NCBI GenBank assembly: GCA_963971425.1
Contig: OZ020515.1
Span: forward strand, 16,570,291-16,634,290
Length of the DNA: 64,000 nucleotides
Source: Bryoerythrophyllum caledonicum
Taxonomy: Eukaryota > Streptophyta > Bryopsida > Pottiales > Pottiaceae
Reading direction: 5' to 3'
Made by a program: the position numbers and the translations under genes. The notes under the pieces were generated by a model that worked only from the letters and a program-made list of their open reading frames with translations, searched no databases and was not told the origin of the DNA. Shown in pieces: positions 1-64,000 of this stretch (position 1 is the first letter of the stretch; each line of letters begins with the position of its first letter).

Positions 1-839
1 TCTAAGTCCCTTGCCCCCTCCTCATCAGGAATTTCGGAGCTCTACTCAGCCATCAATCTTTGGACTTAGTTCACCTATATCAGCTACACTTGAAGAAGCA
101 TTTCCAAGATCAGGGATTTTACATTTGATGATAGTAATGAGAAAAACATGCATTGATAGCATAAAATATACAACAAGGATGTAACAACATAATGTATGAT
201 TTTTTCAATTCTCTTTCGAAGAATATAGAAAAGAGGAGTTTGAAAAGTAACATTTTACTAATGAAGAAGTTAGTGAAGAAAGGTCTGAAAGAGGTATTTC
301 TAGAAGGAGCCTAAGTCCCTCAACTACACTGTTGGAATTTAGTGTTTGCAATATTACTTACAAACTCTAACACTATATTTTAACTATGCCGCTATTGTTA
401 CAATACAAATGTCAACATGAACACCAAATGGAGAGAGTTGTAACTTTGGATTTTTACTAGCTTTACATTTAGTGTTAGTTAATGAATAATTTGTAGAAAA
501 TTATCCCAATGTATCACAAAACCCACAATCAACACATGATTTTGCAAATGCCAAAACAACCCAAAAAATGCCACTGCCTAGAAAATAAGAATCTGCACTT
601 GACAAGTGCTCATTGACGCCACGATCTTTTAAAACTCAATTAACCGCCGTGATATTAATGTTGATCATACACGGCCTTAAATACTAACATCGTTCATCTA
701 TTCCCTCTAGCAATAACTTGGTCTCCATTGGACCGCCCCAGTTTTTTCTAGATTTAGCTTTAGACTCAATGTATATAATCAGGTCTTTCGCCTTGTATTA
801 CATCTCTTATCTTCATTTGCAATGAAAATTTTGTCAGCA
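1..839 (+). other. Flank and possible 5' LTR remnant of the first copia element
   Basis: No gene is visible here. A TATATAAT box lies at 772-779 and the stretch ends in CA (838-839), directly before a TGGTAT sequence that resembles a copia primer-binding site. This would suit the R-U5 part of a 5' LTR. The LTR start is not clear; TGTTAG at about 473 is one candidate. No second LTR copy was found, because the element is truncated at its 3' end, so the boundary stays uncertain. Confidence 0.3.
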
Positions 840-851
840 TGGTATGACAAC
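840..851 (+). promoter_or_regulatory. Possible degenerate primer-binding site
   Basis: TGGTATGACA follows a CA dinucleotide. Plant copia elements usually carry TGGTATCAGAGC here, complementary to initiator methionine tRNA. Only the first six bases match well, so this rests mainly on its position about 600 bp upstream of gag. Confidence 0.25.
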
Positions 852-1435
852 AAACTCTTCAGTTCCTCTTAGACTTCTCATTTTGGAATACCACCTTGCC
901 CATAATCGGTTGTGCCTGCTCATCGTAATAACCTTTTTTCTGCTCATCGTAGTATATCTAAAGCTAATGGTCGGTTCACCGCTTGTGCTACATCCTTGCT
1001 TATACCGGACTGACGGACTTGCTTTTGGCACGTTTACCGCCTAGTAAAACTATACAAAGTCTAGACGAGTATTACCAATTCTCTGTCTTAGTATTAGAAT
1101 CCTCAAAGTCTCTCACGGCCCACTACCTGTCTACAGTTGTGGACAGATGACCTACAATCATCTAGAGCTTAGCCGATCCTTGTAGCAACGACCAGGCATC
1201 TCCAACAGCATTTCAAAATTGCAATCGTGGCATCGTCCCAAGCGCATCACAGCTACATTTGACCCGCATCTACCTACCCGCATCTGACATACTCATCGTC
1301 AGTGTCCACATGGAGCAATGGCACCAACTTAGACATCAAGGCTCCCTCCACCTATCCACTCAAGTGCAATCCCTCACTTGCAAACTAATTCTTTATTACC
1401 TTCATAATGGATTTGTAGTGCAGAGCAGGGATCTT

Positions 1436-2144
1436 CACAAAGGTTCCAAACTCTAAGACATCAACAACTACACGTTGTGGGCATATAAGATCACCACCAT
1501 TCTCAAAAGGGAAAATCTTTGGGGAGTTGTGGACCCAGACATAATATGTGAGATGACACGTGCTGACTCCGAAGAAGGTGAATCCTCTGTCACCACTCAC
1601 GCTGTAGCTGCACAAGGAAATTTGAAGGTCCTTTTAGCCATCTTATCAGAAGAATCAAAACTTCTAGCAATACAAAAGAACAAGGCAACACGTACCATCA
1701 TTGCTACAATTAAGGATTCAATTTTTCTCTCTATCATGCACCTTGGAGATTGTAGGCACATGTGGATTAAATTTTGTAGCTTGTATGAATCTCAGTCCAC
1801 CAATACAAGGTTTTCTATCAAAATGCAACTCCTGAACCTAAGAATGTCTGAGAGAAGTTAGAACTAGCATAGATGATCACCTCAAAAGTATCACCACTTT
1901 AATTTCTCAACTAACAAATATCAATGTCACCTTACCTAATGATAAACTCATAGATAGAATTTCCATGAGTCTCCCCAAAACCTGGTCAGCTAATTGCCAA
2001 CTTATCTCTGCGAGGGAAAAACCGGTCTCATACACGGAGTTAGAATCTCTTCTTCTACGATAGGATGGTAGGAGATCTTGCAACGAAAATGGTGACAACA
2101 TTGAAGAAGCATTATCAGCACAAAGAGGCTACAGAGCAAACAAA
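1436..2144 (+). pseudogene. Copia gag, N-terminal part (UBN2-type), interrupted
   Basis: The reading begins NNYTLWAYKITTILKRENLW, the usual start of UBN2-type Ty1/copia gag, and continues to an alpha-helical region ending near MSERS at 1858. A frameshift at about 1860 and a stop at about 2062 follow, but gag-like sequence (ISMSLPKTWSANCQLISARE) continues in another frame. The coding stretch ends exactly where the CACTA element begins at 2145 and resumes at 3488. The gene is clearly dead. Identification rests on the pattern of the whole region, because PR, integrase and RT follow in copia order. Confidence 0.85.
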
Positions 2145-3484
2145 CACTATAAGAAACCCGTGTTTTTTGTGACAGGGCAACTAACGTGCAATTATGTTTT
2201 GTGTAGCATCCGGCACGTCAACGTTGACGTCCAGAAAAATCCGTTATAATTGACATGCGAAAAACATGCCAAAATCTCAAAATACAGGCCCACGTTTTTT
2301 AAAACATCACAAAAACTTGGGGGTTGAAGGTGTTAAAAATCTGCCATGTGGCTGCCACGTCGCGTCCACGTCATCGCCACATGGACGGGCAGTGCCACAT
2401 CCCCAACTTTTTCATCCGGGCCCTTGGTAATGTGGCCCATGATGTGGCGCATGACGTGGCATACGATTGTGACTAGGCTTGCATACGTGGACCCGCCATT
2501 TTATGACGTGGCACCTTTAAAATATGACGTGTCACTTTTTAAAATATGACGTGGCATGTCCAATCAGCATAGTTTAATGCAATAATTAATTGTGGACAGT
2601 GTAAATTGGGACGTCATTTCTAACACGGTATGTTTTCTGTGATGTTTGTTATGACGTTTTCTGTGACGTTCGTTGAGATGGAGGTCACCAAAAGCAAGCA
2701 CCAAGTCAGCAAAAGCAAGCGCCATGTCATCAAAAAGTACCGTATCACTTTAAGTTTCAAGGGTAATTCAAATTCATCCAAATAGATGGATGAAAGTGAA
2801 TCACTCTTGATTCAAGTGTGATGAGATAGGAGAGAAGGCCTTACATATATATACAATGGGATGCACAAGTGGTGACAATCCATATGGGATTTTTGGATTT
2901 GTCATGGTGTTAGCATAAACATTCAAATGTCACAGTAGACGTCCATCCAGACGTCTGTTCCAACATCCTCTTTGCCTACGTGGCAGCTAATTTCAACCTT
3001 GCCTACGTGGCACAAACATTAAAAAAAGAATCCAATTTCTACCTTGCATACGTGGCTCAAACATGTTTTTTGTGATGTCAGTAAGGACATCCACGTTTTT
3101 TGTGATGTTAGTAACGACATCCACGTTTTTATTTTTGTAGGGGTCAGCCCATCTCCACTGTGTTTTAACCGTTGGACAGTGTTTTACGGGAGGTTGCAGT
3201 AACAATCTCAAAGTTACTCACAGTGAAGCTGAAACCCCCCTGCCAACGTGGCATTGTCACCTTTCTGAGGACGTTGTCTAAAACATGACTATGTTCACTA
3301 GGACGTCCCGCAAAACAAATACATTTATGCTAACATCCCAGCGTTTTTCCGCCAATTTTTCCATGTTTGGTGCAACATCCACCAGAATCCGAGAGCCCAA
3401 GGCTCGGCCCGTTCGCAAAAACATGTTTTGAAAAACACACTTAATCACAGCTAACGTCACAAAAATCACGGGTTTCTTATAGTG
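2145..3484. mobile_element. Non-autonomous CACTA (EnSpm-type) transposon
   Basis: The 1,340-bp element starts CACTATAAGAAACCCGTG and ends with the exact reverse complement. The inverted repeat extends to 29 bp with one mismatch. It is flanked by AAA on both sides (2142-2144 and 3485-3487), the 3-bp target duplication expected of CACTA elements. It encodes no transposase. The interior is rich in short subterminal motifs with an ACGT core, such as TGACGTGGC and CCTACGTGGC, in both orientations, and holds a duplicated ACATCCACGTTTTT block near 3088-3127. Such subterminal repeats are normally transposase-binding sites. It sits inside copia gag, and taking it out restores the gag frame. Confidence 0.93.
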
Positions 3485-3970
3485 AAAGGGCCAAGACATT
3501 GGGGCAGAGGAAGCCGCTGGACCTCAGCGAAAAGCGGCATAGCCACTTTTGGTGGCGACAAAGACCAAGCCAGTGGCGGTGGCTGCTCTGCAGCTAGTAG
3601 CGGTAGTCCCGCCAAAGTTGGCAGCAATCCTGCTATAGGTGACGGTAGCACATCAACACGCGGTTGTAGATAAGGAACCTCAAGGTACGGGCACCCACCT
3701 CAGAACTCCTCAACAAACACTTAAGATAAAGGAATCTACCATAAATGTGGCAGCCCAAATCATTAGGCAAACAGTTGTGCAATCAGATGCCACAAGAACA
3801 TGCTTAGAAAACTGTGGTCAAGGATCTACACCCACATGGAGAAGGAACTCACATGCAAACGTTGTAGAATCTGACTCTCAAGATGTAGCTGAGGAAGAAC
3901 AATTCAAATATACAACATAAGAACAAGAAGTTTATGCTTCTGAACTATTTGGATATCCCACCTCAGAAAC
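3485..3970 (+). pseudogene. Copia gag, C-terminal part with decayed zinc knuckle
   Basis: This continues gag after the CACTA insertion. Joined across one AAA copy, the text runs RGYRANK then GPRHWGRGSRW, a typical basic, glycine-rich gag tail. At about 3731-3781 a CCHC-like knuckle reads YHKCGSPNH, then a stop, then ANSC. Its C-x2-C-x4-H-x4-C spacing is kept, but the first cysteine is tyrosine. A second, low-complexity Gly/Ser stretch lies at 3550-3660. Stops and frameshifts make it non-functional. Confidence 0.75.
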
Positions 3971-4344
3971 TCGTATTTAGATAGTGGTATGACCACTCAC
4001 GTCACAGTACAGTGGAACCATCTTATCAATATAAAGAGAGGATCCAACACACAAATTACTACCGCAAATGAACGGTATCTTCCTCTAAGAGATGAGGTGT
4101 AGTCATTCTTCTTGGAAATAAAAAGATTGCACAACTTATGTACATGTCAGGCTCATGCAAAAACCTCTTATCAGTGGGCAAATTTGCCAATGATGGTCAC
4201 TTCACTCTCTTTGGTCCTAGGAAGTGTTGGGTATTTCACATAAATAAACCTAACAAAGTCATGCTGGTTGGATCAAGGTCTCACTCAAATGGTCTACACA
4301 GGATCAATTCATCTCTAGCAGGAAATGTGGATCCCATAGTATAG
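3971..4344 (+). pseudogene. Copia protease active site and gag-pre-integrase region
   Basis: YLDSGMTTHVT at 3974-4006 is the aspartic protease active-site region of copia polyproteins (usual form LDSGATxHxT), with Asp-Ser-Gly kept. It is followed at 4150-4330 by SCKNLLSVGKFANDG and CWVFHINK, the standard gag-pre-integrase stretch. A stop at 4342 and frameshifts break it. The next expected segment, the integrase zinc-binding and core region, is on the opposite strand immediately downstream. Confidence 0.85.
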
Positions 4345-4984
4345 TTGAAAGATTTGTATCAAAGAGCAAGGTGCGCATAGTTTTGCATAGGTGTCTATTT
4401 TTCCTCTCAACAATATTGCTTTATTGTGATGTGTGTGCAGATGTGAGATGTGAGATGTCTTGTTATACCCTCTTGAATACGATGGTTGTTAAAATCATTT
4501 GATAAGTATTTGCCGCCGCAATAGGTGCGTAGACGTGCAAGAGAGAGTTAGGTCTATTTCTTTGCCATGCCTTGAAAATGTTGGAAAGTTGAATAAGTGT
4601 CGCTCTTTGCAGCTAAAAAAATGCCCAAGTGTGCGAGGAGTAGTCGTTAATAAAAGTTAAGGCATAACCGGAGCATGTGAGGAAAGTGTTTGAAAAAGGT
4701 CTACATAAGTTGGAGTGCACAAGTTCAAGAGGGCGAGAGGTTTGAGAGAAGCTTTGGCATGGTATAGGGTGGATGTGTTGTTTGCCTAGAGTGGAAGGTT
4801 TGCAGGTAGGATGTATATTCTTCAAGGGTGGTAAACCAATCACTAAGCCTTGACAAGAGAAAGTGTGCAAGGTCTGAAATTGAGGTGTCCTAGCCTCTTG
4901 CGCTATAGTTCTGTGAGTCCTGGAGGTGTGGGAGTGGCAAGATTGAGTAAGGGAGATGGGTGTAATGGATGGAAGAAGCTCTTT
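4345..4984 (-). pseudogene. Copia integrase zinc-binding and catalytic core, inverted in place
   Basis: Read on the minus strand from about 4984 down to 4345, this gives the integrase portion missing from the plus strand. In order: the pre-integrase motif with CQGLVIGLPPLKNIHP, the GKQHIHPIPCQSFSQTSRP link, LELVHSNLCRPF with the first catalytic Asp replaced by Asn, LTFINDYSSHTWAFF, then RTYCGGKYLSNDFNN and RTLLFDTNLST. The second catalytic Asp of the usual RTDNGGEY is also lost. The copia order continues on the plus strand at 4984. This is best explained by a local inversion of about 640 bp rather than by a second element. Confidence 0.85.
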
Positions 4985-5930
4985 GTGCAACAAACTATAT
5001 TGCTAATTGCATGCCTCACCGTGCTCTTTCTATGACAACTCCTCACAAATGATATTTCGGAAGCAAATGGAACGTCTCTCATCTAAGAATTTTTGGTTGC
5101 CGTGCCTACATCCACCTAAAGAATTGTAACAAACTCCAACCAAAATCCATGATCTCAACCCTTGTAGGAAATGATGATCAATCTAAAGCATACATGTGTT
5201 TTGATTCCAGCCGCAAGAATTTTGATCTCAAAAGACCTTCAATTTAAGAAAGACATCCTGGAAATTCCATCTTCCACTACAACCAATGACCTAGACTATC
5301 GAATCTTAGACGAGTTTCTCTTGCTTAATGGCATTCACAATACGACACAAAACCCGACTCCGATCAGCAAGCACCCTCCAACATCGTCCCTTGGCACTGA
5401 ACAAGACGTTACATTTCACAATCAGACTCTTGACACTGGCCAAGCTGACACATACGAAGAACCCTTGTCGATAGGACCCTTACCTAGGGAGCCACCTACC
5501 CACAGTCTTTGTCTGACGTTCTCCAACCCTAATCCCAGTCCCGGGTCGTCACCTCGGGCATCATTGGAAATCCCATTCCCGGGTTCCATCGTAGGCATCA
5601 GCTCTATTCCTAGTACTGGGTACCATACCCGGGCTTCACTAGATACCTCGAGCGTCCTACTCAGGGCAAGAGCCAACCCCCTACTCGTAGTGCCTCAATA
5701 CATTCGGCGAACTTAGGGTCGTAGCCAAAAACCTCTCCAGCTCTCAAACGCACTCCAGGAAACTGCCCCTTGCACGCTGTTCCCCCTCCTAGTACACAAC
5801 ACCTACACAACCCGCCATCAACATTGGCACATACAACAATGCAAACTACAATGTATTGTATCTCAGCATCCCCCATGATGTTCAACCCGATTCAGAAAGC
5901 AGAGTGTGAAGCTTGACAATTACATTCTAT
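4984..5930 (+). pseudogene. Copia integrase C-terminal part and linker
   Basis: CATNYIANCMPHRALSMTTP at about 4985 resumes the integrase exactly where the inverted core stops. It is followed by HLRIFGCRAYIHL and SKAYMCFD, the normal region after the catalytic core. The rest (5171-5716 is open) is a Pro/Ser-rich linker between integrase and reverse transcriptase; it contains repeats of the type PGSSPRASLEIPFPGS and TGYHTRASLDTSS. A stop follows TTPHK at about 5049. Confidence 0.75.
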
Positions 5931-6780
5931 CTATCACTCCACAGAAGTTTAGCATATGTTTAACCAAAGTGGACAATGCCGTCACCGGTGATAATATCAC
6001 CTATCACCAAGCATCTCAACATTCAGAATGGGTCGACTCAATGCCCAATGAAATGAACTCTATTCATAGAAATTACACCTAGGACCTAGTTTCCTTACCA
6101 CCAGGCAAGAAACCTATTACAGCCAAGCAGATATATAAGACTAAACCCACATTACCTGGACAAGCCCCACAATTCAAAGCACAACTTGTTGCTTAAGGAT
6201 TCCAACAAAAACAAGGAATAGACTTTGACAAGGTATTTGTCCACGTCGTGAAGTGGCAACAACCAGAACAATCACCGCCCGCGCATCTCAACTCCGGCAG
6301 GACATTTACTACCCTAATGTGAAAACCACCTTCTTTTATGGCAACCTCAAAGCGGAAGTTTTCATGGAACAGTCACAGGGCTATATCATACTTGGACAAG
6401 AACACCTTGTCTGCAAGTTTAAAAAGGCCCTATACGGCCTACGTCAAAGCCCTAGGGCTTGGTACAAGCGCATAAACGCATACTTACTAGAAGTGATTCC
6501 AATCACAACCTATACTACAAGGGGACCGGTGACAAAAAACACTCCTAGTAGTTTATGTAGACAACCTTTTTATCATCGGCAGTGACAAACTTGACATCAC
6601 TTGGTTGAAACGTCAACTCAACACCAAATTTTCCATAATCGATCCAGGTATTGTCACAGAATACTTAGGGGTAGAATTCAAAAATCTACCTAAGGGTATT
6701 TTTTAAACCAAACCAAATATGCAATTCAACTATTGGAAGACAGTGGAATGTTAAAATGAAAACCTAAACACAACCTTTTT
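5931..6780 (+). pseudogene. Copia reverse transcriptase (RVT_2), truncated
   Basis: The RVT_2 domain is recognisable through EWVDSMPNEMNSI at 6027, QFKAQLVA and FQQKQGIDFDKVF, VKTTFFYGNLKAEVFMEQ at 6319, and KFKKALYGLRQSPRAWYKRI at 6418. The catalytic box at 6554-6565 reads YVDN instead of YVDD. It continues to QTKYAIQLLEDSGMLK, then stops matching at about 6780 before RNase H. Frameshifts and stops are present at about 6196, 6250 and 6530. No RNase H or 3' LTR was found, so the element is cut off here. Confidence 0.85.
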
Positions 6781-7122
6781 AAAGTAATTTTTGAAGTCTC
6801 GGGAGTGTGGCTATGCATACATTAAAAACAATATGTCATGTGGCGGTTTTTTTTCCCTTAAAGTGTTGGAAACTTCCACAAAATTCTGTATAAGTGTCAG
6901 AGATTGGCAAATAGCCTATGGAGATGGATGCAATTGTAGGCGACTAGTCTGTTGAGAGTTTCATTGTTCCTGGTTGTGCATGATTTAGTCTGTGTTTAAA
7001 AACTGGCACCTACTCTAAATAGAAGTTCTGGAAATGGCACCTATAAGTGATAATAATCAAAGATTTAGGCAGTATTAGGCTATATAAACTTTCAATTAGT
7101 GAACTTCTTTGGCAATAGAAGC
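6781..7122. other. Unassigned DNA between copia remnant and B3 gene
   Basis: I see no coding region. The copia match ends at about 6780 in the text ACAACCTTTTT. The nature of that break is unresolved; it may be the 3' boundary of whatever carries the hAT and B3 genes, but no matching inverted end was found. Confidence 0.4.
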
Positions 7123-7942
7123 TTAGGCCACAAGAGTGACAACAAAGGTGTCATTCTTAGTCATAGTAAAGCGCAGCTTGTCTCCACCTTCAAAGTTGTT
7201 TATACGCACAAACTTTAGCCACCCCGTCTGCAGGTTACATGTAACCACCTTCAAAATCCTCTTGGTGTACGTTGATGCCTTCACTGCGACGGTGTGAAAA
7301 GGGCCAACCAGTTGATACTCCTTGACACATAACTCTTCTACTCCATGAGTTTCCCAAAAGGCCTTCGGCACATCCTGCCAAAGCTCAGAATTTGTGCATT
7401 TTTACAAATAGGCACAACTTATGTTTCGCATGATCTTACCAGTTTTGCGTTCTTGCAATCTGCACTGTGACTCATGTAGAGTGTTTTCTCGAATCCATAG
7501 TAGGGATGCACAGTGCCAACTTCATTCTCGCCAACAGAGACCTCCATGCTCAGAGATTGCAAAGAGAAGTCAAACTTTGGCCAAAAAGAAATCTAATTAT
7601 TAGCATGGATGTGAAGAATACTAATGACAAAGTTCAAAATCTGACTATAACCATTAGAAAATCAAATAAGAAAATAAAATATAATTGAATCTGAATTAAA
7701 TTTTAGAAATAAATGAAATTGACACTGTGACTAAACTCAAAGGGATAGAGCTGTAGACTAATTCAAGAAATAGTAAGCATGACTTCCAGCACTAACACCA
7801 CAAACGTGAAGAATGCAAGAGGTTTTGGTGAGAGAATGGCTTACCACTTACAGTCATACACGTTATCAAGATCAGAGCTCTCACTCGTGCTTTTATGAAA
7901 AAGATGTTGAGGGAACCAAATTCTCTCAGTCGCAGCCATCAT
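7123..7942 (-). CDS. B3-domain protein, three exons
   Basis: The model joins exons 7942..7845, 7548..7440 and 7383..7123 and gives about 155 residues. Both donors are GTAAG and both acceptors are AG, with consistent phase. The start is the first of two adjacent ATGs (7942, 7939). A B3 DNA-binding domain fills residues about 50-155: YGFEKTLYMSHSADCKNAKL, then LWQDVPKAFWETHG, then LQTGWLKFVRINNFEGGD and a final beta strand FVVTLVA. This matches the family pattern of IP-x-F, GW-x-x-FV-x-x-N and GD. B3 proteins are plant-specific DNA-binding proteins of the nucleus. The first 45 residues match nothing I know. It lies directly downstream of the hAT gene on the same strand, so it may be a neighbour or a passenger of that element. 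Expression is unknown. Confidence 0.65.
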
Positions 7943-8209
7943 TGTCCACAGATTTGCGGATCAAATAAAATGTGCTCAAAGATCAAAACTAGAATTTAAA
8001 AGAAAAAAAAACTACTGACCAAAGCAATGAACTTGACTAAAGCACAATTAGACCTCTACAACAAAACCATGGTATGCTAAAGGATCTCAACTATCAATGA
8101 ACACAACTATCAACCATGACAAAACACACAAGATATGGCCACTGCAACTTAAAGCAAATCTGTGAGCTCGGCGGATTTTTGAATCGTCATCAAGAATTCT
8201 GGATGCAGT

Positions 8210-9198
8210 TCATAATTTAACCTTGCGCTTCTTGTCTGACTTCCATGAATTGTATGCATTCTCAAAGGGAAAATTCTCCAACGTGTAGTATCTCTGCGAG
8301 TACACCCCGACAACACATTCCAAATGCTCATCAAGACGATTTCTGAGTTTTCCTTTTGAGAAGGCAACTGATGAGAAGATACATTCATCTTCGACCGATC
8401 CCCAGAACCAGAACAACAGCTATTTCTGCCACTTTTATCCATTCGGACATTGTTGATCTCAGCCATACAGAGGTGGCTATGCTCCTCCATAGTCTCGTCA
8501 GTGGGTTCAAAATGAACGGTTTTCCATAGCTTCAGCCGCATTAGCCTTCATGGTGGGCTTCCAGATGCTGCATTGGTGGTTCAACTTCTCTTCACTCAGC
8601 AACGCACGATTCATAACTTCTCCAGTAAGCCTAGATCAACAAAAGTGCTCCTTGATCATTGAGAAGTGCCGATCGAAAACGGCATCTACATTTGATTGCA
8701 GCCAATATTGCGGGTAGACAACACCCACAGAGTCCATTATGTTTGAAGCAGGGAATCTAATGGACAACTCCTTGATGAGTTTATCTGATGCGTCTGAAAA
8801 ATAGTTTCCCGACAGAAATGTTAGAAGTCTGCCACTGCGAGGGTGTATAAAAGCAGCAAAGCTAAATCAGCAGCACAAAAGAGTTCAAATTTCCTACCTG
8901 TACATAGAGACTTTACACACGTCGTGATGTCTGCAAAGCTTTCACGCGTCACTAGCTCAACCACTCCATATTCGTTTCCAGTGACAGCATCAAAGGTAAG
9001 CTCTCCATATGTAAACTTCATGTGCTCCACCTTTGTGCAGTTGAGATCTAATCTGGAAGTAGCCCATACCCACGACATACTGTAGTGGCGCCCACTTACA
9101 AAATCAGAGAACTCATGGAAGGCATGAGAGGCAAAGGAGGAATTCGGATCAATGTATAGCTCATACAAACGAGCTTGACACACTTTTATGGTTGCTAC
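8210..9198 (-). pseudogene. hAT transposase, C-terminal half
   Basis: This is the downstream half of the hAT gene whose upstream half starts at 13111. From 9198 it reads YVATIKVCQARLYELYIDP and on to SLCT, followed by a GTAGG donor near 8900. After an intron ending at TTTTCAG, the next exon reads DASDKLIKELSIRFPASNIMDSVGVVYPQYWL at about 8790-8690, then a stop at about 8636, then the C-terminal dimerisation region KGKLRNRLDEHLECVVGVYS, ending at a stop at 8210. A frameshift is needed near 8400. In a plausible hAT gene this half carries the last acidic catalytic residue and the dimerisation helix. Confidence 0.75.
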
Positions 9199-9733
9199 AT
9201 AATTGTGGGACTCCGTTCCCACATGGAGCCGGAAGTTAACCTTAAATACCGGCCAAAACAAAAAAATTAGTTAATTAGTTATGATAGTTCTCTCTAGGAT
9301 ACAGCCTATAGTCTTCAGGTAAGAATAAAGGCGGATGGATCGGACTGCAAACCCTAACTAAGCCTAAAGCTGTTAAAAGCGGAGCCGGAGCAGTTACCAA
9401 AATCTCGGGGTAGTCACTTATCCGAAACCGCCAACCGGAGCTGTCACCATCAACTGTCATCATGGAACATACTAACGGCCAGACTACTTATGGCTGGGAT
9501 TTGGGGGGAAAACTCTTTCTTTCCTTTCTTCTTCGCGTGTTAAGGTTCCACCCAGAGCTTGCTCTCTTCCTTTCTCTTTCCCCCTTCTCTCTCTTACGGT
9601 TTTTCTAACTGCTGGCCGTTAGGGTTTGGAGCTTAGACGGTTAGAACGGACGTGCGTCCGTTAGGGAGAGTTTTGGCGAGGACGGTGCGTGTAGGAACAA
9701 CAGTGAGAGAAAGTAAGGAATTAGGTCACCTTG

Positions 9734-11801
9734 ATGAAGACGGTCCCCATGGCCAAGAAGAAGCAAACTGATAGAGATGGGCGCGGCCGGAGAGACGAAG
9801 AGCCGGCAGTTGCGCTCCCACCCTTAACCCGTGTTCTTCCGGACATCCCAGAAGACATGGACGAGTATAACCTGCTGAAGGCGAGCCTGAAGACAATGGG
9901 ATGCGAGGGTTTGCTCGAGGTTTCCTGGGGCATCCGGGAGGAGGTCTACGTCCGGCAATTGGTAGGCACCCCGGACAAGAAGTACAAGGGGTTGATGAGA
10001 GCCCATCCGGAACTCTGGGGGGTCCCGGAATGGTCTCAAACGTACGACTTCTGGGCCGGCCGCACCAAGGTGGTGGAACGGCGGGACGAGTTCCTGGCGG
10101 ACAAATTTGGAGGACCGGCGGACCCGAAGGATGGCTACAACATGCAGGACCTTCGGCACCTGGACGCCCAGCTCGTCTTAGGGTTTTTAAACCCTATCTT
10201 CCATCCGAAAAAGCCGAAGCGGGTGGTGGCGAAGTGGGCCTGCACTTTTCTTGGAGCGCTCCGGGAAAAGATAGTCGTGGACTGGGGTACGCTCATGACC
10301 GAGCTAATCAACCGCCTGGTGGCCAATCTGCAGAAGGTGAAGAAGTCGGCAACCCCTCTAGCCTCATATGTGGTGCACCTCTACTGTCACCACCAGCAGC
10401 TAGCTCCGGCGGAGGTCCGGAAGTACGACAAGGTCCTCAACTTCCAGAAGTACGGAGAAGATGAGTCGGAGGAAGAAGAGTCCGGAAGGAAGGAGCCAAC
10501 ACCGGAAACCACCCCCGCAAAAACTCCGGAAGGCAAGAGGGCTAAGAAGAGACCTCGAGGGAAGGAGCCCGAGCCAGAGAGTCCGGGAATCCGCAGCTCC
10601 TCCGCATCGTCCACAGAAGACGAGTCTGGACACTCAGCGGAAACCAGCCGGAAGAGGAGGAAAGCCGACCGGAAGACTCCAAGGGTCAGCTCCGACAGAT
10701 GGAAGAACTCTCGCGCGAGATTGGTTGGAGAGTTGGCCTCCTTAGGGACACCAACTACATCATCACCACCAGCATAGAGCAAATCTTCCGGAGCCTGGAC
10801 GTCGTCAGACTGGAGGACGCCATCAACAGAGTGGAGGAACTCCGGCACCGAGAGACAAATACCAAGGCACTGCACACCCAAATCTCTTCCATGTACAAGG
10901 CCAGTACGGAGATGGAGAAGAAGGTGACGTTATACCTCGCCGAGGCAGCGTTGGCGGTGACGGCTCGAAAATTGGTTGAGAACTTGAGGCAAAGGCCAAC
11001 ACCTCCGCAGATGTTCTGATAGAGGTCCGGAAGGCTCTGGAGGTACCAATCGATGTGGTCAACCGGAGTCAACTCTTCACCGAATTGGTGGAGAAGAAGG
11101 AGGTCACCAGGGCGAACATCATCCGGTTCCTCCTGGATCAAGCAGAGAAGATGGGACGAACTTAGGGTCTGATGAAGCTGCTGGTCGACAATATCACCGA
11201 AAACCATCCGAAAGACCCAGCAGCACCAGCAACGGGAGAAGCCGCGACCCCGGAGCGGACCACAGCTCCTCCGGAAGCTTCAACCAAGACCACTCTAGCT
11301 CCGGGCACCTCAGCAAATCCGGAGTCTCTCGACACTCCGTCACCTCGGACACCAACGGAGGGTATCGTACTTCCCAATCCGAGTACGAGTGAGATCCTGA
11401 AGAAGCTTCCGGATCTTCTATCACCACCAAATATGCGTCTGCCAAATCCTCCGGCAGAAGGTGAGTTTCCGGTACCATCCAAGTTTGTGTCCCGGAGGTT
11501 GGCGCCCGGAACCAAGAGTCCGTCCAGAAGTTACCGAGATTTGGTCCAGGAGACCAGGTCAGCTTCCGCGACGGAACTGCCAGCACCGCCGGTTCCGGAA
11601 GGATCACCGGAACAGCCCCCTCCACCGCCGGACGCCAGGACTCCAGTGGCGGGCGTCTCTCCAGCGACCGAACCATCGACTCGAAGGACCACTCTTTTGC
11701 CGGCAACGTCGAAGAAGGCGAAGGGCAAGCAGCGCGCTCCGGTGGAGATCTCCCCCTCCCGTAGGAGTGGGAGAAAACGGGGCCTAGGTGCTCCGACTTA
11801 G
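9734..11801 (+). pseudogene. Gag-like protein of element A, unknown family
   Basis: The first segment, 9734-10777, encodes 347 residues from ATG (an upstream TTG at 9731 is not used). It has a basic N-terminus, a folded domain of about 230 residues with LKTMGCEGLLEVSW and LGFLNPIFHPKKPKRV, then a Lys/Glu/Ser/Pro-rich tail. A frameshift near 10690 leads into a coiled-coil-like segment (10699-11019). A second frameshift leads to a helical stretch, VPIDVVNRSQLFTELVEKKE, then an in-frame stop at 11163, then a Pro/Ser/Thr-rich domain to 11801. The arrangement (folded domain, coiled coil, disordered tail) suggests a structural capsid-like protein, but no CCHC knuckle or enzyme motif is seen. The domain order recurs in element B. 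Function is inferred, not recognised. Confidence 0.6.
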
Positions 11802-11860
11802 GTTAGTTAGGATTTTGTATTTCTCTTAGGGTCTTAGATTCCGGATCAACAACGATTAAT

Positions 11861-11882
11861 GATGGGGCCCCAAGTGCACCCG
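11861..11882 (+). other. 22-bp block conserved between elements A and B
   Basis: GATGGGGCCC, three bases, then GTGCACCCG. The same block stands in element B on the minus strand at 53422-53401 with 19 of 22 bases identical. It lies 60 bp after the end of the reading in A and about 100 bp after it in B, and 1.22 and 1.26 kb from the respective 3' ends. It contains two six-base palindromes, GGGCCC and GTGCAC. Conservation outside the reading frame suggests a cis-acting signal. Confidence 0.7.
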
Positions 11883-12606
11883 ACTGCTGACAGAATTAAC
11901 GGCCAGTTTTATAGTTAGAGTAGGAATTCGGGAGACGGAACTGTTCCGGGATTTTTGGATCTAAGATCCGATCTGGACCTTTCCCGAATTTCTCGGCTCT
12001 TTTAGATAAGATCTAGCGGACTTTCCTTAGGATAGCTAGGAGGAAGGCTAAGATTAGTAGGGACTTAGTTGGTATTTGGTTGTGAGGTTTTGGGAAAAAC
12101 CTTTTGTTCTTGTTCTTCTCAGGTCAAAATAAACTTCGCTCTTTTCTACTCAGATTTGCTCCCTGGTACTTTTGGTGTGGTGTTTATGATTTGTAAGGGC
12201 CTGATCCATTCTTGTGCGTATCGTTGTGTGAATGGTTCGTCCGGGATAGTGTAACTCGAGTGTTTAGCCGGAGGGGAAAATTATCTAGGTCTGTGTCAGG
12301 AGATCGCCTGGGAGAGCTGGAGAGAACTATTGCAGAGGTGTTCCTGGTAGTCTCTAGGGTCCGGAAGTAGCCAGGAGGGGAGGAGATGAACTACAGAGGT
12401 GTTCCTGGCAATCTCTAGTTCACGGAAGAATCCGTGTTAAATTAGATTTCGGTCAGCAACCGGAGTTCTTCCCTAAGATAGGAAAAAGCCTGATACAAAG
12501 ATCTAGATGAAATAACCATAGCGAACGGTGAGCCTCTGTTCCGACGAATTGCAACTGTACGCCCCGGAATATTGTTGTAGTCCGGACTTAGCTCTGTGTG
12601 ACCGCG

Positions 12607-12796
12607 TCCGGAAGGCCTTCCGGATGTTGTGAGAGTCTAAGTCTAGCAGCAGCAATCCAATCATCAGTTAGTAGCGTAGGGAGAGTGGTGTTCGATCACT
12701 ATAAGTTCCGGACAGTGGGTGCCTAGCCACTTAAAGTCACAGGGCAGTGGAAAATCCAGCCACTTACACAAAACAGGATTAGTGGACTCCGGCCAC
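12607..12796 (+). repeat. Palindrome and stem-loop cluster near the 3' end of element A
   Basis: An 18-bp perfect palindrome, TCCGGAAGGCCTTCCGGA, lies at 12607-12624. Downstream are consecutive stem-loops with the same arms: CAGTGG/CCACTT at 12713-12732, CAGTGG/CCACTT at 12745-12765 and AGTGG/CCACT at 12781-12796. A weaker AGTG/CACT pair lies just before them. They could fold in the transcript. Element B has a CAGTG/CACTG pair at 52396-52411 in the matching region. Confidence 0.65.
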
Positions 12797-13111
12797 TCGT
12801 TTAAAAACTCCCGGAGACTCTTTGAGGAGGAACAGAGATAAATCAAACTACCCTTCGGCGTTCCGGAAATTACATTCCGGACACGGCTGTATAACATCCA
12901 GCTCCGGAAGGATCCGGATCTATCCTACGTAAAGTAAAGATGATAGCTAACTCGTAAACGATTTGCTGTGATAAGTTTAGTAATCCGGAGTATTTGGAAA
13001 ATAACATTAGGTCTCTGTGGGAACGAAACCGGAGCGGTTACTTTGGAAAGCGCTTAGTGACGATTGGGTGTATTCCGGAGGAATACTGTCTCTACGAACT
13101 GCAACAATAAT

Positions 13112-15016
13112 TGCAGACAAAAATGTCTCTGTGTTGAGAGAATTTGATGAGGTCATGGACCGTTTCCAATAGTGGAAAAAAAACATGTGAGAGCACAGGG
13201 AACGGAGATGTAAGACAAGAGCTCAAAGTTCTTTCTTGTTGCCTCTCTTGCATTTGGCTTTGATTCCTTGTCAAGCCTATCCTCCGCCATCTTCACAATA
13301 AGTGTCTTGTATTCCCCCATTACCCTTCTGAGAGGGGACAACATACTTAGCCATCCCGTCCGCACCTAAGAACCACAATATGGCAGATGGTGAGAGTTTT
13401 TAAAAGAACTAGCTCCATTGAGAATTCCACAGCAATTATTATAGCTCAAACATAAATAAAACAATTAGTAAGGAAAAGCGTTGGCCAACAAGAACCGGCT
13501 TACTTGCGACACTAGCTTCAAGCCCTTTGTGATCATGAGCTGAGCTAGTTTGGTGAACTCCAAGTGGCGCTTTGGTGATGTAGAGAAGTATGTGTGCAGA
13601 GATTGTAATACAGTCTCAATTTTTGAAAAAACGGGCAAATGAGACAATGTCTTCACGGCTAGATTCGTCCTATGGCTCACACAATGAACTCCCTCCATGT
13701 GAGGCGCCACTCTCTCTTGCAGAAGTTTAGTAACACCTCCTCTAGATCCCTACACAAAACAATGCACAATGATCAAATTCTGAACATGCACAACATCATA
13801 ACAACAGCAAACAAAAAGGGGCAACAACATGAAGGGTAACAAAAAGCTTAAGGCCTTCAACGCCATGACATACCTGAAAAACTGCGGCCCTGTCCGCACC
13901 AAAAGAGACCCATTTTGCAATCATATTTGCCACCATTATGCCACCCTTTCCCTTGATCGCGTCCATAATAGCCATGGCCAACTTCGGCGCCATTGCACCT
14001 TCTGTGATCCGCTCCAAACACAACAACATGGGGATCCTAGCAAAATCATGCACGACATAAGAATGAATCAAAATCCAGGATACTTTATCAACTGTAGTAA
14101 CTTCGTCACATGTGATTGCGAAATAGTTGCAACTCCTCATGTGCTCCTTAGTTTTCAAAGCTCTCCTTGTACACGTATTTTGCCATCGTCCACCCAGCTG
14201 AGTCACCCAGTGCTTCTTACTCAAGTGTGGCATCTTCAAAAACAAAAACAGATCGCGCATACTTTCATACTCAAGCACTGGGCGGCTAGCTTGGAGTAAG
14301 TGAAAGATGGTAGCAAATTGTTGCAATTTGCGAGCCTTCTCTCCCCGGAGCTCCACATTAACTTGCTTTGCCACAGTTGGGCAATTCAGGATCTGGGCAC
14401 TGTATTGTCTCGCATTCGTGGCATGCCGACAACCCTTGCCAAAGAAGACCTCGCCTTTTTTCTTTCCCAAAAGAAGGAGATCTCTATCAGCGACCCGCTT
14501 ACCAACATGTTTATCAAGCGTGTCGGTCTTGGCACCCATTGTAATGGGACTTCCTTTCACATCTGAGCAAATCTTGCACTTCACTCTATTGACAATGGTT
14601 GATGACACCCCGCGGATCATGTCCGCCCACGGATGTTGAACTGCCCACAAATCTTGGCACTTTCGCGACACGTCATAACTCTTCTTCTTCAACTTCTTTG
14701 CTTTCTTGGCGTCAGCTTCTACCTGTTCGACGTCTATGACCTCCACCACGTCTTCATCTTCCGAAGCTGAGATCTCAGGCACACTTTCAAGCCCGTCTCG
14801 ACAAATCAGCTTCACTACGGGGTTGGCACGGCCTCCCGTGCATGACTCCTCCATTCGCGACGACTCCGAGCCGTCCGTGGCACTCAAACTCTCGGACGTC
14901 AGTCTTGCTCGCTTCAAAGGACGTTGAGGCAGCACAATAGCGAATCCATCCTCTGAATTTCTGCTGCTGCAGAAGTAGGACTCAAGCACGGTCGTCCTCC
15001 TCAGTTGCTGCACCAT
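13112..15016 (-). pseudogene. BED/hAT transposase, N-terminal half
   Basis: The gene starts at ATG 15016 and is open for more than 370 codons in exon 1. An acidic and Lys-rich N-terminus is followed by a BED-like zinc finger (VKCKICSD ... LDKHVGKR) at about residues 145-175, then the RNase H-like fold beginning ITCDEVTTVDKVSWI and reaching GADRAAVFQ, where a GTATGT donor ends the exon. Exon 2 (13750-13510) reads GSRGGVTKLLQERVAP and VHCVSHRTNLAVKTLS. Exon 3 starts near 13368 with RTGWLSMLSPLRRVMGEYKT. A frameshift in a T run near 13180 is needed to reach HDLIKFSQHRDIFVCNY. The gene then breaks at element A and continues at 9198. It may be a domesticated or dead hAT gene; the frameshifts and the insertion argue for dead. 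Confidence 0.8.
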
Positions 15017-16659
15017 AGAGAGTTTCGGACCGCCTATCTTGCACGACCTATCTTAGATTAAAATAGCACCTCAAAAGCTAGTTAAAACCAGAAACCCTAA
15101 ATTATAACAAATCAAACAAGAACAAGCAAAGAAGGTAGTATTGGACAGCAAAACGCCCAAATCACCAATGAATTAGCAAGAGGGATCAAATAACAAAAGC
15201 ACCCCACTACCCAGCAATCAGATCGGAGTATCCAGAAACCCGAAACCAACAGGCATGCGCTTCGCTTCAAATGAAGTTGTCGAAGGTCCAAACACGCAAG
15301 GTTCACTTCGCAAATCCGAGAGGAAACTAAGCCAACACAAAGCGGGATATTCAAGAAATCCTAAGGACTGGAAGCAAGCACAGCTTTGTGATTTGGTGAC
15401 CAAAGACAGCGCCATTTGTAGGAAACGCTTCAGTAGTGCATAAATGGCCTACCACTTCACAAGCATAAAACATAAGAGAGTGGCCAGGACAAGGCGATCA
15501 AACTAGATAGAGCAGCAACCACCAGCAACTGATCTGGCAAGTACATACAGAGTTGAATTCATAACATTGGCGATACACAATCAACTATCTAATGGAGTGG
15601 CAATCTAACCCCACTCTCCCCACCGTGCTGAAGTGGGCGATCTAATCCTTAAACTAGTGCGCCAAACTGGCATCCACGCCAATGTACTATTGCGCGCCCT
15701 TGGCACCAACTGATCATGCCATTGTCGTGCTCTGACACGTGCCTAATCCGATTTGCCGCTAATTGGCTATTCCAATTTTGTAAGTTGGCAGTTCTCATGA
15801 TGCAGGTGGCGATTTGACGTTCTTGCCAATGAGTTCTTTGTTGCATCATGGCAAGTTTACAGGTGACACAGAGTGCCACATGGCGAAAAGACTGTTGAAG
15901 CGCTTGATATTTTCTTTAGTACTTTTCGTGGCCCATCTTTTACTCTTGCTTTTTGGCTATTTTTCGCCCGCAAAAAAAAGGCTGCCTGAACATGTACCCC
16001 TTCTACTTGGCCTTCACCTTCAAAGTGACATGGACTCTCCGCGAGTTGATTCCACCATTTTCTGCCAACTTTTGTCTACATTTGGATACTTGGTACTTGT
16101 AGTATTTTCCCTTCACAGTTCAATTATTGCAGATTTGTAAACTACCATCAATCCAAAAAGGAATAAGTACCATCTTGTTTATCCACCTTTTGCTTTCAGC
16201 ACAACAACTCTCTTGTGTATAGTCATAATCAATATATTTATTAGCTGAAGGTTTAATTCACTCCAAATACTTTGAGTGATCTCCATATATCATCTTTGGA
16301 AGTAGGCTTCGATTAAAGTTGTCCCAATTGTTTGTCTACCTCATTCCAAACACATTTAAATGGATTTGGAATTTGGTGATTGTATTGGCCATGTTATAAT
16401 TTTGAACCATTGTTGTTGCAGTCACCTTTATATTTATTTTCAAGTGTCCTTCAAACCATTTGTCATGTTGAAAACCTGTCTTGTATGCAAGATAATATTT
16501 TATAATGTTGCCCATGCCAAATTCCCAATTATGTGAGTTTTCTATAGCAATGGCCTCTTTTCATTTGTGCAGGTAACACGCAATATTGATGGAGGTATCT
16601 GCACACTTTTTCATCAAAAATTTGTAACCGGTCAATATTGCAATGGATTCTTTCTACTA
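15017..16659. other. Upstream region of the hAT gene, no gene seen
   Basis: No reading with family resemblance was found. The stretch should hold the hAT promoter and outer end, but I could not match an 8-bp duplication or terminal repeats. Around 15660-15880 short words such as TTGGCA and TGCCA recur in both orientations. Confidence 0.4.
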
Positions 16660-18178
16660 TTGTAGGTGAACATCTAGTTCGTCATTTATTAATTAGAAAA
16701 ATGCATGCCGAATGAAGTGAAAATTTATTTAACCCCTAAAGTTCCTTGGAAATTTCGCTCAAATATTGGTCCAAAACTGCCACTGTCAAAAAGAGGCACA
16801 AAAATCACACTTTTTAGCAAGATTTCGGATTTTTAACCGTAAGATCTTAAAATATATTCCTACATATATATGTCATATTTTTTTGGTTGCAATCCACCGC
16901 ACAAATATGAAGATTATAGTGTTTGAAGTGCAAGAAATAGATTTTTTTTGCCCCTTGTCCCGCAAGGTCAACCCACTTTGACTTCGCATATCTTGTAACT
17001 TTTACACTAAAGTGTATTCAAAACCACTACCACTATGATTCATATGATGTTCGCTAATGTGTGCAAAATTCTAGGTCAAAAACAAGAAGTGAAGCATGTT
17101 GAAATAAATAGTTTGGTGCATGGGGGATACAAAAACGTGGCAATGACTTCAGAAATGGAGTGGAAATGTTTATTGCATACAACTTTACATATTTGAGAAT
17201 CCCAACGGTTCAAACTTGTCATTCCATTTTTCACTAATTTAGAAGGAAAAAAATGGGTAAAAATAGTAGATTTTCTTATTTTAAACAATTTATTGAATTA
17301 TCCAAGCAATTTTAGGTAGGGAAGCCTATGAAAATGGGTTTTGTTCATTAAATGTTGGGCCACGTCATCTCACCCACTTCCCCTAAAGGTCAGGGTTGTT
17401 AAACTTTTAAGTTTTGTTCATACGAGGGGGAAAAAAAAAAAAAAAAAAAAAAAACCAGAGTGGCGGACCCCTACTGGTCGCTCCATAGGTCCCGTATACA
17501 AGTGGCGGGCCCAATCCAATTCCATTTTTTGTTTGTTTTTCCTAGAGATTTTTTTTACTTTTTATGAAAGGCATCATTTAAGGTTCTTCTCCCACCCATG
17601 ATTTGGGCTATCCATCCTTCCTCCAACCTTTGTACCCTATTTACTGCCCCTCTTCAACACTTGTATGCCATTGGTTCACAGTGCTGCTCAGGTTGCCCAT
17701 CGTCCCCATATTTGACTTTGAAGGCCACGTAAGTCCAAAAAATATATATAAAATACCCCACAAAGCTCTTATCAAGGACGATCTAGAATAAAAATTTCAA
17801 AAAATATGGATTTTTATTTGATTTTTAGGAACGTGTCCAAAATCAGAATCGTCCCCCAAAGGACACTTGGTCCTTTAGCGGTTAATGAAAATGCCAAAAT
17901 TGAAGAAACTGTATATTAACAGAATTTGTCACTTAGAGAAACATCAAAGGGGAGTGGGGCTTGGAAAAGCCTTCATCCTTGGTTGAACATGCATGGGGCT
18001 TTTGATTTGGAACCCTAGGATCTTTGATTCTACCCCTGCAGTTGTCAATCGTGCTAAATACAGACATCTATGATTTCTTGCCAAAATTTATTGTATTGCT
18101 ATTTTGGGTGCCAAATGACCTTTTTCACTTTGAATAATTATTTAGCATGGAGGTGTCAAACTAGAGGTTCACCTACGG
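16660..18178. mobile_element. M2-family MITE (copy 1), interrupted by a TTAA-family element
   Basis: The left end TTGTAGGTGAACATCTAG (after TA 16658-16659) and the right end GAGGTTCACCTACGG (before TA 18179-18180) are inverted copies. The interior matches copy 2 in reverse orientation: ATGCCGAATGAAGTGAAAA before the interruption and TGTATATTAACAGAATTTGTC after it. The TTAA element at 16733-17881 separates the halves. A tRNA-like stretch, GGGCTTGGAAAAGCC, lies near 17957. Without the insert the copy would be about 360 bp. Confidence 0.75.
16733..17881. mobile_element. TTAA-family element, copy A
   Basis: TTAA (16729-16732) precedes CCCCTAAAG and TTAA (17882-17885) follows CCTTTAGCGG. The inner sequence matches the other copies, for example ATGAAGATTATAGTGTTTGA at 16908 and GGACACTTGGTCCTTTAG at the right end. 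A run of 24 A residues lies at about 17430. Comparison with the uninterrupted M2 copy shows a single four-base site (TTTT there) in place of the duplicated TTAA, which supports a 4-bp target duplication. No protein is encoded. Confidence 0.75.
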
Positions 18179-18247
18179 TACTTTTGAAGTACCAAAATTG
18201 GTTTCTTGCAAAAACTGAATAATTTTTTAAATATCACAATTGCTTAA

Positions 18248-19194
18248 CCCCTAAATTTCCAAGAGTCCCCTAGAGAACTTTCAAGAGAACTCTAGAAGGT
18301 TTGGGCAGGTTCGTGTGGTGTCAATTTATAACATTTCTCTTAGAATTTTCTACTAAAGATGGACATTACCAAAATCTTTGTGTGAGTCCAATTTTTCCTC
18401 AATCCAACATTTAATGAAAAAGTTATAGGGTATTGAAGTTCAAATGGGGAGAGCGGACACGTCGGGCAATTTGAAAAACTTTTGCTAGGACATTCTATTG
18501 AATGTGATATTTTTAGTACTAGCAAATAATAATATTTTCTTTCATGTTGTTCAAAAGAATCTCTTGTCTTTTGTGAAAAAAAAGCATACAGATCCAAGTC
18601 AAACATTGTCACACATTGTCGGGCAAGGTACCAAAAAACTTCTTCTTTCCCACATTAAACTTAGAGATCTTCTCATTTTTCACTTTTTATTTTTTCCATA
18701 GAATTATGTGGTGTGAACCTTTGCATTGACCGTTTGGATCCTCATTCTAAAACATATTAAGTTCACAAAAAAATATAACATGAATTGACATTATATTGAA
18801 CCTCCACTACTTGCACAATTTTTTTTAATATACTACACCCGACTTCTACCTCTAAACGTTGGTGTACAGGGAAATAGTATCATCCTTAACATGATGGAAA
18901 TGAATTTAGACCTTGTGCAGTGCAAATATTTGACACCAAGTGAAGTCAAAGTCTGCTGATCCACTAAACCCAGGGAAGAAAATGAACCTTTTTTCTACTT
19001 CAAACACTATATTCTTACAATCCATGCGGTCAAAGTTTATGAAAAAATGTGAGTATGTTATTTAGTAAGTCTTCATTGAGATCCTACGGTTAAAATTAGA
19101 GATAAAAGTTTTACGTTTCTTCCTAACTCATTTCACTAAAACTAGCAGTTTTGAAGTGTTTTTGGTGCAAAATTGTCAATGAACTTGAGGGATT
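18248..19194. mobile_element. TTAA-family element, copy B
   Basis: TTAA at 18244-18247 is followed by CCCCTAAATTTCC. The right end is decayed (TTGAGGGATT, then TTAA at 19195-19198). Internal words shared with copies C, D and E include ACCTCTAAACGTTGGTGTAC at about 18850 and GACACCAAGTGAAGTCAAAG at about 18932. No protein is encoded. This copy holds the unoccupied version (TA at 19054-19055) of the site where an M2 element sits in copy C. Confidence 0.7.
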
Positions 19195-19198
19195 TTAA

Positions 19199-20737
19199 AT
19201 CCTTAGCTAACTACTACAAGTATTATCAAGAATATTTCCACTCATTCTGAACATTTAAATGTTCTACTAAGAATAGAACAATTCAAATTCGAGCAATATG
19301 CAACGTCATGATCTGATATGCCTTCATTTCTTCAAGGGAGCTTGCACCATGATTTACTTGCAGACTGCTTTTCAAGGGTATTGCACCACAATCTAGGAAG
19401 TATTTGGATCCAATCACCAAAATACATTAGTATTAAGGTGGTGCAATACTTTTGTCACGTGCAATTAAGAAAATGATAAGGTTATTGTTGAAATCAAACA
19501 AACCTCAAGTATTCATATGGAAGAAAGAGAAAAAATATAATTGTGTATTTATTTGTGTAGGAGAGACACATAACAATGATGGAGACCTGATGCAATAATT
19601 AAAGAGGTCTTTTAGATCTTTAACGATGGATCCTAAAGTTGAACTTTATGAAGCTTTGAATGCAACATTAAATAGAGAATTGGAACAAAATACAACACAT
19701 GGAAGAGAAAGAACAAAGGATGGAAAAGGGGGGAGCTAGAATTGGAGCCGAGAGTGGAGCCAAGGTAGAATAGTGCAGCAAGAACTACAATTAGGGTTTT
19801 AACCCTTTAACGCCTAGGATTGTTTATGGAGGAAAGCAAAAATTTAGTGAATTTTTAGGACGGATGTCTTTGTAGATGAAATGCAAATGAATTTACATAA
19901 AGTAGTCGTACAAAATAAAAGTCAACCCGATAAACTACAGCCCTGTAGATTCTTAGAATCATCCAACGGTGCATCCGGATTATTATAGTATGTATATAGA
20001 CCGTATATTACAAGTGCAACTTTTCTAATTAAAGAATAGGCAATTTTGATCAGCCACAACATATTCGTTAAATTTTGGATTTTTTTGGTCAATCGGTTCA
20101 GCTTAGGAGGCACTCATGAGCAACCAACACAAATTTCAACATTTCCAATGAATTTTTTAAGTCCATATACGATATTTTTGTACATTGAGTGACTCATACA
20201 GACATCAACAATTCATATACACATTTAACATAATTTTTAGTACATAGTAGATACATAGATTACGTGCATAGATAATTATTTCCACCAAAAAAAAATCCAA
20301 TAATACAAAATCAAGGTGTGGAAATACGGGATTGTATACAATCTAGTGAAGATTCTACAAACTATTGTCCAAGCACCTTATCTTTAGCCCTCATTCTCCT
20401 TGATTGGAGCTCAAACAAATTCTTTCTAGGATACATCCATCCGCCTTTGAGCCATAAACAAGAAGTCATCCACATACAAATCCATCTTTCAATTCCCTAG
20501 CATGGAAACACGCTCTCAACCTTCATGTTCTCTATGTCCTTTGGTGAACAACCCGTTCTCAAATCAGCCTCAGCTTGCCACAATCACCTGAAAACAAAAC
20601 AATTACTCAGACTCACCTTCCCAGTCAGCTGAAAACAAAACGGTTGAATATGTTCACCACCAAATGTGCACGAGACTAAAATTTGACTTATTCAAAAATA
20701 CATACTATTGGATGACAGAAATAAGGAGTTTGATAAT
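19199..20737. other. AT-rich DNA without recognised genes
   Basis: Nothing with family resemblance was found. Short A/T runs are common. A minus-strand reading near 20490-20420 contains DLYVDDFLFMAQ, which recalls a copia RT box, but it is too short to support. Confidence 0.5.
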
Positions 20738-21062
20738 TAGTTCAAATAACACTAGCATGAAGAAGGAAGAAACTAGCATGAACATGATGATGAACTGACA
20801 TCAACATGAACTAACATAAACACTAGCACAAAGAAGGGAGAAACTAACATGCACATGATGATGAACTATCCATAAGCATGAACTAACATTAACAATAGTA
20901 TGAAGAATGAAGAAACTAGCATCAATATAATGAAGAATAGTCCATGAACATGAGCATGAACTAACATGAACGTTAGTATGAAGAATGGAGAAACTAGCAT
21001 GAATATAATGATGAATAGTCCATGAACATGACCATGAACTAACATGAACATGAACTGCTCAA
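20738..21062. repeat. Minisatellite, about four units of 70-80 bp
   Basis: Four diverged units begin AAGAAGGAAGAAACTAGCAT, AAAGAAGGGAGAAACTAACA, AAGAATGAAGAAACTAGCAT and AAGAATGGAGAAACTAGCAT. Each ends in text like CATGAACTAACATGAAC. A shorter ATGAAC/ATGATG motif repeats inside each unit. Units vary in length and sequence and there are no conserved direct repeats with unique spacers, so it is not a CRISPR array. The minus-strand reading across it is a translation of the repeat and not a gene. Confidence 0.85.
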
Positions 21063-21525
21063 ACATGATGTTGGAAAGCACTCCCCACTACGAGAAACAT
21101 GCAATTTATTTTAATACACAAATCAGGCTTATACTCCGCAGAATTTAAAAATGAGCATGGGACATTACAAACCTGCTTCCTACAACTGCAAATAGACTAG
21201 AAAAGGTTCCTACAACTGCAAATATTCTAGATGATTCTCACCATTTATTCTAGAAAAGTCCGTTGAGCGAGCGCTCACTCTTGTGCACCAAAGACTCGTC
21301 TTCAGGGATCAACTCCTCCTCCAGACTTCGACCACCAAACATGTTGCAGGTAACGATCTTTACCTCATTCTACCAAAGTGCAAACAGACTATCGCTTATA
21401 TGAGAGGGAGTTCCCAACTGCAAGGCAAGTTGATGATCACATGGATTGCGCACCACGAGTTGCAAGCTGCATCACTTAATCCAACAACAAGTTTAATAAC
21501 GTTACCGGTAGTACGTCCACAACCC

Positions 21526-21975
21526 TTACTTAGCACATGAGATAAATAAAAACCCTCTTGATTTTAAACACATACATAAACGCATTTCTATCGATTGAAG
21601 AGGAATCTCTTGACCTGGATGATGCCGAACACGGCGGAGGTGGCAATGAAGAGCGCGTCGAAGCGGTGCACGAACTTGCTGAAGGAGTGGAAGCCCATGC
21701 CCAGTTTGCGGACAAAGTTCCGGGCGCCGCGCTGCCGCCGCGGCAGCTCGAACCGCTTTGGGTGCACCTCGCCCATGCGTCGTGTAAAGATGAGACACGC
21801 CACGCGGCTCTTGAGCGCCTTGGCAGCTGGCTTCGGCTTTGGCTTCGGCGCCTACCTCTAGATAAACTTCCCGATTGTGAACACCTTCTTCTGCCTCTTG
21901 CTTGGGTCCTTCAATCCTTGACATGAATGAAAAGAAATCTGATCTGGAGTTACACCAAAAATATGTTAAATGCAC
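21526..21975 (-). pseudogene. GC-rich gene relic, family not recognised
   Basis: A GC-rich patch (about 21640-21850) stands out in AT-rich DNA. The most protein-like minus-strand frame reads KPAAKALKSRVACLIFTRRM, then GEVHPKRFELPRRQRGARNF, then RFDALFIATSAVFGIIQVKR and a stop near 21588. It has a basic middle and a short hydrophobic stretch near the end. The frame needs joining upstream (KRQKKVFTIGKFI near 21880). I do not recognise it. It may be the last exon of a plant gene, or another fragment captured together with the ATAD2-like piece next to it. Confidence 0.35.
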
Positions 21976-22243
21976 AATTAGGAAGGGAGGGTGTGATTAC
22001 CTTCAAGCCGGCTCGTACTCCTTGTAATTTAGGAGTTTCTTTGCTTGCGACCAGAGCATTTACACTGCAATCACGACATGAAACTAAGTATCATGTCCAG
22101 AAAACAGAGGCTGGAAGGGAACTAAGCAACGCATATACCAGGTTGATGCAGTGAATCCCTTTCTCCAGCCGACCACCTTGTTCTCAAATACATCCTCAAT
22201 CAGGTACTTCTTCCTGCAGCACCATAAGTTCATAAACTCATAC

Positions 22244-22790
22244 TCAGAATACCTCTCTTTCAACATCAAAACAGACTAGTGTGCCAAAAACAACACTATG
22301 CATATTGCCATCAAATGTTGGTGAATGAACCAAAAACCAAAACAGGTCGAAGTGGAAGAGAGGGTGGAAGTGGGGTGCACCTACAAGATGCTGCCATAGA
22401 TGGTGAACGGCTCTGCAGTATCCCACGCACAATGCCGCCCTAAACCGCCGAAACTCCTCCGACGGAAGCTTCTACCACTTCCGAGGGTGGATGTCCATGA
22501 TCTTGACTCGTGCCTCGAATGTCGGGTGGTTCAGGGTCAGCTCACTATCGAACCGCCCCGACCGCCGCAGCGCTCCGACAATGGCATCGATCATGTTCAT
22601 CACACTGATCACCACCACTTCACCGCAACAGCGTCGACACGATCCAGTGTAAGCGTCGAAATGATCAAGTGTGTGCTCTTGTTTGCTCGATCGCACCGGA
22701 GCGAGCCCGTCGATCTCGTCGAAGAATAGATCGAAGAATGTATTGGATAAACAGCTCTTCACCACGCTGCCAGCTCCCGCCGCAATGCTC
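22244..22790 (-). pseudogene. ATAD2-like AAA ATPase fragment
   Basis: On the minus strand, FFDEIDGLAPVRSSKQEHT (22720-22665) is the Walker B segment of the AAA ATPase family typified by Arabidopsis At1g05910 and animal ATAD2. It continues with VVVISVMNMIDAIVGALRRS and GRFDSELT, the sensor-1 and arginine-finger region, then ARVKIMDIHPRKW, a stop, then EEFRRFRAALCVGYC. The Walker A part and the bromodomain are absent from the window, and residues between Walker B and sensor 1 are garbled. The open reading continues upstream to 23209 without resemblance. It is a captured or decayed fragment. Confidence 0.8.
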
Positions 22791-23271
22791 TTCACCATGC
22801 GAGATAGGATTTGGCTATGGCGTGTACATAGCGCCAACAAGCATTTTTGAGCTTCTTGTTCGGAATCAGTCTTGATTGCAGGCACAATCCAAGAGAAAAG
22901 ACATGATCCGAGAGCAAAGCCACGATCCGAGAGTGCATAGGGTAAACAAATCGGACTCCACTTACCAAAGGAACCGCTAAAACCCCCCAACCTTTCGACT
23001 CCCTGGAAGAGAAGACCGTTACAACAACAAATCGTTGCGAACCTCACAGTGATAAAACACACGCTCGCATGACGCGCGAACTGAATGACTTCTATATGCC
23101 AGACTGTATTTTCTTTTGTTGTCTCTCTAGCACATCTTTTTGCGTATGAGTTTAGAAATGGCCAAATACGGACCGTAATTCGTGGCCACAAGGCGCACCA
23201 ATTGTCCAATACTCACCATTTTTGGTTGTGAGCATTCGCAGATACATTAGCTAGATCTAAACCTAGTATTG

Positions 23272-24354
23272 GAGATTCCAATTTCCCACGGATTTCAAAT
23301 GAGGAAAGTGGGCACTTCGGGCACCTCCAAAAACTTTTACTAGGACACTCTATTGAATGTGAGATTTTCAATACTAGCAAGTGATATTTTGTCCCTTCAT
23401 ACTGTCAAAAAGAGTTCTTGTCTTTAGTGAAAAATAGCATATTAACCCAAGTCAAACATTTTCACACATTGACACACATTGAGGGCAAGGTACCAAAAAC
23501 ACTTCTTCTTTTCCACATAAAACTTAGAGATCTTCATTTTATTTTTAAAAAATTCCACAACAATATGTAGTGTAAATATTTTTATTGACCATTTGGATTA
23601 TCAATCTAAAACATATTAATTTCACAAAAAAACTAATACACAAATTGGCAATTTTTGAACCTCTACACCTTGCACAGTTGTTTTGAATACACTACGCCCC
23701 TCTTCTACCTCTAAAATTTGGTGTACAAGGGACTCACATCATGTTTAACATGATGGTAATGAATTTAGACCTTGTGTAGTGCAAAAATTTGACACCAAGT
23801 GAAATCAATACAGGGAAAAAAATGAACCATTTGTTTGATTTTAAACACTATAATCTTTCAATCCGTGCGGTCAAAGTTTATGAAGTTTTGTGAGTACCGT
23901 GTGAGTACCTACGTAATTAATTAAAGTGAAAAAATGACATTCAGCAAGAAGTCATAGACTACTGTATTTTACCTATTTTGACCTACTTTGATGTCCATGG
24001 GGATCAAACTCAAGACCTTGGGATTCCAAACCCAAGAGTTCATGCATGAGAGGCCATGCATGAAGACCTTTCCAAGCCTTTGATGTCTCTCCATGCGACA
24101 AAATCTGTAAATATACATTTCCAATAAATTCCGCATTTTCAAAAAACTATTTTTCACTTAATTCGGCATGGACTTTTCTAATTATTTTAAGCCAAACTAG
24201 AGGTTCACCTATGGTATGTTACTTATTAAGTCTTTTTTAAGATCCTACGGTCAAAACTAGAAATTGAAGTTTTTGTTTCCTTCTTTATTCATTGCACTAG
24301 AATCCAACAATTTAGAAGTGTTTTTTATATGAAACTGTCACCGTACCTTAGGGA
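23272..24354. mobile_element. TTAA-family element, copy C, carrying an M2 insertion
   Basis: Its sequence is collinear with copy B from about 23290 (GGGCACCTCCAAAAACTTTT) to the right end CCTTAGGGA followed by TTAA (24355-24358). The left end is missing or too decayed to place. An M2 element interrupts it at 23897-24214. No protein is encoded. Confidence 0.7.
23897..24214. mobile_element. M2-family MITE, copy 2
   Basis: The 318-bp element has TA on both sides (23895-23896 and 24215-24216), a decayed left end CCGTGTGAGTACC and a right end GAGGTTCACCTATGG. The host copy C equals copy B without it: GTGAGTATGTTA in copy B against GTGAGTA, the insert, then TATGTTA here. On the minus strand the core reads GGCTTGGAAAGG and later GTCTTGAGTTTGATCCCC, spaced like tRNA A and B boxes. 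The TA duplication points to Tc1/mariner-type mobilisation. Confidence 0.8.
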
Positions 24355-24358
24355 TTAA

Positions 24359-26689
24359 AGACGAGGAGCTATTGTTGAAAAATATGTTCCTTCTTAACCA
24401 TATCCGTTATTTATATTTGGTGAAGTGCTAAAGAAGGAACACTCAAAGGCTAAAAGAGACACCCTTGACGTTAAAAAATGCACAAAGTGTTGTAAAGTAT
24501 ACACTACTTCTACCAACATCAATAGAAACCAAGCATGGTAAAAATTATCAACGATACATCTTTTGTAAATTAAATTTTTACAATGATATAAATTGTGGCA
24601 TGTCATTATTTTGTCATGGAATATTGAATGGAGTATATATTTTTTGATAGTATTTGAAAATTCTTAAAATACGATCAATATTTATAAATTACACTTCAAC
24701 CATTGCAATTGATATGAAATATCAAAATGTGTGTGGCTCCAAGTACGTAATTACTAATACCTAAGGTTTTGTTTTATTTTATGCAATATGTGCCATCATT
24801 GAAGGTCACTACTAGTATATCAAGCAATCAATTAGATTGCACAGAAACAAACCTACAAGGCCTAGAGAACTTTTGCAACAAATAGAGAATATTTGATATT
24901 TTTGAAGATGAATATTGTTATTGACTCAATGAATTAAATACATCAAGTGAAGGTGTAGCTAACAAGGACTAATTGGAACACGTTGTACAAAATTCAATCA
25001 AAAATATCCTTTTAGAACAAGATACAATAGATTGAGGAAGTATAGTCAACCATGCCATGCTGAGACATGTGAAGTTTTACACAACTACAAGATTGGTCAA
25101 AATGTGCTATTATCCTATTCTATTCAAGATAAAGTGATTGTTATTGCCATAATCACATAAGCTATAGAAATTGGTAATAATAGACTTAAAGTTGAAGCTT
25201 GCTATAAGGTCTTCCTAGAAGAGAATATTGTTGGAAGAGTCCAACTTATGATTCTCAATATTGATAATGATCCCCACAATCAATTTTAGAGGATGCTATA
25301 ATAACAATGACAAATTGGCAATGGGGTTGTATTTAAACAATGGTTTAAACATTCTAATAGTTTATCATTTAATCATATGTAGTACTTATTCTTTTGAATT
25401 CTTGAATTCATCTAAAATATGTATATACACAAAAAAATTGTTGATATAGAAGGTGATAGTCGACCAAGCTAGGATAAAAAAAACCTGTCACAAAAGGTCA
25501 CAATAGGTCACAAAAGGTTATGGACCGGAGTAACAAGGGTTCCTTTGCCAATCAATGCCAATCTCCTCGAGATCTTCAATTTTTGACTCCAGAAAGTGAT
25601 TTCCGTCTCTTACGACATTACAATGAACTTAATTTTTTTAATTTTGTATTAGGATTTGATCAACAAAAATTGGTCTATGACTAGTACATACCTATCATAG
25701 ATATTTAAAATTTTAAAAAAATACGACTTCTTAGAAATTTGGAGTGTAATGTTCTATGAAAATTTTGGAACTCATTGAAAATGATCTAGAGTTTTTAACT
25801 GTAATTGTGTTTGAACATTACAATTGGATCTAGAGTTTTTAACTGTAATCTAGACCGGAAACTTAATATGAATTCTAATATTTAAAAATGGGCCATTTTT
25901 CCACGGCACTTAAATTTAGGATTAATGTCAATTTTCTCTTAGTAAAATTTGCATCTTTACAAACCATATAAAAATTAGGTGGGTCTTTAAAGTGTTCACA
26001 AAAATTCCATTATTTACCTTCATTTTCAAGAAGCGCTAGTTTCATGCTTTGGTGCATTGAAAATAGTACCTAGTATTTTTTGTACAACTATAGTATGCAA
26101 CAATTGATGTAGTGGCCGGAAAGAAATGGATATCGCTAATGGAATCAATACATGTGTTTTGTCAACACAAAGTCCAAAAATTAGCACATTGTCGAGGATA
26201 TCTTCTATTCATATAACATTTTATTGGCAACAATTTCTTCATACTTTTTTAATGGACGGTTGACATTCAACAACAATTTTACAAAGGGCTCCAAAACAAA
26301 TACAGTGCATAGTATTCATTTTTTGCCCAAAAGTGAGTATATGTAGTATACTTCTACCGTCTACACATAAAAAATTGAATATGATTTATTATTGGTGCTT
26401 GTAACAATCACTTAACATAAATAATATAAAATATTTGATGCAATATGATGAACTATCTTTGATGTATTTATATTTCAAAGGTGGGTAAGAGAACACTCTT
26501 ACTATTGCATAAAAATGACAAAATAATGACATTCAAATAACACTATATGACGCGATAGGACTTCTCCTATTATCCCATCACATTGATCAGAAACGGGTAA
26601 AAGACTTAACTTTTAATATATGCAGGGAGTGGTGCCACAACAATGCCCATTGATATATGTTGTTTAACCTGTAAGAGCCCAAGGCGTTT
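24359..26689. other. AT-rich DNA; faint trace of a transposon gene at 25070-25290
   Basis: No intact gene is visible. In one plus-strand frame, around 25070-25290, the text HNYKIGQNVLLSYSIQDKVI then LKVEACYKVFLEENIVGRVQ distantly recalls the C-terminal region of ORFs found in plant CACTA elements. The match is weak. Repeated CACAAAAGGT words stand at 25489-25520. Confidence 0.3.
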
Positions 26690-27474
26690 TCCCTTAATAA
26701 ACACTACAAAACTGCCACTATCAACAAGTGGCAAGAAAATCTCATTTTGAAGTAACATTTTGGTCTTTTAACCGTAAGATCTTAAAACATATTTCTATAT
26801 ATGCTTACCATTTTGGCTACAATCCACTCGACAAATATGAAGATTATAGTGTTTGAAGTCAAGAAAATGGTTCATTTTCTTCCTTGTGTTGAGTGAATCG
26901 GGAGACTTTGACTTCACTTGGTGTTATAATTTTGCACTACACAAGGTCTAAATCCCTTACCATTGTGTTAAGCATGATGTTAGTTAATAGTACACCAATT
27001 TTTAGAGGTAGAGAATGGGTGTAGCATATTCAAAACAAGTGTGCAAGAAGTGGAGCTTCAAAAAATGCCAATTCACCTTTTATTTTATTGTGAATCTAAA
27101 AGGTTTTTAAATGATAATTCAAATGGTCAATAAGAAAGTATTCACCACATGTTGTTGTCAAAAAATAAAAAGTGAAAAATATGAAGATCTCTAGGTTTTA
27201 TGAAAAACATAAGAAGTTTTGTTGGTACCTTCAAACCTTGCCCAACAATGTTTGAAAATGTTTGACTTGGGTTAAAATATATTTTTACACTAAAGACAAG
27301 AATTGTTTTTCACATCTTCAAAGAAGGCAACATTCTGTATATAGAAAAAAAAATTAAATTAAATTCCACAAAGATCTTAGCATAGGCAATCGAGAATAAA
27401 TATTTTAACAAGAATTTTTTTTTTTTCTAATTTTGGAAACCTATCCCAAATGATAAACGTCCCTCTAAGGTTAA
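26690..27474. mobile_element. TTAA-family element, copy F, decayed
   Basis: It shares AACCGTAAGATCTTAAAA and ATGAAGATTATAGTGTTTGA with copy A, and the text around TTTTTAGAGGTAGAGAATGG with copies D and E. The right end is CTCTAAGGTTAA near 27474; the left end is lost. It stands in the orientation of copies D and E. Confidence 0.6.
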
Positions 27475-27538
27475 ATGGGCTATTAGGAACTAAGCAATTA
27501 TTGGGATTAAGTTAGTTTTGAAAATACAAAGTACACCA

Positions 27539-28190
27539 CCATATATTGCATTTTCATGTAGTGCCTCAAAATTATGTGACAAGTCAATTTAGAAAAATTA
27601 CCTACTATCTTATAAGATTTTTGCTAATAAAGTATACTTAAATTTTTATAAGACTTCTTCATTTTTGAATAATTCACATGATCACATTGTCCCAAAATAG
27701 GTAACAAACTTCTCTTCTTACATGCATGGGAGGTGGTGACATAATTGTGCCTATTGGTAATTCATGAATGATTCATAATTATGTTAGATTTTAAAAAACA
27801 AAGTGTACCACCATAGACCGCACTTTCATACAATGCCTGAAGGTTATGTGGAAAGTGGTTTTGGAAACATCACCTACTATCTCATACGATTTCCACTAGT
27901 ATAGCATGCTTCATTTTTTGTAGAACGTCTTCATTTTTTAATAATTCACATCACATTTCTCAAAAATGGGTAACACACTTTTCTTCTTACATGCACAGGA
28001 GGTGGTGACATAATTGTGCCTATTAATAATTGTTGTATGAGTTGTAATTTAAGTTAGTGTTAAAAGTAAAAAGTAGAGCACCATATATTGCTCTATCATA
28101 TAGTGCCTCAAAGCTATGTGGAAACTCAATTTTGAACCATTACATACTATCTCATATGATTTTTACTAAGAGATTATGCCTGATTCTTTT
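27539..28190. repeat. Tandem array, unit about 271 bp, 2.4 copies
   Basis: Units start at about 27539 (CCATATATTGCATTTTCAT), 27811 (CCATAGACCGCACTTTCAT) and 28081 (CCATATATTGCTCTATCAT). All carry the text AGTGCCTC or a near match, then ACCTACTATCTCATACGATT or close. The first two continue to GAGGTGGTGACATAATTGTG before the next unit. The spacing is 272 and 270 bp. Partial similarity (GGGAGTGGTGCCACAACAAT) also occurs near 26627. Confidence 0.8.
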
Positions 28191-28489
28191 TATGTTTTGT
28201 GCCGTCATTCTTATGTTTTTTGTTACCTCAAGGAAAAAAACAAATTCTATATTAAATTCTAGCATTGAGATTTTAAAAGTTTTTTATTTGAGGAAAAAAA
28301 TGTACTCGGTTTAATTTAAGTGATTATTTGTTTGCAAGATTTTTCATTGTGCTAAATATTGTCACTACAACTAAGATTTGATCGTTAAGAGCATAACAAC
28401 ATATGACTTGTGATGGTTAAAAAAATTCAACTTTTACTAGTAAAAAATATTTATTTATACAAGCAAACATAGTTTGTTGACCCTATTAA

Positions 28490-29410
28490 CCCCTGAAAGC
28501 CTACAATTTCACACCAAAAACACTTCAAAATTGTTGATTCTAGTGCAATGAGTAAGGAAGAAAATAAAACCTTATGTTTACCCTTTTGACCATAGGATCT
28601 CTATAAAGACTTACTAAGTAACATACTCACAAAATTTCATACACTTTGACCACACGGATTGGAAGATTATAGTGTTTGAAGTCAAGAAAATGGTTCATTT
28701 TCTTCCATATGTTGAGTGGATTAGCAGACTTTGACTTCACTTGATATAAAATTTTCGCACTACACAAGGTCTAAATCTTTTACCGTTTTGTTGAGGATGA
28801 TGTTAGTTCTGTATACACCAATTTTTAGAGGTAGAAAAGAGGTGTAGCATATACAAAACAAGTGTGCAAGGAGTGGAGGTTCAAAAAAATTCAATTCACT
28901 ATTTATTTTTTTGAGAATTTAATATGTTTTAGAATGATAATCTAAACAATTAATAAGAAGGTTTACACCAAGTATTGTTGTAGAAAAAATAAAAAGTGAA
29001 AAATATGAAGATCTCTAGGTTTTATGTAGAAAAGATTAAGTTTTTTTCCCTGCTTGCCCGAAATTTGTAAAAATATTTGTCTTGAGCTAAAATGTTTTTT
29101 TTTACAATAAAGACAAGATTTTTTTTTGAAATTTTCAAGGAAGGTAGTATTCTCTACATTTATGGAAAATCTCAATGTCAATAGAGACTTCTAGCAACAC
29201 TTTGGAGCTACTCGGAGTCCCCATTTCTAACTTTGAGTGGTACTAACTTTCAAACCATGAATCCAAAAATAATAACAAAAATATCTCCATGGAGCTCTTA
29301 TTTGGGACAATTTAGTATGAATGTTTTTAAAAAAAAAGGTTTTTTTCAAATTTTAGGAACCTGCCCAAATTCCAAAATGTATACTCTACGTACACTTGGG
29401 CTCTCAGGGG
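28490..29410. mobile_element. TTAA-family element, copy E
   Basis: TTAA (28486-28489) precedes CCCCTGAAAG, and TTGA (29411-29414) follows CTCAGGGG, one base off the expected TTAA. Length is 921 bp. It is collinear with copy D, for example ACACCAAAAACACTTCAAAA near its left end. No protein is encoded. Confidence 0.75.
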
Positions 29411-29563
29411 TTGAACCAGAAAACATCATTCTCCATTTAATATTCTATAATCTTACAATCCATCTAATTAAAAATTCTAAAATAAATGGAATACATAGTT
29501 TAAGTACTTCAGAACAAGTTCTATGGCTACGATTGAACAAATAATTTTTTTCAAATGTTTGTG

Positions 29564-32265
29564 TAGTGGAGTGACACACCAATTGGCGCCTTGTGCCATT
29601 CCAGGGATAGTGTCCACACTGCTGCCAACTTTGACACCCTCCCGAGGGCTAAAAATTTGTTAATTTATCATGCAATTCTAGACACATAATTACCTTTATG
29701 TTTAGAACATGTGTACCAAATTTCAAGGCCAGAAGATTTATATAAAAGAAGATATTCAAGATTTATCAACAAGGGGTAGCTGTAAGAAAAGTTTCACACC
29801 TACCAACTTTGACATCCTTCCAAGGATTGAAGAATTTTTTTTCCATGGAATTTTTGGAGTGGAAAAATATTTATGTTGATCACACGTGTGAAAAAATCAA
29901 GTCCACAGGACCCACAAAAAAAAGGATGTTCCAAATCTACCAACAGGTGTAGTTGTGAGAAACAAAGGGGAAAATCGTTTCACTACTTCCAACTTTGACA
30001 GCCTCTCTAGGGCTGAGAATATGTTATTTCAACGTGAAATTTTTGTCACAAGATCATTGTTATGTTGATAACATGTGTGAAAAATTTCAAGGCCATAAGA
30101 TACACACAAAAATAGTTATTTAAAATCTACCAACGTGTATGTCCTCCATTAGCGTCAATCAATGCTTGTAACCTAGAGCATGGAATGACAAAATTGAAGG
30201 AGCTTTTTGTCACTAACTGACTTTGACTCTCTTTCAAGAACTACCTTTAACACATCTATGTTTCTAGGACCTGCCTTGTCACGTTGAACTGCATCTTTTA
30301 GAATCTTCCATAGGTTCCCAATTGGATTGAGATCGTGAGAGTTTGTAGGCCAACTAAGCTTCATAAGAAGGCGTGTTTGTCTTGATTCTTCACATATTTT
30401 GCTCCAATGGACAGGTGCGCCATCTTCCACAAGCACTGCATGTGGAACTTTACCCATGAAATAAGATAATTTCCTTTTGTAAACCACTTCCACAAAATCC
30501 TTTGCAAAATGTCAATTTAAAAGCATAAAAACAAGTTATGACTTTTTTCCTCCAACAAATGCGCCCCAAATCATGAAGGAATTCCGTCCACATTTAAAAG
30601 TAGGAATAAACTATTTGATGAATAACACTTATATGCAATTCTCCAAACATGAACTTGTCTCGAATTTTTCCCAATTTCAAAAGTAGATTCATTTGTCCAA
30701 ACAATACGCCTCCAATCATTTGGGCTCCATCCACGGTACTTCTAAGCAAAAGCGAGCCTTGATATATATGACCAGGTATCAAAAAAGAGTAGGGCATGTA
30801 CTCGCAGCTGACGCATGACAATTATTTTTTGAGTAATGCAAAACACTACGCAAATCTCTATCACTAAGTTTTGTAGTGTGACTTCTACCACAAGGTTAGC
30901 GCTTGTAAGTTCCATCTTCTCTACAAAATTTCACCAACCTCTGAACTGTTCTAATGGAAAAGCTGACAGTGGTTGCAATTTGAACTTGAGTATTCCCTCC
31001 CACCCTATAAAACGTCCACAAATTTCATCTGAAATCGCCATCTAAAATATGTTGTAATTTCTTTTGGTAGATTAACAAAACCTTAAATTCTCATTAACAA
31101 CATTAACAATTTCATACAAAATCAATCACTCAACAATAGTCACTTAAACACACCACTCAGTCCATTAGGCATAACCACATACACATCACTCAGACTAGTA
31201 TGAATAACCACATACACATCACTCACCAGGCATAAGCATGCATTACTAAATTATCTATATTAGCAGGCATAAACAACACATATAATTGCATACACATCAC
31301 TCAACAGGCATAAGCAAGCATGACAAAATTACTCATGCATCACATCAGTCATGCAACACATCACTTCATGTCTGACACATAAGACACTCTTTCTCTCTGC
31401 TCTCACCATTCCTCCAATGTTGAGTGATCACAAATCACACACAATATTTCCTTAAGTTTATACAATAGTGCTCAATTTATTGAGAGGAGGAAACTTTGTC
31501 ATGCGTGTATGATGCAAGTGGTTTCTTCTTCATGTGACAACTCCATACTTTTACATTTCAATGTTATTGATTTTTTTTATGCATTTATAATTAGGTGTTG
31601 TGTCAGATGGATAAGTTCAATGAAGAATCATGAGGTGTCAAAGATATTTCAACATTTTCACCATGTCCTTGAATTGGATATTGTAGTTATACACGTTGAT
31701 AGATTTTGAATAACTATTATTGTGTGTATTCTATGGCCTTGAAATTTTTCACACATGTTATCAACATAACAATGATCTTGTGACAAAAATTTCACGTTGA
31801 AATAACATATTCTCAGCCCTAGAGAGGCTGTCAAAGTTGGAAGTAGTGAAACGATTTTCCCCTTTGTTTCTCACAACTACACCTGTTGGTAGATTTGGAA
31901 CATCCTTTTTTTTGTGGGTCCTGTGGACTTGATTTTTTCACACGTGTGATCAACATAAATATTTTTCCACTCCAAAAATTCCATGGGAAAAAAATTCTTC
32001 AATCCTTGGAAGGGTGTCAAAGTTGGCAGTTGTGAAACTTTTCTTACAGCTACCCCTTGTTGATAAATCTTGAATATCTTCTTTTATATAAATCTTCTGG
32101 CCTTGAAATTTGGTACACATGATCTAAACATAAAGATGATTTTGTGTCTAGAATTGCATGGTAAAATAAAATAAATTCAGCCCTTGGGAGGGTGTCAAAG
32201 TTGGGAGCAGTGTGGTCACTATCCCTGGAATTGCGCAAGGTGTCAATTTGGGTGTCACCCCACTG
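29564..32265. mobile_element. Tc1-type transposon with 575-bp composite inverted repeats
   Basis: The ends are TAGTGGAGTGACAC (left) and the reverse complement of CAGTGGGGTGACAC (right). TA follows on the right (32266-32267), and TG, probably a mutated TA, precedes on the left. The inverted repeats reach to about 30137 and from about 31695. Each arm holds three diverged direct repeats of about 180 bp, each starting CCAACTTTGACA (29625, 29803 and 29989 on the left). Between the arms lie a decayed transposase gene on the minus strand and, at about 31130-31380, an array of CACATACACATCACTCA/CAGGCATAAGCA words. Confidence 0.9.
30173..31041 (-). pseudogene. Tc1-type transposase, DD34E spacing, inactive
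   Basis: ATG at 31041 opens MAISDEICG. A helix-turn-helix region follows, with ATTVSFSIRTVQRLVKFCRE, DGTYKR and KLSDRDLRSVLHY. The catalytic domain begins DWRRIVWTNESTFEIG, where the first catalytic Asp is Asn. The second Asp is kept in VLVEDGAPVHW. After 34 residues, in SHDLNPIGNLWKILK, the third acidic residue (normally Glu in PIENLW) is Gly. Frameshifts and stops are present around 30500-30960. Spacing of 34 with Glu normally marks Tc1; plant mariner-like transposases usually have DD39D. It is inactive through two lost catalytic residues. Confidence 0.85.
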
Positions 32266-32267
32266 TA

Positions 32268-33192
32268 CTTTGCACCAGAAAGGATGCCTTCAAGTGTTTT
32301 TTTGAGGAATGTAATAAAGGAAACTTAGGAACTAAAAGCAACCTACACAAATACATAATGTTGATTAGTAATTTTGGGTGAAAGCACACTACGCCTATAC
32401 GAATTTATGTCCCAAGCACAATTCAGGGCAGGGTGCAAGTTTGGACTCAATTTTAGATTATATTATTTTATATTTTGGAGGAAAAAATTAGTAGGTATAG
32501 CCCTACATCTTGCATATATTGAAGATTAAGAATCAAAATATTTATTGCATTAAAAAAACCTTATTATGAATACAAATATAAAAAATTTGTAATGTCCCAA
32601 TGCAGAATTCACATGTTTGTACTCATTACGTGAACTTATTGATAGCAATCTTACGTTTTAAAGAGCCATATATGATCCTCTACTCTTTGGCTACTATATT
32701 CCACTATTAAAATATGTTAATTGATAGCCAATTGACCAAAAATGAACAAAATGTGATTTTTTTGAAAAGTCCCAAAACATGAGTTTAAAGTTATTTTTTC
32801 TAATTTTTTTTTGGAACTAGATACGAAGACTATTGGTGCAGATGGGCCAACAATTGAATTTTGAAAAAAACAAATTTTTTCTCCTCATTTCTTGCATTGA
32901 AGATTATTCTCCCTATTTTGCCATAGTTTTTTTTTAAATTCTCAATGTGTGAATTGAAATTGGATGTCAATAGATACAACAAATCCACCATGTGCACAAT
33001 AGGAAAGATACCCATAAACCCGATTTTAATTTGGAGACTTAAAATATTGTACAATTTGTACCTGTTGTACAATTTGTACAACGGCCAGGGGGTCGACCGT
33101 AGTGTGCGATCACCCTTTTGGATGAAGAATCCACATCATTCTTTAATCCACATGGAATGGAGTAGCACAATGAAACAAGAGGTATTTTCTTA
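32268..33192. other. AT-rich DNA without recognised genes
   Basis: No gene is visible. A short direct repeat, ACAATTTGTAC, occurs twice at about 33050-33080. Confidence 0.5.
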
Positions 33193-33682
33193 GGGCCTCT
33201 TTATGCTGCAAACCAAGGTGAGAGGCTAAAACTTCAAAAGCCTAGTGAAGGTCCCTTGCTTCAAATCCAAAGGATAGCCTTTGGTAGCCATGACCTTTGG
33301 AAGTAGTATAAAGTGAGAAAAGGCCATAAAGTGGACCAAATCATTTTTTAACATAAATATGGCACCCCGTATCTTCATCCTTCAAACTTGTATATATATA
33401 ATTTTTTTCATAACTATTTTAGAGCGGCTTCTTGCATTTTTCGTTAGGCCCACCTCAAAGAGGTAGGTTGGACAAAAATTCTAGGGGACACAAAATCGAG
33501 GCACTTTTTCTGCCATGTAGGAAAAGTGCTTGGCACACATTTTTTCATCCCTCCTCCTTTCAAGCTGGTTTTTTTAGCATAAAGCCAAATTTAAGGGACT
33601 TCTCAACTTTGACCAATCACAATGTTTGAGAATGCTTCAACTTGCGGCTTCTTGCCTTTGGATTTGCAACGTAAAGAGGCCC
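33193..33682. mobile_element. MITE with GGGCCTCTTTA ends
   Basis: The left end GGGCCTCTTTATGCTGCAAA and the right end, read in reverse complement, GGGCCTCTTTACGTTGCAAA, differ at two of 20 bases. TTA precedes and TAA follows, so the three-base flank is compatible with PIF/Harbinger (TWA target) but not identical on both sides. No protein is encoded. An inner pair, CTTTGGATTTG/CAAATCCAAAGG, extends the symmetry inward. Confidence 0.75.
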
Positions 33683-33685
33683 TAA

Positions 33686-35435
33686 GGTTCACCATAGAGC
33701 ATCGTCTCAATTTGTAGCCAATTGTTACATCTACAGGGATGATATAGTAACTTGAATACATTCAAGATATCCATGTTGTTATTCTATTTCACCAACCTAC
33801 TTCATGTGGGCATAGGTTCAATGGAGGGAAAGAATGGACGCTATAGTCACGCAATTCTTCTTTAGAAACCATGGTTCATCTTTCCTTCCATGTTGTTGAC
33901 CCTCAATAGACGTCAACCGGGAACCGTACATACAACCACATACTTAACTTTGTAAAATAAAAAAATGTATTGAAGTTTAGTAAGATATTCACATGTGGAT
34001 TGAAGATTTTTCAACTAACATCTTTCATTTGGAGGTCATTTCAATATCTGAACCTTATCATGTTCAAAGACAACACCATACATGTAGAATATTGTGGGCC
34101 ATTTTAATGTTTAAGGGTGGAACTGGCACGTTTTGATAAATCAAACTCCATAAGAAATGAATGTCTTTAGTGACATGATAGCACTGTGTGAAGGACAATG
34201 TGTGTTTTTCAAAAGAATGAAAACTAATAGACAACAAGGTCAGTGCAATCTTTTGAATCAACAGTGGATATATCCATAAACTCATGCAAACATACCAAGA
34301 ATTTTAATTTAGTAACAGAATCTTGACAAATGATTTTCAAAACTGTTATTGAGAGTAGGCATTTCAACAAACTTTCCATGGATAAAAAATGGCTATGACT
34401 TTCACCGTTGTTGTGTCAAAGCATGGTTTCTATTTTCTAGAAAGTACAGAGTCCATGAACTGTATTCCAAATGTGCCCAAGATACATGATTGAGCGAAGT
34501 AGAGAGAAGTTACAAAGGAGAGGGCCACCAGCAAATGCGCTGTACGCAACAACAAGAGTACAATATACAAATACATTTGAATACAAATACATATGAATCC
34601 AACATAATTTTGGATTTGATCAAATGGATTACTAATTATGAAAGCAAAAATTACGGCAGAAGAAATGCACCCTAACCCTTGATCACCCTCGCCAAGGCAA
34701 ACTCAAAGGCAGGGTAGAACAATCCAAAACCATCCAACAACTCCATATTGCTCCTTTCTATACCCTCTCTAGATTTTTGGGAGGAAATGTAGCCTATCTT
34801 TACATGACTCATGCATTGACCAATATATTTTTAATTGGTGAGATGAAAAACTACATTTCCTCCCTAAAATGTATGAAGGGGAATAAGGTATAACCCCCCA
34901 TAAACTGACAAGTTAACCCTTCAAGGCTCATGAGTTTTTTTGGCATGTGAGGATATACGAGTGTTCTAGATCATGCAAAATGACATCTACACAGTGGGTA
35001 CATTTCAACACCAAAATCTACAAACTCATTTCACGGATATCGTTGTAGATCGTTGATGCTTGCACAGATTGAGGTGGCAATGGTCTCAACAGATGCCCAT
35101 CTTCCTCCTCCTCGAAGTCATGGTCTGTTTTTTCCTTTGATGTGGCCTGTACCACTTTTTGTAAAGGTTCTTGTGCCAAAATGACCCATATAAGGTCAAT
35201 CGGCCTTAAAAGGTTAAGCAATGTGCATATATGAAGTGAAAATATAATAATACATTTCTTTTTCACTAATAGTCTATAAAATTGCAATTTCAACTCAAGT
35301 GATTTCATATTGTTTTGGTGAAATGTAAAGTACTTATGAATTTTCAAAGTGTGTTGTCATGTTTAGCCGATGGCCGCCAACAGGTATCCCCATAAGCGTT
35401 GTCCAAAAGTAAAGGGTCGTCACTAATAAAAAAAT
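33686..35435. other. AT-rich DNA without recognised genes
   Basis: No supported reading or repeat. Short readings on either strand lack family resemblance. Confidence 0.5.
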
Positions 35436-35540
35436 CTGTAGGCTTAGTGTGGTGGTTTCGGTCATGGCACATTGGTGAGGTGCTTGTGAGTTCAAGTCCT
35501 ATTCTGAAGTGGTGTCTACCACCATAGTCCATCCAACTAT
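35436..35540 (+). mobile_element. tRNA-like (SINE-type) Pol III promoter segment
   Basis: GTAGGCTTAGTGTGGTGG at 35438-35455 resembles a tRNA A box and GAGTTCAAGTCC at 35488-35499 a B box, with normal spacing. The segment cannot fold into a complete tRNA. A downstream tract, CCACCATAGTCCATCC ... ACTATGGTGGGGGG, forms an inverted pair. The 3' end and target duplication were not found, so a SINE is likely but not proven. Confidence 0.45.
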
Positions 35541-37909
35541 GGTGGGGGGTCTTAAGACCTCTTTGTATGGATACCCAAAAAACCCTTGGGGGGATGATAT
35601 GTCAGTTGCCTCTAAGACGCTTAGTGTAGGGAAGCACTTAGTATAGAAAAGTATTCACCCTTGAAATGGGGAGGTAGTTCTATTACACTAACCTATGTCA
35701 TGTGGCCATTGGCATAGTGAAGGCAATGAACAAACACTAAGGTAAGCCTCCCCATAACCAACAAAAACCCATAGCCAACGCCTATAAAATTGGGGTATAT
35801 CCAACCCTCTTCCATCCCATTACCACCAACTCAGCTTCAAATGGAGGTTTGCTATTAGTCAAGACCCTTACTTTTGGTCGTTAGTTATGGAGGTACCTAC
35901 TGCTCGCCACCCACTAAACATGGCTGCATAGTTTGAAAATTCATAACTAATATAGTTTTCATCAAAAAAATATAAAATCACTTGGGTTAGAATTGTAATT
36001 CTATTGGCTATCACTGAAAAATAATAGTATAATTATCTCCTCTCTCCATATATGCACATTCCTTAACTTGTCGGTTTTAGGGGGTCTTACCTTATATTCA
36101 CGCCGGTCCCCTTCGAACATTGGAGATCTTCTTCAAATTTGCATTTGGAGTTGAATGGGTGATAATGAGATGGACGTGGATTGGATATAGCCCAATTTCA
36201 TAGGTGTTGGATATGGGTTTGGGTTGGTTAAAGGGGGTTACCGGAGAAGGGGGCTGTATTGAATTACCAGGAGGTTCTGGGTTGTCCTACCTTGCAACTT
36301 CAAAAATTTCAAATGTTTCAGCTTGTTTGGGAAGTCTGAAATTTGAAGTAGGGTCTGACATGCATGGCTTTGTGGGTTAGTTACGGGAAGTCTTGCCATG
36401 GCAGTAGGATTTGCAGCAGCAATTGTGGCAAATTTGCTGGTACTACAGGCAGTGGAGATGGATTGTGGGCTTGGCTTCAGCTACTTGTGAATTTGTACTT
36501 TCCCACATCCTTGCTTAGATCTCTAACTGATTTTGTAACCTACTTACACCAAGGATAGCCAGGACAATACGGTGGTACCTCTAGTCTTCTTGCATCTTTG
36601 TACAAAATTGCAAGAATTGTAAATATAAATTGCAGCCATGGTAATGTGCCCGAGATTTGCAAAAGCCCACCTCCAGACTTTTTTCATTTAAGGGTTAAGT
36701 CTCACCCGCCATTAGAATTTCTTTCTCCTCAAGAAAGAACTTTCAGAAAAATGATATCCACTCTGCAATCTTGGAAACTACTCAACTTGCAGACCAGGGC
36801 ACCTTATGGTTTGAAGGCACATCAGTTGCTGATGCAAACTCTCCCGCCTGAGAAGGATAGAATAGTGAGTTGAACACACAAACTCCATGAGTAAGGTACT
36901 TCCCGAGATTTCGGGTCTTCACATGATCTTGACCAGTCTTGCAATTCAACTCCATTCATAATCATAATGGGATGCCTGCTACTTGGGTACAAGACCATTA
37001 CCCAACCACGTGAGTACTAATTAAACTTAAAGGACAATGTGTCTCCTCGGGCAGCAATTTTTTTCACTTTGACTGCAATTATCTTTCAATCTACAGAGTC
37101 CAAATTCACCAAAAATTACCACATCGTTTTTAATAAATTGTGAAGAAAATCCTATGGTTATATTCTGAAGAATTTCATTTTTGGCAGTTCTTAATCAATG
37201 GAGTAGAACTCTCTTAAATGCTGTGGGCTAAACACTTGCAAGTGGTTAATCAAGTGCAAGGACACATGGCTGACACTTCAGGATGGCATGCCACTATGTA
37301 CAAGTTTCCACATTCTGGGGTTCAGATCAGGCCACATCAACCACTTGGCTTATTAAACCATTGTTGCATATTGGGGAACATTCTGCAGAGCAATTTTGGA
37401 AGGCATGTAAGATATATTGTATTATTGTATGATTTTGCCCTTGAGGTGCGCCTGGGAATTTCTCGGGGAATAGAAGCACCCAGCTCTGATATACCTGGAA
37501 GATTTGAAAAATCTCCGGATTTTGTTCCATCTAACTATTTCGCTGGCATTCTTCTTGTTGATGTGATATATATGGTGTGCGGTGGCACATGGACAGGAAT
37601 CCTTGGAAACAGGGATGTTAAAATTGTAACTGCCACACATATTTATAGGTTGTGTAGGATATATCTACAGTGTCCCCTCAGAATAGCAAAGTCGGATGGA
37701 ATAAAAGTTGAATTTCTCCGACAGATAAGGCACACCTTACAATCTTCATTCTTTATGATTTCATAAATTAGGTGTGTCTTGCATTGAATCTAGTGCATAG
37801 CATCCCTATGAACCTCAATGGTAGAATGTGAGCATATCCGGGGTTGAATAATTTGATGTGAAGATCACGAGGCATGTCATGTAAGCCTTCCAGAGATCAT
37901 CTGTGTAAT
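35541..37909 (+). other. Region with unidentified gene-like reading at 37218-37766
   Basis: The stretch 36130-37790 has a more balanced base composition than its neighbours. A 182-codon plus-strand reading (37218-37766, starting MLWAKHLQVVNQVQG) and a 91-codon one (36598-36873) are open but resemble nothing I know and contain no conserved motif. They may be relics of one gene, non-coding RNA, or chance. No splice pattern that joins them was evident. Confidence 0.25.
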
Positions 37910-37913
37910 TTAA

Positions 37914-38847
37914 CCCCTAAGGTACCAAGACAGTTTTACACCAAAAACACTTCAAAATTAATGGATTCTAGTGCAATGAATAAAGAAGGTACAAAAACTT
38001 TGATTTTTAGTTCTCACCATAGGATCTCAATAAAGGCTTATTAAGTAATACATGTACAAAATTTCATAAACTTTGACCGCACGGATTGAAAGATTATAGT
38101 GTTTGAAGTCAAGCAAATGGTTCATTTTCTTCCCTGCGTTTAGTGGATCAACAGACTTTGACTTCAGTTGGTATCAAAAAAATTCACTACACAACGTCTA
38201 AATATATTACCATCTTGTTAAGCATGATGTTAGCTCCTTACACACCAATTTTTAGAGGTAGAGACAAGGTGTAGCATATTAAAAACAAGTGTGCAAGGAG
38301 TGGAGGCTCAAAATTTGTTAATTCACACTTTAATTTTTTTTGAACTTAATATGTTTTTGATTAATAATCCGAATGGTTAATAAGAAGGTTTACATTACAT
38401 ATTGTTGTGGAAAAAATAAAAAGTGAAAAATATGAAGATCTCTAGGTTTTATGTGGAAAAGAAGAAGTTTTTTTGGTACCTTGCCCGACAATGAGTGACA
38501 ATGTGTGAAAATGTTTGACTTGGGTTGGTATGCTATTTTTCACTAAAGACAAGAACTTTTTTTTGACAACATGAAGGGAAATAATATCACTTGCGAGTAC
38601 TGAAAATCTCACTTTCAATAGAGTGTCCTATCAAAAGTTTTTGGAGGTGCCCGCCCTCCCCATTTAAAATTAAAAACCCTATAACTTTTTCATCAAATGT
38701 CCAATTTAGGAAGAAAAAAAAAATCACTGAGCTCTTGGTAATGTCTTTCTATAGTAAAAAATTCAAAGTGGAATGTTGGAAATTGACACCATAGGAACCT
38801 GACCGATTTTTCAAAAAGCCCTTTTTGGACACTTGGTCCTTTAGGGG
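37914..38847. mobile_element. TTAA-family element, copy D (best preserved ends)
   Basis: TTAA (37910-37913) precedes CCCCTAAGG and TTAA (38848-38851) follows CCTTTAGGGG, so both the ends and the 4-bp flanks are intact. Length is 934 bp. The interior is AT-rich and has no coding capacity. It is the reverse orientation of copies B and C. Confidence 0.85.
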
Positions 38848-38851
38848 TTAA

Positions 38852-39655
38852 ATAGAGAAATTTACCTTCAAGCAAGGGTTTTTTTTTGGGCAATATGGAG
38901 CCAAATGGCAAATCCCCCCCCCCCAAGAAAGAATACATCCCAAAAAGTGGGGAAATTATGATTTCATATTGCCAATATTTCATTGATGGTCGTTTCCATA
39001 TTGCCATATTGCTACTTGTAGATAGCAAAGACTCCATCTTTTAGCCAAAAAGGATGTACAAATCTATGTTTATGGAGATGGATTCTCCAAAATAGATATT
39101 TGTGGAGAAAATTTGGTTTTGTACGGTTTGAGGAGAAACTTTGTGTCACCAAATGTGTGGTCTCCAAAAAATTTGTTTCTCCAAAAAATCTGGCTAAAAA
39201 TGTAAAACAAAAAAAAGCCCTGCCTCCAAGGGTTTATAAATCATTGATAAGAATAATATACATGGCATGATGTCAAATCACTAACCAATGATTGTGAAGT
39301 CATCAAGGATCTTTGTCTTTGACTTATTGTTGCATTTTGAGGTTCAATTTCTTTGAACCCATTTTAAATGATAGTTTGTTATTCTCTTATTATTACATCA
39401 TATATACAAAGACTCCAGAATGTGGGCAGGGAACATTCTCACAAATTGTGGGCTGGTCCCAACATAGAAAATTGACATAGGCTGTCACGCCCCAGCCAAA
39501 ACACATTCAGTGGCCTTGGGAAGTGGGTGCCTCTTGGCATCCTCCAATGTGCCCCAAAAGTTTGTGTCCTTGTGCCACATTATACAAAGTTTTCCGCCGC
39601 AGTTGTAATTACTCTTGAACTTGCCAAGTCCCATACTCAGGGTCATTTCACACTA
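38852..39655. other. AT-rich DNA without recognised genes
   Basis: No gene seen. A C-run of ten bases stands at about 38915-38924, and repeated TTTCTCCAAAAA words at about 39060-39190. Confidence 0.5.
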
Positions 39656-40009
39656 CCGTAGATTAGGCCCGAGTTTGGCTTTAAACAATTCAAAAAAGGC
39701 ATGCCGAATTATTTGAGATATTTTCAAGTGAAAATGATAATATTGGGGAAAAAATTAGTATACAAATTTCAGAATTGGATATCAATGGGTATGGGGCTTG
39801 GAAAAGCTCTAACCTTTAGAAGTATGTGCACGAAGGATCTGAGTTGGAGCCCCGAGGTCTTGGATTTAACCCCCCTTGGCCATCAAAATAGGCTAGAAAT
39901 TGTAAATTGTGATTTATTGTTTAAGAGCCTTCTTAAAGCCAAACATTTCTTTTTTCCAAATTAATAACTTATTTGGCACATGGGTGCCAAAGGTGACCCT
40001 AGGCTACAG
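39656..40009. mobile_element. M2-family MITE, copy 3
   Basis: TA (39654-39655) precedes CCGTAGATTAGGC and TA (40010-40011) follows the decayed right end. Inner words match copies 1 and 2: GAGTTTGGCTTTAAACAATT, GGCATGCCGAATTATTT, GGGGCTTGGAAAAGCTC and GAGGTCTTGGATTTAACCCC. The A-box-like and B-box-like words are in the same order as in copy 1. Confidence 0.7.
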
Positions 40010-40011
40010 TA

Positions 40012-42149
40012 TGGCCAAGATTTGAATTCCATTGAAGACCAAACAATGATGAGAGGCTGAGTTTTGGAGTTGGAAAAACCATTAAAATATGCAATTTGGG
40101 AAGTTTGGGTCTTTGTAGTGTAAATGCCTAAGCTCAGAGGCCTAGAAGAGAACACGTTTTTGGAAGAAAATAAATAGCATCAAGAAAATGGCCAAAATGC
40201 TCATGACACAGAAAAATTTAGCACAAGCATTGGCATAGATAAATTTCAAATAAAAATTTCAAACAAAATTTAGGTTAATAAATCTCTTGAAACCTTTTAG
40301 ATAAAGGAATTGGATAAGATGTTGAGGTAAACAATTTTAAGTTAAAAGAAGTACTATTTCAATTTAACGGTTGAGATCTTGTCAAATTTTGATAGATGTT
40401 TGGCACCTTGGCAAGAGTTTCGGTTTCTATTCTTGGTCAACCCAAACCTTCTTTGAGACGCCAAACTCTTGGTGCCAAGATCTTCAAAAAGTGTTGCCAT
40501 GTAGGCATTCTAGACGCCGTGGTCCTCTCGAACTTGGTCCCTAGTGTGAAAGCCCAAATGTTGACCAAGGCCGATTTTGAGGCTCCAGACCAATCAAATT
40601 GTTAGTAGCATTTGGCCTCTCAACCCTTGGTCCTAGTGTAAATTGCCCCCAATATTGACAACGCACAAACTCAACCTTTCATGTAAATAAATTATTATGA
40701 TTGTGTTGAAGCTTATTTATATAACAAATTTGGACACCATCAAATCAACATGAATATGTGTAAGGTAGAGAACACAATTTTTTTTAATGTGTGAAGTATG
40801 TGTGATATTGATCTTCAGAAAAAAGTAGCATTTAGAGACTTTTAGTAAATAGGTTGAATCCATTTAATAAGTTAAAAAGTGGCGTATCATGATTTCTTCA
40901 TAGAATAGTGAAGTACATTATAGTAGTCTCGTACAATTGTTTGTAGAACATTCCATTTTTGTATTTAATACATCCAAAAATTACTTGCCACCATTTTGGT
41001 ATTGTTTCATTCCATGATCAAATATAAAGTAATTGGATTAATAATTAAGGAATTAACCCCTAAAAGACATAGACTATGTTTAACCAAACCCACTCCAAAA
41101 CTACCACTCTCATTTGGTAAATTTTGATTGCATGGATTGCAAGATACATACTGTTATGGGACGTGTCATTGGGGGCTTCACTGTGTAAAAGCATTGGTAC
41201 TTAAAAATTAGTTATCGTTTACTACTCTACTTGTGTTGGAAGATGTACGTCTAATGTTACATTTTTCATACGGCCAATGAGTTCATCCGCCTAGGGTTTG
41301 TATGTATAGCCGCGCCACCTTCCTTGACTTGACATTTTTGTCAAGTCAAGCTTTGTGAGCGAGATTGGAGAGTAGTGGTTGAGAGTACTTGCTTGTAGTA
41401 ATGGTTTAGTCATTAATAATGGCTTATGCTTTCGATTCTACCTTGCATCCTTTGATTCTTTTGTTGTGGAGTAAGAGATGCTTGACTTTAGTGTGATTTT
41501 CTCTTTCTTTACTTAAGGATGTGCTACGTAATGCTTTTACTTATGTATTTTTTTTTGTTTTTTTTATGTTGGTTGCGGCACTTGATTTGTTGTGTATATC
41601 AATCTCTATTCACACAGACCATTTTGCATTCTTTAACTCCTGATGTGATCAAACACTTGTATAGTTTAAAAGAATTAAAAAATATTATGTTGCTCAAAAA
41701 GAACAATGTCTTGGAGTATATACTAATTGGTTAAATTGTGAGGAGCAAGTATTTAAGTTTGGTGGGGTTATACGTCAAAGTTTTAAAAGTGAATATGAGG
41801 CTATCAGGTTTTTAAAAGGTGATAAATAGCACCAAAATCCCTCTCTTAAGCTTGATATATAATGGCCTAATTTGATGTTGAACTTGAAATTGGTCTAAGG
41901 CTACTCTTTTTTTATAAATCATATAGGAGCTAAAGTTTTTGTCAAGAAGTTGGCTTATTGGGAATGTGTTGGCATACAAGTGATGACTATGGTTCCATCA
42001 CTATAATTTTCTTCAAACAAAGTGGTGTTTCAGATCAATGTATAATGTTTTCCAATGCATGACATGATTTTGGACAAGATTGATGTTGCCTAGATTATCA
42101 TAGAATATAGAAGCTCATATATTTCAATCAATCTATACATAACAAACAA
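40012..42149. other. AT-rich DNA; solitary TTAA-family end at 41054
   Basis: No gene seen. TTAACCCCTAAAAGAC at 41054 is a left end of the TTAA family, with matching text to about 41145 and no right end. A strong hairpin lies at 41323-41350. Confidence 0.45.
41323..41350. repeat. Perfect 11-bp stem-loop
   Basis: CTTGACTTGAC and GTCAAGTCAAG are separated by six bases. It is not part of any recognised element. It could be a structured RNA feature or chance. Confidence 0.5.
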
Positions 42150-44900
42150 TATCCTCATGAGTAGAACAGCCAATACAAACAACAATAACCATATTTGAAT
42201 ACTTAACCATGTCCCAAAAGATAATGCACAAGATTTAAATGCAATGTTTTTTTAAAGAAACTCTATACAAATTGACACATTAACTAACACCTTGGAAACA
42301 AATGAACAACTCACTCAAGCACAGTGGTCCAAAGCTTCTCATACCCTAAATACACTCATTAAGAGCATATTGACCATCCTCGAAAAAACCTGTAAAGCCC
42401 CACCCATATATCAAATAACACATCAAACATCCCAGCAAGGGGATATCGACCACGTAAATTCTCTAAACAATGGAAACAATACCTCACCACTTACCATACA
42501 ATTCCAAAAACAATTCAAATTGTCAAATCCAACCCACAATGATGTACTCATCCTAAATGCCAAAGTTTATTAAATCTCAAAAACATCCAAATTCCACCTC
42601 CACCACCTCCCTACACATCACCAGACGAATGGTTACGTGATATTACATTAATTGCAAAAGAAGCCAACAAACAAGCACTTGCAAAATAACCACCAAGTAT
42701 ACCAGAGAAAGTATCAGAAAAGCCATCTCTAAATACAGACAATTATATGACACTAGCTTAAAGAAAATTAATAGGAGAGTCTTTAAAAAGAGTGAATATC
42801 CACTTCTAGATTGTATCACCAACCAACATAACAATATCATAACTAGCCCTGAAGACATTGTAGATGAGATGTATAACCAACAAAGAAAAAATAATAGACC
42901 TATCGCACCTACATGCAACTATTTACTAGACCACCGACCTACATGTACATGTGCGGTAAGACAATATCCATTGCATGAAATTGATGGCTTCACTTTAGAT
43001 AAACGTGGTGAACCAAAAATCTCCCTACACACCTACTTTAACCGAGCCACATATGATACATGCCTCAAAAATCTAGGAAACAATAAAGCCCTAGGGCTAG
43101 ACCTCATTCCAAACTCCATATTAAAAATAACACCCCGGAGATTCCATGAACTTCTCTCCCTATTTTTCTCTCACTGCTACAAACAAAAAAATCCCCCCCT
43201 CATGGAAAACTAGTTCTACAGTAATACTATATAAATAGGTGATCCCTCAATGCTTTCCAACCATAGGCCAATTGCCCTAGCCAATACTATCTATAAACTC
43301 TTCACAAGCAAATTCACATCCATAGTATTCTCATATAGAGAAAAACACCAAATCTTATATGACAACCAAGAAGGCTTTTGTGCGGAAAGAAGTACTGCTA
43401 GACAACTCTAAACTTTGATAGTCACACTCAAATACGCACAATTTACAAACCAAGACATTTATATTTTATATATTGATTTCAAAGACGCATTTGGCTTTGT
43501 TGACCATGCAAGATCATTAGCAATTATGTCTGACCTCACCTCAGATATCCCACCAACGCAGTCGCACTAGTTGGAAACATCTACTCTCACTCATCTACGT
43601 CATACGTTGGAGAATATTTAGAAACAACCTATCTCATCCCTATATAACATGGAACCATACGAGGTGATACCATAAGCCCATATCTATTCATTATTTCCTT
43701 ATAACCACTACTAAGATGGATGCAAAGGGGAAAGAACGGCTACACCTTTGAAACATCACAAGTCACCATCAACTCGGCCGATTACGCCAATGACATTGCG
43801 GCTATAACTGAAAAAATACGATCAATGCAAATCCAACTTAATAAAATTGACAAATTTTGCGATTGGTCCGGTATGGACGTTGGCACCCAAAAATGTGCCG
43901 CCACAAGATGTCCAAACAAACCCAAAATGAACCCAATGGCATTCAAAGCACTTAGGCAAGCCGTCGACATATAACACCGTAATCAATCCATCCCTATACT
44001 ACATCAAAATGAACCATACTTGTATCTAGGCACAACTCTTGTCTCGTCACTAAAATGGAAGATTCAAATTCACATCATTACCACAAAACTTACCAAACAA
44101 TTCAAAGAACTAATAACATGTCCGGCCACTATGAAACAAAAAATAAAAGTAGTAGAGACAATACTTAGACCAGGAGTAGTATACATTTTCTACGCAATCC
44201 CATAGTCTATGCCTGCTATAAAAAAAACTAGACAAAAAATCATAGCCATACAAAAATTCATTTGTGGCCTCTTCAAATGTATGTCAAATGTCATAACCCA
44301 ACTCCCACAATTTTTTGATGGATTAGAAGCCTTTTCCCTTTAAAATTCTTACCTCAGATGCATTTAAAAACAACTTCAAAATGCACTCAACGTCAAAGGT
44401 AGACTTAACAAGATCTACAAAGGACTCACCCACTCTATCCTTTTCAGATACGGTGGTGCTAAAAACATCCTTAGAATAAACAAAGCTGATTGAATTACAT
44501 CACCAATCACTTGTTCATTTTTTCTACTAAGAAATGAAGCAATAGTTTATCCAAAAATCACACTCAAGGATTTTCTTTGAAACCCTCACCTTTGAAACAA
44601 ATGTGGCTACAAGGAACCAAAATGACACAAGATTTAACCAAACCCTCTCCCGAAAACTTTTACAAAGACTTCTTTCAATAGATATTACTGACTTAAAACA
44701 AATTACACTACCAAACGGAACACACATTATGAACCACAATGAATTCAAAATATTTCATCTTACACCATCCAAATTAGTAAAACGCGCCCTTAATATTGCC
44801 CACAAGTATTTTGCTACCTCCCATACCCTAATACATGCGCCTCACCATGCACTACACATCCAAACCCCTACATAGTCATAGACAAATATTTCACCATCTA
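42150..44900 (+). pseudogene. LINE ORF2, reverse transcriptase part, decayed
   Basis: A non-LTR RT is recognisable from LGNNKALGLDLIPNSILK (about 43070) and NHRPIALANTIYKLF (43258), through YILYIDFKDAFGFVDH with the first catalytic Asp (43460), to SADYANDIAAIT (43773), where the usual YADD box reads YAND. The thumb region follows: LNKIDKFCDWSGMDVGTQKC and CPATMKQKIKVVETILRPGV. Stops and frameshifts are frequent. No endonuclease domain was seen upstream of 42150, so the copy is 5'-truncated, which is usual for LINEs. Confidence 0.85.
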
Positions 44901-47800
44901 CAACAACATCCAACCCAAAAACAACCCCCCGCCAACTCACCCTCCCAACCCAATTCATCCATTCCTCCCTCCTAATACACATGTCAAGAATCCACCCAAA
45001 TATTCCATAAATCTTATTATTGACCATAAACATAGAAAACATATTGACTCAAACAAAACTATAAAAAATGATACCAAATATTTATGTCAATGGCAACACA
45101 ATAACAATATAAAAAACAAATGGTTACCCCAACGGAACCTCTTCCCATGGCATAACCAAAACACCTCTACCCATAACTCCGCAGAACTAAAACAATATTA
45201 TCAAAACACCCAAATTAAATTCTACTTTGAAACCATTCAAGCACACTATCCACAAGAGCAATTTTGTGACTCAAGATCCGTTACTCCACCCATAATCATT
45301 CTCCTCCTCAACATCCAGACAATCAAATGCAACCTTGAAAAAGATAGTCTCACACCAAACGATACAATCAAAATTAATGAAGACCATACACATATATACA
45401 AAGACAACGGTAGACATCTAATCATGATTCTTGTCACTAGACTACAATGGCTATGGAGCCAATACCATATTACAAACTCCCACAATCATATAGAGCCAAT
45501 AATCCAACCATTCAAAATTGAAATAGTTTGGCTATATCAAAGATATAAATATTGCATCCCCAAAAATGACCTCCTCAAACTCACACAATACACGGTAACC
45601 ACACCCATTCTAAACTCACTAATCTCATTCTTCAACATCCAACACTTGTACTTTTCATCCCCTGCCACATGCTCAATCCAACTCACTAAAGTCCATTCAG
45701 CCTTTGAAAGAAACAAAATCTTTGGCTCACTAGAAAACGCCTTTATCCACAAATGGATTGAAAATGGTATTGCGTACCTCCACAATATGAAAGAAACACA
45801 ACAAGCAATACATTGGGCAAGACTAGAGGCCAAAAATGATCCAAAATATACTTCCACTCCTATTATTACACGAGATAATAACTGGTACCAAAACTTTAAC
45901 CCACCTCAGCCCATTCCAAGATTCCCACATCATTGTTCTATTCAAGGCAGATTCGGTTCGATGTGAAGAATCCACTTCACCATTGAATTTATTAAATAAA
46001 TCTAGACTTGAGCCATCTACTATACAAATACTATACATACACCACCAAAATAACAATATTGGTACCACTAAACAACTTGCCACACTTACCTCCATAACAA
46101 ATAACCTCAACATATGCCGATTATATACAAAGATAGCCCCGCCTACACCTTCCAAAACCTTGGCGAATTGCAACAAAAAATGGTCCCAACTTAAATGTAC
46201 AAACACAACACAAATCCAATTCACTACACCACCCCCACTCCCATATATCGTGACCATATCCCCTTAAAATTTGAACCCGCATATTGTTATTACACAAATG
46301 GTTTCTTCAAAAGAACCAACAAAAGCTAGCCCTAGACATTGGTATAGAGACAAGCTGGGTATGGCATATATATCCTCACCAAAGAAATCAAAATATCCAA
46401 AAGACTACATGGACTTCAAAATATCCTCAAAGCAAAAGTGATGGCCGTCCATAAAACCCTCGATATTATCACTACACAATACACTAATGAACATGCCCAC
46501 ATCTTTACTAATTGTATTAACGTACTATATCTATTAAACACACAAATATCACACCCTACCTCCACAATAGCCACCACGACCAAGCCATACTAACATCTAT
46601 GGTTCAAATGCTACACAATTGCACACAATTACAACCCTCCATAAAGTTAGAGCACATGTCATCATAGAAGGAAACAAACAAGCGGATAAATTAGCTAAGG
46701 AAGGACTAGGTAAATTTATAGAAATGCCAAATACCCGCATGAATATGCCCACGCTACTCTATACTACTTCCAAAGAGAAAGTTGGTCTTCTATGGAAGAT
46801 ACCTCAGACAAAGGCCCCATCAGATTTCTATACAAATATCTCCAAAAACAAGATCTAATTAACAACCTTGATTAATCACAAAAAGTTTCCATGATATAAA
46901 CAAATGGACTGGTAACAACAACTTTGATAACAAACTTTTGAAAAAATCCCACATTTACAGACTCACAAAATACATGCCTTATCAAATTTTATACTGGATA
47001 CTTGTACATGGGAAATGCCTGCAAACAATTCTTCTTTAGAATAGAACGATTTCCATCCATAATATGCCCAATATGCACCTCCATGGACCCGGACACATGG
47101 CTACTTGTACTCCTCAAATGCCAAAACCATCACATACACTCCCTAATTGTCAAAATGCACAAAAAAACGGTATTGGAAATTTTAAAACTAATTGTATTCT
47201 CAAAGAAATCTAGGTGCTTTAAATTTATGAATGCCAGAACCTTCAACAACAACCCACAAGAAAACACAATCCCTCCATGGCTACTTCCATACACATGTGG
47301 AATCCAAAGATGTCATTGTAATGCCTGAATTAAATGAGATATACTATGCATCAAAGGACTACCATATAAGGACTCTCCACCGGACCACATAAATACTAAC
47401 CTCATTATCCAATATATTGGATTCAAATGTTGTACTGACAGATTTTTCTGTGAAGCAATTGAAACAAAATTAATAATTACCAACCACTTATTAAGGACAT
47501 TAGAGCCGTTGGATGGAAATCTGACCCCCTTATTGTCATTGCTGCTAGAGCTAGAGCTACTACCTTTATCCCCTCTATGAAAAGTTTTGAAAAACATTCA
47601 GTACCTCCATTAATACAATTAAGAAGACATTTACAAAAATTAACACCATTGCTATCCAACATGCAATGTCTATACTTCTACACAAGCAAAATCTCAAAAA
47701 TAACCAACCTCTCCATGATACCCCATAAAACCTTCCAAAAACACACATTTAACCTTACAAATCATCTCTTGAAATTTGTGCCAAGTGGCTCTGGTTGGTC
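44901..47800 (+). pseudogene. LINE ORF2, connection, RNase H and C-terminal part
   Basis: After a long connection region (open at 45424-45966), an RNase H domain appears at about 46270-46700: YCYYTNGF (usual TDGS, Asp lost), LKAKVMAVHKTLDI, HIFTNCINVLYLL (Asp again Asn) and KVRAHVIIEGNKQADKLAKE. A C-terminal Cys/His segment follows: CPICTSMDPDTWLLVLLKCQ at 47070 and PYTCGIQRCHC at 47289. Resemblance ends near 47780. The RNase H makes this a plant-type LINE with RT-RNase H order. Confidence 0.8.
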
Positions 47801-48104
47801 CTTAGTTTGTGGTTCATGGTTACTCGTTACTCGTTATTAGTTACATAGTGTCTACCCTCAAGAGGGGGGAGTAGTTCATACTACTAAACCTATATTTGGT
47901 GGACATGGATTTAGTGGTGGAACAAATAGACACTTTATTCACTCCAGCCCCTTCGAGGACGGGAGTTCTTCTGAGAATACAGGAGTAGGATGTTGATTTC
48001 CTAGTTTGAATTTGTTGAGTACATAATGTTTTGAGCCGTTTAGAGACAACTAGTATTTGGCATTTGTAGAAGTTAGTGTAAATGTTGCTTGTATTATAAT
48101 GGAC
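47801..48104. other. Junction between LINE 3' end and copia remnant
   Basis: No gene. It probably includes the LINE 3' UTR. No poly-A tail or target duplication was found. A purine tract, AAGAGGGGGGAG (47869-47880), resembles a polypurine tract but has no LTR after it. Confidence 0.4.
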
Positions 48105-51100
48105 TAGGTAACTTGTACAACCATATTTCCAAAAAAATTAAATGAAGTTTATTGTCGAGAGTATGTTTTTCCTATCCAATTGGCATCATTAAAATTGATA
48201 ATTCTTATTTATCATTGACAAGATAGAAAATGCCATAGTCTAGAGTACCTCTTGAGTAATTTTTTTTTTAAAGAAGCAATAAGATGAGCTTGTTGTGGGT
48301 TATTTATGTATCTTGATACAAAATCTATTGCATATTGAATATCCCATCTTCTAATTGTGGCATAAAAGAGGCCTTCAACTAGGCTATGATAAATTTGTTT
48401 GTTGACAAACTGTGTTGATTTCCTTGCAGAATTATCTCTCTGGATGCATTGATATATTGAGAGAATTGTAGATTTGCATACCAAAGCATCCAAGAAATCT
48501 TTTGATATATATACATTGATGAAAGTAGTTTCTATTTTTGGTATAGTGAAGTTCAATCCCAATATAGATTTGTGCTCCACCAAGATTTGTTATCTTGAAA
48601 GTTTTCATCATATGTGCTTTTAGTTTTTGAATGTTAGAATGACCATCACTAGTGATAATAATACTATCTGCATAGAAAAGAATTGGAGGGTATTTTTCAA
48701 ATTCAATTAAGAAATAAAGATTGGGTTTATTGGTGCTTTTGGTTAGCCCTTATTGTTTAAGATATCCAATAGTTTTACTCTACCATGCCTTTCAAGCTTG
48801 GAAAGTACATACAAAGAATCTTCTAGCTAACATACCTTGCGAAGGTTGTATTCATCTTCAAAACCAAGAGGTAGTATCATGTATACTTCTTTACCAAGTT
48901 TTCCATCTCATAAGGTTGTCTTGACATCCCAGTAATGTATTTTCCAATTTTTTGTATAACTAAAGGTATGATATTTTGTATAGTTGACCATCTTACTCTT
49001 GAGGCAATTTTCAAATAAATCAATGCCTTCTTAATCAAACCCTTATACTACAAGTTGAAGCTTAAGTTTTTCACATTTATGGTACATCTAAGTTTTTCTT
49101 TAGATACCCCTTTTATTGAAATATGAGTTTTATCTTTTGCAAAATCAACTATTCTCAATGTTTGATTTTCTGTGATTGAGTCGACTTCTTGTTGAATTGT
49201 TTTTCTCCAACTCCTAGGTTACATGGCTTTTGTAAATCTTATGGAATACTTAAATGAACATGCTCCTACAAAAAAAGATAAATGTCCTTGGATTGAGTAC
49301 CAAATTTTTGTTCTTGGAAAGAGTATCTTTTGCTTTCTTTTGCTTGAGGTTTGTGTATTGACAAGAGAAGTATCTTATTTGAGGTTGGTGATGAATCTAG
49401 AATATCAAGCATTCATGTGTTTCCTCAATATGCGGTTATGATATAAATATATGTTCTCAGAAAACTACCAACTCTTTTGGTGAATTGCTTGTTGTGAAAT
49501 AATGTTGTAACCAACTTGAATTTCATCAAATACATTATCTTTTCTCCTGTTAATTTTCCTATTTTTTGGAATGAAATACATGATAACCTTTGCTCTTGGA
49601 ATCATAATTCAAAAAAGTACGCTTGATTGTTTTGTTGTCCAATTTTGATTGCTTGATGTTTCGATGTGCACGTATGCCAGTGTACCAAAAATCTATAAAT
49701 GATTGACACAATGTATAGTATTATAGTACTTAGAAATTAAGTATCATACCTTGATTTGATTATGTGGGAGTTTGGGACTAATATTTACTAGATAGTAGTT
49801 GTATTTATTACTTTTTCCATATACAGCTAAGAAGCTTGCTTGTTGGTACTATAGATCTTGATTTTTCTACTATTGTTTAATCTTATCTCTCACTTACTTC
49901 ATTTTCTTGAGGTGTCAATGCTATGGTGGATTGCCTTGTAATTCCATGATTAAGAAGTTTTTTGTTGAATTTAAGTGATAAATATTCATCCCCCCAATCT
50001 CTTCTAAGTGTCAATATAGTTATTGTAGTTTTTTTTTCTACCCGTGCTTTAAACTCAACAAAATTTTGGAAGAGTTTATTCTTGATTTGAATAAATTAGA
50101 CTTTTCTAGGACAATCAGCTGTAAAACGATAAAGTAGTAAGATCCATTAAGTGAAGGTGTGTGAATTGGTCATACTAGATTATAATGAAGGAGTTGAAGT
50201 ACTTGTGTTGAGCAATTGAAGATCATTTTAAAAACGTTCCCTACTTGTTTATCTTGTAGGCAATCTTTGCAAACTGTTCATATTTTGAAAAAATAAGTAG
50301 TCTTTGAATTCAATGAGCATTTGCACAATGTTGAACTTTGGCATATTATGTTTTATTGTTTTGTGCCATAAATACATCTTTGCTTCAAATATCACTAAAT
50401 TCACTACAATCTCATTGTTTTAATTTCTGAATTGATAAAGACCATCCAATGAATTGCAATATCCAATAGCTAGGAGTGTTTTGTTTTGGTTAAGAACAAG
50501 ACATCAATTTCTTGTGAATTCGAGTGTGTGCCATTAATTAGCTAGAGATCCCACATATGAAAAATTCTCTTTCTATGCTACTACATACAAAATTTGATCT
50601 AGACTTGTTCCATCATATCCAAGCTCGAGTATCAATCCTAGATGAGCCAAATGTTGCAACATGGCCGGCATTTCTATCAGCAATTGTCACATTATGCCTA
50701 GACAAGCTTGCACCCATATGCTAGATTACCCTGGTTCCTTGTAACAAAATGACTTGCTCCTAAATTAATGAACCATGTTGATTTTTGATACTCTATAAAA
50801 TCCGCTTCTGTAGACTAGTTGTTCTCTAAGTAACTTTATCCTTCAAGATAGTTGATAGTTAGAAGTAGTTGCCATGAGAAAATTATTTTGAGTAATATGT
50901 CCCGGCCTCCCATAGTTGTATCAATAAACTAATGTCCCTCTTCTAAATTGCAAAGTCTCTGGATGTATCTTCAATAATAGGATCTTATAATGTTAATTTG
51001 ACCGTCAGCCATGCCATATAGCTGATTTTTTCCATGTTGAGTCGAGCTGGTTCCAATGAAAATTTGGAAATAGACAATCACATTGTGAACTTTGTTGCTA

Positions 51101-51130
51101 TCCGTAAGTTCTTAGTTCTATGATCCATTG
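48105..51130 (-). pseudogene. Copia pol (second copia element), decayed
   Basis: Minus-strand text gives copia order from high to low coordinates: integrase remnants (about 50700-49700), RT start SWRKTIQQEVDSITENQTL at about 49220, RYVS ... GMVEWN-type YGLKQ region, then ILFYADSIIITSD at about 48670 (usual YVDD, here YADS), then RNase H (HSLVEGLFYATIRRWDIQYA at 48380 and NDANWIGKTYSRQ at about 48190). Stops and shifts occur throughout. Plus-strand readings here are shadows. The 3' LTR is missing; the element stops beside the LINE. Confidence 0.8.
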
Positions 51131-51143
51131 CTACAACCTACAT

Positions 51144-51830
51144 CTAAGTCTTTATGCCTTGGCACACCCTGTACAAACTTTGGTGCCATACTCTAGTCTT
51201 CTTGTTGTTGGCCTTTGTGTCTATACTTGACATGTCCTCTTTGGTGTTGTAGTGGCCGCTGATGATTGAAGTTCTAGTGCTTGAAATCTCATTTGATGAG
51301 TTTTGAGTTTCATGAAATAGTTCTCTCATCACTATTTCAAACGCCAAATCCATAATAAAGATAATTCCTTGCACCACCTCCTCATAGTTGTGAGACGGCC
51401 CATCAAGAACAAATTTAATCAATGTTCTATTTGCCATAATTTTTCCATAAGTTCTTACCTGATTGCATAAATCCCTTGCTTCTATGAGATAGGTGTTGAT
51501 GTCTTCACATTCCCTTATAGTCACATGCCATAGAGTTTGTTGTTAATAAACTTGTTGTTAATCTTTATTTAAAAATATAGCTTTGAGGATGCTCCGTGAG
51601 TCTATAGAATCTTCATGTTGATGAACAACTCCTAGCAAGTTGTCACCTACTGACATAGTTAGACCTGTTTCTGCACGTTGTTTGGCCTCTCTTAGCTTCA
51701 TTTCTATGTAGGATGCCCCTATGATGTTTGTAGAAAATATATTAAATCTATGTTTTGCCTCTATTAGCAGCCATATTCCTTCTCCCTTCAAAATAAAAGT
51801 AATTTTAATCTGCCATAACAAGATAGTTTA
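51144..51830 (-). pseudogene. Copia gag of the second element (UBN2-type)
   Basis: Two open segments (51821..51558 and 51524..51144) hold WQIKITFILKGEGIWLLIE, the typical UBN2 start, and ECEDINTYLIEARDLCNQVR with LIKFVLDGPSHNYEEVVQGI, the typical gag middle. A frameshift lies between them at about 51545. The primer-binding site and LTR lie just upstream in the expected order. Confidence 0.85.
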
Positions 51831-51986
51831 GAGGTCCAACTAGTATGTTGGACTTTCCAACTTCACACATAGAAGTGTTGATACTTTTTGCCATTCTTTT
51901 AACTTCCTAGTCTATTCTTCCAAGCTATTCTCCCAACGACTCAAGGAGCATTTATCACCTTTCTATAATTTCTAGCTATAACTAGC

Positions 51987-52000
51987 CTAGCTTTGATATT
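51987..52000 (-). promoter_or_regulatory. Primer-binding site of the second copia element
   Basis: On the minus strand AATATCAAAGCTAGG directly follows the LTR end CTAACA. It resembles GGTATCAGAGC, complementary to initiator methionine tRNA, with G-to-A changes only, consistent with decay of methylated DNA. Confidence 0.7.
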
Positions 52001-53400
52001 GTGTTAGAACACCCACAATAGAAAAAAATAATCACTAATCAATTTTCTTAAGAAAAAAGTAAGAGCCTTGTATATAAAGATTAGGACATTGTTCATAGCC
52101 ATTAAAGACCTAATGTGCTACATCTACTATGGCACGTGTTGTCGTAGTCTAGTGGTTTGTAATTCTCAAAGTTAATCGAAATTAATCTTAAGCGAGCCCA
52201 TCTAACCATATCAAATCCAGGGATTTATATCATGTATCAAATTCTCTAAATCTTAATAATACTTCACACTTAATACCTCGGCACATCCCGGAGGATGGCT
52301 TTCCCGGTACCTCGGTGACCGATAATAAGTATCCACAAGTGTTTAGTTTAAACTCTGTTGAACGTCAGAGTAGTTTTTAGGTAAGTTTTTACAGTGCTCG
52401 GAAATTCACTGCCATCCCTTCTCTCAGTCCAACGGCCACAATATCTACAGTCTAACTCTACACCTTGAAAGAGTTAAAAGGTTACAGCTAGTTTACCGGC
52501 CTTTACAATCTACCAGAAAATAGTCCTAGTAAACCGATCACACAAAACCGGGTTCCAACTACAACCACACAATGAATCAAACAAAGAAGATACAAGACTC
52601 ACAACAATCTAATGCTAAGCAAATCAGATAAGCAAGACAACCTTCCACGGGGATCGTCGGATCTCATCCATGTAAGGGCAGAAATCCCGGAATACTCCGG
52701 ACTCAAGCTTAGCTGGGATTTCTCTCGGTGTACCAAGAGGGGGATATCACCCCTCCTCCCCACCAATCCAAACACTTCCACATAAGGGAGGCTATCATAA
52801 ATAGCCGTGGGCTTCCCGGATCCCATTCGATAAGCAATTCTTTTTTGTTCCACTGGTCAAAATTTTTGAGTAGGTCCCGGATCTTACTCCATCTATCTAA
52901 CTTGGATATCCTACACCCTCCAGAACCTTCAACTCACATTCAATCACATAACATTCAACAAGCTACAACCTTGCACATCCTAGCAAAGACTCACTAACAG
53001 GACTCAACCTTCTCCACCTCTACTCACACAAGCTCAACAAAAGACTCTAGACACAAGCAATGAAGGCAAGACACAAGCAAAGAAACAAAGAGAAGAATAC
53101 TTAAGCCAAGAACCCAAGGCTCCTAAAGTATACAAAGGTCACTAGCTACCCTCCAAAACTAGATCCTCAAGAGGAGGGAAACGACATCTACCTCCTAGAG
53201 AGTGCACAAAGTCAATAACTACCCTTCAAAAACTAAATCCACGAAAGGACAAAATAACATCTAGATCCTAAAATCAAGGGAAGCCTAGTCATTGGCGGAT
53301 TACCGGTAGAGCGGTAAACGGGAAGACTCCCGGTCCGAGACTGGTAAAATATTCCCTAACAAAAGTAAGTAGCCGGAGAAATCACTCAAGCGGTAGTGAC

Positions 53401-53422
53401 CGGGTGCACAATGGGCCCCATC
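53401..53422 (-). other. 22-bp conserved block of element B
   Basis: GATGGGGCCC, ATT, GTGCACCCG on the minus strand. Nineteen of 22 bases equal the block in element A, and the position relative to the reading and the 3' end is the same. Confidence 0.7.
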
Positions 53423-53524
53423 AACATCACTACTCTTATCCTAGTGTTTAAATCTAACAAATTTAACAACATCCCATCAACCGATAGGACAAATCAACAA
53501 TAACACATAATATATAACAAAGGC

Positions 53525-55082
53525 TCAACCGGAAGACTCATCCGGATGAGTGGAATTATCTTCTGGTTGATCCATAAGGGGATTGACAAAAAGATTGGAA
53601 GTATCTACGGGTACATGGTAAAGAGAATCCACCGGAAGGTTGGAAGTCTCAACCGGGAGGTCTACCGGTAGATTGGGAGTATCCACCGGTAGATTGGATG
53701 TATCTAAAGATACATGAGGAGTCTCCACTAGATCAACAAGCATGGCTACAGAAGACTCAACCAAAGAATCCGGTGGTGAAAAAGGGAGGTCAACCGGTTC
53801 CTTCCCGGTAGGTTTTACCGGGAGGCCTCGTTCCCTCTTGTAAATTTTCACACCCCACTCCTAGGGATGAAGAATCCGCTCGACTCACTAGGCATTGAGT
53901 GGGTGGATCATCTTCCTCCGAAAAAAGAGAACTGTCATAGATAAATCTTCTCTTCTTTCAGGGCGGGCTCCGAGCTTGCAATGGCATGGTGGCACTCGTT
54001 TGACCAACAAGTAACTTGGTCAATGCCACCATGGTTTCTAGAACCTTGAGCTTCGAGTGAAGATACTCCTTCTAAGAGGTCCGGAGATCTTTCTTCACCT
54101 TGGCCAATTGTTCCCGGTTTTCCCGGGCTGCAGCCAATATGTCTTCGGTGTCCTCTACTCCAAATACCTTTCGGAGAGTCTTTTGAAGACTCCTTGCCTC
54201 TAGAAGCTCCATATCCATCTGCTGGACATCCCGGGTCACCTCCCGGGAGAACTAGGCTATGTTCTCTAGGAAAGTGAGACTCTTGGATGATCGGGATCGT
54301 CGTGGTGGTGGTTTCTCTCGGTAAAACCGGGAGGACCTATCCTCACTCAAGATTGCTTGAGATGATGAGGCTTCCTCTGGAATTGCCGGAAACGCCAACC
54401 GGAGCTCTGTGTGTTGAAGAAGGGCCCGGGGAGCGTGAGCTTGAGGAGCCATCCTTTGTCTCCACATCCTCTTCTCTTCCGGCTCGAGACAATGGTGATG
54501 CTCATACAAGTGCATGAGATATGGAGTTAAGAAAGTCTTGGAACATCCACCTTGTTGAATTGCCCGGAGTTGAGGAAAAATTGTCTCTTCCTATAAAGAC
54601 CCCCAATTTGAGAAGGAATCCTTGAAAAATGCATGTATGTAGGTGGTGGCTAGCCGGGCTGTGACTCTTTCACGTCGATGAGGGTGAAAGATTGAGTTGA
54701 AAAAATCAACCACCCTCCTCAATTGGTGGTTCGTGAATTGGTCACTTCGGTAGCACTACGACATATCGTAAGAATTTGACACGTGCTTGTCCAGCAGCTC
54801 TCGGTTGACTCCGAGTGTCCATCCCTCTTCTTGACGAAAGGAATACACCTTGCGCCATACTTCCGTTGTCCATGACCGGGGATTAGCCCGGTAGACTCCT
54901 TGGGGCGTCTCGGAAGGTTGCAACTGTGCCACCGTACGTCCCTTCTGGAAGACCCAAGGCTTCTTGAATAGTCCTCTGCAACCCATCCGGATGAGGTCAT
55001 CCTCCAACTATTCACCTTTCGCAGTCCCCTCCCACTTCTTCGGGTCAACCTTCAAAAGCGTCAGTGATACCGGTAGAACCAT
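53525..55082 (-). pseudogene. Gag-like protein of element B
   Basis: From ATG at 55082 (MVLPVSLTLLKVDPKKWEG) the frame runs, past stops at about 55010 and 54760, through LIRMGCRGLFKKPW, VYSFRQEEGW and VVDFFNSIFHPHRRERVTAR, which align with LKTMGCEGLLEVSW and LGFLNPIFHPKKPKRVVAKW in element A. A helical segment (about 54240-54000), RSLQKTLRKVFGVEDTEDIL and further, matches the coiled-coil position in A. A disordered tail with repeated NLPVD units ends at 53525. Shared domain order over about 500 residues shows common descent. Function is not recognised. Confidence 0.6.
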
Positions 55083-55980
55083 GTCGTCCGGGATGGACTA
55101 GCTCCGTGAAGTGCCTGTACCTCCACCAATCTCCCTATCAACTTATGACAACCTCCGGTCCGGCTTGGAAAACATAAGTATACCCGACAACCAATCTACT
55201 TTCTGCGAAACACTAGAGTAACGTGGATGTAGGTATTGCACGTATCTAGTAACACGTCAAACAAAACAACATCACAATTGACCCCTTCAAGGAGGTGACT
55301 TGGGAAAACAAGAAATTGGAAGGGGGTTTCCCGATTGACCAGGAGACCAGGAAAAAAATAGAAAAATTAGACAAGACCTAGAGATGAGGGAAGAATGGAG
55401 AAAACATGAAAGAGGACTTTTGCCACGAAGCCGGGACAATGGAAAACAAACGATGGGACACGAAGGTAGACTCACAAGTGCAAGAAATCCAGATCTAGGA
55501 CATACAAGGTGTAGATGGAGTCTACCTATAGACTTTTCTCTAGACCGGAAAGGAGGTAACCGGAGGTCACACCGGAAGAAGAAAAGAGAGAAGAGATCTA
55601 ACAAACAAGAAAGTTGTACAAACAAGAAAAACCCAATATTTGGCAAGAATTACCTTTTCTACAACTTCTTGTCACCTCCTTGTTGCACCCGCAACCTCCT
55701 TGAAATCGCGATCGTGTCTCTTGAATCTTCTCGCCGTGGCCGTGAATTTCCTTGCACCACCTCCAAGCCTAGGAATCTCCACCACTGTTGTCAAAAGCTT
55801 ACTCCACCACCATCTTCTTCCAAACCCTAGGTTTGATGTTTCAAACCCTAGGTGCCACCAACTCTCCTCAAAAACCCTAGCTTTCGCGCCTTCCTTCACC
55901 ACCTCCTTGAAAAGCCTCCTCCAACAACCTTGAATTCTCTTTGAACCGCCTCCTTCTTGAACTTCTTCTTCTTCAAACCT

Positions 55981-56104
55981 CAACTTCAACCTCCTTGTTC
56001 TTGAAAACCCCAACTCCAACCTCCTTGTTCTTGAAAACTCCAACTCCAACCTCCTTGTTCTTGAAAACTCCAACTCCCTAAAGAGAGAGAGAGAGAGAGA
56101 GAGA
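55981..56104. repeat. 30-bp tandem repeat and GA microsatellite in element B leader
   Basis: CAACTCCAACCTCCTTGTTC with its following ten bases repeats at 55981, 56011 and 56041 in a 30-bp register. A run of GA follows at about 56081-56104. Element A has a pyrimidine-rich leader but no such repeat. Confidence 0.9.
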
Positions 56105-56340
56105 AAACACAAGATAGAGAAAAAAAAAATTTAAATGAGAAAGGGAGAAGATCGGCGAGGGAGGGAGGAGATCTGGAGGGGGGGTCGAGGTCGTGAGGTT
56201 GGGAGGGAGTCGGCTAGGGAAGTTGGAGAGGTTGTTGATGTCCGGGTCCTTGAGACCCGACTGTACCTAGTTATCCGGGTACCCGACCCATACCCGGGTA
56301 AGGTCATACCCGGGTTGATATCCGTGTATGGATTAAAAAA

Positions 56341-56388
56341 ATTATTTAAAATTATTTAAAATTATTTAAAATTATTTAAAATTATTTT
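56341..56388. repeat. 10-bp tandem repeat in element B leader
   Basis: ATTATTTAAA repeats four times and part of a fifth, directly beside a C/T-rich tract. Confidence 0.95.
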
Positions 56389-56918
56389 CTTTTCTGTTTC
56401 TGTTTCTTTTTCTTTTACTTTTATTTTTTTGTTTTTCCCTCATATAAAATTAAGTGTCCATTTTCTCAAATGGGGACTTAAACTTCTACAACAACGTGAA
56501 ATCTAAACAACTACTACTAAAACTAACACTACTAAGTATACTATCTAGTTGATGAAGACTTTGACTAGATAGTTTACTCTTAAGTGGTGATTTGGACTTT
56601 TGTCCCGGAGATCCTTCCGGGCATTCTTTCTAGGTTTTTCCGGGCACAACTTTGGTAGTTTTAAGGCCCGGTTTTATCACCACTTTAACACTAATTAACT
56701 AGTTAAGCATTCACCGACTTTCATTAATTATTGTACAACCTACTTCTACGTAATATTAACTACTTTTCCAGTTATCTAAGCCTAAAAATCACAATTTAAC
56801 TAATTTTTTTGGAAGGGGCAACCAAGTGGGAGTTTCAAACTCCCACACGTGTTGATAGTTTATACAAGATAGTCAAGAGATGATAAATAAAGAACTGGTG
56901 TATGTTGTTTTGCCAACA

Positions 56919-57483
56919 CTCAAAATTACGGTGATTCATTTATTCACTTGTGTTGTGCAACTATGGACATGAATACATGCGCTAACAACCACCTCTATCT
57001 AGGTCAAGAGTTCTTTCTTGTCCGCTGATGGCAAATGATAGGCTCCAAACAAAAAGCTATGCTGTCCTCCCTTTTTGCAATGCTAATCCAACAAATAAGG
57101 TGGAAAATGAGGTTGCACCTTGGATTAATGGTTTAAGACGACCAATAAAGTATGCCAATGAAATGGTAGAATATACTAGATGTAGGGTGTAAACTACTAC
57201 TAATTGATATAATTGTCCTTTATTACAAAACATCTTTTCACTACATTGATTATTCCAAATAATGTCACCTACATTAAGTATTTATCTCTATTATAATAAT
57301 AAAAAAGGTTTGATTCTTCTTTGGTGGAGTACTTAGGTGAAACCCAAAGTGCACCGTTTGGAATTGCATGTATGGCATGCCTCATGGTTGATTAGTTCAT
57401 GAAAGGTTATGGAAGTGTGCGAAAGGGGGTGTGGGGAGCTTATTGAAGCACTTCTTCAAATCTTGATACCCAATGGATGAAGT
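56919..57483. other. Unassigned DNA outside the copia LTR
   Basis: No gene or repeat recognised. Confidence 0.5.
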
Positions 57484-57905
57484 GACATGAGAAATGTTCG
57501 ACATTAAGTAAAATGTTTGACAATACATGAACAATTGTTGAACATTAAATAAACAACCATTCAACAACTTTTGGAAATTAAATAATCAACTATTGGACAT
57601 TATACAAACTATTGGACATTAACCCCTAAATTTCTTTGACAATTTCACACCAAAAACACTTCAAAACTGCTCATTTTAGTGCAATGAGTACGGAAGAAAG
57701 ACATAACTCTTACAGTTCAAATTTCAGAAAAAATTGTTATGAATTGATACAGTAGGAACGTGCACGAACCTTCAAGAGCCCTTTGAGTGGACTCTTGGAA
57801 ATTTAGGGTATAAATAAACAATTTTTGGACATTATACAAACTATTGGACATCAAATAAACAATTGTTGGACATTAAAGAAACAAAAGTAGGACATTAAAG
57901 ACTGT
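57484..57905. repeat. Minisatellite of TTGGACATTAAATAAACAA-type units, interrupted
   Basis: Units of about 20-28 bp with the core TTGGACATTA repeat on both sides of a short TTAA-family element (57623-57818). The two flanks share the word TTGGACATTATACAAACTAT, one before and one after the insertion. Units vary by substitutions and small length changes. Confidence 0.85.
57623..57818. mobile_element. TTAA-family element, short deletion derivative (copy G)
   Basis: TTAA (57619-57622) precedes CCCCTAAATTTC. The right end GGAAATTTAGGG is followed by TATAA, one base off. Both ends match longer copies (ACACCAAAAACACTTCAAAA on the left, a text like GAACGTGCACGAACCTTCAAGAG on the right, compare copy B), with about 740 bp of interior missing. 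This is how MITEs arise by internal deletion. Confidence 0.75.
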
Positions 57906-58400
57906 TACATAAAAAAGTTCTTGTTCCATATAATTACTTTTTACATATGATATTTTTTACCAAAGACAAATTTATTAATGATACTAATGTAGGAGGCCTT
58001 TCTCAACACACTTGATAAATTATTTACCCTTGATAAAACTTATAATTTTTTAATATCAGTAAGTGTAGGTGGCACTATCAGGGATATTCAGCGTGGTGAC
58101 ACCATAGAAAACTGCAAAGAGTAAGATACAAGCATGTATAGTCTGTCTTCAGCAACCCCGAGTGAGAAAAGTGACAAAATCCTTCCGTAATTCACTAAAC
58201 ATTGCAAAACTTGTTGAATAAGTTTCAATGAACCATCTGTTTCTAATTTTTCGAAAAAAGATTAAAAAAATAAAAATCCCCCCAACGTCACATACGTGTG
58301 TAGGACCCCACGAACTTACCAGGGTGGAAGCCGACGTTGCTTTATAAAGCACGCTTCCTGAATCCTTTCCCCAAGTCACTCCCTTTTAAAAAGCAAACTA
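57906..58400. other. AT-rich DNA without recognised genes
   Basis: No supported gene. A 76-codon minus-strand reading at 58149-58379 has no family resemblance. Confidence 0.5.
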
Positions 58401-60901
58401 CAGTCTAACCTTGATAATATCACACCCTTTGTTTCATTGAAAACTGTGATATAAACAAGGTGTGACATATTTGATAACATCACATTTGGTGAATTTATGC
58501 ATATTGTGATATTATAAAATTAAAAAAGGAAAATTAATTCAAAAAATTTAACAAAATAATAAATAAAAACTAAGGAAACTAACAATAAGAAACTAACAAA
58601 CTCTCACAAAATTGAAGGTAAATTTCACATGATATAAGTCACCATAGAACGTACCTCAGGCTAGGCAATGAAAACATTAATCGATGGAGATGCACGAAAC
58701 AAAATAGGAGGGGCAGCAATGGAAGACGGAAATTGTGCCTAAATTGAGACCAAAGCGGTGCATTGTGAAGGCACCTCCGGATGCTCTCTGATGGGACAAG
58801 GCAGAGTTCTATCAAGACAATGACCGAGGGACATTGGGTTCAAAAGATGGCAAATTCGGCGATAAGGGGGTTTTGGGTTAGGGTTAAATAAGAACACGGG
58901 GTATGACTATTTGGCAATGGATAGGACAAGTGTGACATGCGGATTGGGGATTAAGGGCAAGGGCCAACTCATGGGCGGCAAGCTGTGAAATAGGTTTCAA
59001 CCCTAAACCATCTTCCAATGGGCTAGAATGCAAGCCTACAAAGGTAGGCGAGTCTGCTCAGGGAGGCGAGGGCCTACTCAGTTTTGAGCCAATGATTTTG
59101 TTGATTCTATACTGTTGATTCTATTGTATGTATACCGTACCAAAGTTATGATTTTGTTACAGACCAAAGTCTTGGTAGCAAATGGCAAAGGGTTTGAGCC
59201 CAACAGTCTAAAGGCGGCGGGACATGTGACTGAGATATAATTCATCCGACACTTATTCATCTATGCAACTTATTATTCTCACACTTACACTATGGATTTT
59301 GAAAAACAAAGTGATATCATCAAAATTGATCGGGATAATAACGAGGGAGTTTTGAACTAGAAAAATTTGTTTCAAGGTTCTGGGTGACAATATCAAGGTG
59401 TTATATTAACAAGTGTGATTTAGATTGTATTGTGTTCATATCAAATAGGTGGATTCAATATTTAAGGTGGATCATCTACACTAATCTACATCAAGCACAT
59501 TTATGCAAAGTTTTGTATTAAGTGATTGGTTGGAGGAGGTTGGTTATTTAACCCTTTAATGTTGCAGGATTCTCGAGCGCAATACTCAAGAGGCCCATTT
59601 TTGGCCTCTTCTACGTTAAAGAATTAATAAAGACGTGTCATAGGAGTGATGAGTCATTTTCCAATACCGCCCTCCTCCAACAAATTATCTAACATAACCT
59701 GCCAAGGATCGTTGGATTCAACTTCAAAGGTTGAGAGACGTAACCAAGTTTTGTGTTGGGAGGAGCTCGTTACCGCTTGTAACGAGCTAAGAAGAAGCCT
59801 AAAGTTATTAGTATTCAAGTCCTCAATTATTACACATTCTCTATCATGTAAAAGTAATTATAGTTCAACCTTGATAACATCACACTTTTTAATAGAACAC
59901 CTTGATATTGTCACTCAAAACATTGAAACCGATTCTCCTAGTTCAAAACTCCCTTGTTAATATCCCTATCACCCTTGATAATATCACTTTGTTTTTCAAA
60001 ATTTGTAGTGTAAATGTGACAATAACAAGTTGCATAGATGAATAAGTGCCATATGAATGATATCTCAGTCACGAGTCCCATTGCCCTTAGACTGTCAGGC
60101 TCTAACCCTTGCCAAGTGCTGCCGAGACTTTGCTCTAGAATATTATAAAAACTTTGGTATTGTATACACATAGCATAGTCAACAGTACATTATCATCATA
60201 ATCGGTGGCTCAAAATCGGGTAGGCCCTTGCCTCCCTTAGCAAGCTTGGCTACCCTTGCAGGCTCGCCTTCTGGCCCGTTGCTAGAAGGTTTGGAATTGA
60301 ACCCTTTTTACAATCCCCCGCCCATGAGCTAGCCCTCGCTCTTGTCCCAAATCCGCATGTCGCCCTCGACCATGTTCTGAATCCGCCTATGGCACTTGCC
60401 ATGTCCATCACCAAACGTTCATGTCCGTAACCCCTTGTATTTGCTAAACCCTGTCCCGAAACCCCTTATCGTCAAATCTACCCTCCTTTGAACCTGATGT
60501 CCCTTGATCATTGTCTCGTCAAAGCCCCTCGTTGTCATGCCACAGGACATCTGAAGGTGCCTTCGCAATGCACAACTTTGGTATCAATTTAGGCACGATT
60601 TCCGTCTTCCATCGTTGCCCTCCTATTTTTTTCTGTGCATCTCCATTGATTAATGTTTTTATTGGCCGACATGAGGTATGTTCTATGGTGACTTACATCA
60701 TGTGAAATTTACCTTCAATTTTTAGGAGAGTTTGTAAGTTCTTATATTTTGTTTGGTGTTTTGTTGATTTTTTAAAATTCTTTTTAATAATACCACATTA
60801 TGCATAAATTCGCCAAATGTGATATTATCAAATATGTCACACCTTGTTTATATCACTCTTTTCAGTGAAACGGAGGGTGTGATATTATAATGGCTACACT
60901 G
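58401..60901. mobile_element. Foldback element with pogo-like ends, arms about 1 kb
   Basis: TA (58399-58400 and 60902-60903) flanks ends that read CAGTCTAACCTTGATAATAT and, on the reverse strand, CAGTGTAGCCATTATAATAT, both followed by CACACCC. The symmetry reaches inward to about 59412 on the left and 59876 on the right, leaving a loop of about 460 bp. The pattern CAGT, AACC, ATAA matches pogo/Lemi1/Emigrant-type ends. CTTGATAAYATCAC words recur inside the arms. No transposase is encoded. A transcript across it would form a very long hairpin. Confidence 0.85.
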
Positions 60902-60903
60902 TA

Positions 60904-61632
60904 CCGGTGTTTGGGGATAATCAATGATACTGGATACCGGCGTGGACCAGCACAGCGCGCGTTGACCACCAAAGGCCAAGAATAGTCTATTGTATTTTCT
61001 TGTGCGCTGGGTGCAAACACCGTCGCAACGCTGAGTAGCAGGTGCACCCAGGTCCAGCCCCCAAGAGTGGGGGACCAACCAAGAAAAGCGAGAAAACAAG
61101 GCAAGCGGCCCCCATTTTTCTTGTGCTCGGAGGATGATTCCAACAGAATCATGGGAACAACCATGATTCGCCACCATCACAAAGGAGGGGTTTTCCCAGC
61201 TAATTACGGCAGTGTTATGGGACCAGTGGGGGCGGATGGACGGTCCCATTTAAGGATACCACATACCACATCACTGGATCGCAGTCCCTCACACTTCTCT
61301 CGTCTTCCCTCCTTTCTCCTCCCCTCTCCTCTCCTCTCTTCTCCTCTCCTCTCTCTCCCTCCCGTCCACTTCCGATCTAGAGAGTCGTCACTTCGTAGAG
61401 CGCGTCGAGCTCTTACTAGTTCGCGTTGAGTAGATCAGTGAGCGCGTGATCCATTCCAAGCGCATTGGTTAATGCTGGAGTAATTCGACCAATTCGGTTG
61501 CCTCTTTCTACCCATCCCGCGACTAATTTGAAAAGCCCTTTGTGGAGCTGCGACTAAACCTCACGTCGCAGGAAAAACAGATCGATTGATAATATTACAA
61601 TTAAATCAGTGCACGATTGGCAACCAGACAAG
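60904..61632 (+). promoter_or_regulatory. Promoter and 5' leader region of the F-box gene
   Basis: Base composition becomes GC-richer. CTCTCGTCTTCCCTCCTTTC and further C/T-rich text (61301-61370) resembles the pyrimidine-rich 5' leader common in plant genes. No clear TATA box was placed; CCATTTAAGG at 61246 is a weak candidate. Short upstream ATGs exist, so the leader may carry small upstream readings. Confidence 0.45.
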
Positions 61633-62995
61633 ATGCCTGGTATGTAGATGTTTGAGAAAGGCGGGTGCTTGTGATTGTGTCTGCGTTTTTGTTTGGACTG
61701 GGATTCAGGGTACAGACGTTGTGTATGTCGTTGCGTTTGCGATTGTGTTGACGTTTGTGTTTTTTGTGGTTGCAGGAATAAACCTGAACATTGCGAGCCT
61801 GGCGCTGACGAGCGGTGGCGCGGCAACGAATCACGTTTGGATGGACCCGACGCTGTGGGGGGCGCTGCCGGAGCCGCTGGTGGAGCTGATCCTGGTGCAC
61901 CTGCCGCTGCCGCAGCTGCTACCAATGCGCGCCGTGTGCAAGAAGTGGAACGAGCTGCTGCACTCGGCGGCGTTTCTGACGGCGCAGCGACAGCGTACGG
62001 TGCAGTGCCCGGCGTACGTGCTGACGGTGAACGAGCCGGCGTTCAACGCGTTTTCGTTCTTTCAGACAGGACCGGAGCTCTATTACTTGCGCAGCGCGTC
62101 GCTGTACTGCGTGGCGTCCAAGAACTGGTTCAACATGTCGTTGGACTGCCTGCCGTTCCGGGACTTCTACGTGACGTCGGTGGCGGGCGGATTGCTGTGC
62201 TTCGTGGCGCACAAGAGCGCGTCCGGTAGCGCGAACCGCGAGGTGGTGGTGGGCGTGTGCAACCCCGCCACGCGATCGTGGCGCATACTACCGCGCTGGG
62301 GGGATTCCAACGTGTACAACCTGCCCGTGTTCGTAGCTATGGTGGTGGACAATTTCCACCGAACTTACAAGGTGGTGGTGATCGACCACGACCGCGCCGT
62401 GACCCGGTGCTACCACTCGGTGTCGATGGCGTGGACGCACACGGAGTCTGTGCCGTGCCGCCACAGCTTCCCGTATTACGACCGCACCCCGATGACGCCC
62501 GTGGTGCGCGGGGGGACCACGCTGGTGTGCGCCACGCAGTGCAAGACGGGGATCGCGTCGTACGATATGGACACGGGCATGTGGGACAGTTACCACGTCT
62601 GCCTGCCGGGGCTGCACTCCAATGTGCACCTGGTGCAGCAATGCGGCCGCATTCTCATGATCAGCCGCATCATGAAGGCCAAGTACGAGGGCTCCGATCG
62701 CGTGCAGCTCTCGGAGCTCGATCCCGAGGGCCTACGCGTCACCACGCCCCTCGACGACGTCCCGCTCGGCCCGTCCAAGCAGTTCCTGGACCACTTCAAG
62801 GTGAGCGCTTGCCGCAGCGTGGACGACGACTCCGAGGGCCTGTGCTTTGTCTCTGTCACCACCGGCGAGCGCTGGCTCTACGACCTCGAGGATCGCTTCT
62901 GGCACATCTTGCCCAGCAGCCCCGGCAGCAAATCCAAGAGCATGGCCGCTTACGGCGGCTTCAGTGTCCACCTCCGCGTCGACATTCAACCTTAA
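61633..62995 (+). CDS. F-box protein, kelch-like C-terminal region
   Basis: Exons 61633-61639 and 61776-62995 join to a 408-residue protein. The intron runs 61640-61775 with GTATGT donor and TGCAG acceptor. The start is ATG in ACAAGATGCCTG; the long open frame upstream of 61776 reads through the intron and is not used. The F-box fills residues about 27-68 (LWGALPEPLVELILVHLPLP, then RAVCKKWNELL), the SKP1-binding part. The rest (NPATRSWRILPRW, ASYDMDTGMWDSYHV, ERWLYDLEDRFWHILP) gives repeated beta-blade-like units with W and Y, as in F-box/kelch proteins such as Arabidopsis At5g15710. The probable role is substrate recognition in an SCF ubiquitin ligase; the substrate is unknown. Coding GC is much higher than the surroundings. 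No stop or frameshift interrupts it. Confidence 0.88.
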
Positions 62996-63022
62996 ACGAC
63001 GTCACGTTGTCATGACGTCGTT
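62995..63022 (+). terminator. Stem-loop directly after the F-box stop codon
   Basis: AACGACGTCA and TGACGTCGTT form a perfect 10-bp stem with an 8-base loop, the first A being the last base of the stop codon TAA. Each arm contains GACGTC. In RNA this would be a strong 3' UTR hairpin; in DNA it is a pair of ACGT-core sites. It is not a bacterial-type terminator; I list it here as a 3' regulatory structure. Confidence 0.6.
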
Positions 63023-64000
63023 CAGCCACAGACGGTATATTAATGTACTTGTACAAAATTCACAGCTAGATGATTAGGTCCAGATTCTGTACCGACCTGA
63101 TCACTGAAGTTCATCACGGGTGCGGGAAACATTGGACATTACATATTACCCATTGGCACCCAGGCTAGTAGGTGTTTTAATTCCTGCTGGAGTTGCAGGA
63201 CGTTCATGCATGATGCGATCGAACTCTCGCAAATGTGGTCCCAAGAAGAGAGAGACTCAGGTGCTTACTGATTACTTGTACAAATGCGGTTACCTGTACA
63301 AACCAGTCGCAGAGCTGACACCTCTGCGATGGATATATTATAGCTCAAATTTTACCACTTCCTGGCCAGCTGCTGTGCAATGGGTTCAAATCTCAGGCTC
63401 TCTCTTGCATTGACCGAATCTAAAACTATTACTCACCCTAGAGTGTATTGAATTTAAGAGCTCTAGTACTTCATACAAATGCGAACTCTAAATAGACTCA
63501 TCTGAAACTTTTTATGCAACTAGGTGTAGGTATCCGTGAAGTAGGCTTGTGTGATTTCCGTTTGATGCGACACAGACAGTGCAGTTGCTCATGCGTGTGA
63601 TTGGGGTAGGTTGATCAGAGTGGGGATGCTCTTGAACGGATATAGACCACAACAGACAACTGGAAAGAGGAGCAAAGGGGGCGTGCCGAGGGTGGTGGCA
63701 ACAGCTGACGGGGGCGTTCACACGGAGGACGGTCGCGTGAGAACACAGGCGAACGCGAGCGCGGTGACGTCGTCGCCGTGGGGGCTGCGACAGGGGTGGA
63801 GGGCACCAACAGAGGGGCGGGTACTGCACCAGCACACAAAGGAGGCGTCGCGACTGCATTGAATGCCGCACCAGTTGGAGGCCCAGTTTTCCACCCGCTG
63901 CCTCTGCTACGCCCGGCCCACCCCAGCTCTAGTGTTCCTACCAACCTAGGATGACCACAACCTTCCCAACGGCGCCTCTTTTTTGGGTTGGGGCTTAGTG
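63023..64000. other. 3' flank of F-box gene, no supported gene
   Basis: The F-box 3' UTR is probably here. Readings at 63120-63413 (plus) and 63944-63615 (minus, Pro/Arg-rich) have no recognised family. The GC-rich stretch from about 63660 to 63950 might belong to a gene that continues beyond the window. Confidence 0.4.

Follow-up and report, generated by a model that had tools for sequence, protein, structure and literature searches.

Structure of the locus

The window, i.e. the whole stretch of 64,000 nucleotides that was analysed, contains two insertions of the same build, referred to as elements A and B. Element A and its immediate surroundings comprise the following features:

9199..9203, no strand: ATAAT target duplication, 5' copy
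9204..13106, plus strand: element A, 3,903 bp, almost certainly a solo LTR (ends and 5-bp duplication; copies elsewhere flank an internal gag-RT domain)
9204..9223, plus strand: 5' terminal hairpin TGTGGGA-N6-TCCCACA (fold; a similar hairpin starts B)
9725..10777, plus strand: initial open piece (350 aa) of the protein encoded by the LTR, including the N-terminal domain
10546..11801, plus strand: remaining pieces in shifted frames, 10546-11019, 10980-11165 and 11166-11801 (third-position excess in 27 copies)
11863..11881, plus strand: motif TGGGGCCC..GTGCACCC directly after the ORF, common to A and B
11990..12013, plus strand: most conserved non-coding LTR block, with an imperfect dyad GATCTT-N6-AAGATC in most copies
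13107..13111, no strand: ATAAT target duplication, 3' copy

Element A has TGT...ACA ends, starting with TGTGGGACTCCGTTCCCACA and ending with GAACTGCAACA. Its first 20 bases, TGTGGGA(CTCCGT)TCCCACA, form a hairpin with a 7-bp stem, the predicted DNA fold of which (-5.6 kcal/mol) was equalled by 3 of 200 shuffled sequences. Neither hidden LTRs nor direct or inverted terminal repeats were found in A using 9-base seeds, BLAST at a word size of 7, and end-against-end alignment, the self-comparison being no better than that of shuffled sequences. The best end-against-end alignment of the outer 150 bp scored 15 (shuffle mean 15.8), and that of the outer 300 bp scored 21 (shuffle mean 18.2; 32 of 200 shuffles did as well). 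The copy in the window is devoid of PBS, polypurine tract (PPT), interior, and pol. Hence, the ends, the perfect ATAAT duplication, and the 5' hairpin were found where the original prediction had placed them, and the lack of terminal repeats, PBS, and pol that it had reported was confirmed. Among the most conserved parts of the LTR is also a 24-base block (11855-11878) near the motif that follows the ORF. An AATAAA near LTR position 2925 is present in some copies only, and therefore no U3/R/U5 borders are claimed.

Element B, on the opposite strand, comprises the following features:

56848..56852, no strand: ACACG duplication, 5' end of B
52140..56847, minus strand: element B, of the same build as A, 4,708 bp, putative solo LTR (ends and duplication; genome matches)
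54252..55007, minus strand: stop-interrupted relic of a related LTR gene (tblastn)
52135..52139, no strand: ACACG duplication, 3' end of B

Element B starts with TGTGGGAGTTTGAAACTCCCAC and ends with CTACGACA, between the two ACACG copies. The 350-aa piece of A matched the minus strand of the window within B (55007-54462) with 30% identity over 184 aa (tblastn, E 1.1e-21). In addition, A and B have the TGGGGCCC..GTGCACCC motif downstream of the ORF in common, as well as a short block rich in A close to their 5' ends. The blastn E values of these short matches are weak (0.15 and 0.056), and the matches are of note for their conserved order. At least 94 matches to B were retrieved from the host assembly (35 of 1,999 candidates scored). 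On C7, a direct pair of B copies lies 10.5 kb apart, with flanks TCCAT/TTCAC (3 of 5 bases identical); neither PBS nor PPT was seen at this pair, the far end of which was not found. Element B is probably a solo LTR as well.

Copies of element A in the host genome

A search of the host assembly (437 Mb, 894 contigs) yielded at least 53 matches to A (39 of 3,420 candidates scored). Of the 28 loci first examined, 27 possessed both ends, 21 of these with a perfect 5-bp duplication. Adding four more copies, and leaving out copies that missed one end, gave a set of 31 two-ended copies, with a perfect 5-bp duplication in 23, at least four of five identical bases in 28, and three or fewer in the other 3. 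These duplications cannot be ascribed to chance, since mismatched flank pairs (n = 930) agreed in 5 of 5 bases in 0.2% of the cases, and in exactly 4 of 5 in 1.2%. The flanks of the 27 copies contained no shared interior, and a PBS-like 3' flank was found in none of the 31 copies.

The pattern TCTCTACRAACTGCAACA, representing the 3' end of A, occurred with at most one mismatch at 1,062 sites genome-wide (538 + 524), compared with 0 + 3 for the reversed control. Among the first 100 of these sites, all of which are located on C1, 7 same-strand and 5 opposite-strand neighbours occurred within 20 kb. Single units with their own duplication were found on C1 at 33904-33908 kb (CCTCG) and at 45010-45014 kb (CATGC); the unit at 33913-33917 kb had no perfect duplication (CAACA/ACAAC). 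For five further C1 copies, the 3' end alone was found, one of which (C1:4772107) was followed by a PBS.

Several candidate arrangements were rejected. The two direct copies of L029, 518 bp apart, do not represent an LTR pair, as they are 19% divergent and each is flanked by a separate 4-of-5 duplication. Similarly, the 411-bp spacer of L036 is target DNA and not an interior, as the same sequence occurs in L040, where it adjoins a sequence that we take, from a motif judged by eye, to be a hAT-like transposase. Finally, an apparent second family resulting from a search with the 5' end dissolved, as its sole member fetched, L046, turned out to be a full copy of A.

A complete element and the origin of the single units

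A complete element was found at C1:19856507-19870192, where the termini of two A-type copies delimit stretches of 3,904 and 3,903 bp around an interior of 5,879 bp. Its outer flanks (CTGTC/CTGTC) share a 5-bp duplication. The first LTR is followed by CGATTTC (7 bases) and a PBS-like TGGGGCCGTTGCCGGGGACC, the letters of which are presumably of the tRNA-Asp type, and the second LTR is preceded by the polypurine tract GGTGAAAAAGGGGTAA. This pair, judged on its termini and spacing, was the sole one read at all four ends, and the spacing of the termini suggests that the LTR gene is present in both of its LTRs. A part of 4.4 kb of the interior (L064) matched the Pfam families Retrotrans_gag (3e-9), RVT_1 (1.4e-18), and RT_RNaseH (6.9e-39), and contained three zinc-knuckle (CCHC) stretches. 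Between the knuckles and the reverse transcriptase, the place expected for a protease, no Pfam match was found in L064; a protease would nevertheless belong to the parent element. The L064 interior had no match in the 64-kb window or in L001-L041.

Genome-wide, a strict pattern detected 22 LTR-PBS junctions and a loose pattern 65, some of the latter possibly stemming from related families; the reversed-pattern controls gave 0. With 1,062 3' ends against 22-65 junctions, most copies of the A family look like solo LTRs. For each junction there are thus 14 to 51 single ends, a high ratio compared with a survey of 15 plant species, in which the regression had an intercept of 2.69 solo LTRs for every complete element (PMC7251063). 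At the fractions found here, a set of 31 copies without a single complete element has a probability of 0.27 (strict pattern) or 0.017 (loose pattern), so that the early lack of pairs was weak evidence.

Taken together, there is little room for doubt that A is a giant, protein-coding solo LTR of 3.9 kb, derived from a Ty3/Gypsy parent, that has probably lost its interior by LTR recombination and the gene of which has been under purifying selection. The parent would be a retrotransposon of about 13.7 kb, consisting of a 3.9-kb LTR, PBS, gag, RT-RNase H, PPT, and a second 3.9-kb LTR. After reverse transcription, its DNA would have been inserted into the genome, duplicating 5 bp of the target, with an integrase as the likely joining enzyme of the A family. 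Subsequent homologous recombination between the two very long LTRs, the probable main route to the single LTRs, would have removed the interior, leaving one LTR and the original duplication. The additional protein encoded by the LTR gene, some 650-690 aa in length, differs from the gag of the family and was subject to purifying selection during the spread of the family.

Two other origins of the single units were considered. The original prediction had left the choice between a giant protein-coding solo LTR and a new class of LTR-less, non-autonomous element that uses an integrase supplied in trans and has no LTR parent. In favour of the latter, the 31 two-ended copies are single units, most with their own 5-bp duplication, the flanks of 27 of them share no interior, and same-strand and opposite-strand neighbours are near-equal in number among the 100 C1 sites considered above. 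However, the original prediction had itself named copies flanking a pol domain as the refutation of this reading, and the C1 element answers to that description, with its LTR-interior-LTR order, its shared outer duplication, the PBS-like and PPT-like inner flanks, and the gag-RT genes within. Together with the LTR-PBS junctions elsewhere, and with the lack of a pair among 31 copies being weak evidence, this refutes the LTR-less element as a complete account, leaving it next to no probability, and upholds the solo LTR. Alternatively, both routes may operate, in that complete elements exist, whereas many single LTRs were inserted as one-LTR DNA by an integrase and are not leftovers of recombination. 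We know of no mechanism for such an insertion. The gene of its own in each unit and the number of single ends per junction, far above the survey value (PMC7251063), would fit this proposal. However, solo LTRs keep their duplications too, so that a second route is not required, and long LTRs have been cited as favouring solo LTR formation (Du et al. 2012, as quoted in PMC7251063), which makes it highly improbable.

The protein encoded within the LTR

The LTR frame of A, of about 690 codons up to position 11801, is broken by frameshifts and one TAG. A full-length stop-free frame was found in none of the 27 full-length copies, the longest one (622 aa) occurring in L014. Among these copies, the third-position excess tracks the frames of A through the frameshifts, from LTR position ~600 to 2600. 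For the L014 frame, the mean dN was 0.114 and the mean dS 0.414 (dN/dS 0.275), and dN was lower than dS in all 351 copy pairs, which are not independent of each other. The controls gave dN/dS values of 0.92 and 1.22 for the shifted frames and 0.68 for the non-coding 3' part. This pattern of substitution indicates that the LTR gene is kept by selection.

A protein search with the 350-aa piece gave no match. With the 622-aa frame of L014, three proteins were retrieved from public data, with lengths of 653, 640, and 646 aa (39, 41, and 33% identity, respectively), and a profile search led to these three again. A scan of viral contigs and a search of PDB sequences gave no match to the LTR protein. 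Pfam searches with this protein and its relatives returned nothing above the curated cut-off; below it, the natural relative P0004 matched ATG17_like (0.0033) and the piece of A matched RAE1_2_domI_C (0.3). AlphaFold models had a mean pLDDT of 40 (single sequence) and 57.9 (8 rows), the latter model predicting a helical N-domain, a coiled coil at 306-473, and a mostly disordered remainder. Foldseek returned 5 matches to the model at E<=10 and none at E<=0.001.

The original prediction had described one gag-like reading. An open piece is indeed present, of 350 aa and continued in other frames, but it is not gag. A gag gene with zinc knuckles lies within the interior of the C1 element, and the LTR gene therefore encodes an extra protein, in which neither a Retrotrans_gag domain nor a zinc knuckle was found above the Pfam cut-off, whereas the interior has both. 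Our best guess as to its role, offered as a conjecture, is that of an accessory factor acting on the RNA, the particle, or the silencing of the element.

As an alternative, the frame could be a functionless passenger, either a captured host gene fragment or a chance frame. The lack of an intact frame among the 27 copies is in line with this, as is the absence of matches above the Pfam cut-off, in PDB sequences, and by Foldseek at E<=0.001. Yet, the low dN/dS was found in the right frame only, the excess at third positions keeps to the frame over some 2 kb, element B contains a relative, and there are three public proteins (640-653 aa, 33-41% identity), rendering a mere passenger very improbable. 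An LTR gene kept by selection is thus preferred. Its product is an extra retrotransposon protein, without a fold relative at the Foldseek threshold of E<=0.001, that has relatives in both LTR families of this genome and among public proteins.

Relation to known elements

Several known elements share part of the build of the A family. The Ginger DNA transposons resemble A in that they have TGTNR ends and duplicate a short target site, of 4 bp in general and of 5 bp in TDD-4/5, whereas their terminal inverted repeats and integrase-like transposase (PMC2836005) have no counterpart found in A by end alignment and Pfam, respectively. The soybean elements Diaspora and Calypso (Ty3/Gypsy, tRNA-Asp PBS; PMC1142308) likewise combine a Gypsy gag-pol interior with long LTRs. 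The PBS follows the LTR after 5 bases in Diaspora and after 7 in the C1 element, and the available part of that paper mentions no LTR gene in these elements, unlike in the A family. The rice elements Retrosat2, RIRE3, and RIRE8 are Gypsy-type elements of more than 12 kb, with LTRs of more than 3 kb and an extra protein, as in the A family. However, ORF0 of Retrosat2 is a second ORF upstream of gag-pol (PMC3485330), whereas the extra gene of the A family sits within the LTR, so that each solo LTR has a copy of it. Similarly, plant aORFs encode an extra non-gag-pol protein, albeit from a position internal to the element, in most cases downstream of pol and ahead of the 3' LTR (PMC7264820), and not in the LTR itself; the portion of this review that was available contains no such LTR location. 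A limited search of the open literature retrieved no case of a plant ORF inside an LTR. In animal retroviruses, accessory genes are located within the LTR or overlap it, namely sag of MMTV and nef of HIV, which resemble the gene of A in their position.

The present case resolves a misleading signature: an insertion of the integrase type that bears a gene but lacks LTRs may turn out to be a solo LTR with coding capacity, and annotation could mistake it for a host gene or for a new class of elements. If the solo LTRs express the protein, its supply in trans would connect them with the complete elements. It is possible, although rather doubtful, that the A family represents a Ty3/Gypsy lineage, probably a plant one as judged from an F-box gene and the kind of elements present, with a selected accessory gene wholly in its LTR, and that its roughly one thousand solo LTRs start out as stand-alone copies of this gene that might provide the few complete elements with the protein in trans. 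If so, the formation of a solo LTR need not be a dead end.

Insertion sites

Uninterrupted paralogous sites were found for two copies, as L002 compared with the flank of L026, and L008 compared with the flank of L016, displayed a 5-bp overlap. L004 was inserted in B-like sequence, and L011 consists of an A copy within an A copy. The site into which A itself was inserted is a coding relic, the pieces of which that were tested had no Pfam match. Indeed, when A and one ATAAT were excised and the flanks were joined in a script, a minus-strand frame of 187 aa spanned the junction.

Features of the A-type LTR

The most conserved stretch of the LTR of element A, a solo LTR of a Ty3/Gypsy retrotransposon, is non-coding and consists of 24 bases (11990-12013), as found by comparison of A with 26 other copies. 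In most of these 27 A-type copies, this block contains an imperfect dyad, GATCTT-N6-AAGATC, which might represent a promoter or a protein-binding site. In three genomic copies of A (L034, L036, and L037), the match ends at LTR positions 2551, 2656, and 2521, respectively, all of them near the end of the LTR ORF. Regarding this extra-protein frame, the last frame of A is interrupted by a single stop codon, TAG (11163-11165, + strand). Likewise, the in-frame stops of the related gene relic in element B (54252-55007, - strand), noted by eye, are all TAG. Such a pattern would be expected from C-to-T changes in CAG codons.

Other features of the window

Further genes and frames in the window were the following:

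51144-51542, - strand, putative Copia-type gag relic downstream of B, based on likeness by eye
44794-45963, + strand, open frame of 390 aa, PCIF1_WW match below the cut-off (E 5.4e-5)
61532-62992, + strand, F-box gene (PF12937, PF00646), the foremost indication of a plant host

The 390-aa frame is located within a strand-biased stretch (42-48 kb), displaying a GC skew of -0.29 to -0.45. Finally, two inverted repeat arms of 576 nt each (29565-30140 and 31689-32264), which are 95% complementary and separated by 1,548 nt, possibly constitute a DNA element.
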